A stretch of 64,000 nucleotides of DNA, from assembly GCF_036711975.1 (NCBI RefSeq), contig NC_091971.1:22141501-22205500 (forward strand). Reading direction: 5' to 3'. Shown one piece after another: positions 1-64,000 of this stretch. The stretch's first letter is position 1, and every line of letters begins with the position of its first letter. This stretch comes from Onthophagus taurus (Eukaryota > Arthropoda > Insecta > Coleoptera > Scarabaeidae). The translations under genes were made by a program, and so were the position numbers. Under the pieces are notes generated by a model, which was given only the letters and a program-made list of their open reading frames with translations, was not told the DNA's origin and did no database searches.

Positions 1-931
1 GAATCGGAATGCTGCTTCTTTGTATTTGAAGGGAGTGAAAGAGTTTTTGGGGATTACAGTGTCAGTAGTGGTGGGTTTCCGGAAAATATTGAAGGAGAGG
101 GAAGAATTAGATGTGTTTTTGGTGATTGTTAAATCAAGAAAGTTGATACTATTATTTATTTCTTTTTCAAGAGTGAATTCGAGATTACTGATATTGTTTA
201 TAAGATTAAATAGGGCTATTAGATTAGAATCGGAGCCTTCATAAAGTATGAGGATGTCATCAACGTATCTACAGTAAAATTGGATGTATTTTGTTGAAAA
301 ATGATTAGTTAACGAAAAAAGTTGTGATTCTAAGTTAGAAACGTAAAAATCAGCTAGAAGGCCAGAAAGGGGTGAACCCATGGGTAAACCATCGGGCATT
401 TCAAAGAAATGGTCATTAAATATGAAAAAGTTTTGATTGGTTATAATTTTAAGTATATTTATTAGATTGTTAATATCAATGTTGGTTATGTTAATGGAAG
501 AATTATTGTTGAATTCAGATCTGTTGTTGGTGAGAAAATTTTTTATAATTTTTAAAGTTTCTTTAGTAGGGACGTTAGTGTATAAATTTTTTGTATCTAG
601 GGAAATGAGTTTAGTGTTTTTGTTATTTTTTATGTTACGGAGTTTAGAGATTAGTTCAGAAGAGTTTTTTATAGAGTAAGTAGATTTGAAATTAAAGGAA
701 TTAGTTAGAATATTGCGTATAGTTTTAGAGATAAGGTGGCAAGGAGAGTTAATATCGCTAACTATGGGTCTGATGGGATTATCTTTTTTTGTGTAATTTT
801 ATTAAACTGTGTAAGGTGGGATGTAGAGGGTTCATGGGCATGTGTTTTTTGGTTGTGGGAGAAAATTTGTTTAGGGTATTGGAAGATTTTTTTAGTATTA
901 TCTTTAATTTGTTATTTAATGCTGAAATCTT
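1..931 (-). mobile_element. Penelope-like element reverse transcriptase fragment (decayed)
   Basis: Read on the minus strand, this encodes the reverse transcriptase core of a Penelope-like element. It shows the RPIVSDINSP block, LPMGSPLSG, and an intact YVDD catalytic box near 262-273, followed by the conserved FLDL stretch. The copy runs off the left edge, so its downstream part is not visible. One extra A in the A-run near 784-790 shifts the frame between LHKK and DNPIRP, so it cannot make a full protein as it stands. The N-terminal side ends near 931, where sequence of the opposite orientation begins. Family assignment is firm; boundaries are approximate. Confidence 0.85.
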
Positions 932-939
932 TAATATTA

Positions 940-1860
940 TAAAAATAGGCCTAAATAACGGCTACAATATTAATGATTTACAAAAGATATTTTACAAAGT
1001 TCATAATAATAAAATACTTTCCTTAATTTATCCTCACTATAAACTCCCACCCAAATATATCTCTATTTCTAAATATGATCCTGCTATCAATAAACTACAA
1101 CTCTTAACCAAAAAATACAACATAAACATAACCACCAAAAACACGACCAAAATTTCTAATCTACTCACCAACAATAAACATAAATTTCACTTTCATTTAC
1201 TAAATGGAGTTTACAAAATTACCTGTAATGACTGCAATAAATTTTATATCGGTCAAACAGGTAGAAATCTTTTAACACGTTTCAAAGAACATAACAAAGA
1301 CAAAAATTCTGCCATTTTCAAACACATTTCAGAAACAGATCATAAAATAAACCTCAATAATATGGAATTATTACACCATATCAACCCAAATCATTGAAGC
1401 TAGACTTGCTAGAAGAATATGAAATTTCCAAAAATTCAAAAAACAATGCCGATTTAATTTTAAATGAAGTTTTTGATAACAAATACACACGTTTATACTC
1501 GCCATTACCATAAGTTTATTTCCAATATTTCTAAATGTTTTATTTTCATTTTTAACAAAAAGAAAACCTATATAGAAATAATTTTATTTTTTAAGAAAAT
1601 TTGCTAAAAAAATTTACTAAGATATTCCCAATTTATTTATATTTTTGTATTTTTTTTCCATTATTTTGCATATATTTTAAAGTAAGTTAATTTTCAAATC
1701 CGAACCGTTACCGTCATTTATCCTTTTCCGTTTTTTAACGTTTTACCTATTTTGTACTTTTTTCCTAAAAACAGGTACTGAAGATGAAACAATCGTTTCG
1801 AAACATGTCTGCTCTTTAATAATAAATTTTAATATTTAATTATTTCTCACAAAAAGTTTT
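940..1860 (+). mobile_element. Penelope-like element GIY-YIG endonuclease end and 3' tail (decayed)
   Basis: The plus strand encodes the C-terminal GIY-YIG nuclease of a PLE: GVYKITCNDCNKFYIGQTGRN around 1208-1270, then the HISETDH segment. The frame stops at 1395-1397, and the usual C-terminal tail (LLEEYEISK to YSPLP) continues in another frame to a TAA at 1511-1513, so there is a frameshift near 1390. The 3' tail near 1780-1810 has the CTGAAGATG...CGAAAC signature seen at the ends of many PLEs. No RT lies upstream on this strand; the neighbouring RT points the other way. Confidence 0.85.
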
Positions 1861-1886
1861 TACTTTTTCTATTTTTTATCTAAATA

Positions 1887-1989
1887 TTAACACGTTGACA
1901 CTTGCTCCAATGTATGCTCGTCTGGACCATCGGGCGGCATTTACCTCCATAGTAAGAAATAAATCGTAATGTCGACGTCAACGTGTTAA
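1887..1989. mobile_element. Tiny TTAA-flanked inverted-repeat element
   Basis: A 95 bp segment begins CACGTTGAC and ends GTCAACGTG, and is bounded by TTAA at 1887-1890 and 1986-1989. TTAA target duplication with short inverted ends is typical of piggyBac-type elements, so this may be a miniature non-autonomous one. It is very short, and coincidence is possible. The rest of 1861-2100 shows no gene. Confidence 0.45.
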
Positions 1990-3252
1990 ACAAAAAAAAG
2001 AAGGTTTTTCTAGATCTTAATTCTTACTTCAATCACAGTCAACGAAATCAAGGAGCAACTACTCTCCCGTAAGATACCAGTAATAACAGTACTGATACCG
2101 CTGTGTCAGGGTGAGTCAAATTGAACACTTTTAATGGGATTTCTATGAGATAGGGGAAAAATGATATCAGTGTCTGAGGCTCGATTTTTATAAGAAACTT
2201 AATGGCGAAAACCGCATATCGATGTCTCTTACGGTTTCAGAGATACAGGATGTTTTTAAAAAAAGTGCATTATCGAAAAGTCATCATAACTTTTTTCTTA
2301 TTGATAAATCTTTCTTTCTGTGAAAACATTTCCAAAGCAACTTTTTATGTAGAATTCGATGGAATAAGTTAGCAATACTTAAAGCAATATTTTAGTGGTT
2401 ATTGACATAGAAATGATTTTTTTAAATGGAACACCTATATATTTTTGTAAATTCGACGAGAGCATACACTTTCCTTTTCAAAAATATTATAATTTTTTAA
2501 GATTTTCAATTGCGTACTAGTAGGCTAGTGTGCTTTGACGGCGTTTCGATAAAACAAATGTATTGTTTATGAGTATTACAGTATTATACAGTATTACTTA
2601 GTTGTTATCAACTCTCAAAATAATGTCATATAAAAAATGGGACATGATAGTTTTATAATGAATAATTTATTAAGTTATTAATTAAGTTTTATACAATCTG
2701 GGGAGAATGCAGAGGCTGCAGGAAATTTATATCATGAACGATACTCAGAGAGGCGGCAACCTTTTAATGATATTTTTAGAAGATTGTGATATAATCTACA
2801 AACTAGCGACTAATTCGAAAAGAAAAGATCAAAAACTTATATACCGAATAAAGACGGGGAATTAGAAGAAGAGTAGTTTTAGGGGTAATGGAAAATAATC
2901 CACAAATATCAACGCGGCAATTGAGTGTAACCACAGGAATTAAAAGAACCAAAGCTATGCGAATTTTGAAAAAATTCAGATTTAAGCCATACAGAACTAG
3001 CAAAGTCCATTACCTCAGACCAGAAGATCTTGAACGGCGCATGAATTTTTGCCAGTGGCTCTTGGGAAAATGTGACGAAGCACGCATTTTTTTTTAAATT
3101 ACGTAAGAGCTAATTTGCACTGTGAATATATTCCGTGTCATGGCGTTTATTTGCAGGTATGGGTTGCAGTTAAGGACAAAGGTAAAAAATACGCCTTTGG
3201 ATGTATTTGGATGCTATTTGGAACTGTTTAAAATCCCCCCAATCCAAATCAC

Positions 3253-3440
3253 GTTTCGTTTTCGTGAAACTATCATCAGGTTTATTGTCTTTTTGAATAA
3301 TTCAATGTTTTTTTTTAATGAAATACATTGTGTGACATATCATTGAAATCAGAATTAATTATCCTATTTTTTGGTGTGAAAATCAAATATGGGGTTCATA
3401 AGAAAAAATAAACCTGATGAGAGTTTCACGAAAACGAAAC
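3253..3440. repeat. 34 bp inverted repeat (stem-loop) inside inserted DNA
   Basis: The arm GTTTCGTTTTCGTGAAACTA... at 3253-3286 is inverted at 3407-3440 with one mismatch, enclosing about 120 bp. It lies between the two halves of the split mariner and upstream of the LINE fragment. The segment 3100-3735 ends in TTACCCTGTAG, which resembles the end of a mariner-like element, so this is probably a small non-autonomous element. Confidence 0.6.
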
Positions 3441-3734
3441 ATCGGAGAAAATTTCTAGTTGTGTCATGACATTTTTCCATAAAAAGTTGCCTTAAGAATG
3501 TTTTTTTAGATTCCCGAAAAAACGAAAAATAAAGAAGTTATAGACAAAAAACGAAAAAGTCATTTTTTTTTGTTTTTCGGCCATATTTTAAAATCTAAAA
3601 CGGCTAGATTCAAAAACTTAGTTGAAAAATGATAAGCTCTAAGAAACGCAACTTTGCCCCCATTTAACCATTTCTGTATCTCTTATGGTTTCTGAGATCC
3701 CAATGGTGGGGGTCGATTTTGAATTACCCTGTAG

Positions 3735-5095
3735 AATGTGTGTTCAACAATGCAATACCACAATCTCTTGAAAGAGCTGCTCTCGACAGAGGAGTGGGAG
3801 CAACTATAGCGGGTTGGTCCCTTCTGGTTGATGTTCTGATTGCGATAGTGGAAGCCGTTGGTGTAGAAACATAAGCTTATGCTGATGACATTGTCGTTAT
3901 GGCCAAGGGAACCTGTTTGTCAAGGATATCCAAGGTCCTCCAGATGACCCTAGATACCAGTTGCGCTTGGTGTAAGGGGGAGAATCTCTCGATAAACCCG
4001 AAAAAGACAATCGTTGTGCCCTTCACCAAGAGACGAAAGTTGGATGGACTAATCCGCCCAACTATCCAAGGTGAAGAAATTTCTTTCTCACAGGAAGTCA
4101 AATATTTAGGAGTAATCCTAGACAAAACCCTCTCATGGAATAGACATTTGCAGGGAATTTTACACAAAGCTAGATTATCCTTGTAGACTTGTCGTAGACT
4201 TTGTGGAAAAAATTTAGGTCCTATACGGAGCAGCAGCCTGGTGTAGGAAAATCCGACAGAGTTCAGTTATCTTTCACGAATTCAACGAGTAGCTGGATTG
4301 GCACTCTCTGATGCAATAAGCGGAACGCTAACTCTAATAATGGATGTTCTACTTGGCCTATCTCCTTTGCATTTGCATATACAGAAAGTGGCTAGAACAA
4401 CCATTTACAGATTTAAGCAATATGCTCAAAACTGTTCCGACATGTCCTGCCAATGGGCTGAGGAAGACATTATAAGCACTGATACTGCGCTATTACTGCC
4501 GTCAGATTTGGCGGGATCACTATCAGTGATTAATGCTCAATACCAGATTGTACTGCCTGAACGACAGTTGGTTCAGACAGATATTTGCACGTACACCGAT
4601 GGATCAAAAGCGCCGAAATGGGTCGGGGCAGGAGTATACTGCCAGAGACCTCGGATTAAGGCTTACAACCTGGGTACGTACTGTACTGTATTCCAGGCGG
4701 AAGTATTTGCTATTGGCATGGGTGCTAAAACCCTTCTTGAGAGAGGAGTGAAGAACATGACAGTACGATTTTTCTCAGACAGTCAAGCCGCTCTCCAGGC
4801 GCTAAAGACCGTGAAAACGGTGTCGGCTCAGGATCATGACTATAAAAAGAATATTAAACACACTGAGTTGTGATAACAGAGTTTCTTACGATGTGGGTTC
4901 CTGGCCACTCTGGGGTTGCTAGCAAGGAAGCGGCAGATGAGCTAGCACGAGTGGGCAGCGCTAAAGCACAAACGCTTTACGCGGACCAGAACCAGCAGTT
5001 GGTGTATCATTTGCTGAAAATATGTTGCTAAGCGGCCTACGACATAGAGGGTAAGACTACTCTTTAAGTTTCTAAAGGAACGTTTACGTTGCAGC
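3735..5095 (+). mobile_element. LINE fragment: reverse transcriptase plus RNase H (R1/I-like)
   Basis: This is a broken non-LTR retrotransposon piece. The RT part includes AYADDIVVMAKG near 3878-3910 and the [16 protein letters not shown] block near 4108-4150. The RNase H part includes TYTDGSK at 4590 and FSDSQAAL near 4770. Frames are interrupted by stops after RLSL and near 4870. A minus-strand copy of the same family lies at 52590-54130. It sits inside the DD41D mariner and so inserted later. Confidence 0.85.
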
Positions 5096-6119
5096 TGCGA
5101 TAAACGATAAGAGCTGCTCAAAATTCATTTTTATGATATGCAGTTTATAGTGGAGCTTTGATAATAGCGACGATCTCTGCTTTGTAGGTATCGTTTTGTT
5201 TATTATAGCACATCACAGCAATTTATTAAAAAAAAAAAAATTTTCATGACAGATGAATCATGTTTTACACGAGATGGTGTAAATAATTACCATAATGAAC
5301 ATATCTGGGCATTACAAAATCCGCATGCGATTAGACCAAGGAAATTTCAACAACGTTTCAGCATCAACGTTTAGGGTGGAATATTTAACAACAATTTACT
5401 AGGTTTGCATATACTTGATGGTCGTTTGAACGTTGTAAATTACAGATTTTTTTTGAACAATACACTTTTTGATTTACTTGAAGATATACCTCTCAATGTA
5501 ATTCAAAATATGTGGTACCAGCATGATGGTGCCCCACCTCATCGCGGAAGAGTAGTTATCGAGTGGTTAAACCAATATTTTCCAAACAAGTGGAGTGGTA
5601 ATAATGGTCCATTTGCTTGACCACCTAGATCCCCCGACCTGAAACCATTGGATTTCTACTTATGGGGTCAAATGAAACAAATTGTGTATCAAGTAGAAAT
5701 TAACACACGAGAACAGTTATTAAACAGAATACAAATGGCTGCTAGTGAAATAAGAAATCAACCAGATATTTTAATTCGGCTGAAGAACTCTTTAATTCGT
5801 CGGTGTGAAGCATATATTCTAGCAGAAGGAGAATTTTTGAACAATATTTGTAATATTTATGTGTTTAAAAAAAATGTTGCAGTTAATTATGATATAAATA
5901 TTAAAACTTTAAAGTGTTATAATTTTGTAAAGAATTGAAAGATGTTCGTTAACATTTTTTTTTGGTAATTGGATTAGCTATCATATGTCAAAGTTTGATG
6001 GCGAGCTAATAAATGTCCCTGTATTGTTGAAATTGCAAATAAAAAGCGCTCATTCAATACACACCCTATAAATACCAAAAGGTATACGTTTGGCGCCTTT
6101 ATAAACACTTAAGGCAACA

Positions 6120-6521
6120 GCCTGCAACATTCATGGAATATACATCACTGTACATGTTGGCATAGATGATATTGTGAAGTGTATCTGTTTGCTACATAAT
6201 CCTCTTAGCGCCTTAATAGACAACAACTCGCCTCCCAGATTAGCTGTGATCTGCCGACTTTCCGACTTCGCGTTCAAAAAAATATTATTAGCACTACAAC
6301 ATTTGAATGAATCAGCTGAAATTAATTCTCTTGTAAATAAAGACACCGGAATTTTAACGGCAGAATTTGGTGAATCTAATTTAGAACACGAAAATTTCAA
6401 TGATGAAGTTACTATAGCAAATGCTAGTGAAGTTTTAGTAAGCAAAGAGGAAACAGTTCCAAATGGAGATATTTTATTGTTAGATATTATTAATGTTACG
6501 CAACTATACTTACAGTTTTAG
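6120..6521 (+). pseudogene. Possible HARBI1/DDE-type transposase C-terminal remnant
   Basis: An ORF with DDIVKCICLLHN near its start resembles the end of Harbinger-like nucleases of insects, which share a K-C-I-C-L-L-H-N type motif. The rest (acidic, low complexity) is not recognised. No intact catalytic domain is present. The identification rests on one short motif, so it is tentative. Confidence 0.35.
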
Positions 6522-6529
6522 ACAATACT

Positions 6530-7441
6530 ACTGAATACCCTGCTAAAGAAAATGATTTAGCCAAACCCTTACTTCCTCTTTCTGAAGTACCTGCATCGAT
6601 AGATAATATTACAAAAAATAAAAACCCTAATGAAGAAGAGCATTTTGATAAAACTGAATTTCTGAAGACGACGATTTCAAGGACAAGGTTTCTAATAGTG
6701 ATGAAAATTATGACAATATCGTTGAAGCAAACGAAAATGTTCCGCCTGCTTCCGATTAAGCTACGAACATTGAAAGAACTGAAAATAATTTATGCATTAA
6801 AACTAGAAACCAAAGAAAAATACCTTCAGAATGGAAAAGTATTTCCATTAAATTAATCTTTTATAGTGATGGCTGTACAAGCCAAATCGAAACGCTACTT
6901 TAGCCAATGCTTTTTTAAATCTAAGGATAACTCACAATATAACAATAACCCAAAAATATTTGTGTAAGGGTCATACATAAATGGAGGTAGACTCTATGCA
7001 TTCCACCATTGGGCGAAAGATACGAAATTGTAAAATTAATGTTCCTGCTCATTATGTTTATCATTGTACAAAAGCCAGACAAAAACCTGCAATATGAAGT
7101 GAAATTTTTGGGTCATACTTTTTTTTAAAGTTTGATGGTTTAAAGTTTTATAACTCGATTCGTCCAGGCAGAGCTGTCGGCGATCCCGCTGTTACCGACT
7201 TAAAATCACTTTAATATTTACCTAATGGTGAAATTTTTTTCAAATTAAGACATAGTCAGCCATTTGCAAATTAAATAGTAGAGTTAACAAAAAAATTGAT
7301 CCCTGTAAATTTGATGATTTACCGCCTCTATACGTTCAACGAAGAAAAACAAAGAAAGAAAAATACGATCATCTTCAGAACCTAAAAGCTGGTCTTCTAC
7401 AAGACTATCATAAATTTTATGATGAACTTCTTTACAAATAA
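6530..7441 (+). pseudogene. Decayed insect DDE transposase-like gene
   Basis: In pieces across frames this reads YSDGCTSQNRN near 6867-6900, then KGHT-MEVDSMHSTIGRK, FYNSIRPGRAVGDPAVTDLKSL near 7145-7210, and finally KKIDPCKFDDLPPLY to FYDELLYK, ending at 7441. This order matches a common family of transposase-like proteins in insect genomes; the Asp of SDG is probably catalytic. Several frameshifts and stops show it is dead. The segment 6530-6860 may be its N-terminal region. I cannot name the transposon superfamily. Confidence 0.6.
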
Positions 7442-8189
7442 GATACTTGTGATTTGTGTATTTAAAAGATGTTCCTATTAATAATGTAGCACTTAAGAAA
7501 ACATAATTATAGCAATAAGAGCTATTTTTTGTTTTCGAAAAACTTCAATTGAAATCCTTGTTGTATTATTAGTTTGTTCAAAAAATAAACACTGTTAATT
7601 TCATTATTTTCTAGTTTATATTATTTTTTTTAACTTGCATATAAGTTTTTTTTCAATTTAAAATATATTGTTGGAGATAAATTATAAAATTTTGCATAAA
7701 AAAACTTATTAAAAGTATGAATGAAATTCACGTCACTCCACTTTTTTTAGAAAAATTAAACAGAAAAACGCGTAACTTCATCTAAAGTGCCTGAAATTAT
7801 TTACAATTACCAACCATAGTAAATTCTATCGTATAACATTCTCATTTTCAATTGTATCAAAATTCGACAGTCGAAATACAAATATAATTTAAAGAATTCA
7901 ATTTTTTCTGTCTCCTGTAAAATTTCCCGAAACGGACTTACGTGGTTTTCTTACTACGCCGACGATATGTTGATTTACCGTTAGCAACGAAAATGTTTGG
8001 AGTCGGTATAAGCTCCGCCCATCTCTATGACGTCAATGCTTAGGTTGTCTATTAGCGTTACTCGGTTGTCAATCGTGTGACAAATAATGACAACATTTTC
8101 TTTGGTTTTGCTATTATTGTCGCTATTATCGTTTATCGCAGCTCCAACGTAAACGTACCCTAAATGTAATTTCTTGTAACACAATGGGC
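7442..8189. other. AT-rich stretch with no recognisable gene
   Basis: No coding pattern or RNA gene is seen. It lies in the presumed large intron of the fray-like kinase gene to the right. Confidence 0.5.
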
Positions 8190-8835
8190 TTACTGCTGAA
8201 TTTTTTCCATCCCTACATTGCGGACATGCCAGATACTAGTACAGCAAAATTCGCACACGCAGATGATTTGATCCTGGCTGTGAGCCATAACACCATGGAG
8301 GAGAGGGCAGGAATTCTGTGCGAACTGAATGTGATGGAGGAGTGTTGTAGAAAATGAAGATTGACACCTCAATAACAAAGCGACCACACGTCAGCTAGTC
8401 ATTCTGAGGCGCACAACCCAACTCCAAGGTACCTTGGTGTGACCTTGGACAGAACCCACAGAACAGCTAAACTATGCACAAGAAACAATATCGTTCAGAA
8501 ATTATGTCGCACGACGTAGAGATCAACAGCTGCAACCCTAGGATTTGTTTACAGTGCTACCAAGTACTGCTCACCCGTCTAGAGAATAAATATCCTGTTA
8601 ATGACTTGTTAAGGTCATTAACAAGTCTTTATTAACAAATCAGAATATACCTTGTGGGACCAAAAAAGAAGTGAGGATATCAAAGACATACAATGTGACA
8701 TCCAGGATCATGTTAAAGGTTACCAAGGATGATCAAAGAAAGTCTTCCAAGAGCAAATATACCCACCAGAAGACCTCCTATACAATGGTATGAAACCTGG
8801 AGCTCAACTTCCCAGCATAGACTATGATTAATTAA
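8190..8835 (+). mobile_element. LINE reverse transcriptase remnant (Jockey-like)
   Basis: The plus strand contains KFAHADDLILAVSHNTMEERAG near 8247-8310, the degenerate form of the catalytic Y/FADD box and its downstream helix in Jockey-type LINEs. Further recognisable but frameshifted fragments follow to about 8830. There is no intact frame. It lies within the fray intron. Confidence 0.65.
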
Positions 8836-8948
8836 GTAACAAAACAGATATCTTAAAGAAAAAGAAATGTTTTAAGGGAATTCTCTTTTTATACTTAATT
8901 AAAAAGAAAAAAAAAAGGAAAATAAAGTTTTTACGCAATTTTTTTTAC

Positions 8949-10727
8949 CTCATTCTCAAAACAAGATTAACTGGTGGAACCTCCCCTTCACTACTTTCTT
9001 CATGTTCAGAATCCGACTGTTGGTTCACAATATTTAGGGGTTTTGGTTCAGTGTCCGTATCACTAGAAGCCCCCTCATCTCCTTCATCTTCACTTGACCA
9101 AACCCATTCGCCAGTTTCTTTTCTGTGAAGACGTCCAGAAGCTCCTGGTTGTCTCTTTGAAGCCTGCAAAAAATAATACTTTAAAAAAACGCGCACAATA
9201 TAAATGCAATAATTTACTTTTTGAACTCGAGTTTCTAAACTGGGTCCATTAGCAACCAATGTCGATTGAAGATATTTTTTATCTTTTGCTTTTTTGAAAA
9301 ATGGATGTTTTAAAAGTTCCGAAGCAGATGGTCGCTTACTAGGCTCTTTTTGAAGACAATCAACGATCATTTTTCGAAAAGTTTTACCATATGCCTGTTA
9401 AAAAATGATCATTTAATTGATATTTTTAAAGGGTGAATTAAATTGTTTACTTTATATTGATCTTTTTCTTCAGCTCCTGTATCCAAGTTAGGTGGATCAT
9501 TTTGTAATGTCAACATTAACACTTTCATAGGTGGATATTTATGATAAGGCGCTGTTCCAGTTGCCATTTCGATTGCAGTTATACCAAAAGACCAAATATC
9601 TGCTTTGAAATCATAGCCATGGTCCTAAATTTAAAATTAATTTATTAAAATGAAAAAAAGAAGTTTTACATTTAATTTAGTTTCTAAATTTAGTAATTAA
9701 TCAAATCTAATCTCTAAAAAATCATCTATACCATACTTGTTCCATGACTTCCGGTGCCATCCAACAGGGGGTTCCCACAAAAGTGTGTCTAACTTTTTGT
9801 CGGGAAAGATCTCTTCCTGTTGCCAACCAAGCAGAAACTCCAAAATCGGCAATTTGAACTGTACCATCATTTCCAAGCAAAATATTCCCCGCTTTTATAT
9901 CTCTGTGGATTTGTCCATTGTTATGGAAATATTCCAATCCTTTCAAAACCTCCCTAAGCACAGTGGCTATCGTGGGTTCATCAAAAACACCATTTTTACA
10001 ATTGGTTTTGCGCGTTTTGTGCTTTATTATATCCAAAAGGCTTCCACCTATTTAAAATTATTATCAAATTACACCACTTTAAACAACTTTTTGATTATTT
10101 TACCTTCTAATAATCTCAAAACAAGCCACAATTCTTCCTTTACAACAAAACTAGTATGATAAGTTACGACGTTCTCATGATTGCAACTAGACATAGCTTG
10201 GATTTCTTTTAAAAGTTCGTCCATGGAAGTATTCCATTTTTCCAAATTGATACGTTTGATGGCACATTTTTCGTTTCTTGGTTTGCATAGTGCCTCGTGT
10301 ACGACCGCGGTGGCTCCAACACCTTTAAATTGATAGAAATCACATGATTTTCAATCAATCAAATCAATTAACCACAATTCACTTTATAAAAATGTTGCGA
10401 AAAAAGATTGATTAATTTATAGAATGATTAAGTACAAATAAAAAGCTGTTGTAACTTATTAAATTTATCGCGTCGTAAACGTCAAAAGATAAAAAGGGGC
10501 GATACACCGATAAGAATTTTACGTTGACCAAATAAGAACATAACCTAGAAAATCATTGGGCCGGTTAATAAAAGGCTTTTAACGAATTGGTTAATAAAAA
10601 TTAATAGATTAAAAGTAAATGTTAAGGCGTTTAAATAATAATTTTACTTACCGATTACTTTTCCCAGTTCGTAATCGTCTTTGGTATTCGACCAGGAAAC
10701 GTTCGCCTGCGATGTAGAGGCCGCCAT
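8949..10727 (-). CDS. fray: Frayed / OSR1-SPAK family Ser/Thr kinase (STE20 group), 5' six exons
   Basis: This is a WNK-activated STE20-type kinase that phosphorylates cation-chloride cotransporters in the cytoplasm. Exons on the minus strand: 10652-10727, 10104-10322, 9737-10047, 9451-9624, 9218-9394, 8949-9163. All junctions are GT/AG and phases agree. The N-terminus [10 protein letters not shown] continues as VGATAVV (P-loop). Other motifs are [19 protein letters not shown] (Asp about 148), IADFG (about 166), and the T-loop [13 protein letters not shown] with the WNK-site Thr at about 187. The PF1-like stretch [14 protein letters not shown] and an acidic linker follow. Translation ends at INLVLRMR-like VNLVLRMR with a donor GT, so the conserved C-terminal (CCT) domain must lie in exons not seen here. 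The start at MAAST matches human OSR1 spacing to DDYEL; an upstream in-frame GTG at 10853 was not used. Confidence 0.92.
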
Positions 10728-10946
10728 TTTTCGCGATAGGACGTTCCCGATATTACCGAGCGATGTCCGTGCTGCGCGAGCGCAACTACTGAAGGACAAA
10801 TCACACGTCCCGGACTTTTGACGGAATATTCCCGGAGATCCACACGGAACCACATCGCTTTGAGGCTTCCTAAAGGAGCACGATTCGTTTATAAATACAC
10901 TCTTTAAATATAAACTTTTTATTTTATATCACCCATTTGCAGGTAC

Positions 10947-11123
10947 CTACTTTTTACCGACCACCAATGTACTTAAAAAACGGCTATTTTCAAATATCAC
11001 TTGATCAGTTGCTTCTAATGTTATCTCTTCTTTACGTTTACTATTTGAATCAATTCTAAAATCAACAAAATTGAAATGAGAACGTTTAATTTTAAGATTA
11101 TCATCAAATTCAAAAAGCGCCAT
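10947..11123 (-). CDS. Unidentified 58-codon ORF upstream of fray
   Basis: An ATG-to-TAG frame (MALFEFDDNLKIKRSHF...) lies just upstream of the kinase gene on the same strand. It could be a small gene, the last exon of an upstream gene (GTGTAG precedes the ATG and could be an acceptor), or an alternative fray first exon. A donor-like G|GTAAAA near 10952 is in the same phase as fray exon 1. I do not recognise the protein. Its composition looks coding, but the support is weak. Confidence 0.3.
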   Translation of the reverse strand: MALFEFDDNLKIKRSHFNFVDFRIDSNSKRKEEITLEATDQVIFENSRFLSTLVVGKK

Positions 11124-12420
11124 CTACACGTCATTATACAAAATAGTAACATATTTAAATTATTTATTAACAATAAAATCGACTTTATCGTTGACTCATA
11201 AAAAATTATAAGTCAATCTGAAAATATCTAGATAAAAGGTATAACTTAAATAGCTCATAATTTCCATTAATAGCGCTAATTTGTCATTCAAACAATTTTA
11301 GGTCAAATACTTTACTTATTCATTACAGTTTAAATTTATTTCAACAAACAAATCATATTAAAACTAAAATTAAATATAACTCTTTATATTTGAGATAAAC
11401 ATTTTAAAACTGTGAATTTGCAATTTTTATTCGGCGTAGAAAAAGTTTACAAACAACATTTGACTCGAGCAGTTTATGGCGGTAAGTAAATCATTTTAAA
11501 TCGAATTTAACAAGACAATTTACGAATATAGACACCAAGGGGGGAATTATTGTTATTAATATGACCTTATAAAGTACCTTTATGTGCTATTTTTAGTTGG
11601 AAGAATATATTTATAGCTATTTTTAGTTTTAATCAAATCAAAAAACACAAACTTACCTTTTTCCATTTCCAAATTGTAACGTGTTGTTATTATTGATATT
11701 CAGACTTGAATTAATCATAATTATAATTGAATAATTTAAATTCACTGAAATATGACACGACTCTCTCACTACTCTACTATAAAGTGATACTACTCTTTAG
11801 AAAATTCATTTCATATTCGCGAATAAATCGACGACAACAAAGTAAATACCGCTAAATAACGTTGTTTAAAGGTGATAATTGAAATCTTGTGCCCGTCAAT
11901 CTTTCGATTAACGAAGGAAAGATGCCGAATTTTTCAAGGACCGCGTTTTAGAGCTGCTTAAATTTAACTGATCCTTCTTTTTAACGGCGTAACTTCTCGA
12001 CATCATAGTCTAATTTATTTGTTAAGGCCAATTAGGATAGATACACCACGTACGTGATGGGCAGGTTAAATACGAAGAAAAATTAAATACAATAAAACTC
12101 CGTCCGTTTTATGAAAAATTTTTAATTTACACTTTAAACTGTTTGAATTAATAATTTTAATGCACCTATATTAGTTAGTGCCGAATAACAATGGCATTAG
12201 AGCTAACACTAGCACTCTCGGTCTCACACCACACCATTTATATATATACAAAAGGAGGCAGCTTCAAGTGCCTTATCACTGAAAACAGTTTCTTCACTCA
12301 AGTTGATGCAGGGGAACCTCAGAGGACACCTCGAAATCCTCAAGGAGCTATGTCTAAATCACCTGATTTAAATTAAAACGGACCTTATAGCGACAGAATA
12401 CAATTTCAACCAGCCGTATA
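11124..12420. other. Intergenic AT-rich region, no confident gene
   Basis: Only scattered short frames are seen. On the plus strand, 11400-11477 reads as a plausible coding tract (…LFGVEKVYKQHLTRAVYG) ending at a GTAAGT donor, but it has no ATG and no sure partner exon. On the minus strand, MINSSLNIN... near 11655-11720 also ends at a GTAAGT. Neither could be joined to a gene. Confidence 0.35.
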
Positions 12421-12424
12421 AGGT

Positions 12425-14590
12425 TATATTTAGAAGCAGGGATGATTGGAAGATGGGTGGGCCTCAACTAAAAAGATGAGCCTGGTACACCGATGCTTCA
12501 AAGACAGTTAGATTCGGAGTAGGTATGGACTAAACTGCCTCTTAGCTCGGACATAACAATTTTCCAAGCAGAAGTTCTTGCTATAAACTTCTGTACCGCT
12601 TTGAACCTACAGAAGGGACAGAAAGGTTCATCCATATTTTCCCAGACAGTCCGACTGATCTGAATGTGACTCCGTACTGATCAGAGAGTGTACCAGCAAC
12701 CTGAGAGAACTCGCTAGGGGCAATGATGTTATCCTATGGTGGATTCCAGGTCACAGTAACATTGAGGGCAATGAGAAGGAGGACACGCTGGACAGAGAGG
12801 CAGCGAACACGCCCTTCATTGGATCCCAACCTGGTTGTGGACTACAAAAGCCACCTAAAACAAATAATCAACAGTTGGGAGGTCTCAAAGATAGCCTTAC
12901 GCTGGAAAGAACTTTCAGGTCACAGACAAGCAAAGAGTATGATAACTCCGTCGCAAAACAACACCAAAGAGCCACCTATAAGAAAATAAAAAAGGACCCA
13001 ACCGAGGAGATAGTAAGGAAGATGAAAGAACTGGTAAAATCCACAGAAATCCCAACAGATCAACAGAAAGGGTTCTTCGTACAGGCTGCAATACCACCAA
13101 GGATATATGGATTACCCAAAATCCATAAACCAGACGTCCCACTACGCCCTGTTGTCAGTGCCATAAATTCTCCCACCTATCAACTAGCAAAACACCTTTC
13201 CAAGATTCTGTCTCCTTTTACAGGTAAAACTGAGTCAAATGTCAGAGATTCCACACATTTTGTAGAATCAATTAGGAGTTAGACCCTCAGGATATGCTGG
13301 TAAATTTTGACGTGGAATCTCTATTCACCAGAGTACCAGTCAAAGATGCCGTGGATGGACTTCGCCAGAAACTGATCCCAGAGGGTTTGCCCAAGTATGT
13401 CCCAGGACTAGTGGAGTACTGCCTATCGTCGACATATTTCAGCTGGAAGGGGGAATTCTACGAGCAATGCGAAGAGGCAGCCATGGGATCACCTCTGCCT
13501 CCTGCGATAGCCAATTTTTACATGGGGATGTTTGAAGAGGAAGCGTTAAAGAAGATACGTCGAAGTTACGTCCATGAGACGTTCGTAATCTGGCAACATG
13601 GAAAAGAGCAACTCCAGGAAATTCTAGACCACCTCAATTCACAGCACCCCATGATAAAATTTACCATGGAAACAGTAACTGCAAAACAGTTGCCTTTCCT
13701 GGATGTGTTAGTCACTAGGAAGAAAGATGGGGGCATGGAACTGGGAGGTAACATCGAGTGCCGCATCACGGAACACGAGAGGGACGTCCGACTAAGGAAG
13801 ATCCAACAATCTGTGGTCGCAGAGCATTGCCATAAAGGAGGATACAGCATAGAGTTCGACAAAACCAAAGTGCTAGCAAGAAACGGACATTACTTCCAAA
13901 GATTGACGAGAGAGGCGATGGAGATTCATCGACATGGGAATAACATGAATAGAGAAGATGGTTGGCAACTCAGCCGCACATGGAAGATGCTAGTGAACTC
14001 AATGAAGCCTTCTCCACCTGGATTTGCCAAAAACAACTTGGTAATTAGACACTAATCAGTTATTAATTACCTTTTCATGTATTTATTGTCAAATTTTAAC
14101 CGAATTCGTCACTTCGAACTTGTTTCTGAAGAAGGTTGCAACATGGCATTCGAAACGTCAAACATTTTTTCAAAAAACGCACCAGAAAGTTTCTAGGTCT
14201 AGTTTTAGTTTAATTAACAACGGCCGTGAAAGCCTTCGTACTTATAAAACCTAAGAGGTTTTATGCCTCAGCAAAGGGTATTTAATGCCTCTTCCACATT
14301 GGACAAGCTGAGGATCAAACTTGTCGACTTTGCAACGACGAGTCAGAAACTGCTTAACATACTGTGCAATTGCGTCGGCAAGACACAAAATTTTCGGTAA
14401 AACTCTCTTGACACCTACAGACATAAAGGTTCAAGACCTCAGGGCAATACTAAGGTTCATCAAGGACCTACATTTGCCCTAAACTTTTGGAGGGCTAAAG
14501 TTACAATAGATCTTATAGGTCGCGGTAACGAGAGGGCCCGCTCCCCTTAGCCCGGCAGCAATAATAATAATAATAACACTAGAACTAAGA
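12425..14590 (+). mobile_element. LINE RNase H/3'-end relic, split by a PLE insertion
   Basis: Degenerate RNase H sequence (WYTDASK near 12480, then ILWWIPGHSNIEGNE near 12728-12770) stops near 12910. The matching LINE C-terminus (CRLCNDESETAEHILCNC, a Cys/His cluster) resumes at 14315-14370. The 3' end is an (AAT)n run at 14560-14580, a tail like those of I-type LINEs. The gap between the two halves is filled by a PLE, so the PLE inserted into this LINE. Confidence 0.7.
12916..14210 (+). mobile_element. Penelope-like element, reverse transcriptase part, inactive
   Basis: The frame starting near 12916 gives PPRIYGLPKIHKPDVPLRPVVSAINSP. After a frameshift near 13275-13290 it continues as VNFDVESLFTRVP, AAMGSPLPPAIANFYMG and PFLDVLVTRKKDGG, ending at a stop at 14053-14055. 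The catalytic YVDD position reads YVHE (near 13568), so both catalytic aspartates are lost. No GIY-YIG domain follows. The 3' tail near 14110-14165 carries CTGAAGAAGGTTGCAACATG...CGAAAC, the same signature as at 52520-52580. It is nested in a LINE relic. Confidence 0.85.
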
Positions 14591-14650
14591 TTAGATCTAC
14601 AACTAGAAACTAAAATACGGGTTAGCCGTTCTTAAGATTAGGGGTCGACA
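14569..14650. repeat. Copy of the dispersed CTAG-rich palindromic repeat
   Basis: AACACTAGAACTAAGATTAG...CAACTAGAAACTAAAATACGGGTTAGCCG matches the repeat arrayed at 62757-63640. It abuts the 3' (AAT)n tail of the LINE relic. Confidence 0.6.
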
Positions 14651-14884
14651 AATAAGAAACTTACTTCTTGTCTTAAAATAAACTTCTTGTCCTGAAAAAA
14701 AAAGTCAAGAAATAGCGACAATTTTATCTTGACCATTTTCTGAAAGCTTCTTCTGTCTTATTTTGATTCAAGAATCTTGAAAATCTTGATATTCCTTATC
14801 TTGATACAACGGTAAATGCCAGTTTAATAATTACGTACCTACTTATTTTATCTGAAGCGTGTGCGGCTATTTTCAATGGCAAGA

Positions 14885-15050
14885 TTTATTAAAACATGCG
14901 GTTCAAAAGTTTCTTTAACTACTGATGGTAGGTGATCATATGAAGGGATATTATAGTATCACTGCTCATTTTGTCGACAATAATTGGAATCTTCCATCAA
15001 TTCTTCTTGACTTCGTTCAGGCCGAAGGAAAACATTCTGGTGAATGAAGA
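14885..15050 (+). mobile_element. hAT transposase fragment
   Basis: GSKVSLTTDG then SYEGYYSITAHFVDNNWNLPSILLDF reads across a small frame disruption. This is the first catalytic Asp region of hAT/ZBED-type transposases (TTDxW...YxxxTAHFID). No other hAT part is seen nearby. Confidence 0.65.
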
Positions 15051-15078
15051 TAAACATTTTCTGTTATCTTCTGTCAAA

Positions 15079-15402
15079 ATGAAATTTTTGAAAACAATTC
15101 CTGAAATAGAAGAAAACTCTCAACAACTACGACTGTCATCACCTGCCTCGAACTGGTCAAGCCAATCGCCATACAGTGTGACATCGGACAAAACCGAATT
15201 TGTTATTGATAGACACCAGTATCCTATAGTGGCACCAAAAACCCAACTACCAACATCACTTCAGAATACGAACCATAATCTGTCGTCGGGAGATGGTCAC
15301 ACTGATATCCTTGTAGTAACATCCCAAGATTCGGCAAATAGTATGGAAGAAGAGTTTGATTTAGGATCAACTTTAGCAAATTACAATATTAAGTTTAAGT
15401 AA
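15079..15402 (+). CDS. Unidentified ORF, about 107 codons from its first ATG
   Basis: An open frame rich in Ser, Thr, Asn and Gln ends EEEFDLGSTLANYNIKFK. I see no recognisable domain. It directly follows a hAT fragment, so it may be part of a mobile element or a chance frame. The adjacent 15403-15677 has no clear content. Confidence 0.2.
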   Translation: MKFLKTIPEIEENSQQLRLSSPASNWSSQSPYSVTSDKTEFVIDRHQYPIVAPKTQLPTSLQNTNHNLSSGDGHTDILVVTSQDSANSMEEEFDLGSTLANYNIKFK

Positions 15403-15677
15403 ATGCCAACATAAATACAACATTATTACTTAGTGTTTTGTTTTACTTACCTTGATGTTCCTAACAATCTTTCAATCATTATCAAAAAAAAGAAAATCAT
15501 ATTGTGTCGCGCAAGCAAATTTGTGGTATTTTGTGGTATACCTCGCTCAGGGTAAATTCGATCAGATTTGTAAGAAAGAAATTTTAACAATCTACGATGG
15601 ACTCGATCAAGGCTTAGGAACTCACACGCATATAAGAGACTCCAAATCAGGCAAGTGTATTCTAACTTACTCAGAAC

Positions 15678-16545
15678 TTAAGCACAATACAAGGTCTTTA
15701 ATAAACTGACACTTGTGAAATATTTAGACATACGCATCACAAAACCTAAGGACCTAAAGGCCTCCGAACACACATTATTGATATGTGTTTTAAAATTAAG
15801 ACTTGCATCAAACAGGACCGCCAAATCCATGTACTTCTCAATACGACTTAAAGTGCTGGCAGCAATATTGTAAGGATATATGCATGGTGACGAGCATCGG
15901 CTATAAGTAAGTACACAACATTTATCTATATTAAGGTTAAGTTTGTAGGTCTTACACCATTGCACTATTGTGTTTAAGTTGCATATCCCAAAATCCGACA
16001 ATCAATGTTTAGAAGTAAGTCATTTATGAAAAGAACAAACAATAGAGGGCCCAAATTTGATCCCTGTGGAACCCCTGAGGTAAGAGTGAACTCATTAGAA
16101 AAATATCCATTGTAAGCAACATAACATTTTCTTTCTATGTTGCCAATAAGAGGACAGAAGTCGAATTGCTGATTCCATGGTGAATCAGATCAAAGGCTTT
16201 GGATAGATCGGTGTATACAACATCCACTTGCCCACGCCGGTGGGCAAGGTGGTACAGATAAACTCGGAAATAGTAGCCAAGTTGGTAATTGTAAAGCGAC
16301 CGGAGACAAAACCATGCTGGGAAGCTGACACAGAGGGGCGTGTGCTGGTGTACATAAAAGAATATAATAACTTTTCAAATAATTTAGCAAAATTGGAAAT
16401 TAATCGAAATTGGTCTATAGTTTGAGAGGGACGTACGATCATCCGTTTTATAAACAGGCACAATTCTTGATCGTTTCCATCGTTCAGGAAATTCACAGGA
16501 CGTAATGGACAAGTTAATAATAAATTTAAGAGAGCAAGCAAATAT
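15678..16545 (-). mobile_element. LINE reverse transcriptase relic
   Basis: On the minus strand, RPSQTIDQFRLISNFAKLFEKLL (RT motif 'R.IS....KLFEK'), then SQHGFVSGRFTITNL, both typical of LINE RT. These are followed in another frame by LNIDKCCVLTYSR...SLNFKTHINNVC. The catalytic DD box is not seen in frame. Several frameshifts are present. Confidence 0.75.
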
Positions 16546-16559
16546 GTAATCTGACGTCG

Positions 16560-17372
16560 CGCCTTTATCTTACCTACATAAACAAATAAGGCGCGACGTC
16601 CTGTCTGGGACGCACCACCTATTCCGATTGGACGGAACCCCCGTCACCCCGCGTAGCTTATTTCTGTTTCTCTTTCATTTGTAATTCATTAAATCGCTCT
16701 TAAAAAATTAGGGAACTCTAATTTTGAAAAACTGATAACGGAATCCGACTACCGACATTATTTGACATATTTCGGTCAAATCCGCGAGGAAATCTACCCA
16801 GCCATTTCGACATAACGGCGTCTTACTAAACCGCGATTTTCCGAGAAACTGTATGGAATATCGAAAAAATAAAACATGCCACTCATTAAGAACACATCAG
16901 GCTACCACCTGTTCAAAATTCAAATTTTTTCGTACGATAGTTTTCGAGAAAAAAAAGTCGCAAAGTTGACAAAGTTGCCGGTACAGTAAAAAATCGGGTA
17001 CTTTTTTCATTTAACTCGCGATAAAAAGAAAACCGTGGATCCGAGTGCGGGAAGTTAGCCCCCATTTTTTGATTTTAAAATTTTTCATTGTTGTTCTAGA
17101 TTGTTCTAGAGTTGTTCTACATTGTTCCAAAGCGGCAAATAGAAAAAATAAAAACTCGGCGAAAAAAATTGAAAAATTGGGTTTTTTGACTAGCCCCCCA
17201 TTTTTGGAAAAATCAGATTTTCTTTGTTGTTCTGGGTTGTTCTAGAAAATTTAGTTATTGTTCTAGAAAATCAAAATTATGGGATACATCATTACGAAGT
17301 TATAACTAAAAATAGGTTTGGTTGCCAAAATGTCTAGTTGATTGCTGTGACCATAGTTTTTCTATTTTCAAT
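16560..17372. repeat. Left arm of a long inverted repeat (foldback/long-TIR element)
   Basis: Sequence 16660-17040 is repeated in inverse orientation at 48060-48440. Sequence 17040-17372 is repeated inverted at 23340-23660. The arm contains repeated GTTGTTCTAGA units. It appears to be one end of a long-TIR DNA element later filled by other transposons. No ORF of significance. Confidence 0.65.
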
Positions 17373-17772
17373 TCCATAAAAAAAAAAGGTTTTTCTGGTT
17401 ACACGGACATTAATTTTGCAAAATCATATCTTCTTAAAAATACAGCAAAATGCAAATCTTACAAGAAAAATAATTGTTACGACTCTTAGTTACTTCTAAG
17501 TTACACTTAAAAATGTAAATTAATAACGCAAAACAAAGTGGCAAAATGTCAAGTATGCTTTGAATTCGTGAATGAAAGCCTACTAAAGATGACAAATTAA
17601 TTCAGTTGTCAATTTTCGTTGATTAGAAGCGTCATGAGTGGTCATTATTCTGCCTTATTCTGCATGGCCACTGTGTTCGGCATGTATGTATGTAGGAAGG
17701 CGGAGGGTATGCTACGCACACAGCACCTAGGCCCCAACGGGCCCCTTGTACATCCTCCTACACTGTCTCCGG

Positions 17773-18935
17773 CTACATCAACCAGCCTAAGGAATTTCCG
17801 AAGGCTAGGATACAGCTCAGAGGTGTGTTCCTGATGCCATCTGTGGTCGGCCATTCCTCTCCGAAGTCTCTCATTCTGAGGTCTTGCAGAGGGGGGCATT
17901 CACACAAGATGTGTCGGACCATCTCCTCGCTCTCTTTACAGAGGCGACAGAGAGGACTAATAGCAAGCTTAAGGTTATAAAGATGCTTGTTTACCTTACA
18001 GTGACCCGTGACGAGTCCCGTTATAGTTCGTAGAGCGTTTCTACCAAGCCTTACGAAAGACAAGGCTGCCTCTGCTGAAGGATAATGTAATACTTCCTTA
18101 GACAGATGGCAACCCTTAACCCTATCCCACCAGTTCATGAACTTTTTGTGGGTAAAATCTTTAATTATCTCAATCTGAGTTGATAAGGACGGAGCGATTA
18201 TCGGTTCAGGCGAACATGGCGCTCGCTTGGCAGCCCTTTTGGCAAGCCTATCAGCGTGCTTGTTACCTGAACAAGTCGAGTGTCCTTTTATCCATTGAAG
18301 TATGACACAGTTATGCACTGCGGCCTCCTCCAATGTCAGATGACAACCCATAACAAGTCCTGAGGTAATTGTTATTCTACTCAGGGCTAAAATAGCTTGT
18401 CTACTGTCAGTATAAATTGTAAAAGTCTTACCTACCAAGTTGGATCTGACAATAACGCCAGCGGCAAGTTGTATGGCGATTAACTCCGCCTGTATGACGG
18501 TGGTACTTATACCTAAAGGTTCAGATACGTGGAGTCGGAGATCGTACGAGAAGACTCCGGCTCCAGCTCCTTCCCGTCTCTTTGAACCATCAGTGTAGAT
18601 TTTAAGGCTGTTTTTTACCTCTACTTCTGTGGAGCTTGGGTGGGTGAGATATTTCTTCGTAAAAATGTGTTGTAGGGGTGTAAAGTCCGTTACACACTCC
18701 AGAATTGGTGAGTAATCCACCATTTCATTCCAGAGATTGGCATTTTTACTATTTCTCTCACCCATTAGAATTCCTGCTGCTCGCAGTCGAGTCATGGTTA
18801 CCAATGCCACCTCTTGGATGAACAAATGAAGTGGCGTTAGGTTTAACATGTTTTCCATGGCTGCAGTGGGGGTAGTCCGCAGCGCACCTGTAACATACAA
18901 ACACGCAAGTCTCTGTACTTTATTAAGTGCAGTAG
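17773..18935 (-). mobile_element. 5'-truncated LINE with intact RNase H and C-terminal Cys/His domain
   Basis: An uninterrupted minus-strand frame of nearly 390 codons starts within the RT thumb (KVQRLACLYVTGALRTTP). It contains an RNase H domain: IYTDGSKRREGAGAG, VIQAELIAIQLAA with catalytic Glu, IYTDSRQAIL, and WIKGHSTCSGNKHADRLAK. A Cys/His cluster CRLCKESEEMVRHILCECP follows. Its upstream part is missing, so it is a dead-on-arrival 5' truncation. The open frame suggests fairly recent insertion. An R1/I-like LINE clade is likely, since these carry RNase H. Confidence 0.85.
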
Positions 18936-19725
18936 TGGATGTAGACTGTGTTCGGCATGTTAGCAGGGATCTTCGAGTTTCCTCTTCTGTTATTCAGCGT
19001 TTATGGAATCGGTTTCGGGAGATTGGCCAACATGTTAGCAGAGCTGGATAAGGTCGAAATCGAAAAAGTAGTCAAAATCAAGACCGATTTCTTGTCCTTT
19101 TTTGTCTACATACGCGTACTGCCACAGCATGAGACCTCCTAAACGACCTAAGACGAGCACATAGAATAGAAATTTCTGATCAAACTGTTAGAAATAGATT
19201 AAAAGAAGCGAATTTGAAACCTAGAAAACCTGTCCGCGAACCACGCCTTACGCAGCATCACAAAGCAGCGCGAATGAGGTTAGCTCTGGATTACAGAGAT
19301 TGGCAACTTCGTCACTGGACGCCTGTACTGTTTACAGACGAGTCCAGATTTCGGTTAACTCGTTCCGATGGTCGAGTACGTGTATATAGACGTCCTGATG
19401 AATGCTACGCAGCCGCTACTATACAGGAAGTGGATAGATTTGGTCGGGATCTGTTATGGTTTCGGCTGGAATCAGTATAGACAACAGAACTGATCTTGTT
19501 GTTGTTTCTAGTAGACTAAATGCCATGAATTATATCAAAAACATCTTGGAGAACCATATGGTGCCTACGTCATATGGGGTCGGTCAAAATTTCATCCTAA
19601 TGCAGAACAATGCAAAGCCACATACCGCCGGCATCACCAGAAAGTTTTTGCAATTCAGATCATGAAATGTCCGGCTTTAAGTCCTGACCTGAATCCTATT
19701 GAACACGTCCTATTCAATTGAGATA
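18936..19725 (+). pseudogene. Tc1-like transposase, decayed
   Basis: Pieces in different frames give the paired-like HTH (RHVSRDLRVSSSVIQRLWNRF), a second HTH (SDQTVRNRLKEANLKPRKP), VLFTDESRF with the first catalytic Asp, then SVMVSAGISI, FILMQNNAKPHTA and LSPDLNPIEHV. The usual MQDNARPH Asp reads Asn (MQNNA), so the second catalytic residue is lost in addition to the frameshifts. Confidence 0.85.
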
Positions 19726-19776
19726 GCAAAATAGCAGTAGCTAAAAATAGCTAATGGCTACTGCTATTTTTCTACC

Positions 19777-20210
19777 TTAAGCGCCATTCACACGATCAAT
19801 ATACATATAATATTGTCAATATCTAAGTATTGACAATATTATTGAACGTGTGAATAGAAAGATTGACATATTGTCAATATTAAAAATATTGATGGGATGG
19901 TTTGACGAAAACGAAAATATTTGATATATTGACAGTCTGAGGGAGATATTGACCACCCTACGTTAGTAGGATTATATTACGGATTATATCGCGTACTAAT
20001 GAATTCAGACAGATATACTTTAATGGACGAAAGTGCTATTAACTCCCAGGATGGTTCATTAACACATGTTAACATGACATGACATCTTTGACAGCCAACG
20101 CAAAACTAAGTAGATTGTCAATAAATATTGATAGTTTGAAGCAATTACAGTTTGTCAATATTTATTGGCCGTATTGACAATAGATATTGATCGTGTGAAG
20201 GGCGCTTTAA
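19777..20210. mobile_element. Complete TTAA-flanked MITE, 426 bp
   Basis: The ends GCGCCATTCACACGATCAATAT (19781) and the inverse ATATTGATCGTGTGAAGGGCGC are near-perfect inverted repeats. They are flanked by TTAA at 19777-19780 and 20207-20210, the target duplication of piggyBac-type transposases. The interior has many TATTGACAATATT palindromes and no ORF. A small hairpin (TAGCAGTAGC...GCTACTGCTA) lies just upstream, at about 19731-19770. Confidence 0.8.
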
Positions 20211-20578
20211 ATGAATGGGAAATCATGAAACTTCAAGGCTATATTTCTCGAAAATTTTGTTATGTAGCTAGTATTAATTTTGGCGGTACTAAATTCAGAA
20301 AAAAATCCTCTTTCATATTCCATAATAAAAATGGGGGATTGCTATTTGAAAAAATAGCGATGACGTCGGAACTTGTTTAAAAATGGCGGAAAAAATTTGA
20401 AATCTATACCAAAAAATTGTAAAAAATTTAAATCCTTAGACCCGTCTCAGCGATTTTTCCATAAACTGTTATTAGTTGTTTTAACAAATTTATCCGTTAC
20501 TTTTGGGAAGCTCTGTATAATTCTTCATCCGAATTTTAATATTTTATTTTATTAATATATGAGAAAGAATGTAGTATA
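20211..20578. other. AT-rich spacer, nothing recognised
   Basis: Only chance frames. It lies between the TTAA MITE and the TA target site of the mariner element. Confidence 0.4.
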
Positions 20579-23279
20579 CAGGATGTCTCACGTAACTGGT
20601 TCGTTAGAACTTTTTTAGGTTCCACTATTCGTAGAGGTTTGAAATTTTGGTAGGATGGGTTGTTCATTCTAAACTTTCAATCTAAAATATTTTCAAGATG
20701 GCCACCACTTCCGGTCTACCGGAAGTAGACCACAACTTCGTTATTTTAAATGGAATGCTATAGTTTTTATTACACCTTTAAAATTATACATAAAAAAATA
20801 TGTTGACTTTGATAAAAGTTGTTGGTACCTAGCATTTTTTGTTTTCAAGTTATTTTGATTTTAAGCTTTTTTTGGCAAATTTCACCATGCTTTTTAAAAG
20901 CCCATATCTCAGTTAACGTTCATTAAAAAAACCTCTAAATTGGCACGATTACTCTTCAGATGTTGTCAAATAGATTGTCATTTCTTGTATCAGAGTATCT
21001 TATACAGGGTGGTCAAAAATTGAATTACCGTTTCTCCATATTCAATGGCTAGAAAGTCGAAAATTTTAAATGGAATGCCCCGTATTTTTTTACCCTATCA
21101 GAAAGGGAATTTAATTCTCTACAAATTATCTGTAAACATTCCTATACCTATTTATTGTAGTTTCCCTGATATTGGGAAATTAATCAAAGCATGCACGGAA
21201 TGCGGGAAAACGTTTGATTTTTTTATTAGAAGGCCATGGAATTTTGGCAGTTTTTGGTCCATATTTGTGTTATTGTTGTTGTTACTTACTTTTGATCACG
21301 AGTGAAAGTCATTGTATATCATGGCAAATTATTCCAACGCCGATATTTTAAATTTGTTTTATATTCATGGCGAATGTAATAAATTTTTGGATAGGACGTG
21401 TCGAACATTTAATGAGAGATATCCAAACCTAACGACTATCACAAAAAAAAAATTTCGAAAAATTGAAAAGGGTTTTCTTAGTTCTACAAACATCGAAACA
21501 ACAAGAAACCGTAAATTCCCTATCACCAGTGATGAAGATAATGAAATAAATGTCTCATCATATTTTATTGCTTACCCAAATTCTTCAGTAAGAGGTGCCT
21601 CGGTCGATTTAGGTAAGTAATATCTGCTAAGAAAACTTCCTTAGTAAATAAAGTGAACTCTTTAGGAATATCTCGCCCATCATTGAATATCATCGAATAT
21701 TATGCCGATACTAAATGCATACAATATCTTACAGGGCCTTTTTCCGGAAGATTACATAAAACGACAGCAATTTTGCGAATTTATGTTAGTTAAAATTCAA
21801 GAAAATCCTTTATTTTTATCGCGATTTATTTGGACGGATGAATCAAAATTTTCGAGGGAGGGTATTGTTAATAGACACAATTTACATATTTGGGCTGCCT
21901 CATGCTGTCAGAGAGGCAAATTTTCAACAAAAATTTAGTTTTAACGTTTTTGTTTTGTTAATGGGAAACCAATTTCGTTTTGAAATTTACGATGAAAATT
22001 TAAATAGTCAACGATACTTAAAAATTTTAAGAGGTACAGTACTGATTTTTGCGAAAGTGTGCCTCTTAACACATTTATAAATTGTTGGTATCAACTGGAT
22101 GGAGCTCCAGCACACTCTTCAGGGCAAATTTACCAACAATTAAACAATTTGTTTGATGACCGGTGGATTGGAAGAAATGGACCATGGCAATGGCCTCCAC
22201 GATCTCCAGATTTAACACCATTGGATTTTTATTTGTGGGGTCACTTAAAAAATCAAGTGTACAATTCACCGGTCAACACGCGTCAAGAGTTGCGTGCACT
22301 ACGTACTATTGATGGCGACCAACTTCTACGGGCCACAACCGTAGAAGTCGAAAGAAGAGTTGAAAAATGTTTAATGATGAATGGTCAGCATATTAAACAG
22401 TTTTAATTTTTTTATAATTTTAAGTTTTTGTTTTTTTATATGTTATTCATTCTAATTTCTGTTATTAAATTGTTGTTTTTTATTGTTTCATTTATTCGTT
22501 TTTCTGTTGGTTATTTTTGGTAAATAAAAGCGAGCAAGCTAAAGGTTATTCAACCATAGTTAATTGTAGAAATAATACCAATAATAATTTAAATAAATTC
22601 AACGATGAACTGTCAAAATGTCTTGACCTGCTAACAAAAACACAAACGGGCTTTGGGATTCTATGTCTGATTTTGATTAATTTTCCAATATCAGGGAAAC
22701 TACAATAAATACGTATAGGAATGTTTATAAATAATTTGTAGAGAATTAAATTTCCTTTCTGATAGGGTAAAGAAATATGGGGTGTTCCATTTAAAATTTT
22801 CGACTTTCTCGCAGTTGAATATTGAGAAACGATAATTCAATTTTTGACCAGCCTGTATAAGATTCTCTGATACAACAAATGACAATCTATTTGGCAACAT
22901 CTGTAGAGTAGTCGTGCCAATGCAGAGCTTTTTTGAATGATCGTTAGCTGAGATATGGGCTTTTAAAGACCATGGTGAAATTTGTCAAAAAACACTTAAA
23001 ATCAAAATAACTCGAAAACAAAAAACGCTAGGTACCAACAACTTTTATTAAAGTCAACATATTTTTTTACGTATAATTGAAAGGTGTAATAAAAACTATA
23101 GCATTCTATTTAAAATAACGAAGTTGTGGTCTACTTCCGGTAGACCGGAAGGGGTGGCCATCTTGAAAATATTTTAGATCGAAAGTTTAGAATAAACAAT
23201 CCATGCTACCAAAATTTCAAACCACTACGAATAGTGGAACCTTAAAAGGTTCTAACGAACCAGTTACGTGAGACACCTG
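20579..23279 (+). mobile_element. Full-length DD41D mariner-type transposon with ~0.6 kb inverted repeats
   Basis: It begins CAGGATGTCTCACGTAAC and ends GTTACGTGAGACACCTG with TA on both sides, the Tc1/mariner target duplication. Inverted arms run from 20579 to about 21195 and from about 22670 to 23279, with strong similarity. Between them lies a transposase relic. Both termini are present, so this is a structurally complete copy. Confidence 0.85.
21321..22406 (+). pseudogene. DD41D mariner transposase, frameshifted
   Basis: The N-terminal HTH region starts MANYSNADILNLFYIHGEC at 21321. The catalytic core has FIWTDESKFSREG near 21826-21865, YQLDGAPAHS near 22090, and RSPDLTPLDFYLWGHLK near 22200-22245. 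The Asp of LDG and the Asp of PLDF are separated by 41 residues. Frame shifts occur near 21620-21700, 21900 and 22040-22060. All three catalytic Asp codons survive, and the protein end HIKQF is intact. Confidence 0.85.
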
Positions 23280-23334
23280 TATATAAATATATCTCTGTGT
23301 GGGTGGGACATAGAGATATTTACTTTTTAATACA

Positions 23335-23806
23335 TAATGTATAGAAAATAGAAAAACTATGGTCACAGCAATCAACTAGATATTTTGGCAGCCAAACCTA
23401 TTTTTAGTTATAACTTCGTAATGCTGTACCCCATAACTTTGGTTTTCTGGAACAATAACTAGAACAACCCAGAACAACAAAGAAAATCTGATTTTTCCAA
23501 AAATGGGGGGCTAGTCAAAAAAACCCGTTTCTTTGGTTTTTCTCGCCAAGTTTTTATTTTTTCTGTTTACCGCTTTGGAATACTGTAGAACAACTCTAGA
23601 ACAATCCAGAACAACAATGAAAATTTTAAAAATCAAAAAATGGGGGCTAACTTCCCGCACTTCGTGGATCAGAAAATTTTCAAATTAACATACGTTACGT
23701 AGAAATGTTCAGTGATTACAACAAACTTTGTCGCAATTTGTTTTATAGAACGGTTGCGAAGATATCGATCTCTAAAGTGAGGGGCCTTGACTTTTTGCAC
23801 GGATAG
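23335..23806. repeat. Right arm of the long inverted repeat
   Basis: This is the inverse of 17040-17372 and, at its outer end (GAGGGGCCTTGACTTTTTGCACGGATAGTAG), of the element end at 47945-48000. It closes the composite structure that begins near 16560. The 440 bp to its right (23807-24250) holds only the 3' end of TAF12, including TTTATT (AATAAA on the minus strand) at 24101-24106. Confidence 0.65.
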
Positions 23807-24250
23807 TAGTCGCTTAAATTCGTTATAAAATATAATTTTTTTTTGTTTTGATCCATTTTTTGTGATAAAAGTTTTTAATATTAATGTCATGAATAAGCAA
23901 TGTAATAAATAACTTAATAGAACAACTTGGGGAATAACCCAAGTTGGATTTTATCTGTGAGTGCTAACATTTATATTTAAATTTACTGATTTATTAATCA
24001 GATAACATTAATAGTATGACTTAAAAATGTTTTGTCCATTATATTGAGGTTTTATTGTAACAGTTTATAAATTGAATTGTCAATTTTTTTCATGAAAACA
24101 TTTATTTAAAACTTAAAACCCATTTTATATTTATTACATGTACAGAATGAATCAAACAAAAATTCTTATTCTAAATAAAGATGGTCATTTTCGATTTTAG
24201 AAAAAAAAATTATTAACCTGATTACGATAATATTAATAATATGTAATAAC

Positions 24251-24970
24251 TTAATATTTTTTCAAAGCTTTTCTAATGAGTGCGAGTCTTTGTTTGTGTG
24301 CTTCCGTGGTTAAACTTCTCTTATAAGGTTTGAGTTCATCCGTACCAAGTCCAGGAACCCACATGTTGAAATTACGGCCTAAAAAATAAATAATAAAGAA
24401 CAAAATCGAAACCAAATTAATAATTTACTTATAAATTGTTGAATATCTTTAACTTCAATATTATTAACGTGACGATGTTTTGCTATTAAACTCGCGCCAT
24501 TTAACACTCGATCAACAAACTCATCGACGTAACTCAATAAAATTTCTTCAACTTCATCTTCCATATAAATATTTGGGTCAATATCTCTTACCAGGTCAGC
24601 CATTCGTGTTTTTGTTAAAACCTAAAACACAAATTAATTAAATTTCTTATATTTTTAGGTAAAAGAAGATTACCTGAAGAGATTCAGAAGGACCAGATGA
24701 TTGTGTAACATTTTTAACAGGACTAGTCCCTTGCACAGGGACAGTTTGAACATTAACTATACTTGAACCAGCTAAAGGCATGGTATCCATAATGACATCA
24801 GTTCGTATATCCCCTTGGCTTATGGTGTTTTGTGTTGTATGGGTAAGTGCTGTCGCTATCGGAATACTGTTGTTTGAATTAACGTTCACCACATTATGAG
24901 ACAACGGGACTTGGTTAATAACAATATTTTGGGGCTGAATTATGTTGTTGGTTAGTGAAGGTAAAGACAT
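24251..24970 (-). CDS. Taf12: Transcription initiation factor TFIID subunit 12
   Basis: TAF12 is a nuclear TFIID (and SAGA) subunit that pairs with TAF4 through an H2B-like histone fold. Three exons on the minus strand: 24674-24970, 24429-24621, 24251-24378 (205 aa in total, GT/AG junctions, phases consistent). The N-terminal about 100 residues are low complexity, rich in Asn, Val, Thr and Gln. The histone fold starts at MADLVRDIDPN (about 106) and includes EEILLSYVDEFVDRVLN and NIEVKDIQQFI. It is followed by NFNMWVPGLG and the conserved tail TEAHKQRLALIRKALKKY. Length fits insect orthologues. It is head-to-head with MED20. Confidence 0.95.
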
Positions 24971-25368
24971 TTTGATTGATTAAATTTTTAATGTGTTCAC
25001 CGAAAGGTTCGAAAATTTTTTAATTAAAAGTTGTTTTTATTTGAAAAACTGCGAGATCGTGCGAGGTGAAGAGGACTTAAAAGCTAAAACTGACTTACAG
25101 AAGTTGTTTTGCAGGTTAGGTGACAATGAAACAACTTCACACCAATAAAAAATATCACCTACTATTTTTAATTTTTATTATTAATTTAAAAAATTATAAA
25201 AATAAATTAATCAAAATAAAAAAATCATTAAACTGATTTAATTTTATTATCAAAAAAGAATTAGTAGTTTTTATAGATTACAAATGAAGTTAGATGCGTC
25301 ACTTTTGATAGATAAAATAATGACCTAACCTCAAACAACAAAATAAATAATATTTTAGAATCCTAATT
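24971..25368. promoter_or_regulatory. Bidirectional promoter region between TAF12 and MED20
   Basis: Only 398 bp separate the two start codons, which point away from each other, so both promoters must lie here unless distal. It is AT-rich with one GC-richer patch near 25040-25140. No TATA box in a convincing position can be assigned. Shared regulation of two general transcription genes is inference. Confidence 0.6.
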
Positions 25369-25995
25369 ATGGGTGTAACAGTTTTACAACATTTTCCTAT
25401 CCCCGAAAATCAAACGGGGCCGACTACAATAGAATGGATAACCAAAAAAATAACCGCACTGGGAGCAATGCAACAAGGTCAATTTTTAGTCGATTGTGAA
25501 ACATACATTTCAGTCCCTCAATTAGGAGCTCAAAGAACTGTACACGTTCTACACAATTCAGAACAACCAGCGACCGTTTTTTCTATACTTGAAACAGGGG
25601 CGAAAACCATACCTTTAATAACAGATGGATTATTTGATTTATTAATAATTAAAATGGTTAATTTTTACCAGAAACAAATTAAAATTGAATCGAAAGGGCC
25701 TAGATTTGAAATTGGTGATTTTTGTGTGAAGATTGGTTGTGTTACGATGAATTCGGCGTTTAAAGGGATTTTAGTTGAGGTTGAATATAGACCTTGTGAT
25801 ATTCCATCGATGTGTTGGAATTTACTCAGAGAATTTTTACAAGGATTTTTAGGAAACGTTGTTTTAAATAATCCACCACCTTATTTACAAAATAGATTAC
25901 AAGAGGTGTATACACCTATTGATACTATTCAACAGTATTTGGAACATTTTACTTCTTACCGGAAAAGTGTGGGAACATTTCAAAATGTAAAATAG
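25369..25995 (+). CDS. MED20: Mediator complex subunit 20
   Basis: MED20 is a head-module subunit of Mediator, which links activators to RNA polymerase II in the nucleus. It is a single 208-codon exon. The N-terminus MGVTVLQHFPIPENQ matches the conserved MGVT start of the family. Further conserved parts are GQFLVDCETY, FEIGDFCVKIG, VEVEYRPCDIP and CWNLLREFLQGFLG, in the expected order and near the usual length (about 210). Poly(A) signals AATAAA lie at 26004-26009 and 26019-26024. It is divergent from TAF12. Confidence 0.95.
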   Translation: MGVTVLQHFPIPENQTGPTTIEWITKKITALGAMQQGQFLVDCETYISVPQLGAQRTVHVLHNSEQPATVFSILETGAKTIPLITDGLFDLLIIKMVNFYQKQIKIESKGPRFEIGDFCVKIGCVTMNSAFKGILVEVEYRPCDIPSMCWNLLREFLQGFLGNVVLNNPPPYLQNRLQEVYTPIDTIQQYLEHFTSYRKSVGTFQNVK

Positions 25996-26039
25996 GTTAA
26001 GATAATAAATAAGGTTTAAATAAAATATTTTTTTTTGTA

Positions 26040-26320
26040 CTTTCACTGATTTATTTTGTTATATTTTTGTCTGACTAGTTTCGCCCTAAAGGCATCCTTA
26101 GAGACTTTGTTTAAAATTTTATATACAATCAAATCTTGAAAAACATAGTCTGTTCAATAAAATATCTTGATAAATTATATTTAATCCCGAAATTACATGA
26201 AAAACACTTTAAAAATCTTAAACACCACGTTACATTTTAAAATGGAGAAAAATTAAATTATACACATTAAATTATTATATTAATTATTAAAGTTTATTTG
26301 CAAGTTGTTTGATATTTCAG
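26040..26320 (-). mobile_element. Probable PLE 3'-tail remnant beside the satellite
   Basis: On the minus strand, GTCTCTAAGGATGCCTTTAGGGCGAAACTAGTC resembles the CTGA..GATG..CGAAAC tail signature of Penelope-like elements. It lies directly left of the satellite array. It has no coding content, and the assignment rests on that short motif. Confidence 0.4.
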
Positions 26321-28215
26321 CAAGTTATCCATGAAAATTGCAACATCTAAAATTTTATGAAAACTTCAAATATTGTTTTCTCAAAAACTAAAAGTTATTT
26401 TTCAAAACGGGTAGGTTCATTGAAAAGAGGACACTTTTATTAACACTTTGGGAAATTTTCATACCCATATTCCAAGAAATGAATTTTATACGAATTTTTA
26501 AAACTTAATCGGCGAAAATTGCAAAATTCGAAGAAATTGTAGATTATTTCAAAAATTTATTTCTCAAGAACAAAAAGTGATTTTTCAAAACGGCTTGTTG
26601 CATTAAAAAGAGGATACTTTAATTAATCATTGGTGATATTTACACAAAGATTCTTAAAGAAATAAATTTTATAGCGAATTTTGAAAGTTATCGATGAAAA
26701 TTGCAACATCGAAAATTTTATCAAAACTTCAAATATTGTTTTCTCAAAAACTAAGTTATTTTTCAAAACGAGTTGGTTCATTGGAAGGAGGACACTTTTA
26801 TTAACACATTGGGAAATTTTCATACTCATATTCCAAGATATCGATTTTATACGAATTTTTAAAACTTAATCGGCGAAAATTGCAAAATTCGAAGAAATTG
26901 TAGATTATTTCAAAAATTTATTTCTCAAGAACAAAAAGTGATTTTTCTAAACGGCTTTTTGCATTAAAAAGATGATACTATAAGTAATAATTGGTTGTAT
27001 TTCCACAAGGATCCCTCAAGAAATTAATTTTATAGCGAATTTTGAAAGTTATCGATGAAAATTGCAACATCTAAAATTTTATCAAAACTTCAAATATTGT
27101 TTCTCAAAAACTAAAAGTTATTTTTCAAAACGTATACGTTCATTGGAAAGAAGACACTTTTATTAACACTTTGGGAAATTTTCATACTCATATTCCAAGA
27201 AATGGATTTTATACGAATTTTTAAAACTTACTCGGCGAAAATTGCAAAATACAAAAAAATTGTCGATTATTTCAAAAATTTATTTCTCAAGAACCAAAAG
27301 TAATTTTTCAAAACGGCTTTTTACATTAAAAAGAGAATTCCTTAATTAATAATTGATGATATTTCCACAAGGATAATCCAAGAAATTAATTTTATAGCGA
27401 GTTTTGAAAGTTATCGATGATAATTGCAACATCTAAAATTTTATCAAAACTTTAAATATTGTTTTCTCAAAAACTAAAAGTTATTTTTCAAAACGTGTTC
27501 GTTCATTGGAAAGAGGACACTTTTATTAACACTTTGGGAAATTTTCATACCCATATTCCAAGAAATAGATTTTATACGAATTTTTAAAACTTAATCGGCG
27601 AAAATTGCAAAATTCGAAGAAATTGTAGATTATTTCAAAAATTTATTTCTCAAGAACTAAAAGTGATTTTTCAAAACGGCTTTTTGCATTAAAAAGAGAA
27701 TACTATAATTAACAATTGGTCATATTTCCACAAGGATCCTTCAAGAAATTAATTTTATAGTGAATTTTGAAAGTTATCGATGAAAATTGCAACATCGAAA
27801 ATTTTATCAAATCTTCAAATATTGTTTTCTCAAAAACTAAAACCTATTTTTGAAAAGGGGTTGGTTTATTGGAAAGAGGACACTTTTATTAACACTTTGG
27901 GAAATTTTCATACTCATATTCCAAGAAATGGATTTTATACGAATTTTTAAAACTTAATCGGCGAAAATTGCAAAATTCGAAAAAATTGTATATTATTTCA
28001 AAAATTTATTTCTCAAGAACTAAAAGTGATATTTCAAAACGGCTTGTTGCATTAAAAAGAGAATACTTTAATTAATAATTGGTGATATTTCCACAAGAAT
28101 CCTTCGAGAAATTAATTTTATAGGCAATTTTGAAAGTTATCGATGAAAATTGCAACATCTAAAATTTTAACAAAACTTCAAATATTGTTTTCTCAAAAAC
28201 TAAAAGTTATTTTTA
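26320..28215 (+). repeat. Satellite array 1: about 362 bp dimeric unit
   Basis: The motif ATTGCAACATC(T/G)AAAATTTTAT recurs near 26338, 26702, 27063, 27424, 27787 and 28150, a period of about 361-364 bp. Each unit consists of two related ~181 bp halves. Half A runs from ATTGCAACATC... through GAGGACACTTTTATTAACACTTTGGG to AACTTAATCGGCGA; half B from ATTGCAAAATTCGA... through TTTTGCATTAAAAAGAG to AAAGTTATCGATGA. Both halves share the TTTCTCAAGAACTAAAAGT core. It is a higher-order repeat about 5 units long and strongly AT-rich. Short chance ORFs within it are not genes. Confidence 0.9.
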
Positions 28216-29020
28216 ATAAAATAAAAATTTTTTAAAAGTTTCTTAAGGAAATAACATAATGAAACCATAAAACGTTCATAACAATAATTGGAGATGTAAA
28301 AAGTTTATGAAAAATAAAACGTGAAAAGTGACAACTATATTAAAATAAACAAATCAGTAATCGTCAATCAAATTACATCACAAATAAAATTCATTTATTT
28401 TTATCTATTTGAAAAAAATATGAATAAATGTTACTCAAATTTTCTGTATCTAACTTGAAATTTACAATATTATTTTCAGCGTTAATATGAAACATTTCAA
28501 GGAATAATCTATTGTGATAATTTGATTCCTTGTCCAAAATTATTGTGTTTTCAAAATCAAAAATATGGTTATGGTCAAAAGCGCGTTTTGAGAGAGCACA
28601 AGATGTTTTTTTTAATTTAGTGTCACTTTTGAGTTTATTAACCAAACGCTACTTTTTAACCATTGTTTAGTTTGTCCAATGTATTTACCATTACAACCTT
28701 TACAAGTAATACAATATATAAGTTCCGACTCTAAGAATTTTTCTGTTTTATCTTTTAAAGTTGAGAAATATTTATTTATTTTTTTTGGGTATATATTGAT
28801 GAATGTCAAATTATGTCGTTTTAAATGTATTCGAAGTAATTCTGTCAATCCAGGGGTATATGGAATTTTTTTATATTGTTTTAATTGTGTCGATGTATTA
28901 AAATGTTTACTGATGTTACGTTGTAAATTAGTGGAAAATAGTAATTTATTAAGGAGTTTTCTTGGATAACCATTATTTTCAAACATATTACGTAAGATTT
29001 TTAGATTCTTATCTAAAATT
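28216..29020 (-). mobile_element. PLE GIY-YIG endonuclease relic embedded in satellite
   Basis: On the minus strand, LESELIYCITCKGCNGKYIGQTKQWLKS near 28665-28735 is a PLE GIY-YIG nuclease, preceded by the usual FSTLKDKTEKFLES linker. The C-terminal part (FDHNHIFDFENTIILDKESNYHNRLFLEMFHI to SNIYSYFF) follows in another frame to a stop at 28391. A frameshift lies at about 28620-28645. No RT is present upstream; satellite sequence resumes at about 29020. The 28216-28390 stretch is its non-coding 3' tail. Confidence 0.85.
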
Positions 29021-29325
29021 ATCGATAAAAATTGCAACATCGAAAATTTTATCAAAACTTCAAATATTGTTTTCTCAAAAACTAAAAGTTAGTTTTCAAA
29101 ACGGGTTGGTTCATTGGAAAGAGGACACTCTTATTGACACTTTGGGAAATTTTCATACTCATATTCCAAGATATCGATTTTATACGAATTTTTAAAACTT
29201 AATCGGCGGAAATTGCAAAATTCGATAAAATTGTCGATCATTTCAAAAATTTGTTTCTCAAGAACTGAAAGTGATTTTTCAAAACGGCTTTTTGCATTAA
29301 AAAGAGGATACTTTAATTAATAATC
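29020..29325 (+). repeat. Satellite array 1, continuation beyond the PLE relic
   Basis: One more, nearly complete, A plus B unit in the same orientation as 26320-28215. It starts AATTGCAACATCGAAAATTTTATC and ends within half B. Confidence 0.85.
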
Positions 29326-29729
29326 GAAAGTGATAACAGCGACAGTTCTGTTAGTAATGAATGTGATGATGAATTATAAGCGAAGAGAAGAAAACTAGAC
29401 GAAACTGCAACAAGAGATTTTATATATCGTATTGGGATTGTTACGATGATGTTACTAATGAAACGCAATATATTAATAAAATACTACAATTCATTATTAT
29501 TAACGACAAGTTAACTGTATGTTATATAATTTTTCTATAAAGATAATAAGTATCTAAAACTCGCTACTACAAATATTTACAAAATGAGATCAATTAAACA
29601 AAGTTATAGTTACATTGAGTTGCTACATTAAATTGTACTTACATAAAAATTCAACTACAGTTAATACAATTACAGTTTAAGATCGGTATTTACAAATTAC
29701 ATTTTTGCAGCTATTTTTTCAGCATATTT

Positions 29730-30330
29730 GATTCATTATGAACCTCTTCAGCGTAGTAGGAATTTTTTCAATAATTATTTTTCTGTATGAATCTGCATTT
29801 AATGGTTTATTTCATAACATACACTCAATAAAATGACAGACAAAAACTCCACAATTGTAACTATCTGCTTGTAAAGGATAATCTACCTTTCTAAGTTTAC
29901 ACGTTGCCCAACGGTGTGGTTTTCAAATTTGTTTTATATGATCCTGGTTGTTATTAAAGATCGTATTTTCATATTGTGAATTGTATGTTAATGGATCCAT
30001 GCATGTTATTGTGTGAGTGTTTAAGTTTGCAAACATTATCGTCAAAAAATGCCGCTGAACGACGTGGTATATCGGAACTATTACAATGTCGATGTTCTCA
30101 TGTTGTTTTCTTTTAGCACTATGTAAACTGAATAAAATTAAAATTAGTTGGCACGGGAATATGTGGACGTTAGTTCTATTCATTAATGAACACAATATTG
30201 CAGAATATTTTTCTATTATAAAATTATCTAAGTACATATCAGAGATATTTTTGTGCTGTAAAAGGGTTTGAAAACTTTTCTTTACTGAACACGGCTACTA
30301 CACAGTCTTTCGAAAATTTACGTGGCATTG
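29730..30330 (-). pseudogene. Ulp1/C48-like cysteine protease gene, disrupted
   Basis: On the minus strand, YLDNFIIEKYSAIL (near 30195-30235) is the start of a Ulp1-like fold. IVIVPIYHVVQRHFLTIMFANLN (near 30030-30100) fits the region of the catalytic His, MDPL that of the Asp, and QADSYNCGVFVCHFIE (near 29836-29880) the Gln and Cys box. A stop at about 29923 interrupts the frame between the Asp and Cys boxes, and another stop (ECML*) follows the Cys box. C48 domains occur in SUMO proteases and in several DNA transposons. The setting, between satellite arrays, favours a transposon origin. Which transposon is unclear. Confidence 0.6.
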
Positions 30331-30339
30331 TAACGTCGT

Positions 30340-32190
30340 TGTTGGTAACAAAAGAATTTCTTTTCTGACTAATTGTTAAATTTTGTTTCAATTTGTTTAA
30401 TTAGTTTGTGTGAAAAACAATTTTTAAACAACAAAAACGACTTTTTTATCAAATATAGGTGGTATAAAACAATCATTGCTATACTACAAAACGAAGAACG
30501 ACAAAAATCCTAAATTACAATACTATATATATAGTTGTATTCATGTTCTAAAGTTATATTTCTTGTCACTTTGTGCACTTTTCACTACTTGTTTTTGTTC
30601 TGGCAATTTTAAATATTGTAATGTTTTCAAAATTTATTGTTTCTTACAGGATAAAAAAAAATACAAACTTTACTTAACACAAAATTGTAAAAAAAAAACT
30701 GTTGGGCGCCAAATGTCTTATTTCACACTCCTGTTACGACTCCACTCTCAGTAGCATTCTTCTATACTCAACTTCCAGAATCGCATACAAATTATTTTAT
30801 AAAAATAATAATTCGGAGAGATCCGCTCTCGTTGGAAGTTCAAATTCAACTGACTCTGTTTAGTTTTTATTAGGGTTCCACTTGTCTGCTCTTCTACATC
30901 GTCGTATCCATCCATCTGTTACAAGTTTAGCAGCTAAATCCGTTCTTTTGGGAAAACAATAAGGTTATTATTGCACCCAAACACTCCACATCTGCAACAT
31001 GGCATATTTTTGATAATCGGATACGTTTTCCCTATAAATTACCGACTCATAAATTTATAAAGCACAAAATTATTGTGACTTACATACCAAATTTATGATA
31101 AAAGTTGCACAGCACAGTTATAGTCTTTAAATAAAGACATTGAATTTAAAATAAAAACACAATGTAATTATCTTTAAACAGCAGCAAAAGTATTCAGAAT
31201 TTCACAGCAGCACAGATTTACAGGGCTCTAAGTACAAGATACAAGAATTTGTCACAGTCCATATCAAAGTTTATACGTACCTATAGCGATTTCTGCTTTT
31301 ACTAGATTAAACACATTCTATTTCTATCAGGTTGCCAAACCGATTCCATTATTGAAATTCCATTATTTGTTCCACAAAAGTGTTGCTAATTGGAATAGAC
31401 AGTGCTTTACTAACAATCTTTTTTATTTCTATTGCATCAATTGTTGTAAATATAGTAACCCATGTTTTGTCCATATTACCGCAAACAGGATCATTTCGAA
31501 GTTGGATAATATATTGCCCAATTACACCAATTTCATCGTACCGTTTATGTTTAAAATTGAGGCAATTTTCAAAATGATTTCAAAATTTAAATCATTCATT
31601 TTTATATTAAGAGTAGACAGATATTTAAAAGTAGAATTTTCTAAGTTATAATATTTTTTAATACATTCCAAAGTGCGTTCATAAACTTCTCTAGCCTCAA
31701 ATATAAATATGTTTTGATCTTTTTTTTTGAAGTGACGAGTTTTCAACTTATTTGTAATAGAGGTAAAGTTGGGGTAAAGATGGAGATGTTAAATCGTGTT
31801 CCAATTCATTCTCCTAAGATTTGATGAATTTCCAAATGAAAACATCGCAATTGTCTTGTCCCTGATTTAGAAAATACTGCTTGATTGCATGACAATACTC
31901 TGTCAACCATCATGTCTAATATCAAATGTAGTTCCACATAATTTGTACCTCCCAGTTAGTTCATTTTCCCTTTACAACCAATTTTTGTATTCATTTTGCG
32001 AAATGAATTGTTGATTGTACGAATGATAACCATTCGTCATTGAAGGAAACAAAATACTTCTTCTTTTTCTTTGGAGTTTCTGATATTCTTAAAGCTCTAT
32101 AACAAAATTCTTACCTCTTCGTTTTAACTTATAAAATTTAATTACAGAAAGGGATAAAGGCACAAGCTACACGCTACAGTATCAAAACTG
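30340..32190. other. Long AT-rich stretch, no gene recognised
   Basis: Many short chance frames on both strands. A minus-strand ORF at 31522-31746 (YERTLECIKKYYNLENSTFKYLSTL) might be a transposase fragment but has no diagnostic motif. Confidence 0.4.
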
Positions 32191-32195
32191 ACACT

Positions 32196-32300
32196 GATCA
32201 CTAGTGATGGAACGGATATCCGGCAACTATCCGGCCGAATACCGGATAGTTACCAAATATCCGGCATTGACCAATATTAAAAACCTATTACTTAGTACTC
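32196..32300. mobile_element. hAT-like terminal sequence with CCGGATAT inverted motifs
   Basis: CACTAGTGATGGAACGGATATCCGGCAACTATCCGGCCG... followed by CCGGATAGTTACC...ATATCCGGC. Sequences of this kind, a TAGTGATGG start and repeated ATCCGG, form the ends of many insect hAT elements. Only one end is present. Confidence 0.45.
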
Positions 32301-32411
32301 TACCATTCACAAGAATTAGTATCTCTTTTAGGTGTTGAACACTGCAGATAATAATCAAGTTCAACCCCAATAGGACTTTTTCATTGAATACAACTTTATT
32401 TATATCAGGTT

Positions 32412-34124
32412 TGACATTTTGCCAAAGTATTAATAAAAGTGTCCTCTTTCCAATGAACCAACCTGTTTTGAAAAATCACTTTTAGTTCTTGAGAAATAAA
32501 TTTTTGAAATAATCTACAATTTTTTCAAATTTTGCAATTTTCGCCGATTAAGTTTTAAAAATTCGTATAAAATCCATTTCTTGGAATATGAGTATGAAAA
32601 TTTCCCAAAGTGTTAATAAAAGTGTCCTCTTTCCAATAAACCAACCCGTTTTCAAAAATAGTTTTTAGTTTTTGAGAAAACAATACTTGATAAAATTTTC
32701 GATGTTGCAATTTTCATCGATAACTTTCAAAATTTGCTATAAAATTAATTTTTTTAAGGATCCTTGTGGAAATATTACCAATTGTTATTTATAGTATTCT
32801 CATTTTAATGCAAAAAGCCGTTTTGAAAAATAACTTTTAGTTCTTGAGAAATAAATTTTTGAAATAATCTACTATTTTTTCAAATTTTGCAACTTTCGCC
32901 GATTAAGTTTTAAAAATTCGTATAAAATCCATTTCTTGGAATATAAGTATGAAAATTTCTCAAAGTGTTAATAAAAGTGCCCTCTTTCCAATAAACCAAC
33001 CCGTTTTGAAAAATAAGTTTTAGTTTTTGAGAAAACAATATTTGGAGTTTTGATAAAATTTTCGATGTTGCAATTTTCATCGATAACTTTCAAAATTCGC
33101 TATAAAATTAATTTCTTGAAGGATCCTTGTGGAAATATTACCAATTATTAATTATAGTATCCTCTTTTTAATGCAACAAGCCGTTTTGAAAAATCACTTT
33201 TAGTTCTTGAGAAATAAATTTTTGAAATAATGTACAATTTTTGCGAATTTTGGAATTTTCACCGATTAAGTTGTAAAAATTCGTATAAAATCCATTTCAT
33301 GCAATATGAGTATGAAAATTTCCCAAAGTGTTAATAAAAGTGTCATCTTTCCAATAAACCAATCCGTTTTGAAAAATCACTTTTAGTTCTTGAGAAATAA
33401 ATTTTTTAAATAATGTACAATTTTTGCGAATTTTGGAATTTTCACCGATTAAGTTGTAAAAATTCGTATAAAATCCATTTCCTGCAATATGAGTATGAAA
33501 ATTTCTCAAAGTGTTAATAAAAGTTTCCTCTTTCCAATAAACCCACCCGTTTTCAAAAATAGCTTTTAGTTTTTGAGAAAACAATATTTGAAGATTTGAT
33601 AAAATTTTCGATGTTGCAATTTTCATCGATAACTTTCAAAATTCGCTATAAAATTAATTTCTTGAAAGATCCTTGTGGAAATATCACCAATTGTTAATTA
33701 TAGTATTCTCTTTTTAATGCAACAAGCCGTTTTGAAAAATCACTTTTAGTTCTTGAGAAATAAATTTTTGAAATAATCTACAATTTCTTCGAATTTTGCA
33801 ATTTTCGCCGATTAAGTTTTAAAAATTCGTATAAAATCCATTTCTTGGAATATGGGTATGAAAATTTCCCAAAGTGTTAATAAAAGTGTCCTCTTTCCAA
33901 TGAACAAACCCTTTTTGAAAAATAACTTTTAGTTTTTGAGAAAACAATATTTGAAGTTTTGATAAAATTTTCGATGTTGCAATTTTCATCGATAACTTTC
34001 AAAATTCGCTATAAAATTAATTTTTTGAAGGATCCTTGTGGAAATATTACCAATTGTTAATTATAGTATTCTCATTTTAATTCAAAAAGCCGTTTTGAAA
34101 AATCACTTTTAGTTCTTGAGAAAT
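32412..34124 (-). repeat. Satellite array 2, inverted relative to array 1
   Basis: The same A/B dimeric satellite as at 26320-28215, on the opposite strand: GATGTTGCAATTTTCATCGATAAC and TTTGCAATTTTCGCCGATTAAG alternate. The sub-stretch around 33180-33480 has two B-to-A junctions close together (GTACAATTTTTGCGAATTTTGGAATTTTCACCG repeated), suggesting local unequal exchange. It ends sharply inside a unit at 34124. Confidence 0.88.
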
Positions 34125-35160
34125 CACTTCAGAAATGCACCAGAAATTATAAACATATTTCCCGGTATTCTATAGAAATTAACAGAATGGTAAGTAAACC
34201 GGGAAGTTATGTTAATAAAAAATAAAAACCATAACTACAAAAAAACAATAAACAAATAAAATAATAACTAAATCATTCAAATTAAAAAACCGTAAAACCT
34301 GGCGTTCTCATTTTCTATGTAGAACAAATTAATTAATTTAATATTAACTTGTAACTACATTCTCTAAGCGTTTCGCCCAAGTCTCTTCTGGCACTTTGTT
34401 TCACTTTGCGTTTATGCACATCTCGTATTAAGTTATATTTATTAGTTAGTTATATTTATGGACATAATTTATTCATAACGTTTTTAATTGTTAAATACGG
34501 TTATTGTTAGAATTTCAGTATACGTATTCTGATTTGCTAATCATATATGATATTATGTTAATTAGTATTAAATGTTTGGGATTCTAAAGTTAGAGAATTT
34601 TTTTATGTATTTTACTGTTTCTCGCGGATTTTAAGATGTTCCCGTTCACAACTATGTTAGACTCTACTCTACGAGATCTTTCTAATGACCTATTAATCAT
34701 TCAAATCGATACACAAACTAAAAAGTTTTTTATGGATGGAATTTATCATTCTTTACACGGGTTAAAATAAACTAGTGTTAGATTTTATATTGTAATATTT
34801 CGTTTATTTAGTCTAGTGTTGGAATATATCGAGCCTGCGACCTTAGTGTTTTTATAGTAGGTATTATTTTGTTTATTTAGTTAAGCGTTTTGTGTTGATA
34901 TTTGAGTCTTTGGGTAAGGGTTTTGGTTATAATTCTAACAAAAAAAAAACATAGAACATATTAAAATAGATAAACACCAGTGAAAGTATAAAAAAATGTT
35001 GTATGCATCACGTCTCACGTCAGCAGTGTCTTTTTCGAACTGGCCTGTTACTCGAATCGCGAACTCAATCTATTATTTAAATCTTACGTAGTGGTAAAAT
35101 GGATTTTTTTAACTTTGCATCTTAAGATAATAAAATAAATAAGTTTCTGTACTACAAATC
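34125..35160. other. Intergenic AT-rich region
   Basis: No gene is seen. The TTTATT at 35161-35166 is AATAAA on the minus strand, about 100 bp past the HMGCR stop codon, and is a likely poly(A) signal. Confidence 0.5.
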
Positions 35161-35262
35161 TTTATTAATTAATAATAATTTATAATAATCACAAAAAAAA
35201 TTAAAGTCTATTTCCATTTTTAATTTAATTTCTTATAAACTAATAATACTTGGTATTTGTTT

Positions 35263-37623
35263 TCAATTTGAAACACTCGAAGTAGACGATCGATTATGTT
35301 TTAAATGACTAGATACTAAATGGCCAACACTTAAAGCTGCCAATAAAGATAATTCGCCAGCTAAAACAGTTCCGCATATAATTTTAGCTAATAAACCAGC
35401 ATTTTCACCGGGATTTTCAACATTACTTCCTTTAACACCCAACATTTCCAAACAAGCAGATTGTGCGTGTAAAATTGTTCCACCTCCTACAGTACCAACT
35501 TCAATTGAAGGCATTGTACAACTTATATATAAATCTTCCCCGTTTAATCCCCATGGTTCCATCAATGTAATACAATTACTGCTGACGACGTTTTGAGCAG
35601 GATCTTGACCCGTTGCAATGAAAATTGCCGTGACAATATTCGCAGCGTGAGCATTAAATCCACCTAAACTTCCAGCCATTGCTGACCCAATCAAATTCTT
35701 CGAGATATTCACATCAATAAGAGAATGGCTTGTCGTTTTTAATAATGTTTTTACGGTTTCAGATGAAATTATAGCTTCGCAAACGACGGATTTTCCACGA
35801 CCTTCAATCCAATTTATAGCAGCCGGCTTTTTATCAGTACAAAAGTTTCCACTTAAACTTAAAATTTCCATCTCAGGGAAATGAATTTGCATATACTTTA
35901 ATGATCTTTCAGAACCTTTCGATAACATATTCATACCCATTGCATCCCCAGTTGACGCAACAAATCGCACAAAAAGATATCTACCCGCTATACGAGAAGT
36001 AATCTTTTTTAATCGAGCAAAATTGCTGGTTGAATCAAATGTCTTTTTTAATAATTTGAAATTATTGGGTTGTTCGATCCATGAGACAGCGTTTCCTGCA
36101 CTTTCTAATGATGGAAATCGAACTACCGGTCCCCTGGTCATTCCATCACGCACAATTCTGCTTGTAATTCCATTTTGAAACGTTGCTTTACAACCACGTG
36201 AAGTACTCGCAATTAAACAACCTTCCGTTGTAGCCATTGGAACAAAATGTTCGGTATTATCCAATTTTAAAGGGCCAATAATACCAACTGGTAGCGGAAC
36301 GTAACCTATTACATTTTCACAACAAGCTCCCAAAACTTTTTCGTAATCAAAATTTTGATATGGTAAAAGTGACAAAGCTTGATCTAATTTTTTGTGCTCG
36401 CTAAAAACTTTTCGCCGAATTCGAACGGCTTTTGCAGCGTTTTTAACGACTTTTTCTAAATTATACAAAGATATGTGTTTTTCTTTGAGTAAAACGATCA
36501 TTTCTTTATCAGTTAGTTCGTTTGGTGTTGTTTTAAGTATTTCTAGACAGTCAATTATGTTTCTATTTGGTTGATTATCTTCACCTGCGTCCCAAATTAA
36601 TTCGTTATTGATGGTGTTTACTTGAATTTCTTGGTTTTTTGGCGAATCGATTTTCGAAAATGAACTAAAACCGTCGTTATTTTCGAAAAAAATTAATTTT
36701 ACAATAAGCGCAAATAATAATATTAATACGACAATATGATCAGCACATAAACTTAACCATTTAAGTGAATATCCATTGAATAAAGTACCGTTATTGAGAG
36801 TGTTATCGTAAATTTCGGTTTCGTTTTTGAAAGATCTTCTGCTTACTAGGTGTACAACTGATAATCCAATTGACATTATTATTTTTACCCTTTGTATAAC
36901 AGGATTTGATTTTTCTTCCATTTCAATACATTGAGTTACGACGACATTTCTACGCGTTTTCTTACTCAACTCAATAATTAATGACAAACAAGATGGGTAC
37001 AAAGTCATAAAAACTATGTAATTTACAATAACTGATAGGCAAGCGAAATAGGATAACATTTCTAATCGATGCACCCCTGATAGAGTTCCTATTCCTATAA
37101 CTAAAGTTTCCACAATCGTATCTAACGTCATGGTGGGCCCCAAAAAGGCCATTCCTTTAGCAATGTTCTCCTTAATTTCGTTTTCGTTTTTTGCACTTAA
37201 ACCGTATCGAGCTAACATTGAAGCTTTCGATAAATCTATTAGTAACAAAAAGAAAAACATTGCATCTTTGAGATCTGCCAGATTAATATTGAGCAAGTTT
37301 AATAAGGTTGTTGTAAATATAAAGCTTGATATCACCGTAAATAATCCTGCTATACCTAAAATATATTTAGAGCCAAGTTTTTGTAAATTCCTAAATTGGT
37401 AATAACTATACAAAACAGCTAAACATCTTATTATTGTCATTACAATCATATCTACAGGAGAATACTCTTGGACACAACATGAATCAGACTTTGAGGGTGA
37501 AGCTTGGATAGTGGATTGATCGAGGGTTGATATGCATACTGTTAAAGTCACCGTCGCTACGATTACTTCCCATGGGTATTTACTGCAGGTTTCACCATAA
37601 ATGTAGAATAAATGGGATACCAT
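35263..37623 (-). CDS. Hmgcr: 3-hydroxy-3-methylglutaryl-CoA reductase
   Basis: It reduces HMG-CoA to mevalonate with NADPH at the ER membrane, the committed step of the isoprenoid pathway (juvenile hormone, dolichol and quinones in insects, which do not make sterols). It is a single 786-codon exon. The start chosen is the ATG at 37621-37623 (MVSHLFYIYG...PWEVI), which aligns with the family start; an in-frame GTG three codons upstream was rejected. Membrane segments of the sterol-sensing-domain type fill the N-terminal half (DLSKASMLARYGL, GPTMTLDTIVE). The catalytic half has ATTEGCLIAST, DKKPAAINWIEGRGK, TGQDPAQN, GTVGGGT, and the catalytic His in SHLKHNRS (about 773). Ser of HNRS (about 779) matches the AMPK phosphosite. 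It is shorter than vertebrate forms mainly in the linker. Confidence 0.97.
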   Translation of the reverse strand: MVSHLFYIYGETCSKYPWEVIVATVTLTVCISTLDQSTIQASPSKSDSCCVQEYSPVDMIVMTIIRCLAVLYSYYQFRNLQKLGSKYILGIAGLFTVISSFIFTTTLLNLLNINLADLKDAMFFFLLLIDLSKASMLARYGLSAKNENEIKENIAKGMAFLGPTMTLDTIVETLVIGIGTLSGVHRLEMLSYFACLSVIVNYIVFMTLYPSCLSLIIELSKKTRRNVVVTQCIEMEEKSNPVIQRVKIIMSIGLSVVHLVSRRSFKNETEIYDNTLNNGTLFNGYSLKWLSLCADHIVVLILLFALIVKLIFFENNDGFSSFSKIDSPKNQEIQVNTINNELIWDAGEDNQPNRNIIDCLEILKTTPNELTDKEMIVLLKEKHISLYNLEKVVKNAAKAVRIRRKVFSEHKKLDQALSLLPYQNFDYEKVLGACCENVIGYVPLPVGIIGPLKLDNTEHFVPMATTEGCLIASTSRGCKATFQNGITSRIVRDGMTRGPVVRFPSLESAGNAVSWIEQPNNFKLLKKTFDSTSNFARLKKITSRIAGRYLFVRFVASTGDAMGMNMLSKGSERSLKYMQIHFPEMEILSLSGNFCTDKKPAAINWIEGRGKSVVCEAIISSETVKTLLKTTSHSLIDVNISKNLIGSAMAGSLGGFNAHAANIVTAIFIATGQDPAQNVVSSNCITLMEPWGLNGEDLYISCTMPSIEVGTVGGGTILHAQSACLEMLGVKGSNVENPGENAGLLAKIICGTVLAGELSLLAALSVGHLVSSHLKHNRSSTSSVSN

Positions 37624-38693
37624 TTTGAACACGTTAACCCTTATTTTTACACTTTCTTTGAGATCCTTAATTTCGGGATATGATACAATTTTAAATTATT
37701 AGCAAACATTTCGAGATTTCTCTTGGTTATTGATAATTTTCATTTTAAAATCGATTTTAACTAAAGAAGGAAAACCAAAATAGTTGTTACTGTCACTTTT
37801 GATGTTTTTTAGAGGTTATCACGTTATTTATGAAATTTCGATAATTTGATACTAAAATAAAAACTATGAATAGTTTTTTGTGGCTTTTTTACTCACTTAA
37901 TTAAATTTTAACAAAAATTATATAGTTTTATTTAAAAATCTTGACTTATAGGTAATTTAGAGATACTTTATCGTTTTTTAGGTTATGTCGGTTGTCATAT
38001 GACAGATTTGCACCTACTCAAAATTGTTAATTATAACAAATTAATGTTTTATCACTTAAAAAACTTGATGGCATTATTTATTAGTAATAAAAATAATAAA
38101 TTTATAATTTAATACATTTTTTTTATTGATTTTATTCGTTACTGTCACTTTGATGCAACGTCACGTTTAACATGACGTTTACCAAACTTTTAAAAATCGA
38201 ATTATTTATATCAGCAATACTTTATTCAATAAATTTTGAGTTAAGTTATTAAAATAATCGGTTTTAATACAACTTTCGAATATTTTGATTTATTCACAAT
38301 TTTAATTTACAAAAAACCAACTTATTTTTACCATGACGTTTAAAAGGTTATGTCATAACCTTAAAAATTAAAAAATCACTAAATCGCTTTATCACATATT
38401 TTATTGAATTAAACCCATTACAGTAATCGATTCTAATAGAATTTCGAGAATTTTATAATCCATTTGGAATTCTTAATGATGTTTTAGTAAACACTCGATA
38501 ACCAATTTTGCAATTCAAAACTAAAAAAAAAAAACCTCCAAATCATGCTACGTGACGCGATTTAAAAGTAGGTGAGCACTTCTGTTAACGTTCGTGACTG
38601 ATAAACTAACGAGTGAAAGTTGATTATTATGCTGGTAATCATTCCGTGGAGATAACCCTTTTCCTCCTAATAATCGTCTCAAATCGAAATAAA
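37624..38693. promoter_or_regulatory. Divergent intergenic promoter region, HMGCR/HMBS
   Basis: About 1.07 kb of AT-rich DNA between the start codons of two divergent genes. It contains repeated short motifs ACGTTTA(C/A)CATGACGTTT (near 38160-38185 and 38333-38345), as CATGACGTTT twice. No TATA/Inr assignment is safe. Confidence 0.45.
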
Positions 38694-40244
38694 ATGAACG
38701 AATCTAAGAAAAATTCTACAATTATTAAAGTCGGTTCTAGAAGGAGCGAGGTAATTACATAATTTATTTCAATTAAAAACCTTACCTAATCAAATTTCTT
38801 TTACCTTTTCGTTTAGTTGGCTTTAATTCAAACAAATCATGTTATTTCACTTCTTAAAGAAGTTCATCCTGAAAAGGAATTTGAAATCGTTACTATGTGT
38901 ACGATGGGGGATAAAATCTTAGATATTCCTTTACCAAAGATTGGTGAAAAATCGCTTTTTACGAAAGAACTCGAAACAGCACTTGCAACAGGTTGTGTTG
39001 ACTTCGTGGTGCATTCTTTAAAAGATTTACCTACTACTTTACCTGAAAATATGGCTATTGGAGCTGTTTTAACTAGAGAAGACCCTCGAGATGCTTTGGT
39101 GTTGCGTAAAGATTGTTCTGGTTGTGATTTGGATACTTTACCTAAAGACAGTGTTATTGGGACATCCAGTTTACGTAGAGCAGCACAAATTAACAAGAAG
39201 TATCCTCATTTAAAAGTTGAAAATATACGTGGGAATTTAAATACTAGATTAAAAAAATTAGATGAACTTGATAAGTATCATGGAATTGTTTTAGCCGTCG
39301 CCGGCTTACATAGAATGGGGTGGAAAGATAGAATATCAAAATTAATTCCCTGTGAAGATATTTTATACGCGGTGGGTCAAGGTGCTTTAGCAGTTGAATG
39401 TCGAGAAAATGATGAAGAAATTCTCGAACTTTTAAAACCAATTTACGACGTCCCCACTGCACTTCGAATAATCGCAGAAAGAACGTTTTTGTGTACCCTT
39501 GGAGGCGGTTGCAGCGCCCCAGTTGCTATAACTTCTAAATTAAAAGAACAAAAAGATAACTCCACATTTAATTTATCTCTAAGCGGTGGAGTTTGGTCCT
39601 TAGATGGTTCAGAAGAATTAAAAGAATCCAACTCTTGTAAATTATACATGAATAATGTTCAAATTGAATGTGAAAATTGTCCAAAATCAAAAAATGAGAA
39701 TTCATGTAAAGAAGGCGATATTGAGTGTTTACAAACATGCAAAAATATGTGTAAAAGAAATTTATATAACGACACTCAATGTCCATATCAACCCAAAAAG
39801 AAACTAAAAGTTTCAGAAAATGACAAAAATGGTTCTGTATCAACTTCTAGTGATACAGATGTTGGTAAAAACGATCACTGCCCAGTGCATTTAACTGTTG
39901 GTGCTGATTTCATGGGGAAATGTCCATATTTAGATGGTGAAATGACAGGAAAATGTCCTGTTAATGGAAAAATTATGGGTAAAGCAATGGATGTTACAAA
40001 ATGTCCATTTTTAAAAGATGGAAAATTAGTCGATGTGGTTACAGTTAAGGAAAATAATATTATTGAAGGCGAAGAACAAATTGTAAAGAGTAATTTATTT
40101 TGCGGACTGGTTTCTTATCCCGGTGTTAATATTAAGGTGTTTCGGCAAGCTGAAGAGTTGGGGAGAACTTTGGCTGAAAGTTTGATTGAAAAGGGAGCAT
40201 CTAAAATCATGGCAAAAGCACAATCATACATTAGGGGGAACTAG
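38694..40244 (+). CDS. Hmbs: Hydroxymethylbilane synthase (porphobilinogen deaminase) with Cys-rich insert
   Basis: It polymerises four porphobilinogens to hydroxymethylbilane in the cytosol, the third step of haem synthesis. Two exons: 38694-38750 (19 codons) and 38817-40244, with a 66 bp GT/AG intron; 494 aa. Family blocks: VGSRRSE|LALIQT, GEKSLFTKELE, DFVVHSLKDLPT, GTSSLRRAAQ, NIRGNLNTRLKKLD, VGQGALAVE, and GGGCSAPV with the dipyrromethane-cofactor Cys at about 251. Then GGVWSLDGSEE. At about 300-440 an extra Cys-rich segment interrupts the third domain. It has six Cys-Pro dipeptides (about 307, 341, 374, 388, 399, 415) and the basic KKKLK. Domain 3 then ends GASKIMAKAQ. The family is usually 310-360 aa, so the insert is the main oddity. 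Confidence 0.95.
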
Positions 40245-40555
40245 TTGATTTATTTATTGTACTTTTTAGAAGTTATTAATTAGGTAGATGTAGAATATCC
40301 ATGACTTTACAAATGTTTTGTATTTAAGATTTTTTTATGGTGCAATGTTTTTGAAAATTTAAATATTATATGGTTGCAATTTTTTTTTTGTTTTTTTAGT
40401 TGATATAACCACAAGATATATAATTAAAATAATTATCATGATCTCTTAACCACATCCTATACTCTATTTTTTAATTCGGAGGAGTGTTTTCAAATAGAAG
40501 CGCCAAAAAGAAGAGTTGCTATTCGTCAGTTTTAAGGAAAAATTCGAAATGTTGC

Positions 40556-40612
40556 CGGCCGCCTAGAAACATTCGGGTTTAATCGCACGTCTCTCAAGAC
40601 GGCTTTATCTTT
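40556..40612. repeat. CTAG-type palindromic repeat, partial copy
   Basis: GCCTAGAAACATTCGGGTTTAATCGCACG and TCTCAAGACGGCT match the centre of the palindrome arrayed at 62757-63640. It stops where the Jockey-like LINE begins. Confidence 0.65.
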
Positions 40613-40619
40613 TCATTTT

Positions 40620-43420
40620 TTTATGTTTATTCAGTTTATTTCGTATGAATTTTTCTCATGTTTGAAATTGATGAATTGCTCCAAATTAGGAAGGCATAAG
40701 TTACTAGTGGCCTAATAAGGGCTTTATAAAGAAGTAGAGTACACTCAGTTCGCAGTGGTGATTTTCTGTTGATCAGAGGATACACTTGGCGAAACCTGGC
40801 ATATCCTTGGTTGACCTTTGAGTTTATGTGGAGTTTCCAGGTGAGGCGATGATCAAGGAGAACTCCGAGGTATTTAATGGCTTCATCTTTTGCTTTCCAC
40901 TATATTTCTTGATCGTTTATAATAATGTAAGGAGCATTTTGATAAGGTCTTAGCGAAAAGATCTTGGTCTGGCATTGAGCTGAATGGCCCATTTTGATAA
41001 CCATTTCTGGATTTTGTCTACTGACCTTTGAAGTGTCTCAATAGCATCAATCAGGATGCCGTTTTGTCCCATTATTAACATATCATCCGCAAACATGGCG
41101 ATTTTGAAGTTTACGTCGGTCGGGATATCATGCATAAAGATGTTCAACAGAGCAGGGCAAAACTACTACCTTCTGGAATGCCTGCAAGTATTCTTCGAGT
41201 GCTGGAGGAATATCCATTGATGGTGACGGAGAAAGTTTTCTCCTCCAGGAAAGAGAACAGAATGGCAACTAAATAGTTGCTTAACCCCGTTTGATTGAGC
41301 TTGTATTTTAATCCTTCAATCCAGACAGTATCGAAGGTCCTTGTTACATCCAGCGAAACAACAGCTGTAAACTTTTTAGCCTCGAACCCTTCCTCGATAT
41401 ATTCCGCTACTCTTGCCAGTTGGTGAACTGTGTTATGTCCCTCTCTAAATCCATACTGGATGTTTGGGATTATTTTGAGGAGGCTTCTTGTAGTCGATGA
41501 TGGATGACTCGTTCGAATAGCTTAGATAAGGATGAGAGGAGACTGATTGAGCGATAATTGGCTGGGTCTGTATTGATTTTGCCTGGCTTTCTGAACATTA
41601 GGATTTACGCTTTTTTACATACTACCAGAAAGTAGCCATTTTCCAGGCAGCAATTAAAAATTCCTGTGATGTGACTCAGTAGTTTCTCCGGAAGGTGTTT
41701 TATTACTATATTAGGTATCTGATCTAGGCCTGGAGCTTTTTTTAATGGCGAGTTTGCTATTTCTACCTTTAGTTCTTCTACTAAGATCCTGTCGGTCTCG
41801 ATAGTTACTGAAGTTAGTAGATGGGATTCATTATATTGTTGGATTGTGGTAATGTGACGAATATTGTCATTATTGATATTCAGTCGAAAACATTCTTCCA
41901 GATATTCCGCAAAGGTGTTGGCTTTGTCTTCGTCCGAGAATACTGGTGTTTCATTGACTAATATAGTAGGTATTTCTTCATATGTCCGCGTTATTTTCCT
42001 AGTGGTCTTCCACAAGTCTGGGTGAGTTTTTTATAATTGTTGATTCTATAGGCATCTAGTTCTTGAGAAATTGTATGAGTTAGTCTATTCAGTGTAGTTT
42101 TTATTTCTGGGTTACGCGTCTATTGCCATTTTCGGTGAACCCTCCGTTTTTCCTTGATGAGTAGCTGATGTTGGTAAGTTAAATTCTTGATTATTCGGTG
42201 AGTCTCCAAACTCTGCCCAGTTGATGAATCCATTGATCTGCTTATTAATTTTAGGTCTGTAGTCAGGTTGCTCTGCAATGGTGATGATTACCCGCAAATG
42301 ATCCGAGTTTAACTCGCTGATTATACACAGATTTAACTGGATGGTAAAATTTTTGGTTATTACTACATACATCTAAAATATCCGGTTGATAATCGCTTCT
42401 ATATGGAAAGTAGGTAAAAGTGCACTTGAAAACCGTATTTGGTTGCTAATAATTCCAGATTCAGTCCCGATGGATTATCTGCTCTGTATCCCCAGAGTTT
42501 ATTCTTGCTGTTAAGATCTCCTATAAGTAGGGTAGGTATAGAGCTACTCAACATTGAACTTATGTCAGTTTCTAGTAGTTTTTTGTTAGTATCCACATAT
42601 GATATTAACTGGAGTTGACTTATTTGTTTGGATTGCTATTGCCGTTACTTCAATAGCGGTGGTTTTACTGCTAAATTGATGGTGTTGAATTTGTCTTTTA
42701 ATTATAAATGCCACCCCTCCGGCAACTGTATCGGAAGGCCTATCTGCTCTATATACGTTATATCCTGCTATTCGGAAAGTCTCACTTGGAGCTAGGTGTG
42801 TTTCCGTGATACAAGCTACATCAATCTGATAGCGAGCCAAAAACGCAATAAGAAGAGTTCATTGTTCTTTAATACCATTGGCGTTGAAATTCAAGATGAT
42901 TAGGTTGCGTATGTTTGTTAGATTAGTCGTGAATTAAATGTGGGAGTAAATCTTTAAGATAGGAGAGAATGGTAGATAGGAGAGGTGCCCGTCATTCTGA
43001 GGATTGTTGTTGGTTTGGTTGATTCTCTACTTGAGCGGGAGCGGGCGTGCTTTTTACTGTCGATGCGTAGCTCCTGATATTAATCTTTGTTTGAGATATT
43101 GCTTGTGAGCTCTGGGTTTTTTGCGCAAGATGAACTGAAGTTGTTTGACGATGGTATTTGTTCTGATATTCGATGTGAATTTTACAGCCTCGATAGCTTG
43201 CTGGATGATCCACAATTAGCACACTTTGGTGGATCAGCTTGAAGTTTTTTTGCAATTAATGTGGTTGTGATTTTCACCGTATTTGACGCAGCTAGGGCTC
43301 ATTGAGCAGTAATTTTTCGTATGTCCATATCGTCGGCAGTTATGGCATTGTTGAATCTTTTGAGAATTCCTCCTGGCTTCGACTGTGATGATTGCATTGG
43401 AAATTTCCTTGACTTGATAG
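40620..43420 (-). mobile_element. Jockey-clade LINE, decayed, with gag-like, endonuclease and RT parts
   Basis: Read on the minus strand: a gag-like CCHC region (CHNCRRYGHTKNYC near 43320-43365); an AP endonuclease (VACITETHLAP, YNVYRADR, IGDLNSKNKLWG near 42490-42530, then NSDHLRV near 42300); and the RT (LKKAPGLDQIPNIVIK near 41690-41745, FADDMLIMG near 41070-41095, then the thumb to about 40680). Numerous frameshifts and stops. It lies just downstream of HMBS and is flanked on both sides by copies of a palindromic repeat. Confidence 0.85.
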
Positions 43421-43429
43421 ATTTCTTTG

Positions 43430-43745
43430 GCGGCTAAAGCCGAATGATTCTAGTTCTAGGTCTTGCGTTAGTTCTAGTGATAGTGTTAGTGTAACTACAC
43501 CTAATACTAGACCGAGAACTAGAATCGTTCGGGTTTAGCCGTAATTTTCTCAAGACGGCTAACCGCGAATGATTCTAGTTCTAGGTCTTACGTTAGTTCT
43601 AGTGATAGTGTAAAACTAGAACTAACACTAGAACTACAAAGCTCCTGGTTTATCGTCTTCAGACGATATTTTTTAGTTCTAGTGTTAGTTCTAGTTTTAG
43701 TTCAATAAAAATATACAACCTAGCAATATCTTATACTAACTAGCG
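43430..43745. repeat. CTAG-type palindromic repeat cluster
   Basis: Two copies of GCCGAATGATTCTAGTTCTAGGTCTT... separated by the inverse GAACTAGAATCGTTCGGGTTTAGCCG...CTCAAGACGGC form alternating palindromes. It ends in the body sequence TTCAATAAAAATATACAACCTAGC...ACTAACTAGCGCTA, also found at 62808 and 63560. The next base pairs are the HMBS duplicate. Confidence 0.75.
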
Positions 43746-43752
43746 CTACACT

Positions 43753-44062
43753 TTTTACGAAAAAACTAGAAACAGCACTTGCAACAAGTTGCGTTGACTT
43801 CGTGGTGCATCTAAAATCATGGCAAAAGCACAATCATACATTAGGGGGAACTAGTTGATTTATTTACTGTACTTTTTAGAAGCTATTAATTAAGTAGATA
43901 CAGAATATCCATGACTTTACAAATGTTTTGTATTTAAGATTTTTTTATAGTGCAATGTTTTTGAAAATTTAAATTTATGGTTGAAATTTTTGTTTTTTAG
44001 TTAATATAACCACAAGATATATAATTAAAATAATTATCATTATCTTTTAACCACATCCTACC
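43753..44062 (+). pseudogene. Partial HMBS duplicate with internal deletion
   Basis: CTTTTTACGAAAAAACTAGAAACAGCACTTGCAAC... (43750-43809) copies HMBS coding sequence 38957-39015. It jumps directly to CTAAAATCATGGCAAAAGC..., which copies 40200-40459, including the stop codon and 3' flank. About 1.18 kb of the gene is missing, joined at GCAT, a tetramer present at both break points. The copy is about 95% similar with small differences. It cannot encode the enzyme. Confidence 0.9.
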
Positions 44063-44238
44063 ATTTCAATAATTTTTTTTAGTGTATTTATTTTACGGGT
44101 GGCAATCCTTGTTTCAAATGACATTTTCCCACACAATCTGTCAAAAAATGCTTCAATGTTGATTTTCCAATAGTTTTCTATTTAACACGTCCGCAAAATT
44201 AATTAAATCACATTTATTTATACCCAAAATCACTTAAA

Positions 44239-47200
44239 ATGGTACGTAACGAAAATATAACCTAAAACTAATTGATAAGTACTTTATTTCACCAATTAAT
44301 TTTTAATTCACAAATTTTTAGAGGTTAACTCTTCTATTTTTCATCCTGTTATATTTTTCGCCGAGTTTACAATTTTACGTACCCGGTATGGCACCAGTGG
44401 AATTTAAAAAAGGTGAACAAATTACCGTAAAAGCGGTAAAAATGACCAGCGTACATACCCAATTACCTTACGAGTATTATTCGCTACCACTTTGTATGCC
44501 TGAAAACAAGGAATTGAATTATAAATCGGAAAACTTGGGGGAAGTGCTAAGAGGTGATCGTATTGTGAATACCCCTTATGAAGTCCACATGGCTGAAAAT
44601 GTTTCGTGTGCATTATTGTGTAACGAACCCAACAAACCAATGAATTGGAAATTATTTGAGGCTCAAAAAGTTATCGATAGGATTCAACACGAATATTTTG
44701 TACATTTGTAAGTTATTTTGTTGTTTTAATTAGAATTTGTATAATATTTATTTGATTTAGATTAGTTGATAATTTACCTGCAGCTACACCAATAAAGAAT
44801 CCTGAAACGAACGAAATGCAATATGAACATGGTTATAAACTTGGTGTTATTGTAGGCGATAAAAGTTATATTAACAATCATCTAAAATTAACTTTAATGT
44901 ATCATAATCCTACGCCGTAAGTTTTTTATTATTATATTTTAGAAATAATTTATTTTTAATTTTTTTTTTTAATAGGGAAGTGTATAGAGTAGTTGGATTT
45001 CATGTTGAAGCAAAATCAGTTAGTATAGAAGACTTAAAATTTGATAAGAATGGTTGTGAAATCCCAACGAGGCCAAAACCTCAATTGGTTGATGCCAAAT
45101 CTGGTACAAAACTTTTATTTACTTATGAAGTGCAATGGAGACACTCAGCGATCAGTTGGGCTTCAAGATGGGACACTTATTTAGCTATGACGGATGTTCA
45201 AATCCATTGGTTCTCTATTATTAATTCCTTGGTGGTTATTTTCTTTTTGTCAGGTTAGTAAATTTGTTTCAAAAAAATTGTTTTAAATACCTACATCTAA
45301 ATTAACCTGTATGTAAGGACAGTAGAATCTAAGAGGACTGCTAAATCTCGAGAACTTGTGCACAGCTCAATGACCCCTTCATTCACACTTTGAATAAGCA
45401 AATGCTAAATTTATTATATTCGTGTTTTATAATGTTATTAGTTTGAGACTTAATAAGGTTCATAATAGAAAAGAAGAAACATGATGGAGTTTAACAGAGG
45501 CGGCGCTACCGGGGAGTGCAAGGGGTGCACTGCACCCGGGCGCCGCCGCTTAAAAGGGCGCCGGCGCCTTTTTAATGTTTTCTCCAACAATATCTTATTT
45601 TTCTTTTGCAGTATTTAGACCTGTCAGCAGTAGCTAGTCTCCACAAAGCAATTTTAGTCTTTAGAAGGCAGTATTTAGTGTTCCAGACGCTGTATTTAGA
45701 ACTTTCGGAAGTATCTAGTCTTCAGAAAGCAGTATTTAGTCTTCTAGAAGCAGTATCTAGTCTTCTGCCAACGTTATGTATGTTTTCTCCAACAATATCT
45801 TATCTTTCTTTTGCAGTACTTAGACCTGTCAGCAGTATTTAGTCTCCACAAAGCAATTTTAGTGTTTAGAAAGCAGTATTTAGTGCTCCAGACGCTGTAT
45901 TTAGACCTGTCGGCAGTATCTAGTCTTCAGAAAACAGTATTTAGTCTTCTAGAAGCAGTATCTAGTCTTCTGCTAAAGTTATGTTGTTTTCTCCAAAATA
46001 TTTTATCTTTCTTTTGCAATATTTAGACCTGTCAGCAGTAGCTAGTCTTCAGAAAGCAGTATTAGTCTCCACAAAGCAATTTTAGTCTTTAGAAGGCAGT
46101 ATTTAGTGTTCCAGACGCTGTATTTAGACCTTTCGGAAGTATCTAGTCTTCAGAAAGCAGTATTTAGTCTTCTAGAAGCAGTATCTAGTCTTCTGCCAAC
46201 GTTATGTATGTTTTCTCCAACAATACCTTATCTTTCTTTTGCAGTACTTAGACCTGTCAGCAGTATCTAGTCTTCAGAAAGCAGTATTTAGTCTCCACAA
46301 AGCAATTTTAGTCTTTAGAAGGCAGTATTTAGTGTTCCAGACGCTGTTTTAAGAACTTTCGGAAGTATCTAGTCTTCAGAAAGCAGTATTTAGTCTTCAA
46401 GAAGCAGTATCTAGTCTTCTGCCAACGTTATGTATGTTTTCTTCAACAATATCTTATCTTTCTTTTGCAGTACTTAAACCTGTCAGCAGTATCTAGTCTT
46501 CAGAAAGCAGTATTTAGTCTCCACAAAGCAATTTTAGTCTTTAGAAGGCAGTATTTAGTGTTCCAGACGCTGTATTTACAACTTTCGGAAGTATCTAGTC
46601 TTCAGAAAGCAGTATTTAGTCTTCTAGAAGCATTATCTAGTCTTCTGCCAACGTTATGTATGTTTTCTCCAACAATATCTTATCTTTCTTTTGCAGTACT
46701 TAGACCTGTCAGCAGTATCTAGTCTTCAGAAAGCAGTATTTAGTCTCCACAAAGCAATTTTAGTCTTTGGAAAGCAGTATTTAGTGTTCCAGACGCTGTA
46801 TTTAGACTTGTCGGCAGTATCTAGTCTTCAGAAAACAGTATTTAGTCTTCTAGAAGCAGTATCTAGTCTTCTGCTAAAGATATGTTGTTTTCTCCACAAT
46901 ATTTTATCTTTCTTTTGCAGTATTTAGCCCTGTTAGCAGTATCTAGTCTTCAGAAAGCGGTATTTAGTCTCCACAAAGTAATTTTAGTCTTTAGAAGGCA
47001 GTATTTAGTGTTCCAGACGCTGTATTTAGACCTGTCGGAAGTATCTAGTCTTCAGAAAGCAGTATTTAGTCTTCTAGAAGCAGTATCTAGTCTTTTGCCA
47101 ACGTTATGTATGTTTTCTCCAAATACTTATTATCTATACGGATCTTGTACCACCTGGTACCTCATTTCTGCAGCTGTTACTTTGCTCTTGTGCTTATCCT

Positions 47201-50200
47201 GCATTGGTGATTTTCTGTCCTGTGCAATAACAAGACAAGTCTATTGGTTTTTTGTTCATATTCTTTGCATTCTTTTATTGAACTTTTACTTATGTGTTCA
47301 ATACTTTGATTATATATAATATGGATTGAGCTAACTGAATATATCTACTAACAAAAATGTTGCTCAAGGTGAATAGACGCAGATGGAAAGCGATAATGTG
47401 AAAGTGTAACAAAGATAGATATATTATATGTCAGTACGCTTCTATATCTATCTCACTTCTATCAGTACACCCATTATATGGCAGTACGCTTCTATGTCTA
47501 TCTCGGTTCGATCACCTTGCGCAAGCTATCTCTCTCGTTGGCTCAATCCATATTATATATAATCAAAGTATTGAACACATAAGTATTGTCATGAAAAATC
47601 ATGTTTGGTTTATAATCAATTTTTTGTTTTCTTCGAACAGTAATTTCAGACTTCATGTGGGCTTTGAACAATGTAATTCCTGTTTTTTGCTAAAGTCTAG
47701 TTTGTAACTATTGCAATTTCAAACTTTTTCTTTCAAATTAACCTTCTGACCAGAGAATTCTGGACTATTCCCTTAAGTTTGGTTTTTCACCTGTATAATT
47801 CTTACATTTTTGCTGAAGTATGGATTATGATTATTCCAGTCTTTTTTAAGTTTATTTATATTTCTTTGATTAGTTTTAGTTCTACTTTTAGTTCAACAAA
47901 AATATACAACAATCTAACACTGAATAACAACTAAAACTAGATCTACTATCCGTGCAAAAATTCAAGGCCCCTCACTTTAGAGATCGATATCTTCGCAACC
48001 GCTCGATAAAAAAAATTGTGACAATATTATTTGTTGTAATCACTGAACATTTCTACGTAACATATGTTAATTTGAAAATTTTCGGATCCATGGTTTTCTT
48101 TTCATCGCTAGTTAAATGAAAAAAGTACCCGATTTTTTACGGTAACGGCAACTGTGCCAACTTTGCGATTTTTTTTCTCGAAAACTATCGTACGAAAAAA
48201 TTTGAATTTTGAACAAGTGGTAGCCCGACGTGTTCTTAATGAGTGGCATATTTCATTTTTTCGATATTCCATAGTTTCGCGGAAAATCGCAGTTTAGTTA
48301 GTAAGACGCCGTTATGCCGAAAACGGCTGGGTGGATTTCCTCGCGGATTTGATCAAAATATGTCAAATAATGTCGATTGTCGGATTCCGTTATTAGTTTT
48401 TCAAAATGAGAGCTCCCTAATTATTTAAGAGCGATTTAATGGAATTACAAATTAAAGAGAAACAGAAATAAGCCCCGCGAGGTGACGGGGGTTCCGTCCA
48501 ATCGGAACTGATGGTGCGTCCCAGACAGGACGTAGCGCCTTATTTCTTTATGTAGGTAAAATAAACGCGCGACGTACTGTCTGGGGCACACCATCTGTTC
48601 CCATTGGACGGAACCCTCCTCTCCCCGCATATCGTATTTGTGTTTCTCTTTAATCTGTAATTCCATTAAATCGCTCTTAAAAAATTAGGGAGCCCCAATT
48701 TTGAAAAACTGATAACGGAATCGGACAACCCATATTATTTGACATATTTTTATAAAAACCACGTTAAAATCGGCCAGGTCGTTTTCGAAATAACCGCATA
48801 ACCAGTTCAAATTTTAAATTGAAATAGTTTTGGAGAAAAAAAATCGCAAAGTAGACAAAGTTGTTGGCACTCTCAAAAATCACTTATCTCGAAGATACGA
48901 AGATATCGACCTCTAAAGTGAGGGGCCTCGACTTTTTGCAATGATAGTAGAACTAGAAATATTTGGGTATAGCTGTATGTGTCTTAAAACTAGGGTTGTT
49001 ACGAATGTATTTATAGCGAATGCGAATTGTTTTGAAAAATTTTAAACACAAAAGTGCAACAGGAAATGCATTTAACAAAATTCAAAAACAAAAGATAAGT
49101 TTTACTTAATATAGTATTTTATTAAATGTTTTGTAGGTAACTAACTTTACACTTAACAAATTAATAATGAAACTTAAACAAAAAAAGATTGTATTTTAGA
49201 AAAAGGAGTTTTGATGCCTTCTCACTATTAAGTTGATTTCTTAAAGGATCATATACTAAACCAGCACCACTAAACAGCTGTTCACTAGATACTTTAATCT
49301 AGCTCTTTGTACTTTAATCTATTGTTGTACCACCACAACAAGGGGTTTTCAGAAAGATGTAGCTTTTTCTGCTTATTATAGTCGACTAAAAGAGATTTCA
49401 ATTTAGTAGCATTTTGATGTGTGTCGTTCATAATCATTTCCTCTTCATCGTCTTCCTCACTACTTGAGCCCAATAAATTTTTCAAAACATTCTTAATATG
49501 TGAATGATCTGATTTTGAAATGTATCGTCATTTTTAATTTTTTTCAGAGGCGATTCATTCTCATTACTAAATTCTTATGCATGTACCTAAGTCATAGTAA
49601 TTGGTTAAAATGGTAATAATTTCGGTTTCGATTTGTTCCTGAACTACTATTTCATTAAAAAATTTATGTTTGTTACGAGGATCCAAATAAGTAGCAATTG
49701 AGAATAAGTTATTATTTCCTATATGCGCAAGTTTAAGTTTAGTTCTAAAATTAATTTTCTGACGATTTGAGCAACTTCACGTCTTTATTCTTCCATTACT
49801 TAATTCTTTAGTTAGTTCTTCAAATGGTTTCAATATGTTCACACATTTTTCAATAATTTCCCAGTCTTGAGAAGATACCAATACCGATATTCTGTTAGTA
49901 CTTAAATAAAGCACAATAGAATTTTTTATTTTCAAGAAACGTTCTATCATAATATAGTTCCACCTGACAGGAATAGATTACTCACTTACACAGCTTTTAT
50001 GTCCTAACTAATAAAAATCGTTTAATGATTAAAAAAAAACAAAAAACCACAAATAATTATATACTAATACATACCTTGTTGGACCATCTTGAATAATTGA
50101 TAGGAAAGATTGGTCAAGTCTTTCGGTTTGAATTTTATGTAGTTCGTCCTTCGCCAGTGTGGAATGGTTAAAATTGGTTGCAATTTTTTTGTATTTTTCA

Positions 50201-53200
50201 ACGACTTTTACGACATCTTCATTTTCGAATAAACCTGATTTGATGCATAATTGAAGTTGCTGAATTGAGCAATTAGCATGAGCAAAATGCGACAAATTTA
50301 TAGCTCTAATCATGTTTGATCCTCTATCGTGAATAGATGCTATTCTTTAAGCATTAAGTTTAGTTTTTCAAATATGACTGCTGTGCTTCGATTAACATTT
50401 TAAAACCATGTTAACTTTTTTTTAAATCTTCTGTTCTTCCATGAGTTGTTAGGTTTAGGAGTGAAACGCCTGCGCTGGGATCAGACCAAATATCTGTAGT
50501 GAATGTTAGCTTTTCAAATTCGTTAAGCACCATTTTACCTTATAATTCATCACACAAGGTTTGTAAAAAATTGATGACCTCTTTATATTTCGGTGATGTT
50601 GCCTGCAAAAAACGTTCAAAAAAGACGCCTTCAACATAATTAAAGGGCAAATTTTGACCAACGATCATCTGTGCAACCAATTTATCAAGTTCTATTGCTT
50701 TTTTATCAGACGAATCCCAAAATTCTCTTAACTGAAGCGTTTTTTTTTTAACTTCTTCTATTGTCGTCAAGCAGGTATCTGTTAATTAATTCAGTTGTAG
50801 TGCGTCCTTTTCTTGAGTGAATTTTTTCACATATTTTACAAATTGCTTTTTCATCAGCTTCTTCATTAAAATAGTTCCATATACCACACGATCTTGGCTT
50901 CATCTTTATTGCAATTTGATCAAATTGTCGTACAATTAATCTCCAAACGTAGAGAATAGAAGCAATAGAGAACACTCAAAAGTTCTGGTATCTCTCTAAT
51001 CTCTACTACTAAACACGATCATTCGGGCATTGGGGCGGATTTGGAGCAATATTCTCGCCGCAGCAACTTTGAGATTCGAGGAGTTCCTGAGAGGGACAAT
51101 GAGAACTTGGTTGCCATGATCGAAACTATGGCTACCTCCATGACGTTCCGATTTCGGCTGTTGATGTGAATGCTGTTGCGTTCCTCACGGTCCAAATGGT
51201 AATGGGTCGAAGGGTCGTCGAAGTGCTCCTAAGGCTGGTATTGTACGTTTCTGCAGTCGTGTTATGCGTGATAAATTTCTTGTTGCTGCGAAATTCAGGA
51301 CCAGGAATTTCCAGATCTACGTCAGGAAGAGTGACGACGCACGCTCTATCCACATTTAAAGTGGCCAGGATATGTCATGCAACTATTATTTACCATGTTG
51401 TATAACTTACGATGTCTGCCATTTCATTTTATTACCAAAATGTACGCGGCCTTAGAACTAAGTTAGATACATTATTCAATAACGTGTTAAACTCTGATCA
51501 CGACGTTATTTGTCTGACGGAGACTTGACTGCAAACTGGGATACATTCGGCAGAGGTTTTTCCAGATTCGTACCATATATTTAGATCCGACAGGCCTAAT
51601 AACGCATTTAATAATTTGTTGGGTGCGGGCGTTTTGATCGGCGTATTCAGTAATCGGGCGTTTCGATTGGTTTGTCGGGCTGGCATAACATTACGTGGTT
51701 AATTGATTCATGTTTGTTGTATTTATATTCCGCCTTTGCGATATGCGGAGAATTCAACCTACCGGAGCTGAGATGGTCTCTCAATGTCAATTTTCGTCAT
51801 TGTGTCGCTTCACGTATTAATAATACTACTAGATCGCTCTTGATTTTCTTGACGCTCTGTATCTGTGCAGCCTGATTCAATTCAACCACGTTGGTGCCTT
51901 TCAGAATACTTTGGATTTAATAATTGCTAATTTCTATGATGTAAATAACGTGAATTTAAGCGATAACCCATTGGTTCGTGAAGATATTGCTCATACTACA
52001 CTTGAGTTTTAGTGTACGGTTGCCACCTCGTCTAGTTTCGAATATAACTCTTTACTGATCATCATAATTAGTTTATATACGTAAATTTTGTATATTTTGA
52101 TGTGTTTTTCTTTTACTGTTGTTATTTTTGAGGCACTGTGCCTTGGGTTCGTCCCGTTTCCGTGCTCAACGGTATGTATTAAATAAACAAGATGTTACAG
52201 GTCTCCTGAGTCTAGTTGACCCTAAATTAGGTCTAGGTCCAGATGGTTTGCCTGGTGGGGTTATTGTCAACTCCGCGGAAGAACTAGCTATACTCTTATA
52301 CCACATATTCAGTCTCTCTGTGAAAGATTCTATCTTCCCTGTAGAATGGAAAAAAGCATTTGTTATACTAATTTTCAAGTCTGGTAAAAACACTTGGTCA
52401 CTAATTATCACCCGATTTGCCTTCTACTTTAAGTACGAAAGCTTTCTCGGCTGGTGTTAATTGAACTAAAATTAGAACTAACACTTGAAACTTTCGGGTT
52501 TTGCCGTGCGTCTTTTAAGAAAAGGTTTAATGTTTCGGATGCCATGTTGCAACCTTCTTCAGAAACTGGTTCGAAGTGACCAGTAGTAGAGGTAGTAATT
52601 AGGCATTAATACCTTGCTCGGCGAAAGGTCATTCAGATCCCTTGAGGAGATAAACTGCGACCCAAAAATCGAGAATCTGATACGGTTAACGGCAGGGCAG
52701 TGGCATAAAACATGCTCAACCGTCTCTGCTTCCTCCGCACATAGTCGGCATTCAACATCGTCGGCTAAACCCAACAAGTTGAGGTGTGCTTTTAATCGGC
52801 AGTGCCCAGTAAAAACACCCATTAGAACTTTTATGCTACTACGGGCAAGTCCTAAAATATTCCCGGGTTTGACAGTGGCGATGTTAATGAACACCTTAGC
52901 ATGTCTCATTCCAGGAGAACTGGTCCACAGTAGGCGAAGTCTCTCTTCAGCCCACAGTCCAATCCTATATTTGGCCATCGCAAATGATACACCAACTGCT
53001 GGTTCCGGTCCCACAAACGCTTCAGCGCTGCCATCTCGTGCTAGCTTATCTGCCGCTTCATTGCCAGCAACCCCAGAGTGACCCGGGACCCAGATCAGAG
53101 AGACTCTGTTATCACAACTCAGTGTGTTTAATGTTCTCTTACAATCATTGACCAAAGCCGACACCGTTTTCACGGCTTGCAACGCCTGGAGAGCGACTTG

Positions 53201-56200
53201 ACTGTCTGAGAAAATTCGTACTGTCATGTTCTTCACCCCTCTTTCAAAAAGGACATGTCAATAGCAAATACTTCCGCCTGGAATACAGTACAGTACGTAC
53301 CCAGGCTGTAAGCTTGCTTAATTCGAGGTGTCTGGCAGTATACTCCTGCTCCTACCCCTTCAGGCGTTTTTGATCCATCTGTGTACAAGCAAATGTCTGC
53401 CTGAACCAGAGAATTTTCATTTTCAATTCAGGACTGCCGCTCAGGCAGTACAATCTGGTATCGAGCATTAATCACTGATAGTGATACCGCCAAATCTGAC
53501 GGTATTGATAGCACAGTATCCCATTGTCTTCCGCAGCCCATTGGTAGGACATGTCGGAACAGTTTTGAGCATATTGCTTAAATCTGTAAATGGTTGTTCT
53601 AGCCACTTTCTCTATATGCAAATGCAGAGGAGATAGGCCAAGCAGAACCTCCATTGCTAGAGTTGGCGTTGTGCCTATCGCACCAGAGATTGCCAATCCA
53701 GCTACTCGTTGAATTCCAGGCTTTCCACTTTCCTATACCAGGCTGCTGCTCCGTATGTGATCATAGGTCTAACCACAGTCACATAGAGCCAGTACAGTCT
53801 TTCAGGGGTAAGACCCCAATTTTTTCCACAAAGACTGCGACAAGTCCACAAAGATAGTCTAGCTTTGTGCAAAACTCCCTGCAAAAAAATTTTTTGTGCA
53901 AAACACACAAATGTCCATTCCATGACAGGGTTTTGTCTAGGATTACTCCTAGATATTTGACTTCCTTTGAGAAAGGAATTTCTTGGATAGTTGGGCGGAT
54001 TAGTCCATCCAACTTTCGCTTCCTGGTGAAGGGCACAACAATTGTCTTTTGCGGGTTTATTGAGAGGTTCTCTCCCTTACACCAAGCGCAAATGGTATCT
54101 AGGGTCACCTGGAGAACTTTCCTGCTCCTTTAAGTCGTTACATCTCAGCATAATATATGCTCAATTGTCCCCTAAACATCCCCACATAATCTACACATCC
54201 TCTCCTCATTCTTCATCCAAAATTTATTCTGAAATACCCCGGAATTTCCTCTGTTATTATGATTTTATACTTATTATTGTATCTCCCGTCTTTCACCTGA
54301 GCACGCCGTTCCTGCTTTTCCACATCTCTATCTCCACTCTCGAACTCCTTTCACAGTATAGACCCTTCCCTTCTTCTTCTCTGTGCTTCCTCTGTTGAGT
54401 ACCCTACTCTAGTATAATATTCTCTTTTTTCTTGTTGTCAAACATTCTCCCAAAATTTTAAAGTCGCTCCTATGCTCCAGCCCATCCTCGTACTTTATCG
54501 CCCTTCTGCCTATTTCCACCCTCATCTTCTCCAGTTTCCACTCTTCTCTCACTATGTATGCCAGAGTCTCCCTGCTCAGTCCCAGGACGCACTTGGAATA
54601 TCTCTCCTGGATGTCCTCCACCATCTTGTATTCCTTCCACCCCCATATTTCGGCTCCGTACATTACCACACTCCTCACCAGTCCATCAAACATTATTTTC
54701 TGAATGTACAAATCTTTCCCAAATATTCGTTACCCCGGCTTCATATCTGTCCCTATAATTTACTTGCCTTTCTAACTCTTTGCGTAATATGATCGCCAAC
54801 CCCATTATCTACTCGAAGGTAAAACCCAGGTACATAAATTCTCCTTTAAATTTTCCTTATTCTTCATATTCCCAGCGTTGGTTGGTTTTTGGAATCACTT
54901 TGATGAAGGGTCGGTTGATGGGTACCGATTTATACCATTCGAGTGATGTCTCTCTTCAAGCTGTCTGCCTATTGTACTTTTATAATAGTCATTGCAATAA
55001 TTTTGATTTATTTGTGGTTGCACAAAGAGTTTTCAGGTGTTATGTATTGAGCTTGATTATTTGTCATTAATTTTGTTATTAATTCAAATTGTATTTAATT
55101 TTCTTTTTATTAATTATTGTTTTTCTTGTACTAATTATTTTTTAGTGGATACTTAATTGGGAGTTTCCTGTATATATCCCGAATATAAATAATAAATAAC
55201 TAATATAAATATAAATATGAATATAAATAAATACGACGTCATTTTCTGGATTACAAAAAAATAAATCAGTTCTTATCAGTTCTTTTAGATTTTACCGTCC
55301 TTGCCTGGATGTAATTATAAACTTCGTGAGTCATTTTTAATAAGTTTAAATGTATGTTGAAGATGTTCTTATCTCTGTATAAATATTGAAAAAGAGATAA
55401 CATATTTTTAAATGAAAACATAGTTTACCTATTTGATTAAAATTAATCATTAAATTATGATATTTAAACATTTTAAGGTATCTTAACAATGATAATGGTA
55501 AGAACTTTACGACGAGATATTGCTCGTTATAATGCCGATGAAAGTATGGACGATGCAATAGAAGAAACCGGATGGAAATTAGTTCATGGGGATGTGTTTA
55601 GACCACCACGTAATTCACGGTTATTTGCTGCAGTCATTGGATCGGGGATACAAATATTTTTAATGGCTTTAATCACGTTATGTAATAAAAATTTTCATTT
55701 TAAAAAAAGCGTTTTTTAAAATATTTTTTTTTTTTAGTTTTTGCAATGTTAGGAATGTTATCTCCTGCATCAAGAGGAGCGTTAATGACGGCAGCGATAT
55801 TTCTTTACGTTTTTATGGGGTTAATAGCAGGATATTTTTCGGCGAGATTGTACAAGACGATGAAAGGTCGCGAATGGAAAAGAGCGGCTTTCTTAACAGC
55901 TACTTTTTACCCGGCTATAATAGCGGTTACGTGTTTCTTTTTAAACTTTTTCATTTGGGGTAAAGCGAGTAGTGGAGCTGTTCCATTTTCAACGATGATT
56001 TACCTCCTTTCTATCTGGTTTTGTATCGCTTTACCGCTAGTTTATTTGGGATATTATTTTGGATTTAGAAAACAACCGTTTCAACACCCCGTTCGAACCA
56101 ATCAAATACCGAGACAAGTTCCAGAACAACATTGGTACTTAAATCCGTTATTATGGTGAGTATAATTAATTTTGTTTTGTTATATTATTAATTATTTTTT

Positions 56201-56629
56201 TTTAGTACCTTAATGGCTGGAATTTTACCATTTGGAGCAGTTTTCATCGAATTATTCTTTATTTTTTCGGCAATTTGGGAGAATCAATTTTATTATTTGT
56301 TCGGTTTTTTATTTTTGGTGTTTATTATTTTGGTTATTTCATGCTCACAAATTTCGATTGTGATGGTTTATTTTCAGTTGTGTGGGGAAGATTATCATTG
56401 GTGGTGGCGAAGTTTTGTGGTATCCGGAGGTTCAGCTATTTATATTCTTCTTTATTCGATATTTTATTTTATAACAAAATTAGAAATTACCGAGTTCATA
56501 CCGACGCTACTTTACGGGAGTTACACTCTCTTAATGGTGATCACTTTTTGGTTGTTAACAGGAACGATAGGTTTCTTCGCCGCTTACGCATTTGTACAAA
56601 AAATTTATAGCGCGGTGAAAATTGATTAA
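44239..56629 (+). CDS. TM9SF4: Transmembrane 9 superfamily member 4 (nonaspanin)
   Basis: A nine-span Golgi/endosomal membrane protein of the nonaspanin family, linked in flies to phagocytosis and adhesion. Seven exons: 44239-44241 (coding ATG only), 44322-44707, 44761-44916, 44976-45253, 55478-55681, 55738-56155, 56206-56629; 622 aa, junctions GT/AG. The signal peptide is [17 protein letters not shown]. The luminal domain includes [34 protein letters not shown] and [20 protein letters not shown]. The membrane part includes [28 protein letters not shown] and [14 protein letters not shown]. The C-terminus KIYSAVKID carries the KxD-type Golgi retention motif. The match to human TM9SF4 (rather than TM9SF2) is clear in EFIPTLLY and WLLTGTIG. 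Intron 4 is 10,224 bp and full of repeats. AATAAA follows the stop at 56637. Confidence 0.95.
45498..45575 (+). mobile_element. hAT-like terminal sequence
   Basis: CAGAGGCGGCGCTACCGGGGAGTGCAAGG... contains the GC-rich inverted motif GGGTGCA-C-TGCACCC and resembles the CAGAGGCGG start of many hAT elements. No matching other end was found. It lies in TM9SF4 intron 4, immediately before the minisatellite. Confidence 0.5.
45590..47125 (+). repeat. Higher-order minisatellite, ~204-226 bp unit
   Basis: About seven units recur, with GCAGTA(T/C)TTAGACC marking starts near 45609, 45813, 46016, 46241, 46467, 46693 and 46917. Long units are about 226 bp; short ones (about 204 bp) lack one 22 bp block. 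Each unit has 8-9 copies of a 20-22 bp block such as CAGTATTTAGTCTTCAGAAAG, then a unique part ending TATCTTTCTTTTGCAG. Long ORFs here ([14 protein letters not shown]...) follow from the repeat and are not credible proteins. Confidence 0.92.
47288..47584. mobile_element. 297 bp element with perfect 44 bp inverted ends
   Basis: ACTTATGTGTTCAATACTTT... at 47288-47331 is inverted without mismatch at 47541-47584. The interior has two copies of a CAGTACGCTTCTAT(A/G)TCTATCTC block and an AAGGTG/CACCTT pair extending the fold. No ORF. Target duplication is not obvious; the flanks read CTTTT and ATTGTC. Confidence 0.8.
47868..47945. repeat. CTAG-type repeat copy
   Basis: TTAGTTCTACTTTTAGTTCAACAAAAATATACAACAATCTAACACTG... 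matches the body part of the palindromic family (compare 62800-62850). It abuts the foldback element to its right. Confidence 0.65.
47945..48957. mobile_element. Foldback element of about 1 kb
   Basis: It starts CTACTATCCGTGCAAAAA and ends TTTTTGCAATGATAGTAG; the inner GGCCCCTCACTTTAGAG and CTCTAAAGTGAGGGGCC are inverse partners. Near the centre (about 48440-48680) another inverted pair (GGTTCCGTCCAATCGGAAC... and ...CCCATTGGACGGAACC) makes most of the element self-complementary. Related sequence forms the arms at 16560-17372 and 23335-23806. It is inserted in a CTAG-type repeat (ACTAGAT before, AACTAGAAA after). No ORF. Confidence 0.75.
49160..50980 (-). pseudogene. hAT (ZBED-type) transposase, decayed
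   Basis: On the minus strand, an N-terminal BED zinc finger ([37 protein letters not shown] near 50800-50890), then [16 protein letters not shown] near 50610-50655, [21 protein letters not shown] near 50240-50310, and the C-terminal dimerisation region ([10 protein letters not shown] near 49315-49345, [21 protein letters not shown] near 49230-49295). Frames are broken between these parts, including just after KYKELD. It lies antisense in TM9SF4 intron 4. Confidence 0.85.
51000..52460 (+). mobile_element. LINE fragment: ORF1 end, endonuclease and start of RT
   Basis: On the plus strand: ORF1-like [15 protein letters not shown] near 51070-51110; endonuclease [19 protein letters not shown] near 51427-51483, [10 protein letters not shown] (with a stop) near 51503, [13 protein letters not shown] near 51740-51780 (the usual GDFN Asp reads Glu), then [20 protein letters not shown] and [17 protein letters not shown] to about 52390. 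Many frameshifts. It lies in TM9SF4 intron 4. Confidence 0.8.
52463..52600 (-). mobile_element. CTAG-type repeat joined to a PLE 3' tail
   Basis: AACTAAAATTAGAACTAACACTTGAAAC...TTCGGGTTTTGCCG is a partial palindromic repeat. It runs into GTTTCGGATGCCATGTTGCAACCTTCTTCAGAAAC, the inverse of the PLE tail at 14126-14157. No PLE coding part follows. Confidence 0.7.
52590..54130 (-). mobile_element. LINE fragment: RT end, RNase H, Cys/His domain
   Basis: Minus-strand copy of the family at 3735-5095. RT thumb [21 protein letters not shown] and [13 protein letters not shown] (near 53930-54108), the RNase H ([36 protein letters not shown] near 53020-53100), and the Cys/His cluster [19 protein letters not shown] near 52700-52755. 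The RNase H to C-terminus frame is open at 52559-53236. It is truncated before the catalytic RT box. Confidence 0.87.
54140..54760 (-). mobile_element. Second LINE 3' fragment (different family)
   Basis: On the minus strand, [33 protein letters not shown] (near 54590-54690) is the typical post-RT segment of LINEs (YGAEIWGW). Further downstream on that strand is a degraded RMCRLCGDV...TIEHILC Cys/His cluster near 54140-54205. The AYADD box is absent. Distinct from the neighbouring R1/I-like family. Confidence 0.75.
54761..55477. other. Rest of TM9SF4 intron 4, nothing recognised
   Basis: AT-rich with an ATAAATATAAATATGAATATAAATA microsatellite-like stretch near 55185-55230. The intron ends at AAG|GTATC. 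Confidence 0.45.
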
Positions 56630-56649
56630 ATTACGAAATAAAAAAATAA

Positions 56650-57076
56650 ACTAATAAGAATTAAAATTGAGATAACGATTACATTTTTTTAAAATTTATT
56701 TATTATGATTTCTTTTTTAAATAATGTAATCTCACACTTAAGAGGTTTACAAAGATGTCTTAACTATAATTAAATTTACAAAATTAATTCTTATTGTTGA
56801 AAATTAATTGAAAACGATGCCAGTAAGTGGTGGGTTTTAAAAAAAGGTTAAAAATTAACACATACGGTAACTATTGTAAGATATTTTGTACGAAAAATAA
56901 CGGGGAATATTCTTGTAGTAGAAATATTTGTTTAATGTGTACATAAAAATTCTTAGGTTTTTAATTCAAACAGCCTTTTTTAATTAATAAACAGTGTCCT
57001 AATATCAATTTTTCGCATTTCGTACAATTTAGAGTTCATTAATTTTTTTTATACAACATAACTCACAAGAAAGGTG
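56650..57076. other. Intergenic AT-rich region after TM9SF4
   Basis: Contains only the 3' flank of TM9SF4, with a second AATAAA at 56645-56650. No gene. Confidence 0.4.
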
Positions 57077-57490
57077 TTATAACATAATTGTATCTAACCG
57101 ATTTCCTTTGTGGTGATCCTTCGCCATGCCTCTCTTCTGTCTTCTATAGTAGTACTCATCACTTGGGCAACCGACGTCTATGCCAAATCCTTTAATTAGT
57201 CTATATCTCACCAATGACCTGTTTCTTGACCTTTTGCCATTAACATTCCCCTGTAGCATTAGCTTTTCCAAGCCGTCCTTCCATATTGATTGATCAAAAA
57301 ATAGCAATTTCTCACTATCGCGTATTTTTAGTTCTTCTACAATGGATGCTTTAGCGTGATATCATTTCTGCAATCTTCCTCGTGCAGCGTTTATGGTCCT
57401 CGATTCTGAGCCATATGTTCCAATAGGAAACACTAAAGATTTCAGGGTTTTTTTTTGCGGATACAGTGGTCTTTCCAGATTTTAACCAGT
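57077..57490 (-). mobile_element. RTE-like LINE 3' fragment
   Basis: On the minus strand, an FPIGTYGSESRTI block (like the usual YGSESWT), then SIVEELKIRDSEKLLFF and LEKLMLQGNVNGKRSRNRSLVRY, the 'V.GKR.RGR...RW' end of RTE/BovB-type LINEs. Frames are broken. The region 57491-58199 holds no recognised gene. Confidence 0.65.
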
Positions 57491-58199
57491 CATTATTCTT
57501 TGTTTTTTCCGTTCCCAAATAGATAGCAAACGCTGGTACATCCATTCTACTAAACTTTTCAGAAAGGACAAACATAAATTACAGCTTTTAATAAAAAGTT
57601 GATTTGTTTTTAATTATGTGGATTTTACTACTTGTGATAGGACTTAACCTCAAGCAAAATTTGGAACATTCTTTGCAAGTAATAAACATGTTATTGATAT
57701 GTGAAGTTGGACTGATGTCGGTTTTGCAACTAAGAATTAATCAGTACAAAGATTATCAAAGAGTAAACAACATAACTAACAGCTATGGTAACGAAGTACC
57801 TAGTAACTAACTAAATAGAAAACTAACTAAAAACATAATAATATTTTAATAAAACAATACAAGTTCGAAATTTTGAATTTTGATATTGGGTTGTGGTATT
57901 TTTTTCGCAAATGGACTCTTCCGAAACTTCGCAAAATAGTTCGTTATCGCGTATTATACTTTTATAATATATTCTAAGCAATCAATATCACGCCATTTAA
58001 ATCCATAACGTTTTTTTAGTATTGTGTCTACATCTTAGAGCTTCTGATGTTTAATCATCTTCCATCGTGTTATCTCCATTAATTTTACGTTTGGAATTTG
58101 CTTTCCTCGTTTCATCATATCTTTTTTAATTCCAACTTCTCAATTATAAGCCACTTCGCCTTGTATCAGAATATCATGTTTTTTGGACCTTGTTAAAAT

Positions 58200-59160
58200 A
58201 AATCGCTTCCAATTATAAAAATTGCTCTTTATCTAAATTAGTTACATGCTGTTTACATGCAATTTGTTCAAACACCCTGTCCGGTAGTAGAAATGAGTGC
58301 CCCACCATAGGGAACGCCACTTCCAGTCTTTTCAAGGTATACCAGTAGGTTAGCACCCCCAACAAAACAGTATTTTTATTTTGGCCTCCGTATCCATCCG
58401 CAACACGACGCAAAGTGAAGGCATTAGACAAATCCAGTTTGTTTAGGAAGATACTTCATCAGATTCTTTTGAGTACTCTTGTTCTGCCCATACATAGGAA
58501 AATGCATTGTTTTTTAATGGATCTTTGGAAGTGGCCTTCACGATGGTGAAGTTATACATGTAAAGCTGTCTTTTGTAATACAGAATTTGATCTGGAACCC
58601 TGAGAATTCTAAAATTTAACTAGATTATCTTTCTTTTCTCTTAAAATGTCATAAAATGCCTTATATTTCATTTGGTGAAGTTTCTTTTCACAATTTAATG
58701 TATTTAAAATTGTTTTCATCTTACTTGGTTTTTAATTTTTCTGTTAATTCAAGGCACTTTCAGCATACATCAGTACAAGGTGTACCAAAACCTATGTTGA
58801 ATCTTGTGTTAAATATTTTTCTAAAATAAGCAAACAGTGCTTAAATAAACACGTACAGAGGACTTCGATTGACAATAGTGTGATTCGATGCAGTGAAATG
58901 TTTTAATGAAGTTTATAGTCGAGGTCTTTTTATCTTCATATAATTTTGCACGGCCACGATGTTCTTTTGGAAGAACTCCGGTAGAAAGAAACCTTTGGGT
59001 AACACCCTTTTTTAGATTTAATATTTCGAAAAATGTATTTTTACAAACACGTACTGATTTGGAGTGCACTTTGACAAACTATTTTAAAGTAGTTATAGGA
59101 TTTTCACGAACAGCGCTAACATCTTTTTACAGCAACACTCGAAATATATTTTAAAATAAA
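58200..59160 (-). pseudogene. Decayed DDE transposase-like gene of insect type
   Basis: On the minus strand, CKNTFFEILNLKKGVTQRFL and CIESHYCQSKSSVRVYLS (58860-59050), and later VADGYGGQNKNTVLLGVLTYW then FPMVGHSFLLPDRVFEQI (58255-58420). This ESHYCRxKS...SDGCGGQNKN...VGHSFxPPDR order is common in transposase-like genes across insects. The Asp in ADGYGGQNKN is probably catalytic. The middle is degraded. The relic at 6530-7441 is similar in kind. Confidence 0.65.
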
Positions 59161-59344
59161 TCCGCCCTGCTCAGATTTTGTTGTATATGCATAAAAATCA
59201 TCATGAAATTGTTTTACTTCGATGTCGATCAGTTCCGAACATTTATAACTTATTCTTTGTGCTATATCTACATTTAGGAATTACAGGCCCCAAAGTCGGC
59301 ATATATCTGTGACAAAACAAAGTAACAAGGTACTATTAAAGATC

Positions 59345-60000
59345 ATCTAAGAATAATACTAATTAAGTTATAACTATAATTTTTTTGGGGAACTTCTTTG
59401 GCACTTTTCTCCATTTTTATGTTGTTTTCAATAAATAATAGCAACACTTAATTATTTTAACAGCCACAACGAGCAATCAGCTGTCCCTGCCGAAAATCAA
59501 GATATCACGCGATACAGAGCATATGCAAAGCCAAATTATGGATGTGCTTGTTTTTGCAACAAACTCAGTCATGGATGTAGCCGTCTTTGCAACATACTAT
59601 CATATTCAAATGCACTTCCAAGTAGGATGTAGCAGTTTTTGAACGAACTAAGAATAATACTATTTAAGTTGTAACTATAATTTTTTTCTTGGCTTCTTTT
59701 CCATTCGCTAGGATTATTAACTTTTTTCCGTGCTTTGCACTTCTTCGGCACTTTTCTCCATTTTTATGCTATTTTCAATAAACAATAGAAACACTTAATT
59801 ATTTTAACAGCCACAACGAGCAATCAGCTGTCCCTGCCGAAAATCAAGATATCACGCGATACAGAGCATGCGCAAAGCGAAATTATGGATGTTCTTGTTT
59901 TTGCAACAAACTCAGTCATGGATGTAGCCGTCTTTGCAACATCCTAGCATATTCAAATGTACTTCCAAGTGGGATGTAGCAGTTTTTGAACGAACTGACT
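59345..60000 (+). repeat. Tandem duplication with 347 bp period
   Basis: CTAAGAATAATACTA(A/T)TTAAGTT...CAGCCACAACGAGCAATCAGCTGTCCC...GATGTAGCAGTTTTTGAACGAACT occurs twice. For example, CACTTTTCTCCATTTTTATG is at 59402 and 59749. The copies are very similar. GGATGTAGCCG(T/C)(T/C)TTTGCAA is repeated a third time near 60066. No gene. Confidence 0.85.
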
Positions 60001-60119
60001 TTACCATATCATGAAGCATGCTTTACACTGTACTTTTCCACTGTTAGTAGAATTTTGATAAAATATGGATGTAGCCGCTTTTGCAAATAGAAACTTCATA
60101 TCATCCTTAACCCCTATGT

Positions 60120-60790
60120 TATGGATTGGCTGCAATGATCGAGATACCATACCTACCCGGTCTATAATCATCAAGTGGCTTAGATCTACTCAATCGCAGT
60201 TCGAGATCTTTTTCTGTCCTATAGATATTCCACCCTTCCAATTTATATTATTATAGTTATGAATAATTTTATAGTTACTCCATCTTTTGGTCATGGTTCA
60301 CATTCTTGAATTTCAACCGTTAGATTATTCTGTTGGTTAGCCTCCTCAGTGGCCATGAGATTCTCCAAATACCGATGCCATCTTTCATCAGTCTGACCCC
60401 GGTGGAATCTTTAATTGGAAGATAATAGGGTTCAAAGGTTTTTGAAAGCATCTTAGATAGATCCTAGGACTTCGTTATCTTGTAATCGTTGATTTTAAGT
60501 TTGTTTAACTTGGAGATCATTTCCCAAGTTTCTTGCGTTATCCATTATTTCATTGGTTGGTTTTTTTCAAGATATACAGCATCGAGCTCAATAACGTTTC
60601 ATTTCTGTACTAAGTTCATTAGAAATCATTTGGAAAGAATCAATTCTTTCGCGCACCGCATTTTTACTATTATACCATAGGTTAGCTTTTGTAGAGCAGA
60701 ATTTATTACTCTGTAGTTTGAGATAAATTTCTGCGACTAAAGCATTAAGGTCACTTCCACAGTAGTCGGAAAAGGTCACATTTTCAAATT
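60120..60790 (-). mobile_element. Probable RTE-like LINE RT-leader remnant
   Basis: On the minus strand, WITQETWEMISKLNKLKINDYK near 60480-60550 and DERWHRYLENLMATEEANQQNN near 60330-60395 resemble the linker between endonuclease and RT of RTE-type LINEs. There is no catalytic motif. The neighbouring 60791-61689 shows nothing I can name. Confidence 0.45.
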
Positions 60791-61689
60791 ACCTATTTCC
60801 AAACATACTAGTGCAAATTCTTTTGTTTCACAACCAAAAAAAAATATTCAAACATTATCTAAATGCACAAACATCTTCCAATCGCGTATTGCCTTCAAAA
60901 TTTCAGAATCCGTCGAAAACCGAGCTCCCTAATATGTTTTGTACGACTAATGTGTGATGGCTAACATTAAATGTTCTTGGTGAGCAAAAAAAAAACAATT
61001 TCTTAAGATCACAGGATCAACAATATTATGTAAATTATGAAGCTTTGGTCTATTTATGAAACATTTACTTGTTTTAATATGGCATTGTAACATTTCAAAA
61101 TAAATACAACTATTTCTTCAAGTTCAGGAGTGGGACTTCAAATTCAGCAGCTGTTGTTTTTATCAATAACTGTTAGTTTTTGGAGGAGTTGAGTAGAGCT
61201 ATTACATTTAAATATTAACAAGCTGAGTTATATAAAAAGTTATCGTAAAAATGTGATTCTTTTCCCAACTCTGGCAAAATTTACAGTAAATATGATCCGA
61301 TTTTATTTCTTATTTTACCTCTTCTATTACCAGTATTACGAATATTACAAAAAATTTTGATTTTTTTTGTCCTTATTCCGCAGTCCAAGCCAAGGGTATT
61401 TATGGTTCTAATAGAGCTTTTCCATCTACTGTTGATAAGAACTAGTCAATTTGATTGCGTGTACGTCCATCAGGCGATCTCCAAGTATAGATTATATTGG
61501 AAATGAGAATTAGATGCACATCTTAATTTTTAATCAATCAACCGAACTGATCTTTAAAATCCCTCTTCGTCATTATTGTCCTCTTCATATATAAGATGAT
61601 CTTCACTGCCATCGAAAGCGTTACCTATGCCGCATTTCTTTAAAGATTTAACAATAATGTTTTCTCTCACTCTAGACCACGACTGTTTT

Positions 61690-62390
61690 ATCTACTGACA
61701 CACTTGTTTGATTGTAGGTTGTTTTAGAGCTCCTTTGACTTCATCCATTTGTTCCATTTCTTTCTCATATACATTTTAAAAGGTTTATTTATGGAAACAT
61801 CAAGAGGTTCCAATTGTGAAGCAACCTCTGTATTTCTCTGTCTCAATTTCTCTTTCACAGAATTTTTCAAATGTCTACTAAACTTATTTAGCACAAGAAG
61901 AGAATTCTTCTTCAATAAGGCACCTTTCCTTCGCTCCCACACTCTGTTAATCCCTAATTTCATACCAACCTGGTTCATCCAACCCTAAGCCACGTCATGT
62001 ACGTAAACAACAACACCTGGCGGTATTTTAGATGGTTTTGGCATGGCTTTGCGCTTGAAAATGATTGTTGGATTAAGTTTAGTACCGTCAGCATATCATG
62101 CAGTGCATTTTTTCATGTCCACTTGTTTTTGTAGCTGTAGTTTTAGCACCTTGGCAACAATTTTATTACTCATTAACTTCACTGCCATTTTGACGGTGTC
62201 CTTGAATCCATTTCAATATGTCATCTTCTAGTTTTGGCCAGATTGCATTCAGTTCTCTATTTGCACATTTTGTCTTCCCTCTTTTTTTCAGTACTTCTTT
62301 ACTAGCCCTCCAATCGCGAATGGTTTTTTCTGTTGGTGAAGGGCCGAAATGCCGCTCAGCTGTTCTGTTTCCATGTTTTCCATGCTATTA
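61690..62390 (-). pseudogene. Pogo/Tigger-like transposase remnant
   Basis: On the minus strand, TAERHFGPSPTEKTIRDWRASKEVLKKRGK (near 62270-62365) is a CENP-B-like HTH region, and KLEDDILKWIQGHRQNG follows. Then SLLVLNKFSRHLKNSVKEKLRQRNTEVA near 61800-61890 and LEPLDVSINKPFKMYMRKKW near 61755-61815. The latter is the QPLDVSINKPFK motif of the DDE_1 catalytic domain. The catalytic core between the parts is degraded. Confidence 0.75.
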
Positions 62391-62756
62391 CTTTCAATGT
62401 ATAGCCTGCATCATATGAATACCTTTTATATTTTTCCATTGCGAAACTATCTAATAATCTTCACTGTTTTGATCAGATCTTCCACGTTCCAATCTTGTGG
62501 AAAATTAAAGAAAAACAAAATATTTTAGTTTCTTTCAAAAAATTAGAACTGTATATTGTATGATACTGATATACCGGAATTCCATATAACTTGCAATATC
62601 TGAATGTAGTTACAAAACCACTATGCACTTGCACTGTCCCATATAAAATGCAACATAGCTTAATAGTACAGGCATTGAGTGGTTTTGCAAAGGAAAAGTT
62701 TTGCTTGGAAAAGGGTAACGTTCTTAGGATAACCCTGAGTTTTTAGGCTTTGCGCA

Positions 62757-63640
62757 CGGCTAAACCCGAATGTTTCTGATTCTACGTCTAATGTTAATTC
62801 TACTTTTCGTTCAATAAAAATACACCACAATCTAACGCTGAGTAACAATTAAAACTAACACTAGACTTAGAACTAGAAGCATTCTTTCTTTAGACTCTTT
62901 AGACTGCTAAACCTGAATGATTCTAGTTCTAGTACTAGTGCAATATTAGAACTAACACTAGACCAAGAACTAGAAACATTCGGATTTAGCCGCACGTGTC
63001 TCAAGACGGCTAAACCCGAATGATTCTAGTTCTAGGTCTTGTGTTACTGCTAGTGCAATACTAGAACTAACACCAGACCAAGAACTAGAAACATTCGGAT
63101 TTAGCCGGACGTCTCTCAAGACGGCTAAACCCGAATGATTCTAGTTCTAGGTCTTGTGTTAGTTCTGGTGATAGTGCAATACTAGAACTAACACCAGACC
63201 ACGAATTAGAAATATGCGGATTTAGCCGCACGTCTCTCAAGACGGCTAAACCCGAATGATTCTAGTTCTAGATCTAGTGTTAGTTCTAGTTTTACACTAG
63301 CACTATAATTAAAACTAACACAAGACCAAGAACTAGAAACATTCGGATTTACCCAGACGTCTCTCAAGATGGCTAACCCGAATGAGGTCTAGTATTAGTT
63401 CTAGTTTTACACTAGCACTATAATTAGAACTAACACAAGACCTAGAACTAGAATCATTCGGGTTAGCCGTCTTGAGAGACATCCGGCTAAATCCGAATGT
63501 TTCTAGTTCTTGGTCTGGTGTTAGTTCTAGTATTGCACTAGCACTATCTAGTGTTCGTTTTAAGTCAATGCAAATATGCAACATAGTGATATCTTATGTT
63601 AACTAGCGCTAACTAACATTAGACCTAGAAACATTCAGAC
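62757..63640. repeat. Array of alternating palindromes (CTAG-type repeat)
   Basis: Two palindromes alternate with a step of about 115-125 bp. One is CATTCGGATTTAGCCG...CAAGACGGCTAAACCCGAATG (near 62980, 63092, 63213, 63340, then inverted near 63455). The other is TTCTAGTTCTAGGTCTTGTG...CACCAGACCAAGAACTAGAA. Flanking body sequence near 62808 and 63560 matches 43700 and 47890. No ORF. Partial copies occur at 14569, 40556, 43430, 47868 and 52463. Confidence 0.85.
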
Positions 63641-64000
63641 ATGTTGCATTTTATGTGGCTTTGTCCAGTAGGCACACCCTGGTTCCTAAGGAAATATATT
63701 GTTGTATATTGCATTTTAAGTGAAATTCACTATTTTGCAAAATCAACTTCTAAATCGTTGTTTCGGGACGAGTAGGTTTTAAGAACTCAGTACTTTACGC
63801 AAAATTGACTTAATGCCGACAGACTTCATTAAGACTATATCTGAATTTGATTCAAACTGGATAGAAATCAACCTTTGATAAAGTCATCAAAATTGGCTTT
63901 GTAACAATCTCGATGCAAATATTTTGAAGCATTCACGAAAACTTGACACAGCTATTTAATGCACACTCAAAGATCTACTGCATCCACCAAGTCAATAGGA
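63641..64000. other. Terminal stretch, nothing recognised
   Basis: No ORF or repeat relation was noticed. Confidence 0.4.

Follow-up and report, generated by a model that had tools for sequence, protein, structure and literature searches.

A Cys-Pro-rich insert in domain 3 of Onthophagus taurus hydroxymethylbilane synthase, a candidate haem-responsive loop

In the beetle Onthophagus taurus, hydroxymethylbilane synthase (HMBS; synonym porphobilinogen deaminase, PBGD) carries in its third domain an insert of 147 residues, which contains six Cys-Pro (CP) dipeptides. The gene model is complete, the frame through the insert is open and of coding-like composition, the HMBS fold flanks it on both sides, CP is strongly enriched, and two of the six dipeptides match the classic haem-regulatory motif. 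As judged from the sequence, this presumably flexible surface segment may bind haem through the CP cysteines and so place the third step of the pathway under end-product control, a reading that is plausible but tentative.

The HMBS gene and its product

The window is the whole analysed stretch of 64,000 nucleotides, and the features discussed below are given in its coordinates.

38694–38750, + strand: HMBS exon 1, 19 codons (MNESKKNSTIIKVGSRRSE), from the sequence and the joined translation
38751–38816, + strand: HMBS intron, GT..AG, 66 nt, phase 0
38817–40244, + strand: HMBS exon 2 including the stop codon, 475 residues, from Pfam and NCBIfam matches
39651–40091, + strand: insert (NNVQIE to IVKS), 147 residues with 11 Cys, 7 Pro and six CP
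39669–39752, + strand: N-terminal Cys cluster of the insert, with Cys at 39669, 39678 (CP), 39705, 39726, 39738 and 39750
39780–39785, + strand: QCPY, the second CP
39879–40007, + strand: last four CP, HCPV (39879), KCPYL (39921), KCPV (39954) and KCPFL (40002)
40092–40244, + strand: domain 3 after the insert, with the last strand, two C-terminal helices and the stop codon, from the predicted model and its superposition

The joined translation of the two exons (38694–40244, + strand) gives a protein of 494 residues, and the peptide of exon 1 is taken, by eye, to resemble the N-terminus of other HMBS proteins. The enzyme had been described in the earlier note as an otherwise standard HMBS, and this description holds. 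Exon 2 matches the Pfam families PF01379 (E 1.8e-76, 256.7 bits against a cut-off of 22.1) and PF03900 (E 2.6e-13, 50.5 bits against a cut-off of 26), as well as the NCBIfam model for HMBS, TIGR00212 (E 1e-90, 303.7 bits against a cut-off of 164). The only locus matched by PF01379 in the 291-Mb assembly of 33 contigs is the HMBS gene itself. Of two telomere repeats sought, TCAGG in five copies is absent, and TTAGG in five copies occurs at a single place, which looks interstitial. Two residues, C232 of the GGCS motif and D70 of HSLKDLP (exon 2 numbering), are invariant in an alignment of 30 rows comprising the beetle protein and 29 bacterial HemC; these are presumably the cofactor cysteine and the catalytic aspartate. 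The predicted model has the three-domain fold and superposes over nearly its whole chain on human and bacterial HMBS. The reaction catalysed by this enzyme is largely cytosolic.

At a distance of about 1 kb from HMBS, in head-to-head orientation, lies a long intronless open frame (35263–37695, – strand), which by eye is taken to be HMG-CoA reductase-like.

Position, size and coding status of the insert

The insert is located in domain 3, between the last strand and the C-terminal helices. Its borders (NNVQIE to IVKS) follow our own delimitation, within which the narrower segment first pointed out, 39670–40025, falls. Between the same flanks (residues 300 and 331 of the human protein, 277 and 445 of exon 2), human HMBS (7ccy, 3ecr) has a loop of about 30 residues without a CP cluster, whereas the beetle enzyme has 167. 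The excess is thus about 137 residues by the human alignment, in which the C-terminal piece is weak when taken alone while the structural superposition covers both flanks, and the earlier estimate of about 140 extra residues in domain 3 proves accurate. The superposition on human HMBS spans exon-2 residues 1–471, on both sides of the insert, and two model helices (439–458 and 461–472) follow downstream of it. As had been proposed, domain 3 therefore resumes after the insert, in a frame without a stop in 147 codons.

Bacterial enzymes offer a wider comparison. A search of the genome_contigs collection with the HMBS core recovered 44 bacterial HemC loci, 43 of them with frames of 295–311 residues and one, L046, with 738. 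The insert is absent from all 29 bacterial HemC that were aligned out of these 44, L046 being shortened for the purpose, and CP is missing from 43 of the 44 loci, with a single dipeptide in the remaining one (L035). Relatives of the insert were likewise missing from the O. taurus genome apart from the insert itself, from the 31 pattern matches in viral_contigs and from the 41 in genome_contigs; the whole of exon 2 found no relative among its 29 pattern matches in viral_contigs.

The composition of the insert resembles that of the protein around it. A codon model was built from the adjacent, presumed HMG-CoA reductase-like frame and from the exons of 5-aminolevulinate synthase (ALAS) in this genome; under it, the coding score is 0.451 bits per codon for the insert, 0.485 for the core and 0.479 for the C-terminal tail. 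Among 20,000 random non-coding stretches, the score reached at most -0.10, and none was free of stops. Since the insert is stop-free and its codon use is coding-like, its translation is likely. The same evidence bears on the alternative that all or most of the segment is spliced out as a constitutive intron or an exitron, leaving a mature HMBS without CP motifs. An in-frame GT..AG pair at 39586–40044 (459 nt), whose removal would eliminate all six CP, does come close to the actual intron when rated with a generic splice matrix (4.55 against 5.08). Its excision would, however, also remove GGVWSLDGSEELKE, which belongs to the core aligned to human HMBS, and the conserved GGVWSLDG strand; moreover, an open frame of 147 codons with coding-like codon use, of a kind not found in the 20,000 non-coding stretches, argues against an intron. 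Splicing of this kind is considered very improbable.

The predicted model assigns a pLDDT below 50 to exon-2 residues 282–391 and 403–425, which make up most of the insert, from an alignment that held no relative of the insert; the low values may merely follow from this lack. According to the available text of PMC11101860, known CP motifs are mostly located in regions of low pLDDT. The low-confidence model also agrees with another explanation, namely that the insert is a tolerated, fast-evolving linker without a regulatory role, in which CP was multiplied by slippage or small duplications. The site coincides with that of the human loop and its length was already variable, the segment being absent in bacteria and about 30 residues long in human. 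Two weak DNA repeats were found in the insert, and one of them (25 nt, 80% identical) surrounds KCPYL and KCPFL, as slippage could leave behind. At the protein level, internal repeats are not above chance (50 of 600 shuffles, or 197 of 600 with CP kept), which lends slippage no support. The enrichment of CP, together with the basic and hydrophobic residues that flank it, stands against a passive linker, and this explanation is regarded as rather unlikely.

The Cys-Pro dipeptides as haem-regulatory motifs

The codons of the six CP cysteines start at 39678, 39780, 39879, 39921, 39954 and 40002. The count of six given in the earlier note is correct and lies far above chance: when the insert was shuffled 200,000 times, six CP were never reached and five were reached three times. 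The remaining 329 residues of exon 2, with 10 Cys and 13 Pro, contain no CP at all. As a further, weaker control, the 18 open frames of the window that reach 147 codons were compared by their best 147-residue stretch: the HMBS frame has six CP and the runner-up one. The near-regular spacing that had been claimed for the dipeptides is not borne out. Successive CP cysteines are 34, 33, 14, 11 and 16 residues apart, which corresponds to two single dipeptides and a cluster of four.

The remaining five cysteines of the insert lie outside CP, in its first half, and the N-terminal cluster at 39669–39752 shows CxxC and CX3CX3C spacing. This arrangement would also suit a different role, in which the 11 cysteines would form redox-active disulphides or a metal site for zinc, copper or an iron-sulphur cluster; proline after some of them would then be a habit of the lineage, and the insert would respond to metal or redox conditions, or the cysteines would simply keep the loop together. 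Searches for a zinc or other metal domain were negative: Pfam, at E up to 1, gave a lone WCCH match at E 0.15 and under the cut-off, NCBIfam one match at E 2.6, also under the cut-off, and PDB sequences one at E 1. Metal or thiol chemistry would, moreover, leave the excess of CP unaccounted for, and is judged unlikely.

Two patterns were used for the haem-regulatory motifs, both as described in the available text of PMC3904948 (Tzou et al. 2014): the classic HRM_t (N/K/R-C-P-K or hydrophobic-L/M) and the revised HRM_r, a seven-residue pattern. HRM_t is matched by two of the six CP, KCPFL and KCPYL, the latter only when Tyr is counted as hydrophobic, and HRM_r by none. In shuffles that kept the six CP as units, at least two HRM_t occurred in 102 of 100,000, a rarity suggesting that the flanks of the dipeptides, too, were chosen. 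Basic residues are also frequent in front of CP, with at least four Lys, Arg or His in 638 of 100,000 such shuffles, a criterion that was picked after inspection of the data. The nonapeptides around CP carry a net charge of +1 in two cases, 0 in three and -1 in one. The accessible passages of PMC6356037 tie haem affinity to the positive charge of the CP peptide, and on that scale two positive peptides out of six point to a modest affinity. The resemblance to haem-regulatory motifs proposed in the earlier note is thus upheld in part: it extends to two HRM_t matches and to the CPFL shared with ALAS, and not to HRM_r or, beyond two of the six, to a positive charge.

The beetle's own ALAS presequence serves as an internal reference. 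It was found at L003 (1192–1734, – strand) through PF09029 (26 bits; cut-off 21) and carries three CP, namely CPFL, CPVM and CPFL, none of which matches HRM_t or HRM_r. As both patterns miss all three, they discriminate poorly, and a pattern match weighs little either way; by eye, the motifs of the HMBS insert are at least equal to those of ALAS. The two segments are alike in having several CP, an identical CPFL, which occurs twice in ALAS, and CPV in common. They differ in location: the CP of ALAS lie in the N-terminal mitochondrial presequence, whose function is described in the available part of PMC3904948, and those of HMBS in an internal loop. A common origin for the two segments was considered and is not supported, as the score of their alignment was reached by 244 of 3000 shuffles and by 719 of 3000 with CP kept.

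Proposed haem feedback and its precedents

In the favoured, tentative reading, the insert would be translated as a flexible loop on the surface of the enzyme, at a position where human domain 3 has a much shorter one. The CP cysteines, chiefly those of HCPV, KCPYL, KCPV and KCPFL, might bind haem transiently, in the manner of ALAS, BACH1 and haem oxygenase-2, and loading with haem might lower the activity or the stability of HMBS, thus providing feedback on haem synthesis at its third step. Translation, surface flexibility, haem binding and the effect on the enzyme are all four putative. If haem feedback does operate here, end-product control would act at HMBS besides ALAS, by means of an insertion within the enzyme itself.

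BACH1 and haem oxygenase-2 resemble the insert in having several CP (six cysteines for BACH1); theirs are located in disordered or low-confidence regions, as far as described in the accessible parts of PMC11101860 and PMC6356037, and the insert may be flexible as well. They differ in function, BACH1 being a transcription factor and haem oxygenase-2 a catabolic enzyme, whereas HMBS is biosynthetic.

Haem regulation of arthropod HMBS is an idea already published in 2014. In the available text of PMC3904948, HRM_t is recorded in three of six arthropod PBGD and HRM_r in three of six, with Drosophila named. The motifs are not confined to the N-terminus, and control of protein stability by the product is suggested. 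The authors present the arthropod PBGD motifs as predictions in need of experiments, and a full-text literature search found no experimental test of haem motifs in PBGD or HMBS. Since motifs in arthropod PBGD had been described there, the earlier note arrived at a known idea anew, on sound grounds and with a richer example. The beetle protein also departs from that account: the available text deals with motifs and mentions no domain-3 insert, and here HRM_t occurs twice and HRM_r not at all. With six CP in one removable loop, the 2014 prediction would gain a rich test case.

The same source, as available, reports an iron-responsive element (IRE) in the 5′ UTR of PBGD from Drosophila and honey bee, and for this reason one was sought at the beetle gene. 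None was present among four Rfam matches in 37700–40500, all under the cut-off, and CAGTG is absent from the 998 nt upstream of the HMBS ATG, beyond which a more distant 5′ UTR exon could lie.

A combined arrangement can also be envisaged, in which the N-terminal Cys cluster (CxxC, CX3CX3C) would hold a redox disulphide or a metal, and one or more haems would be bound by the four clustered CP. Such a two-part sensor is improbable; if true, HMBS would integrate the iron or redox state with the level of haem, as a second point of control after ALAS.

Several other open frames were noted in the window. Five of them, at 4247–4873 (+), 12659–14055 (+), 17773–18993 (–), 40636–42635 (–) and 52559–53257 (–), one of which lies directly downstream of HMBS, are taken by eye to be non-LTR retrotransposon fragments (reverse transcriptase, RNase H). 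An intronless open frame at 25351–25995 (+) presumably encodes, again by eye, a protein like Mediator subunit 20.
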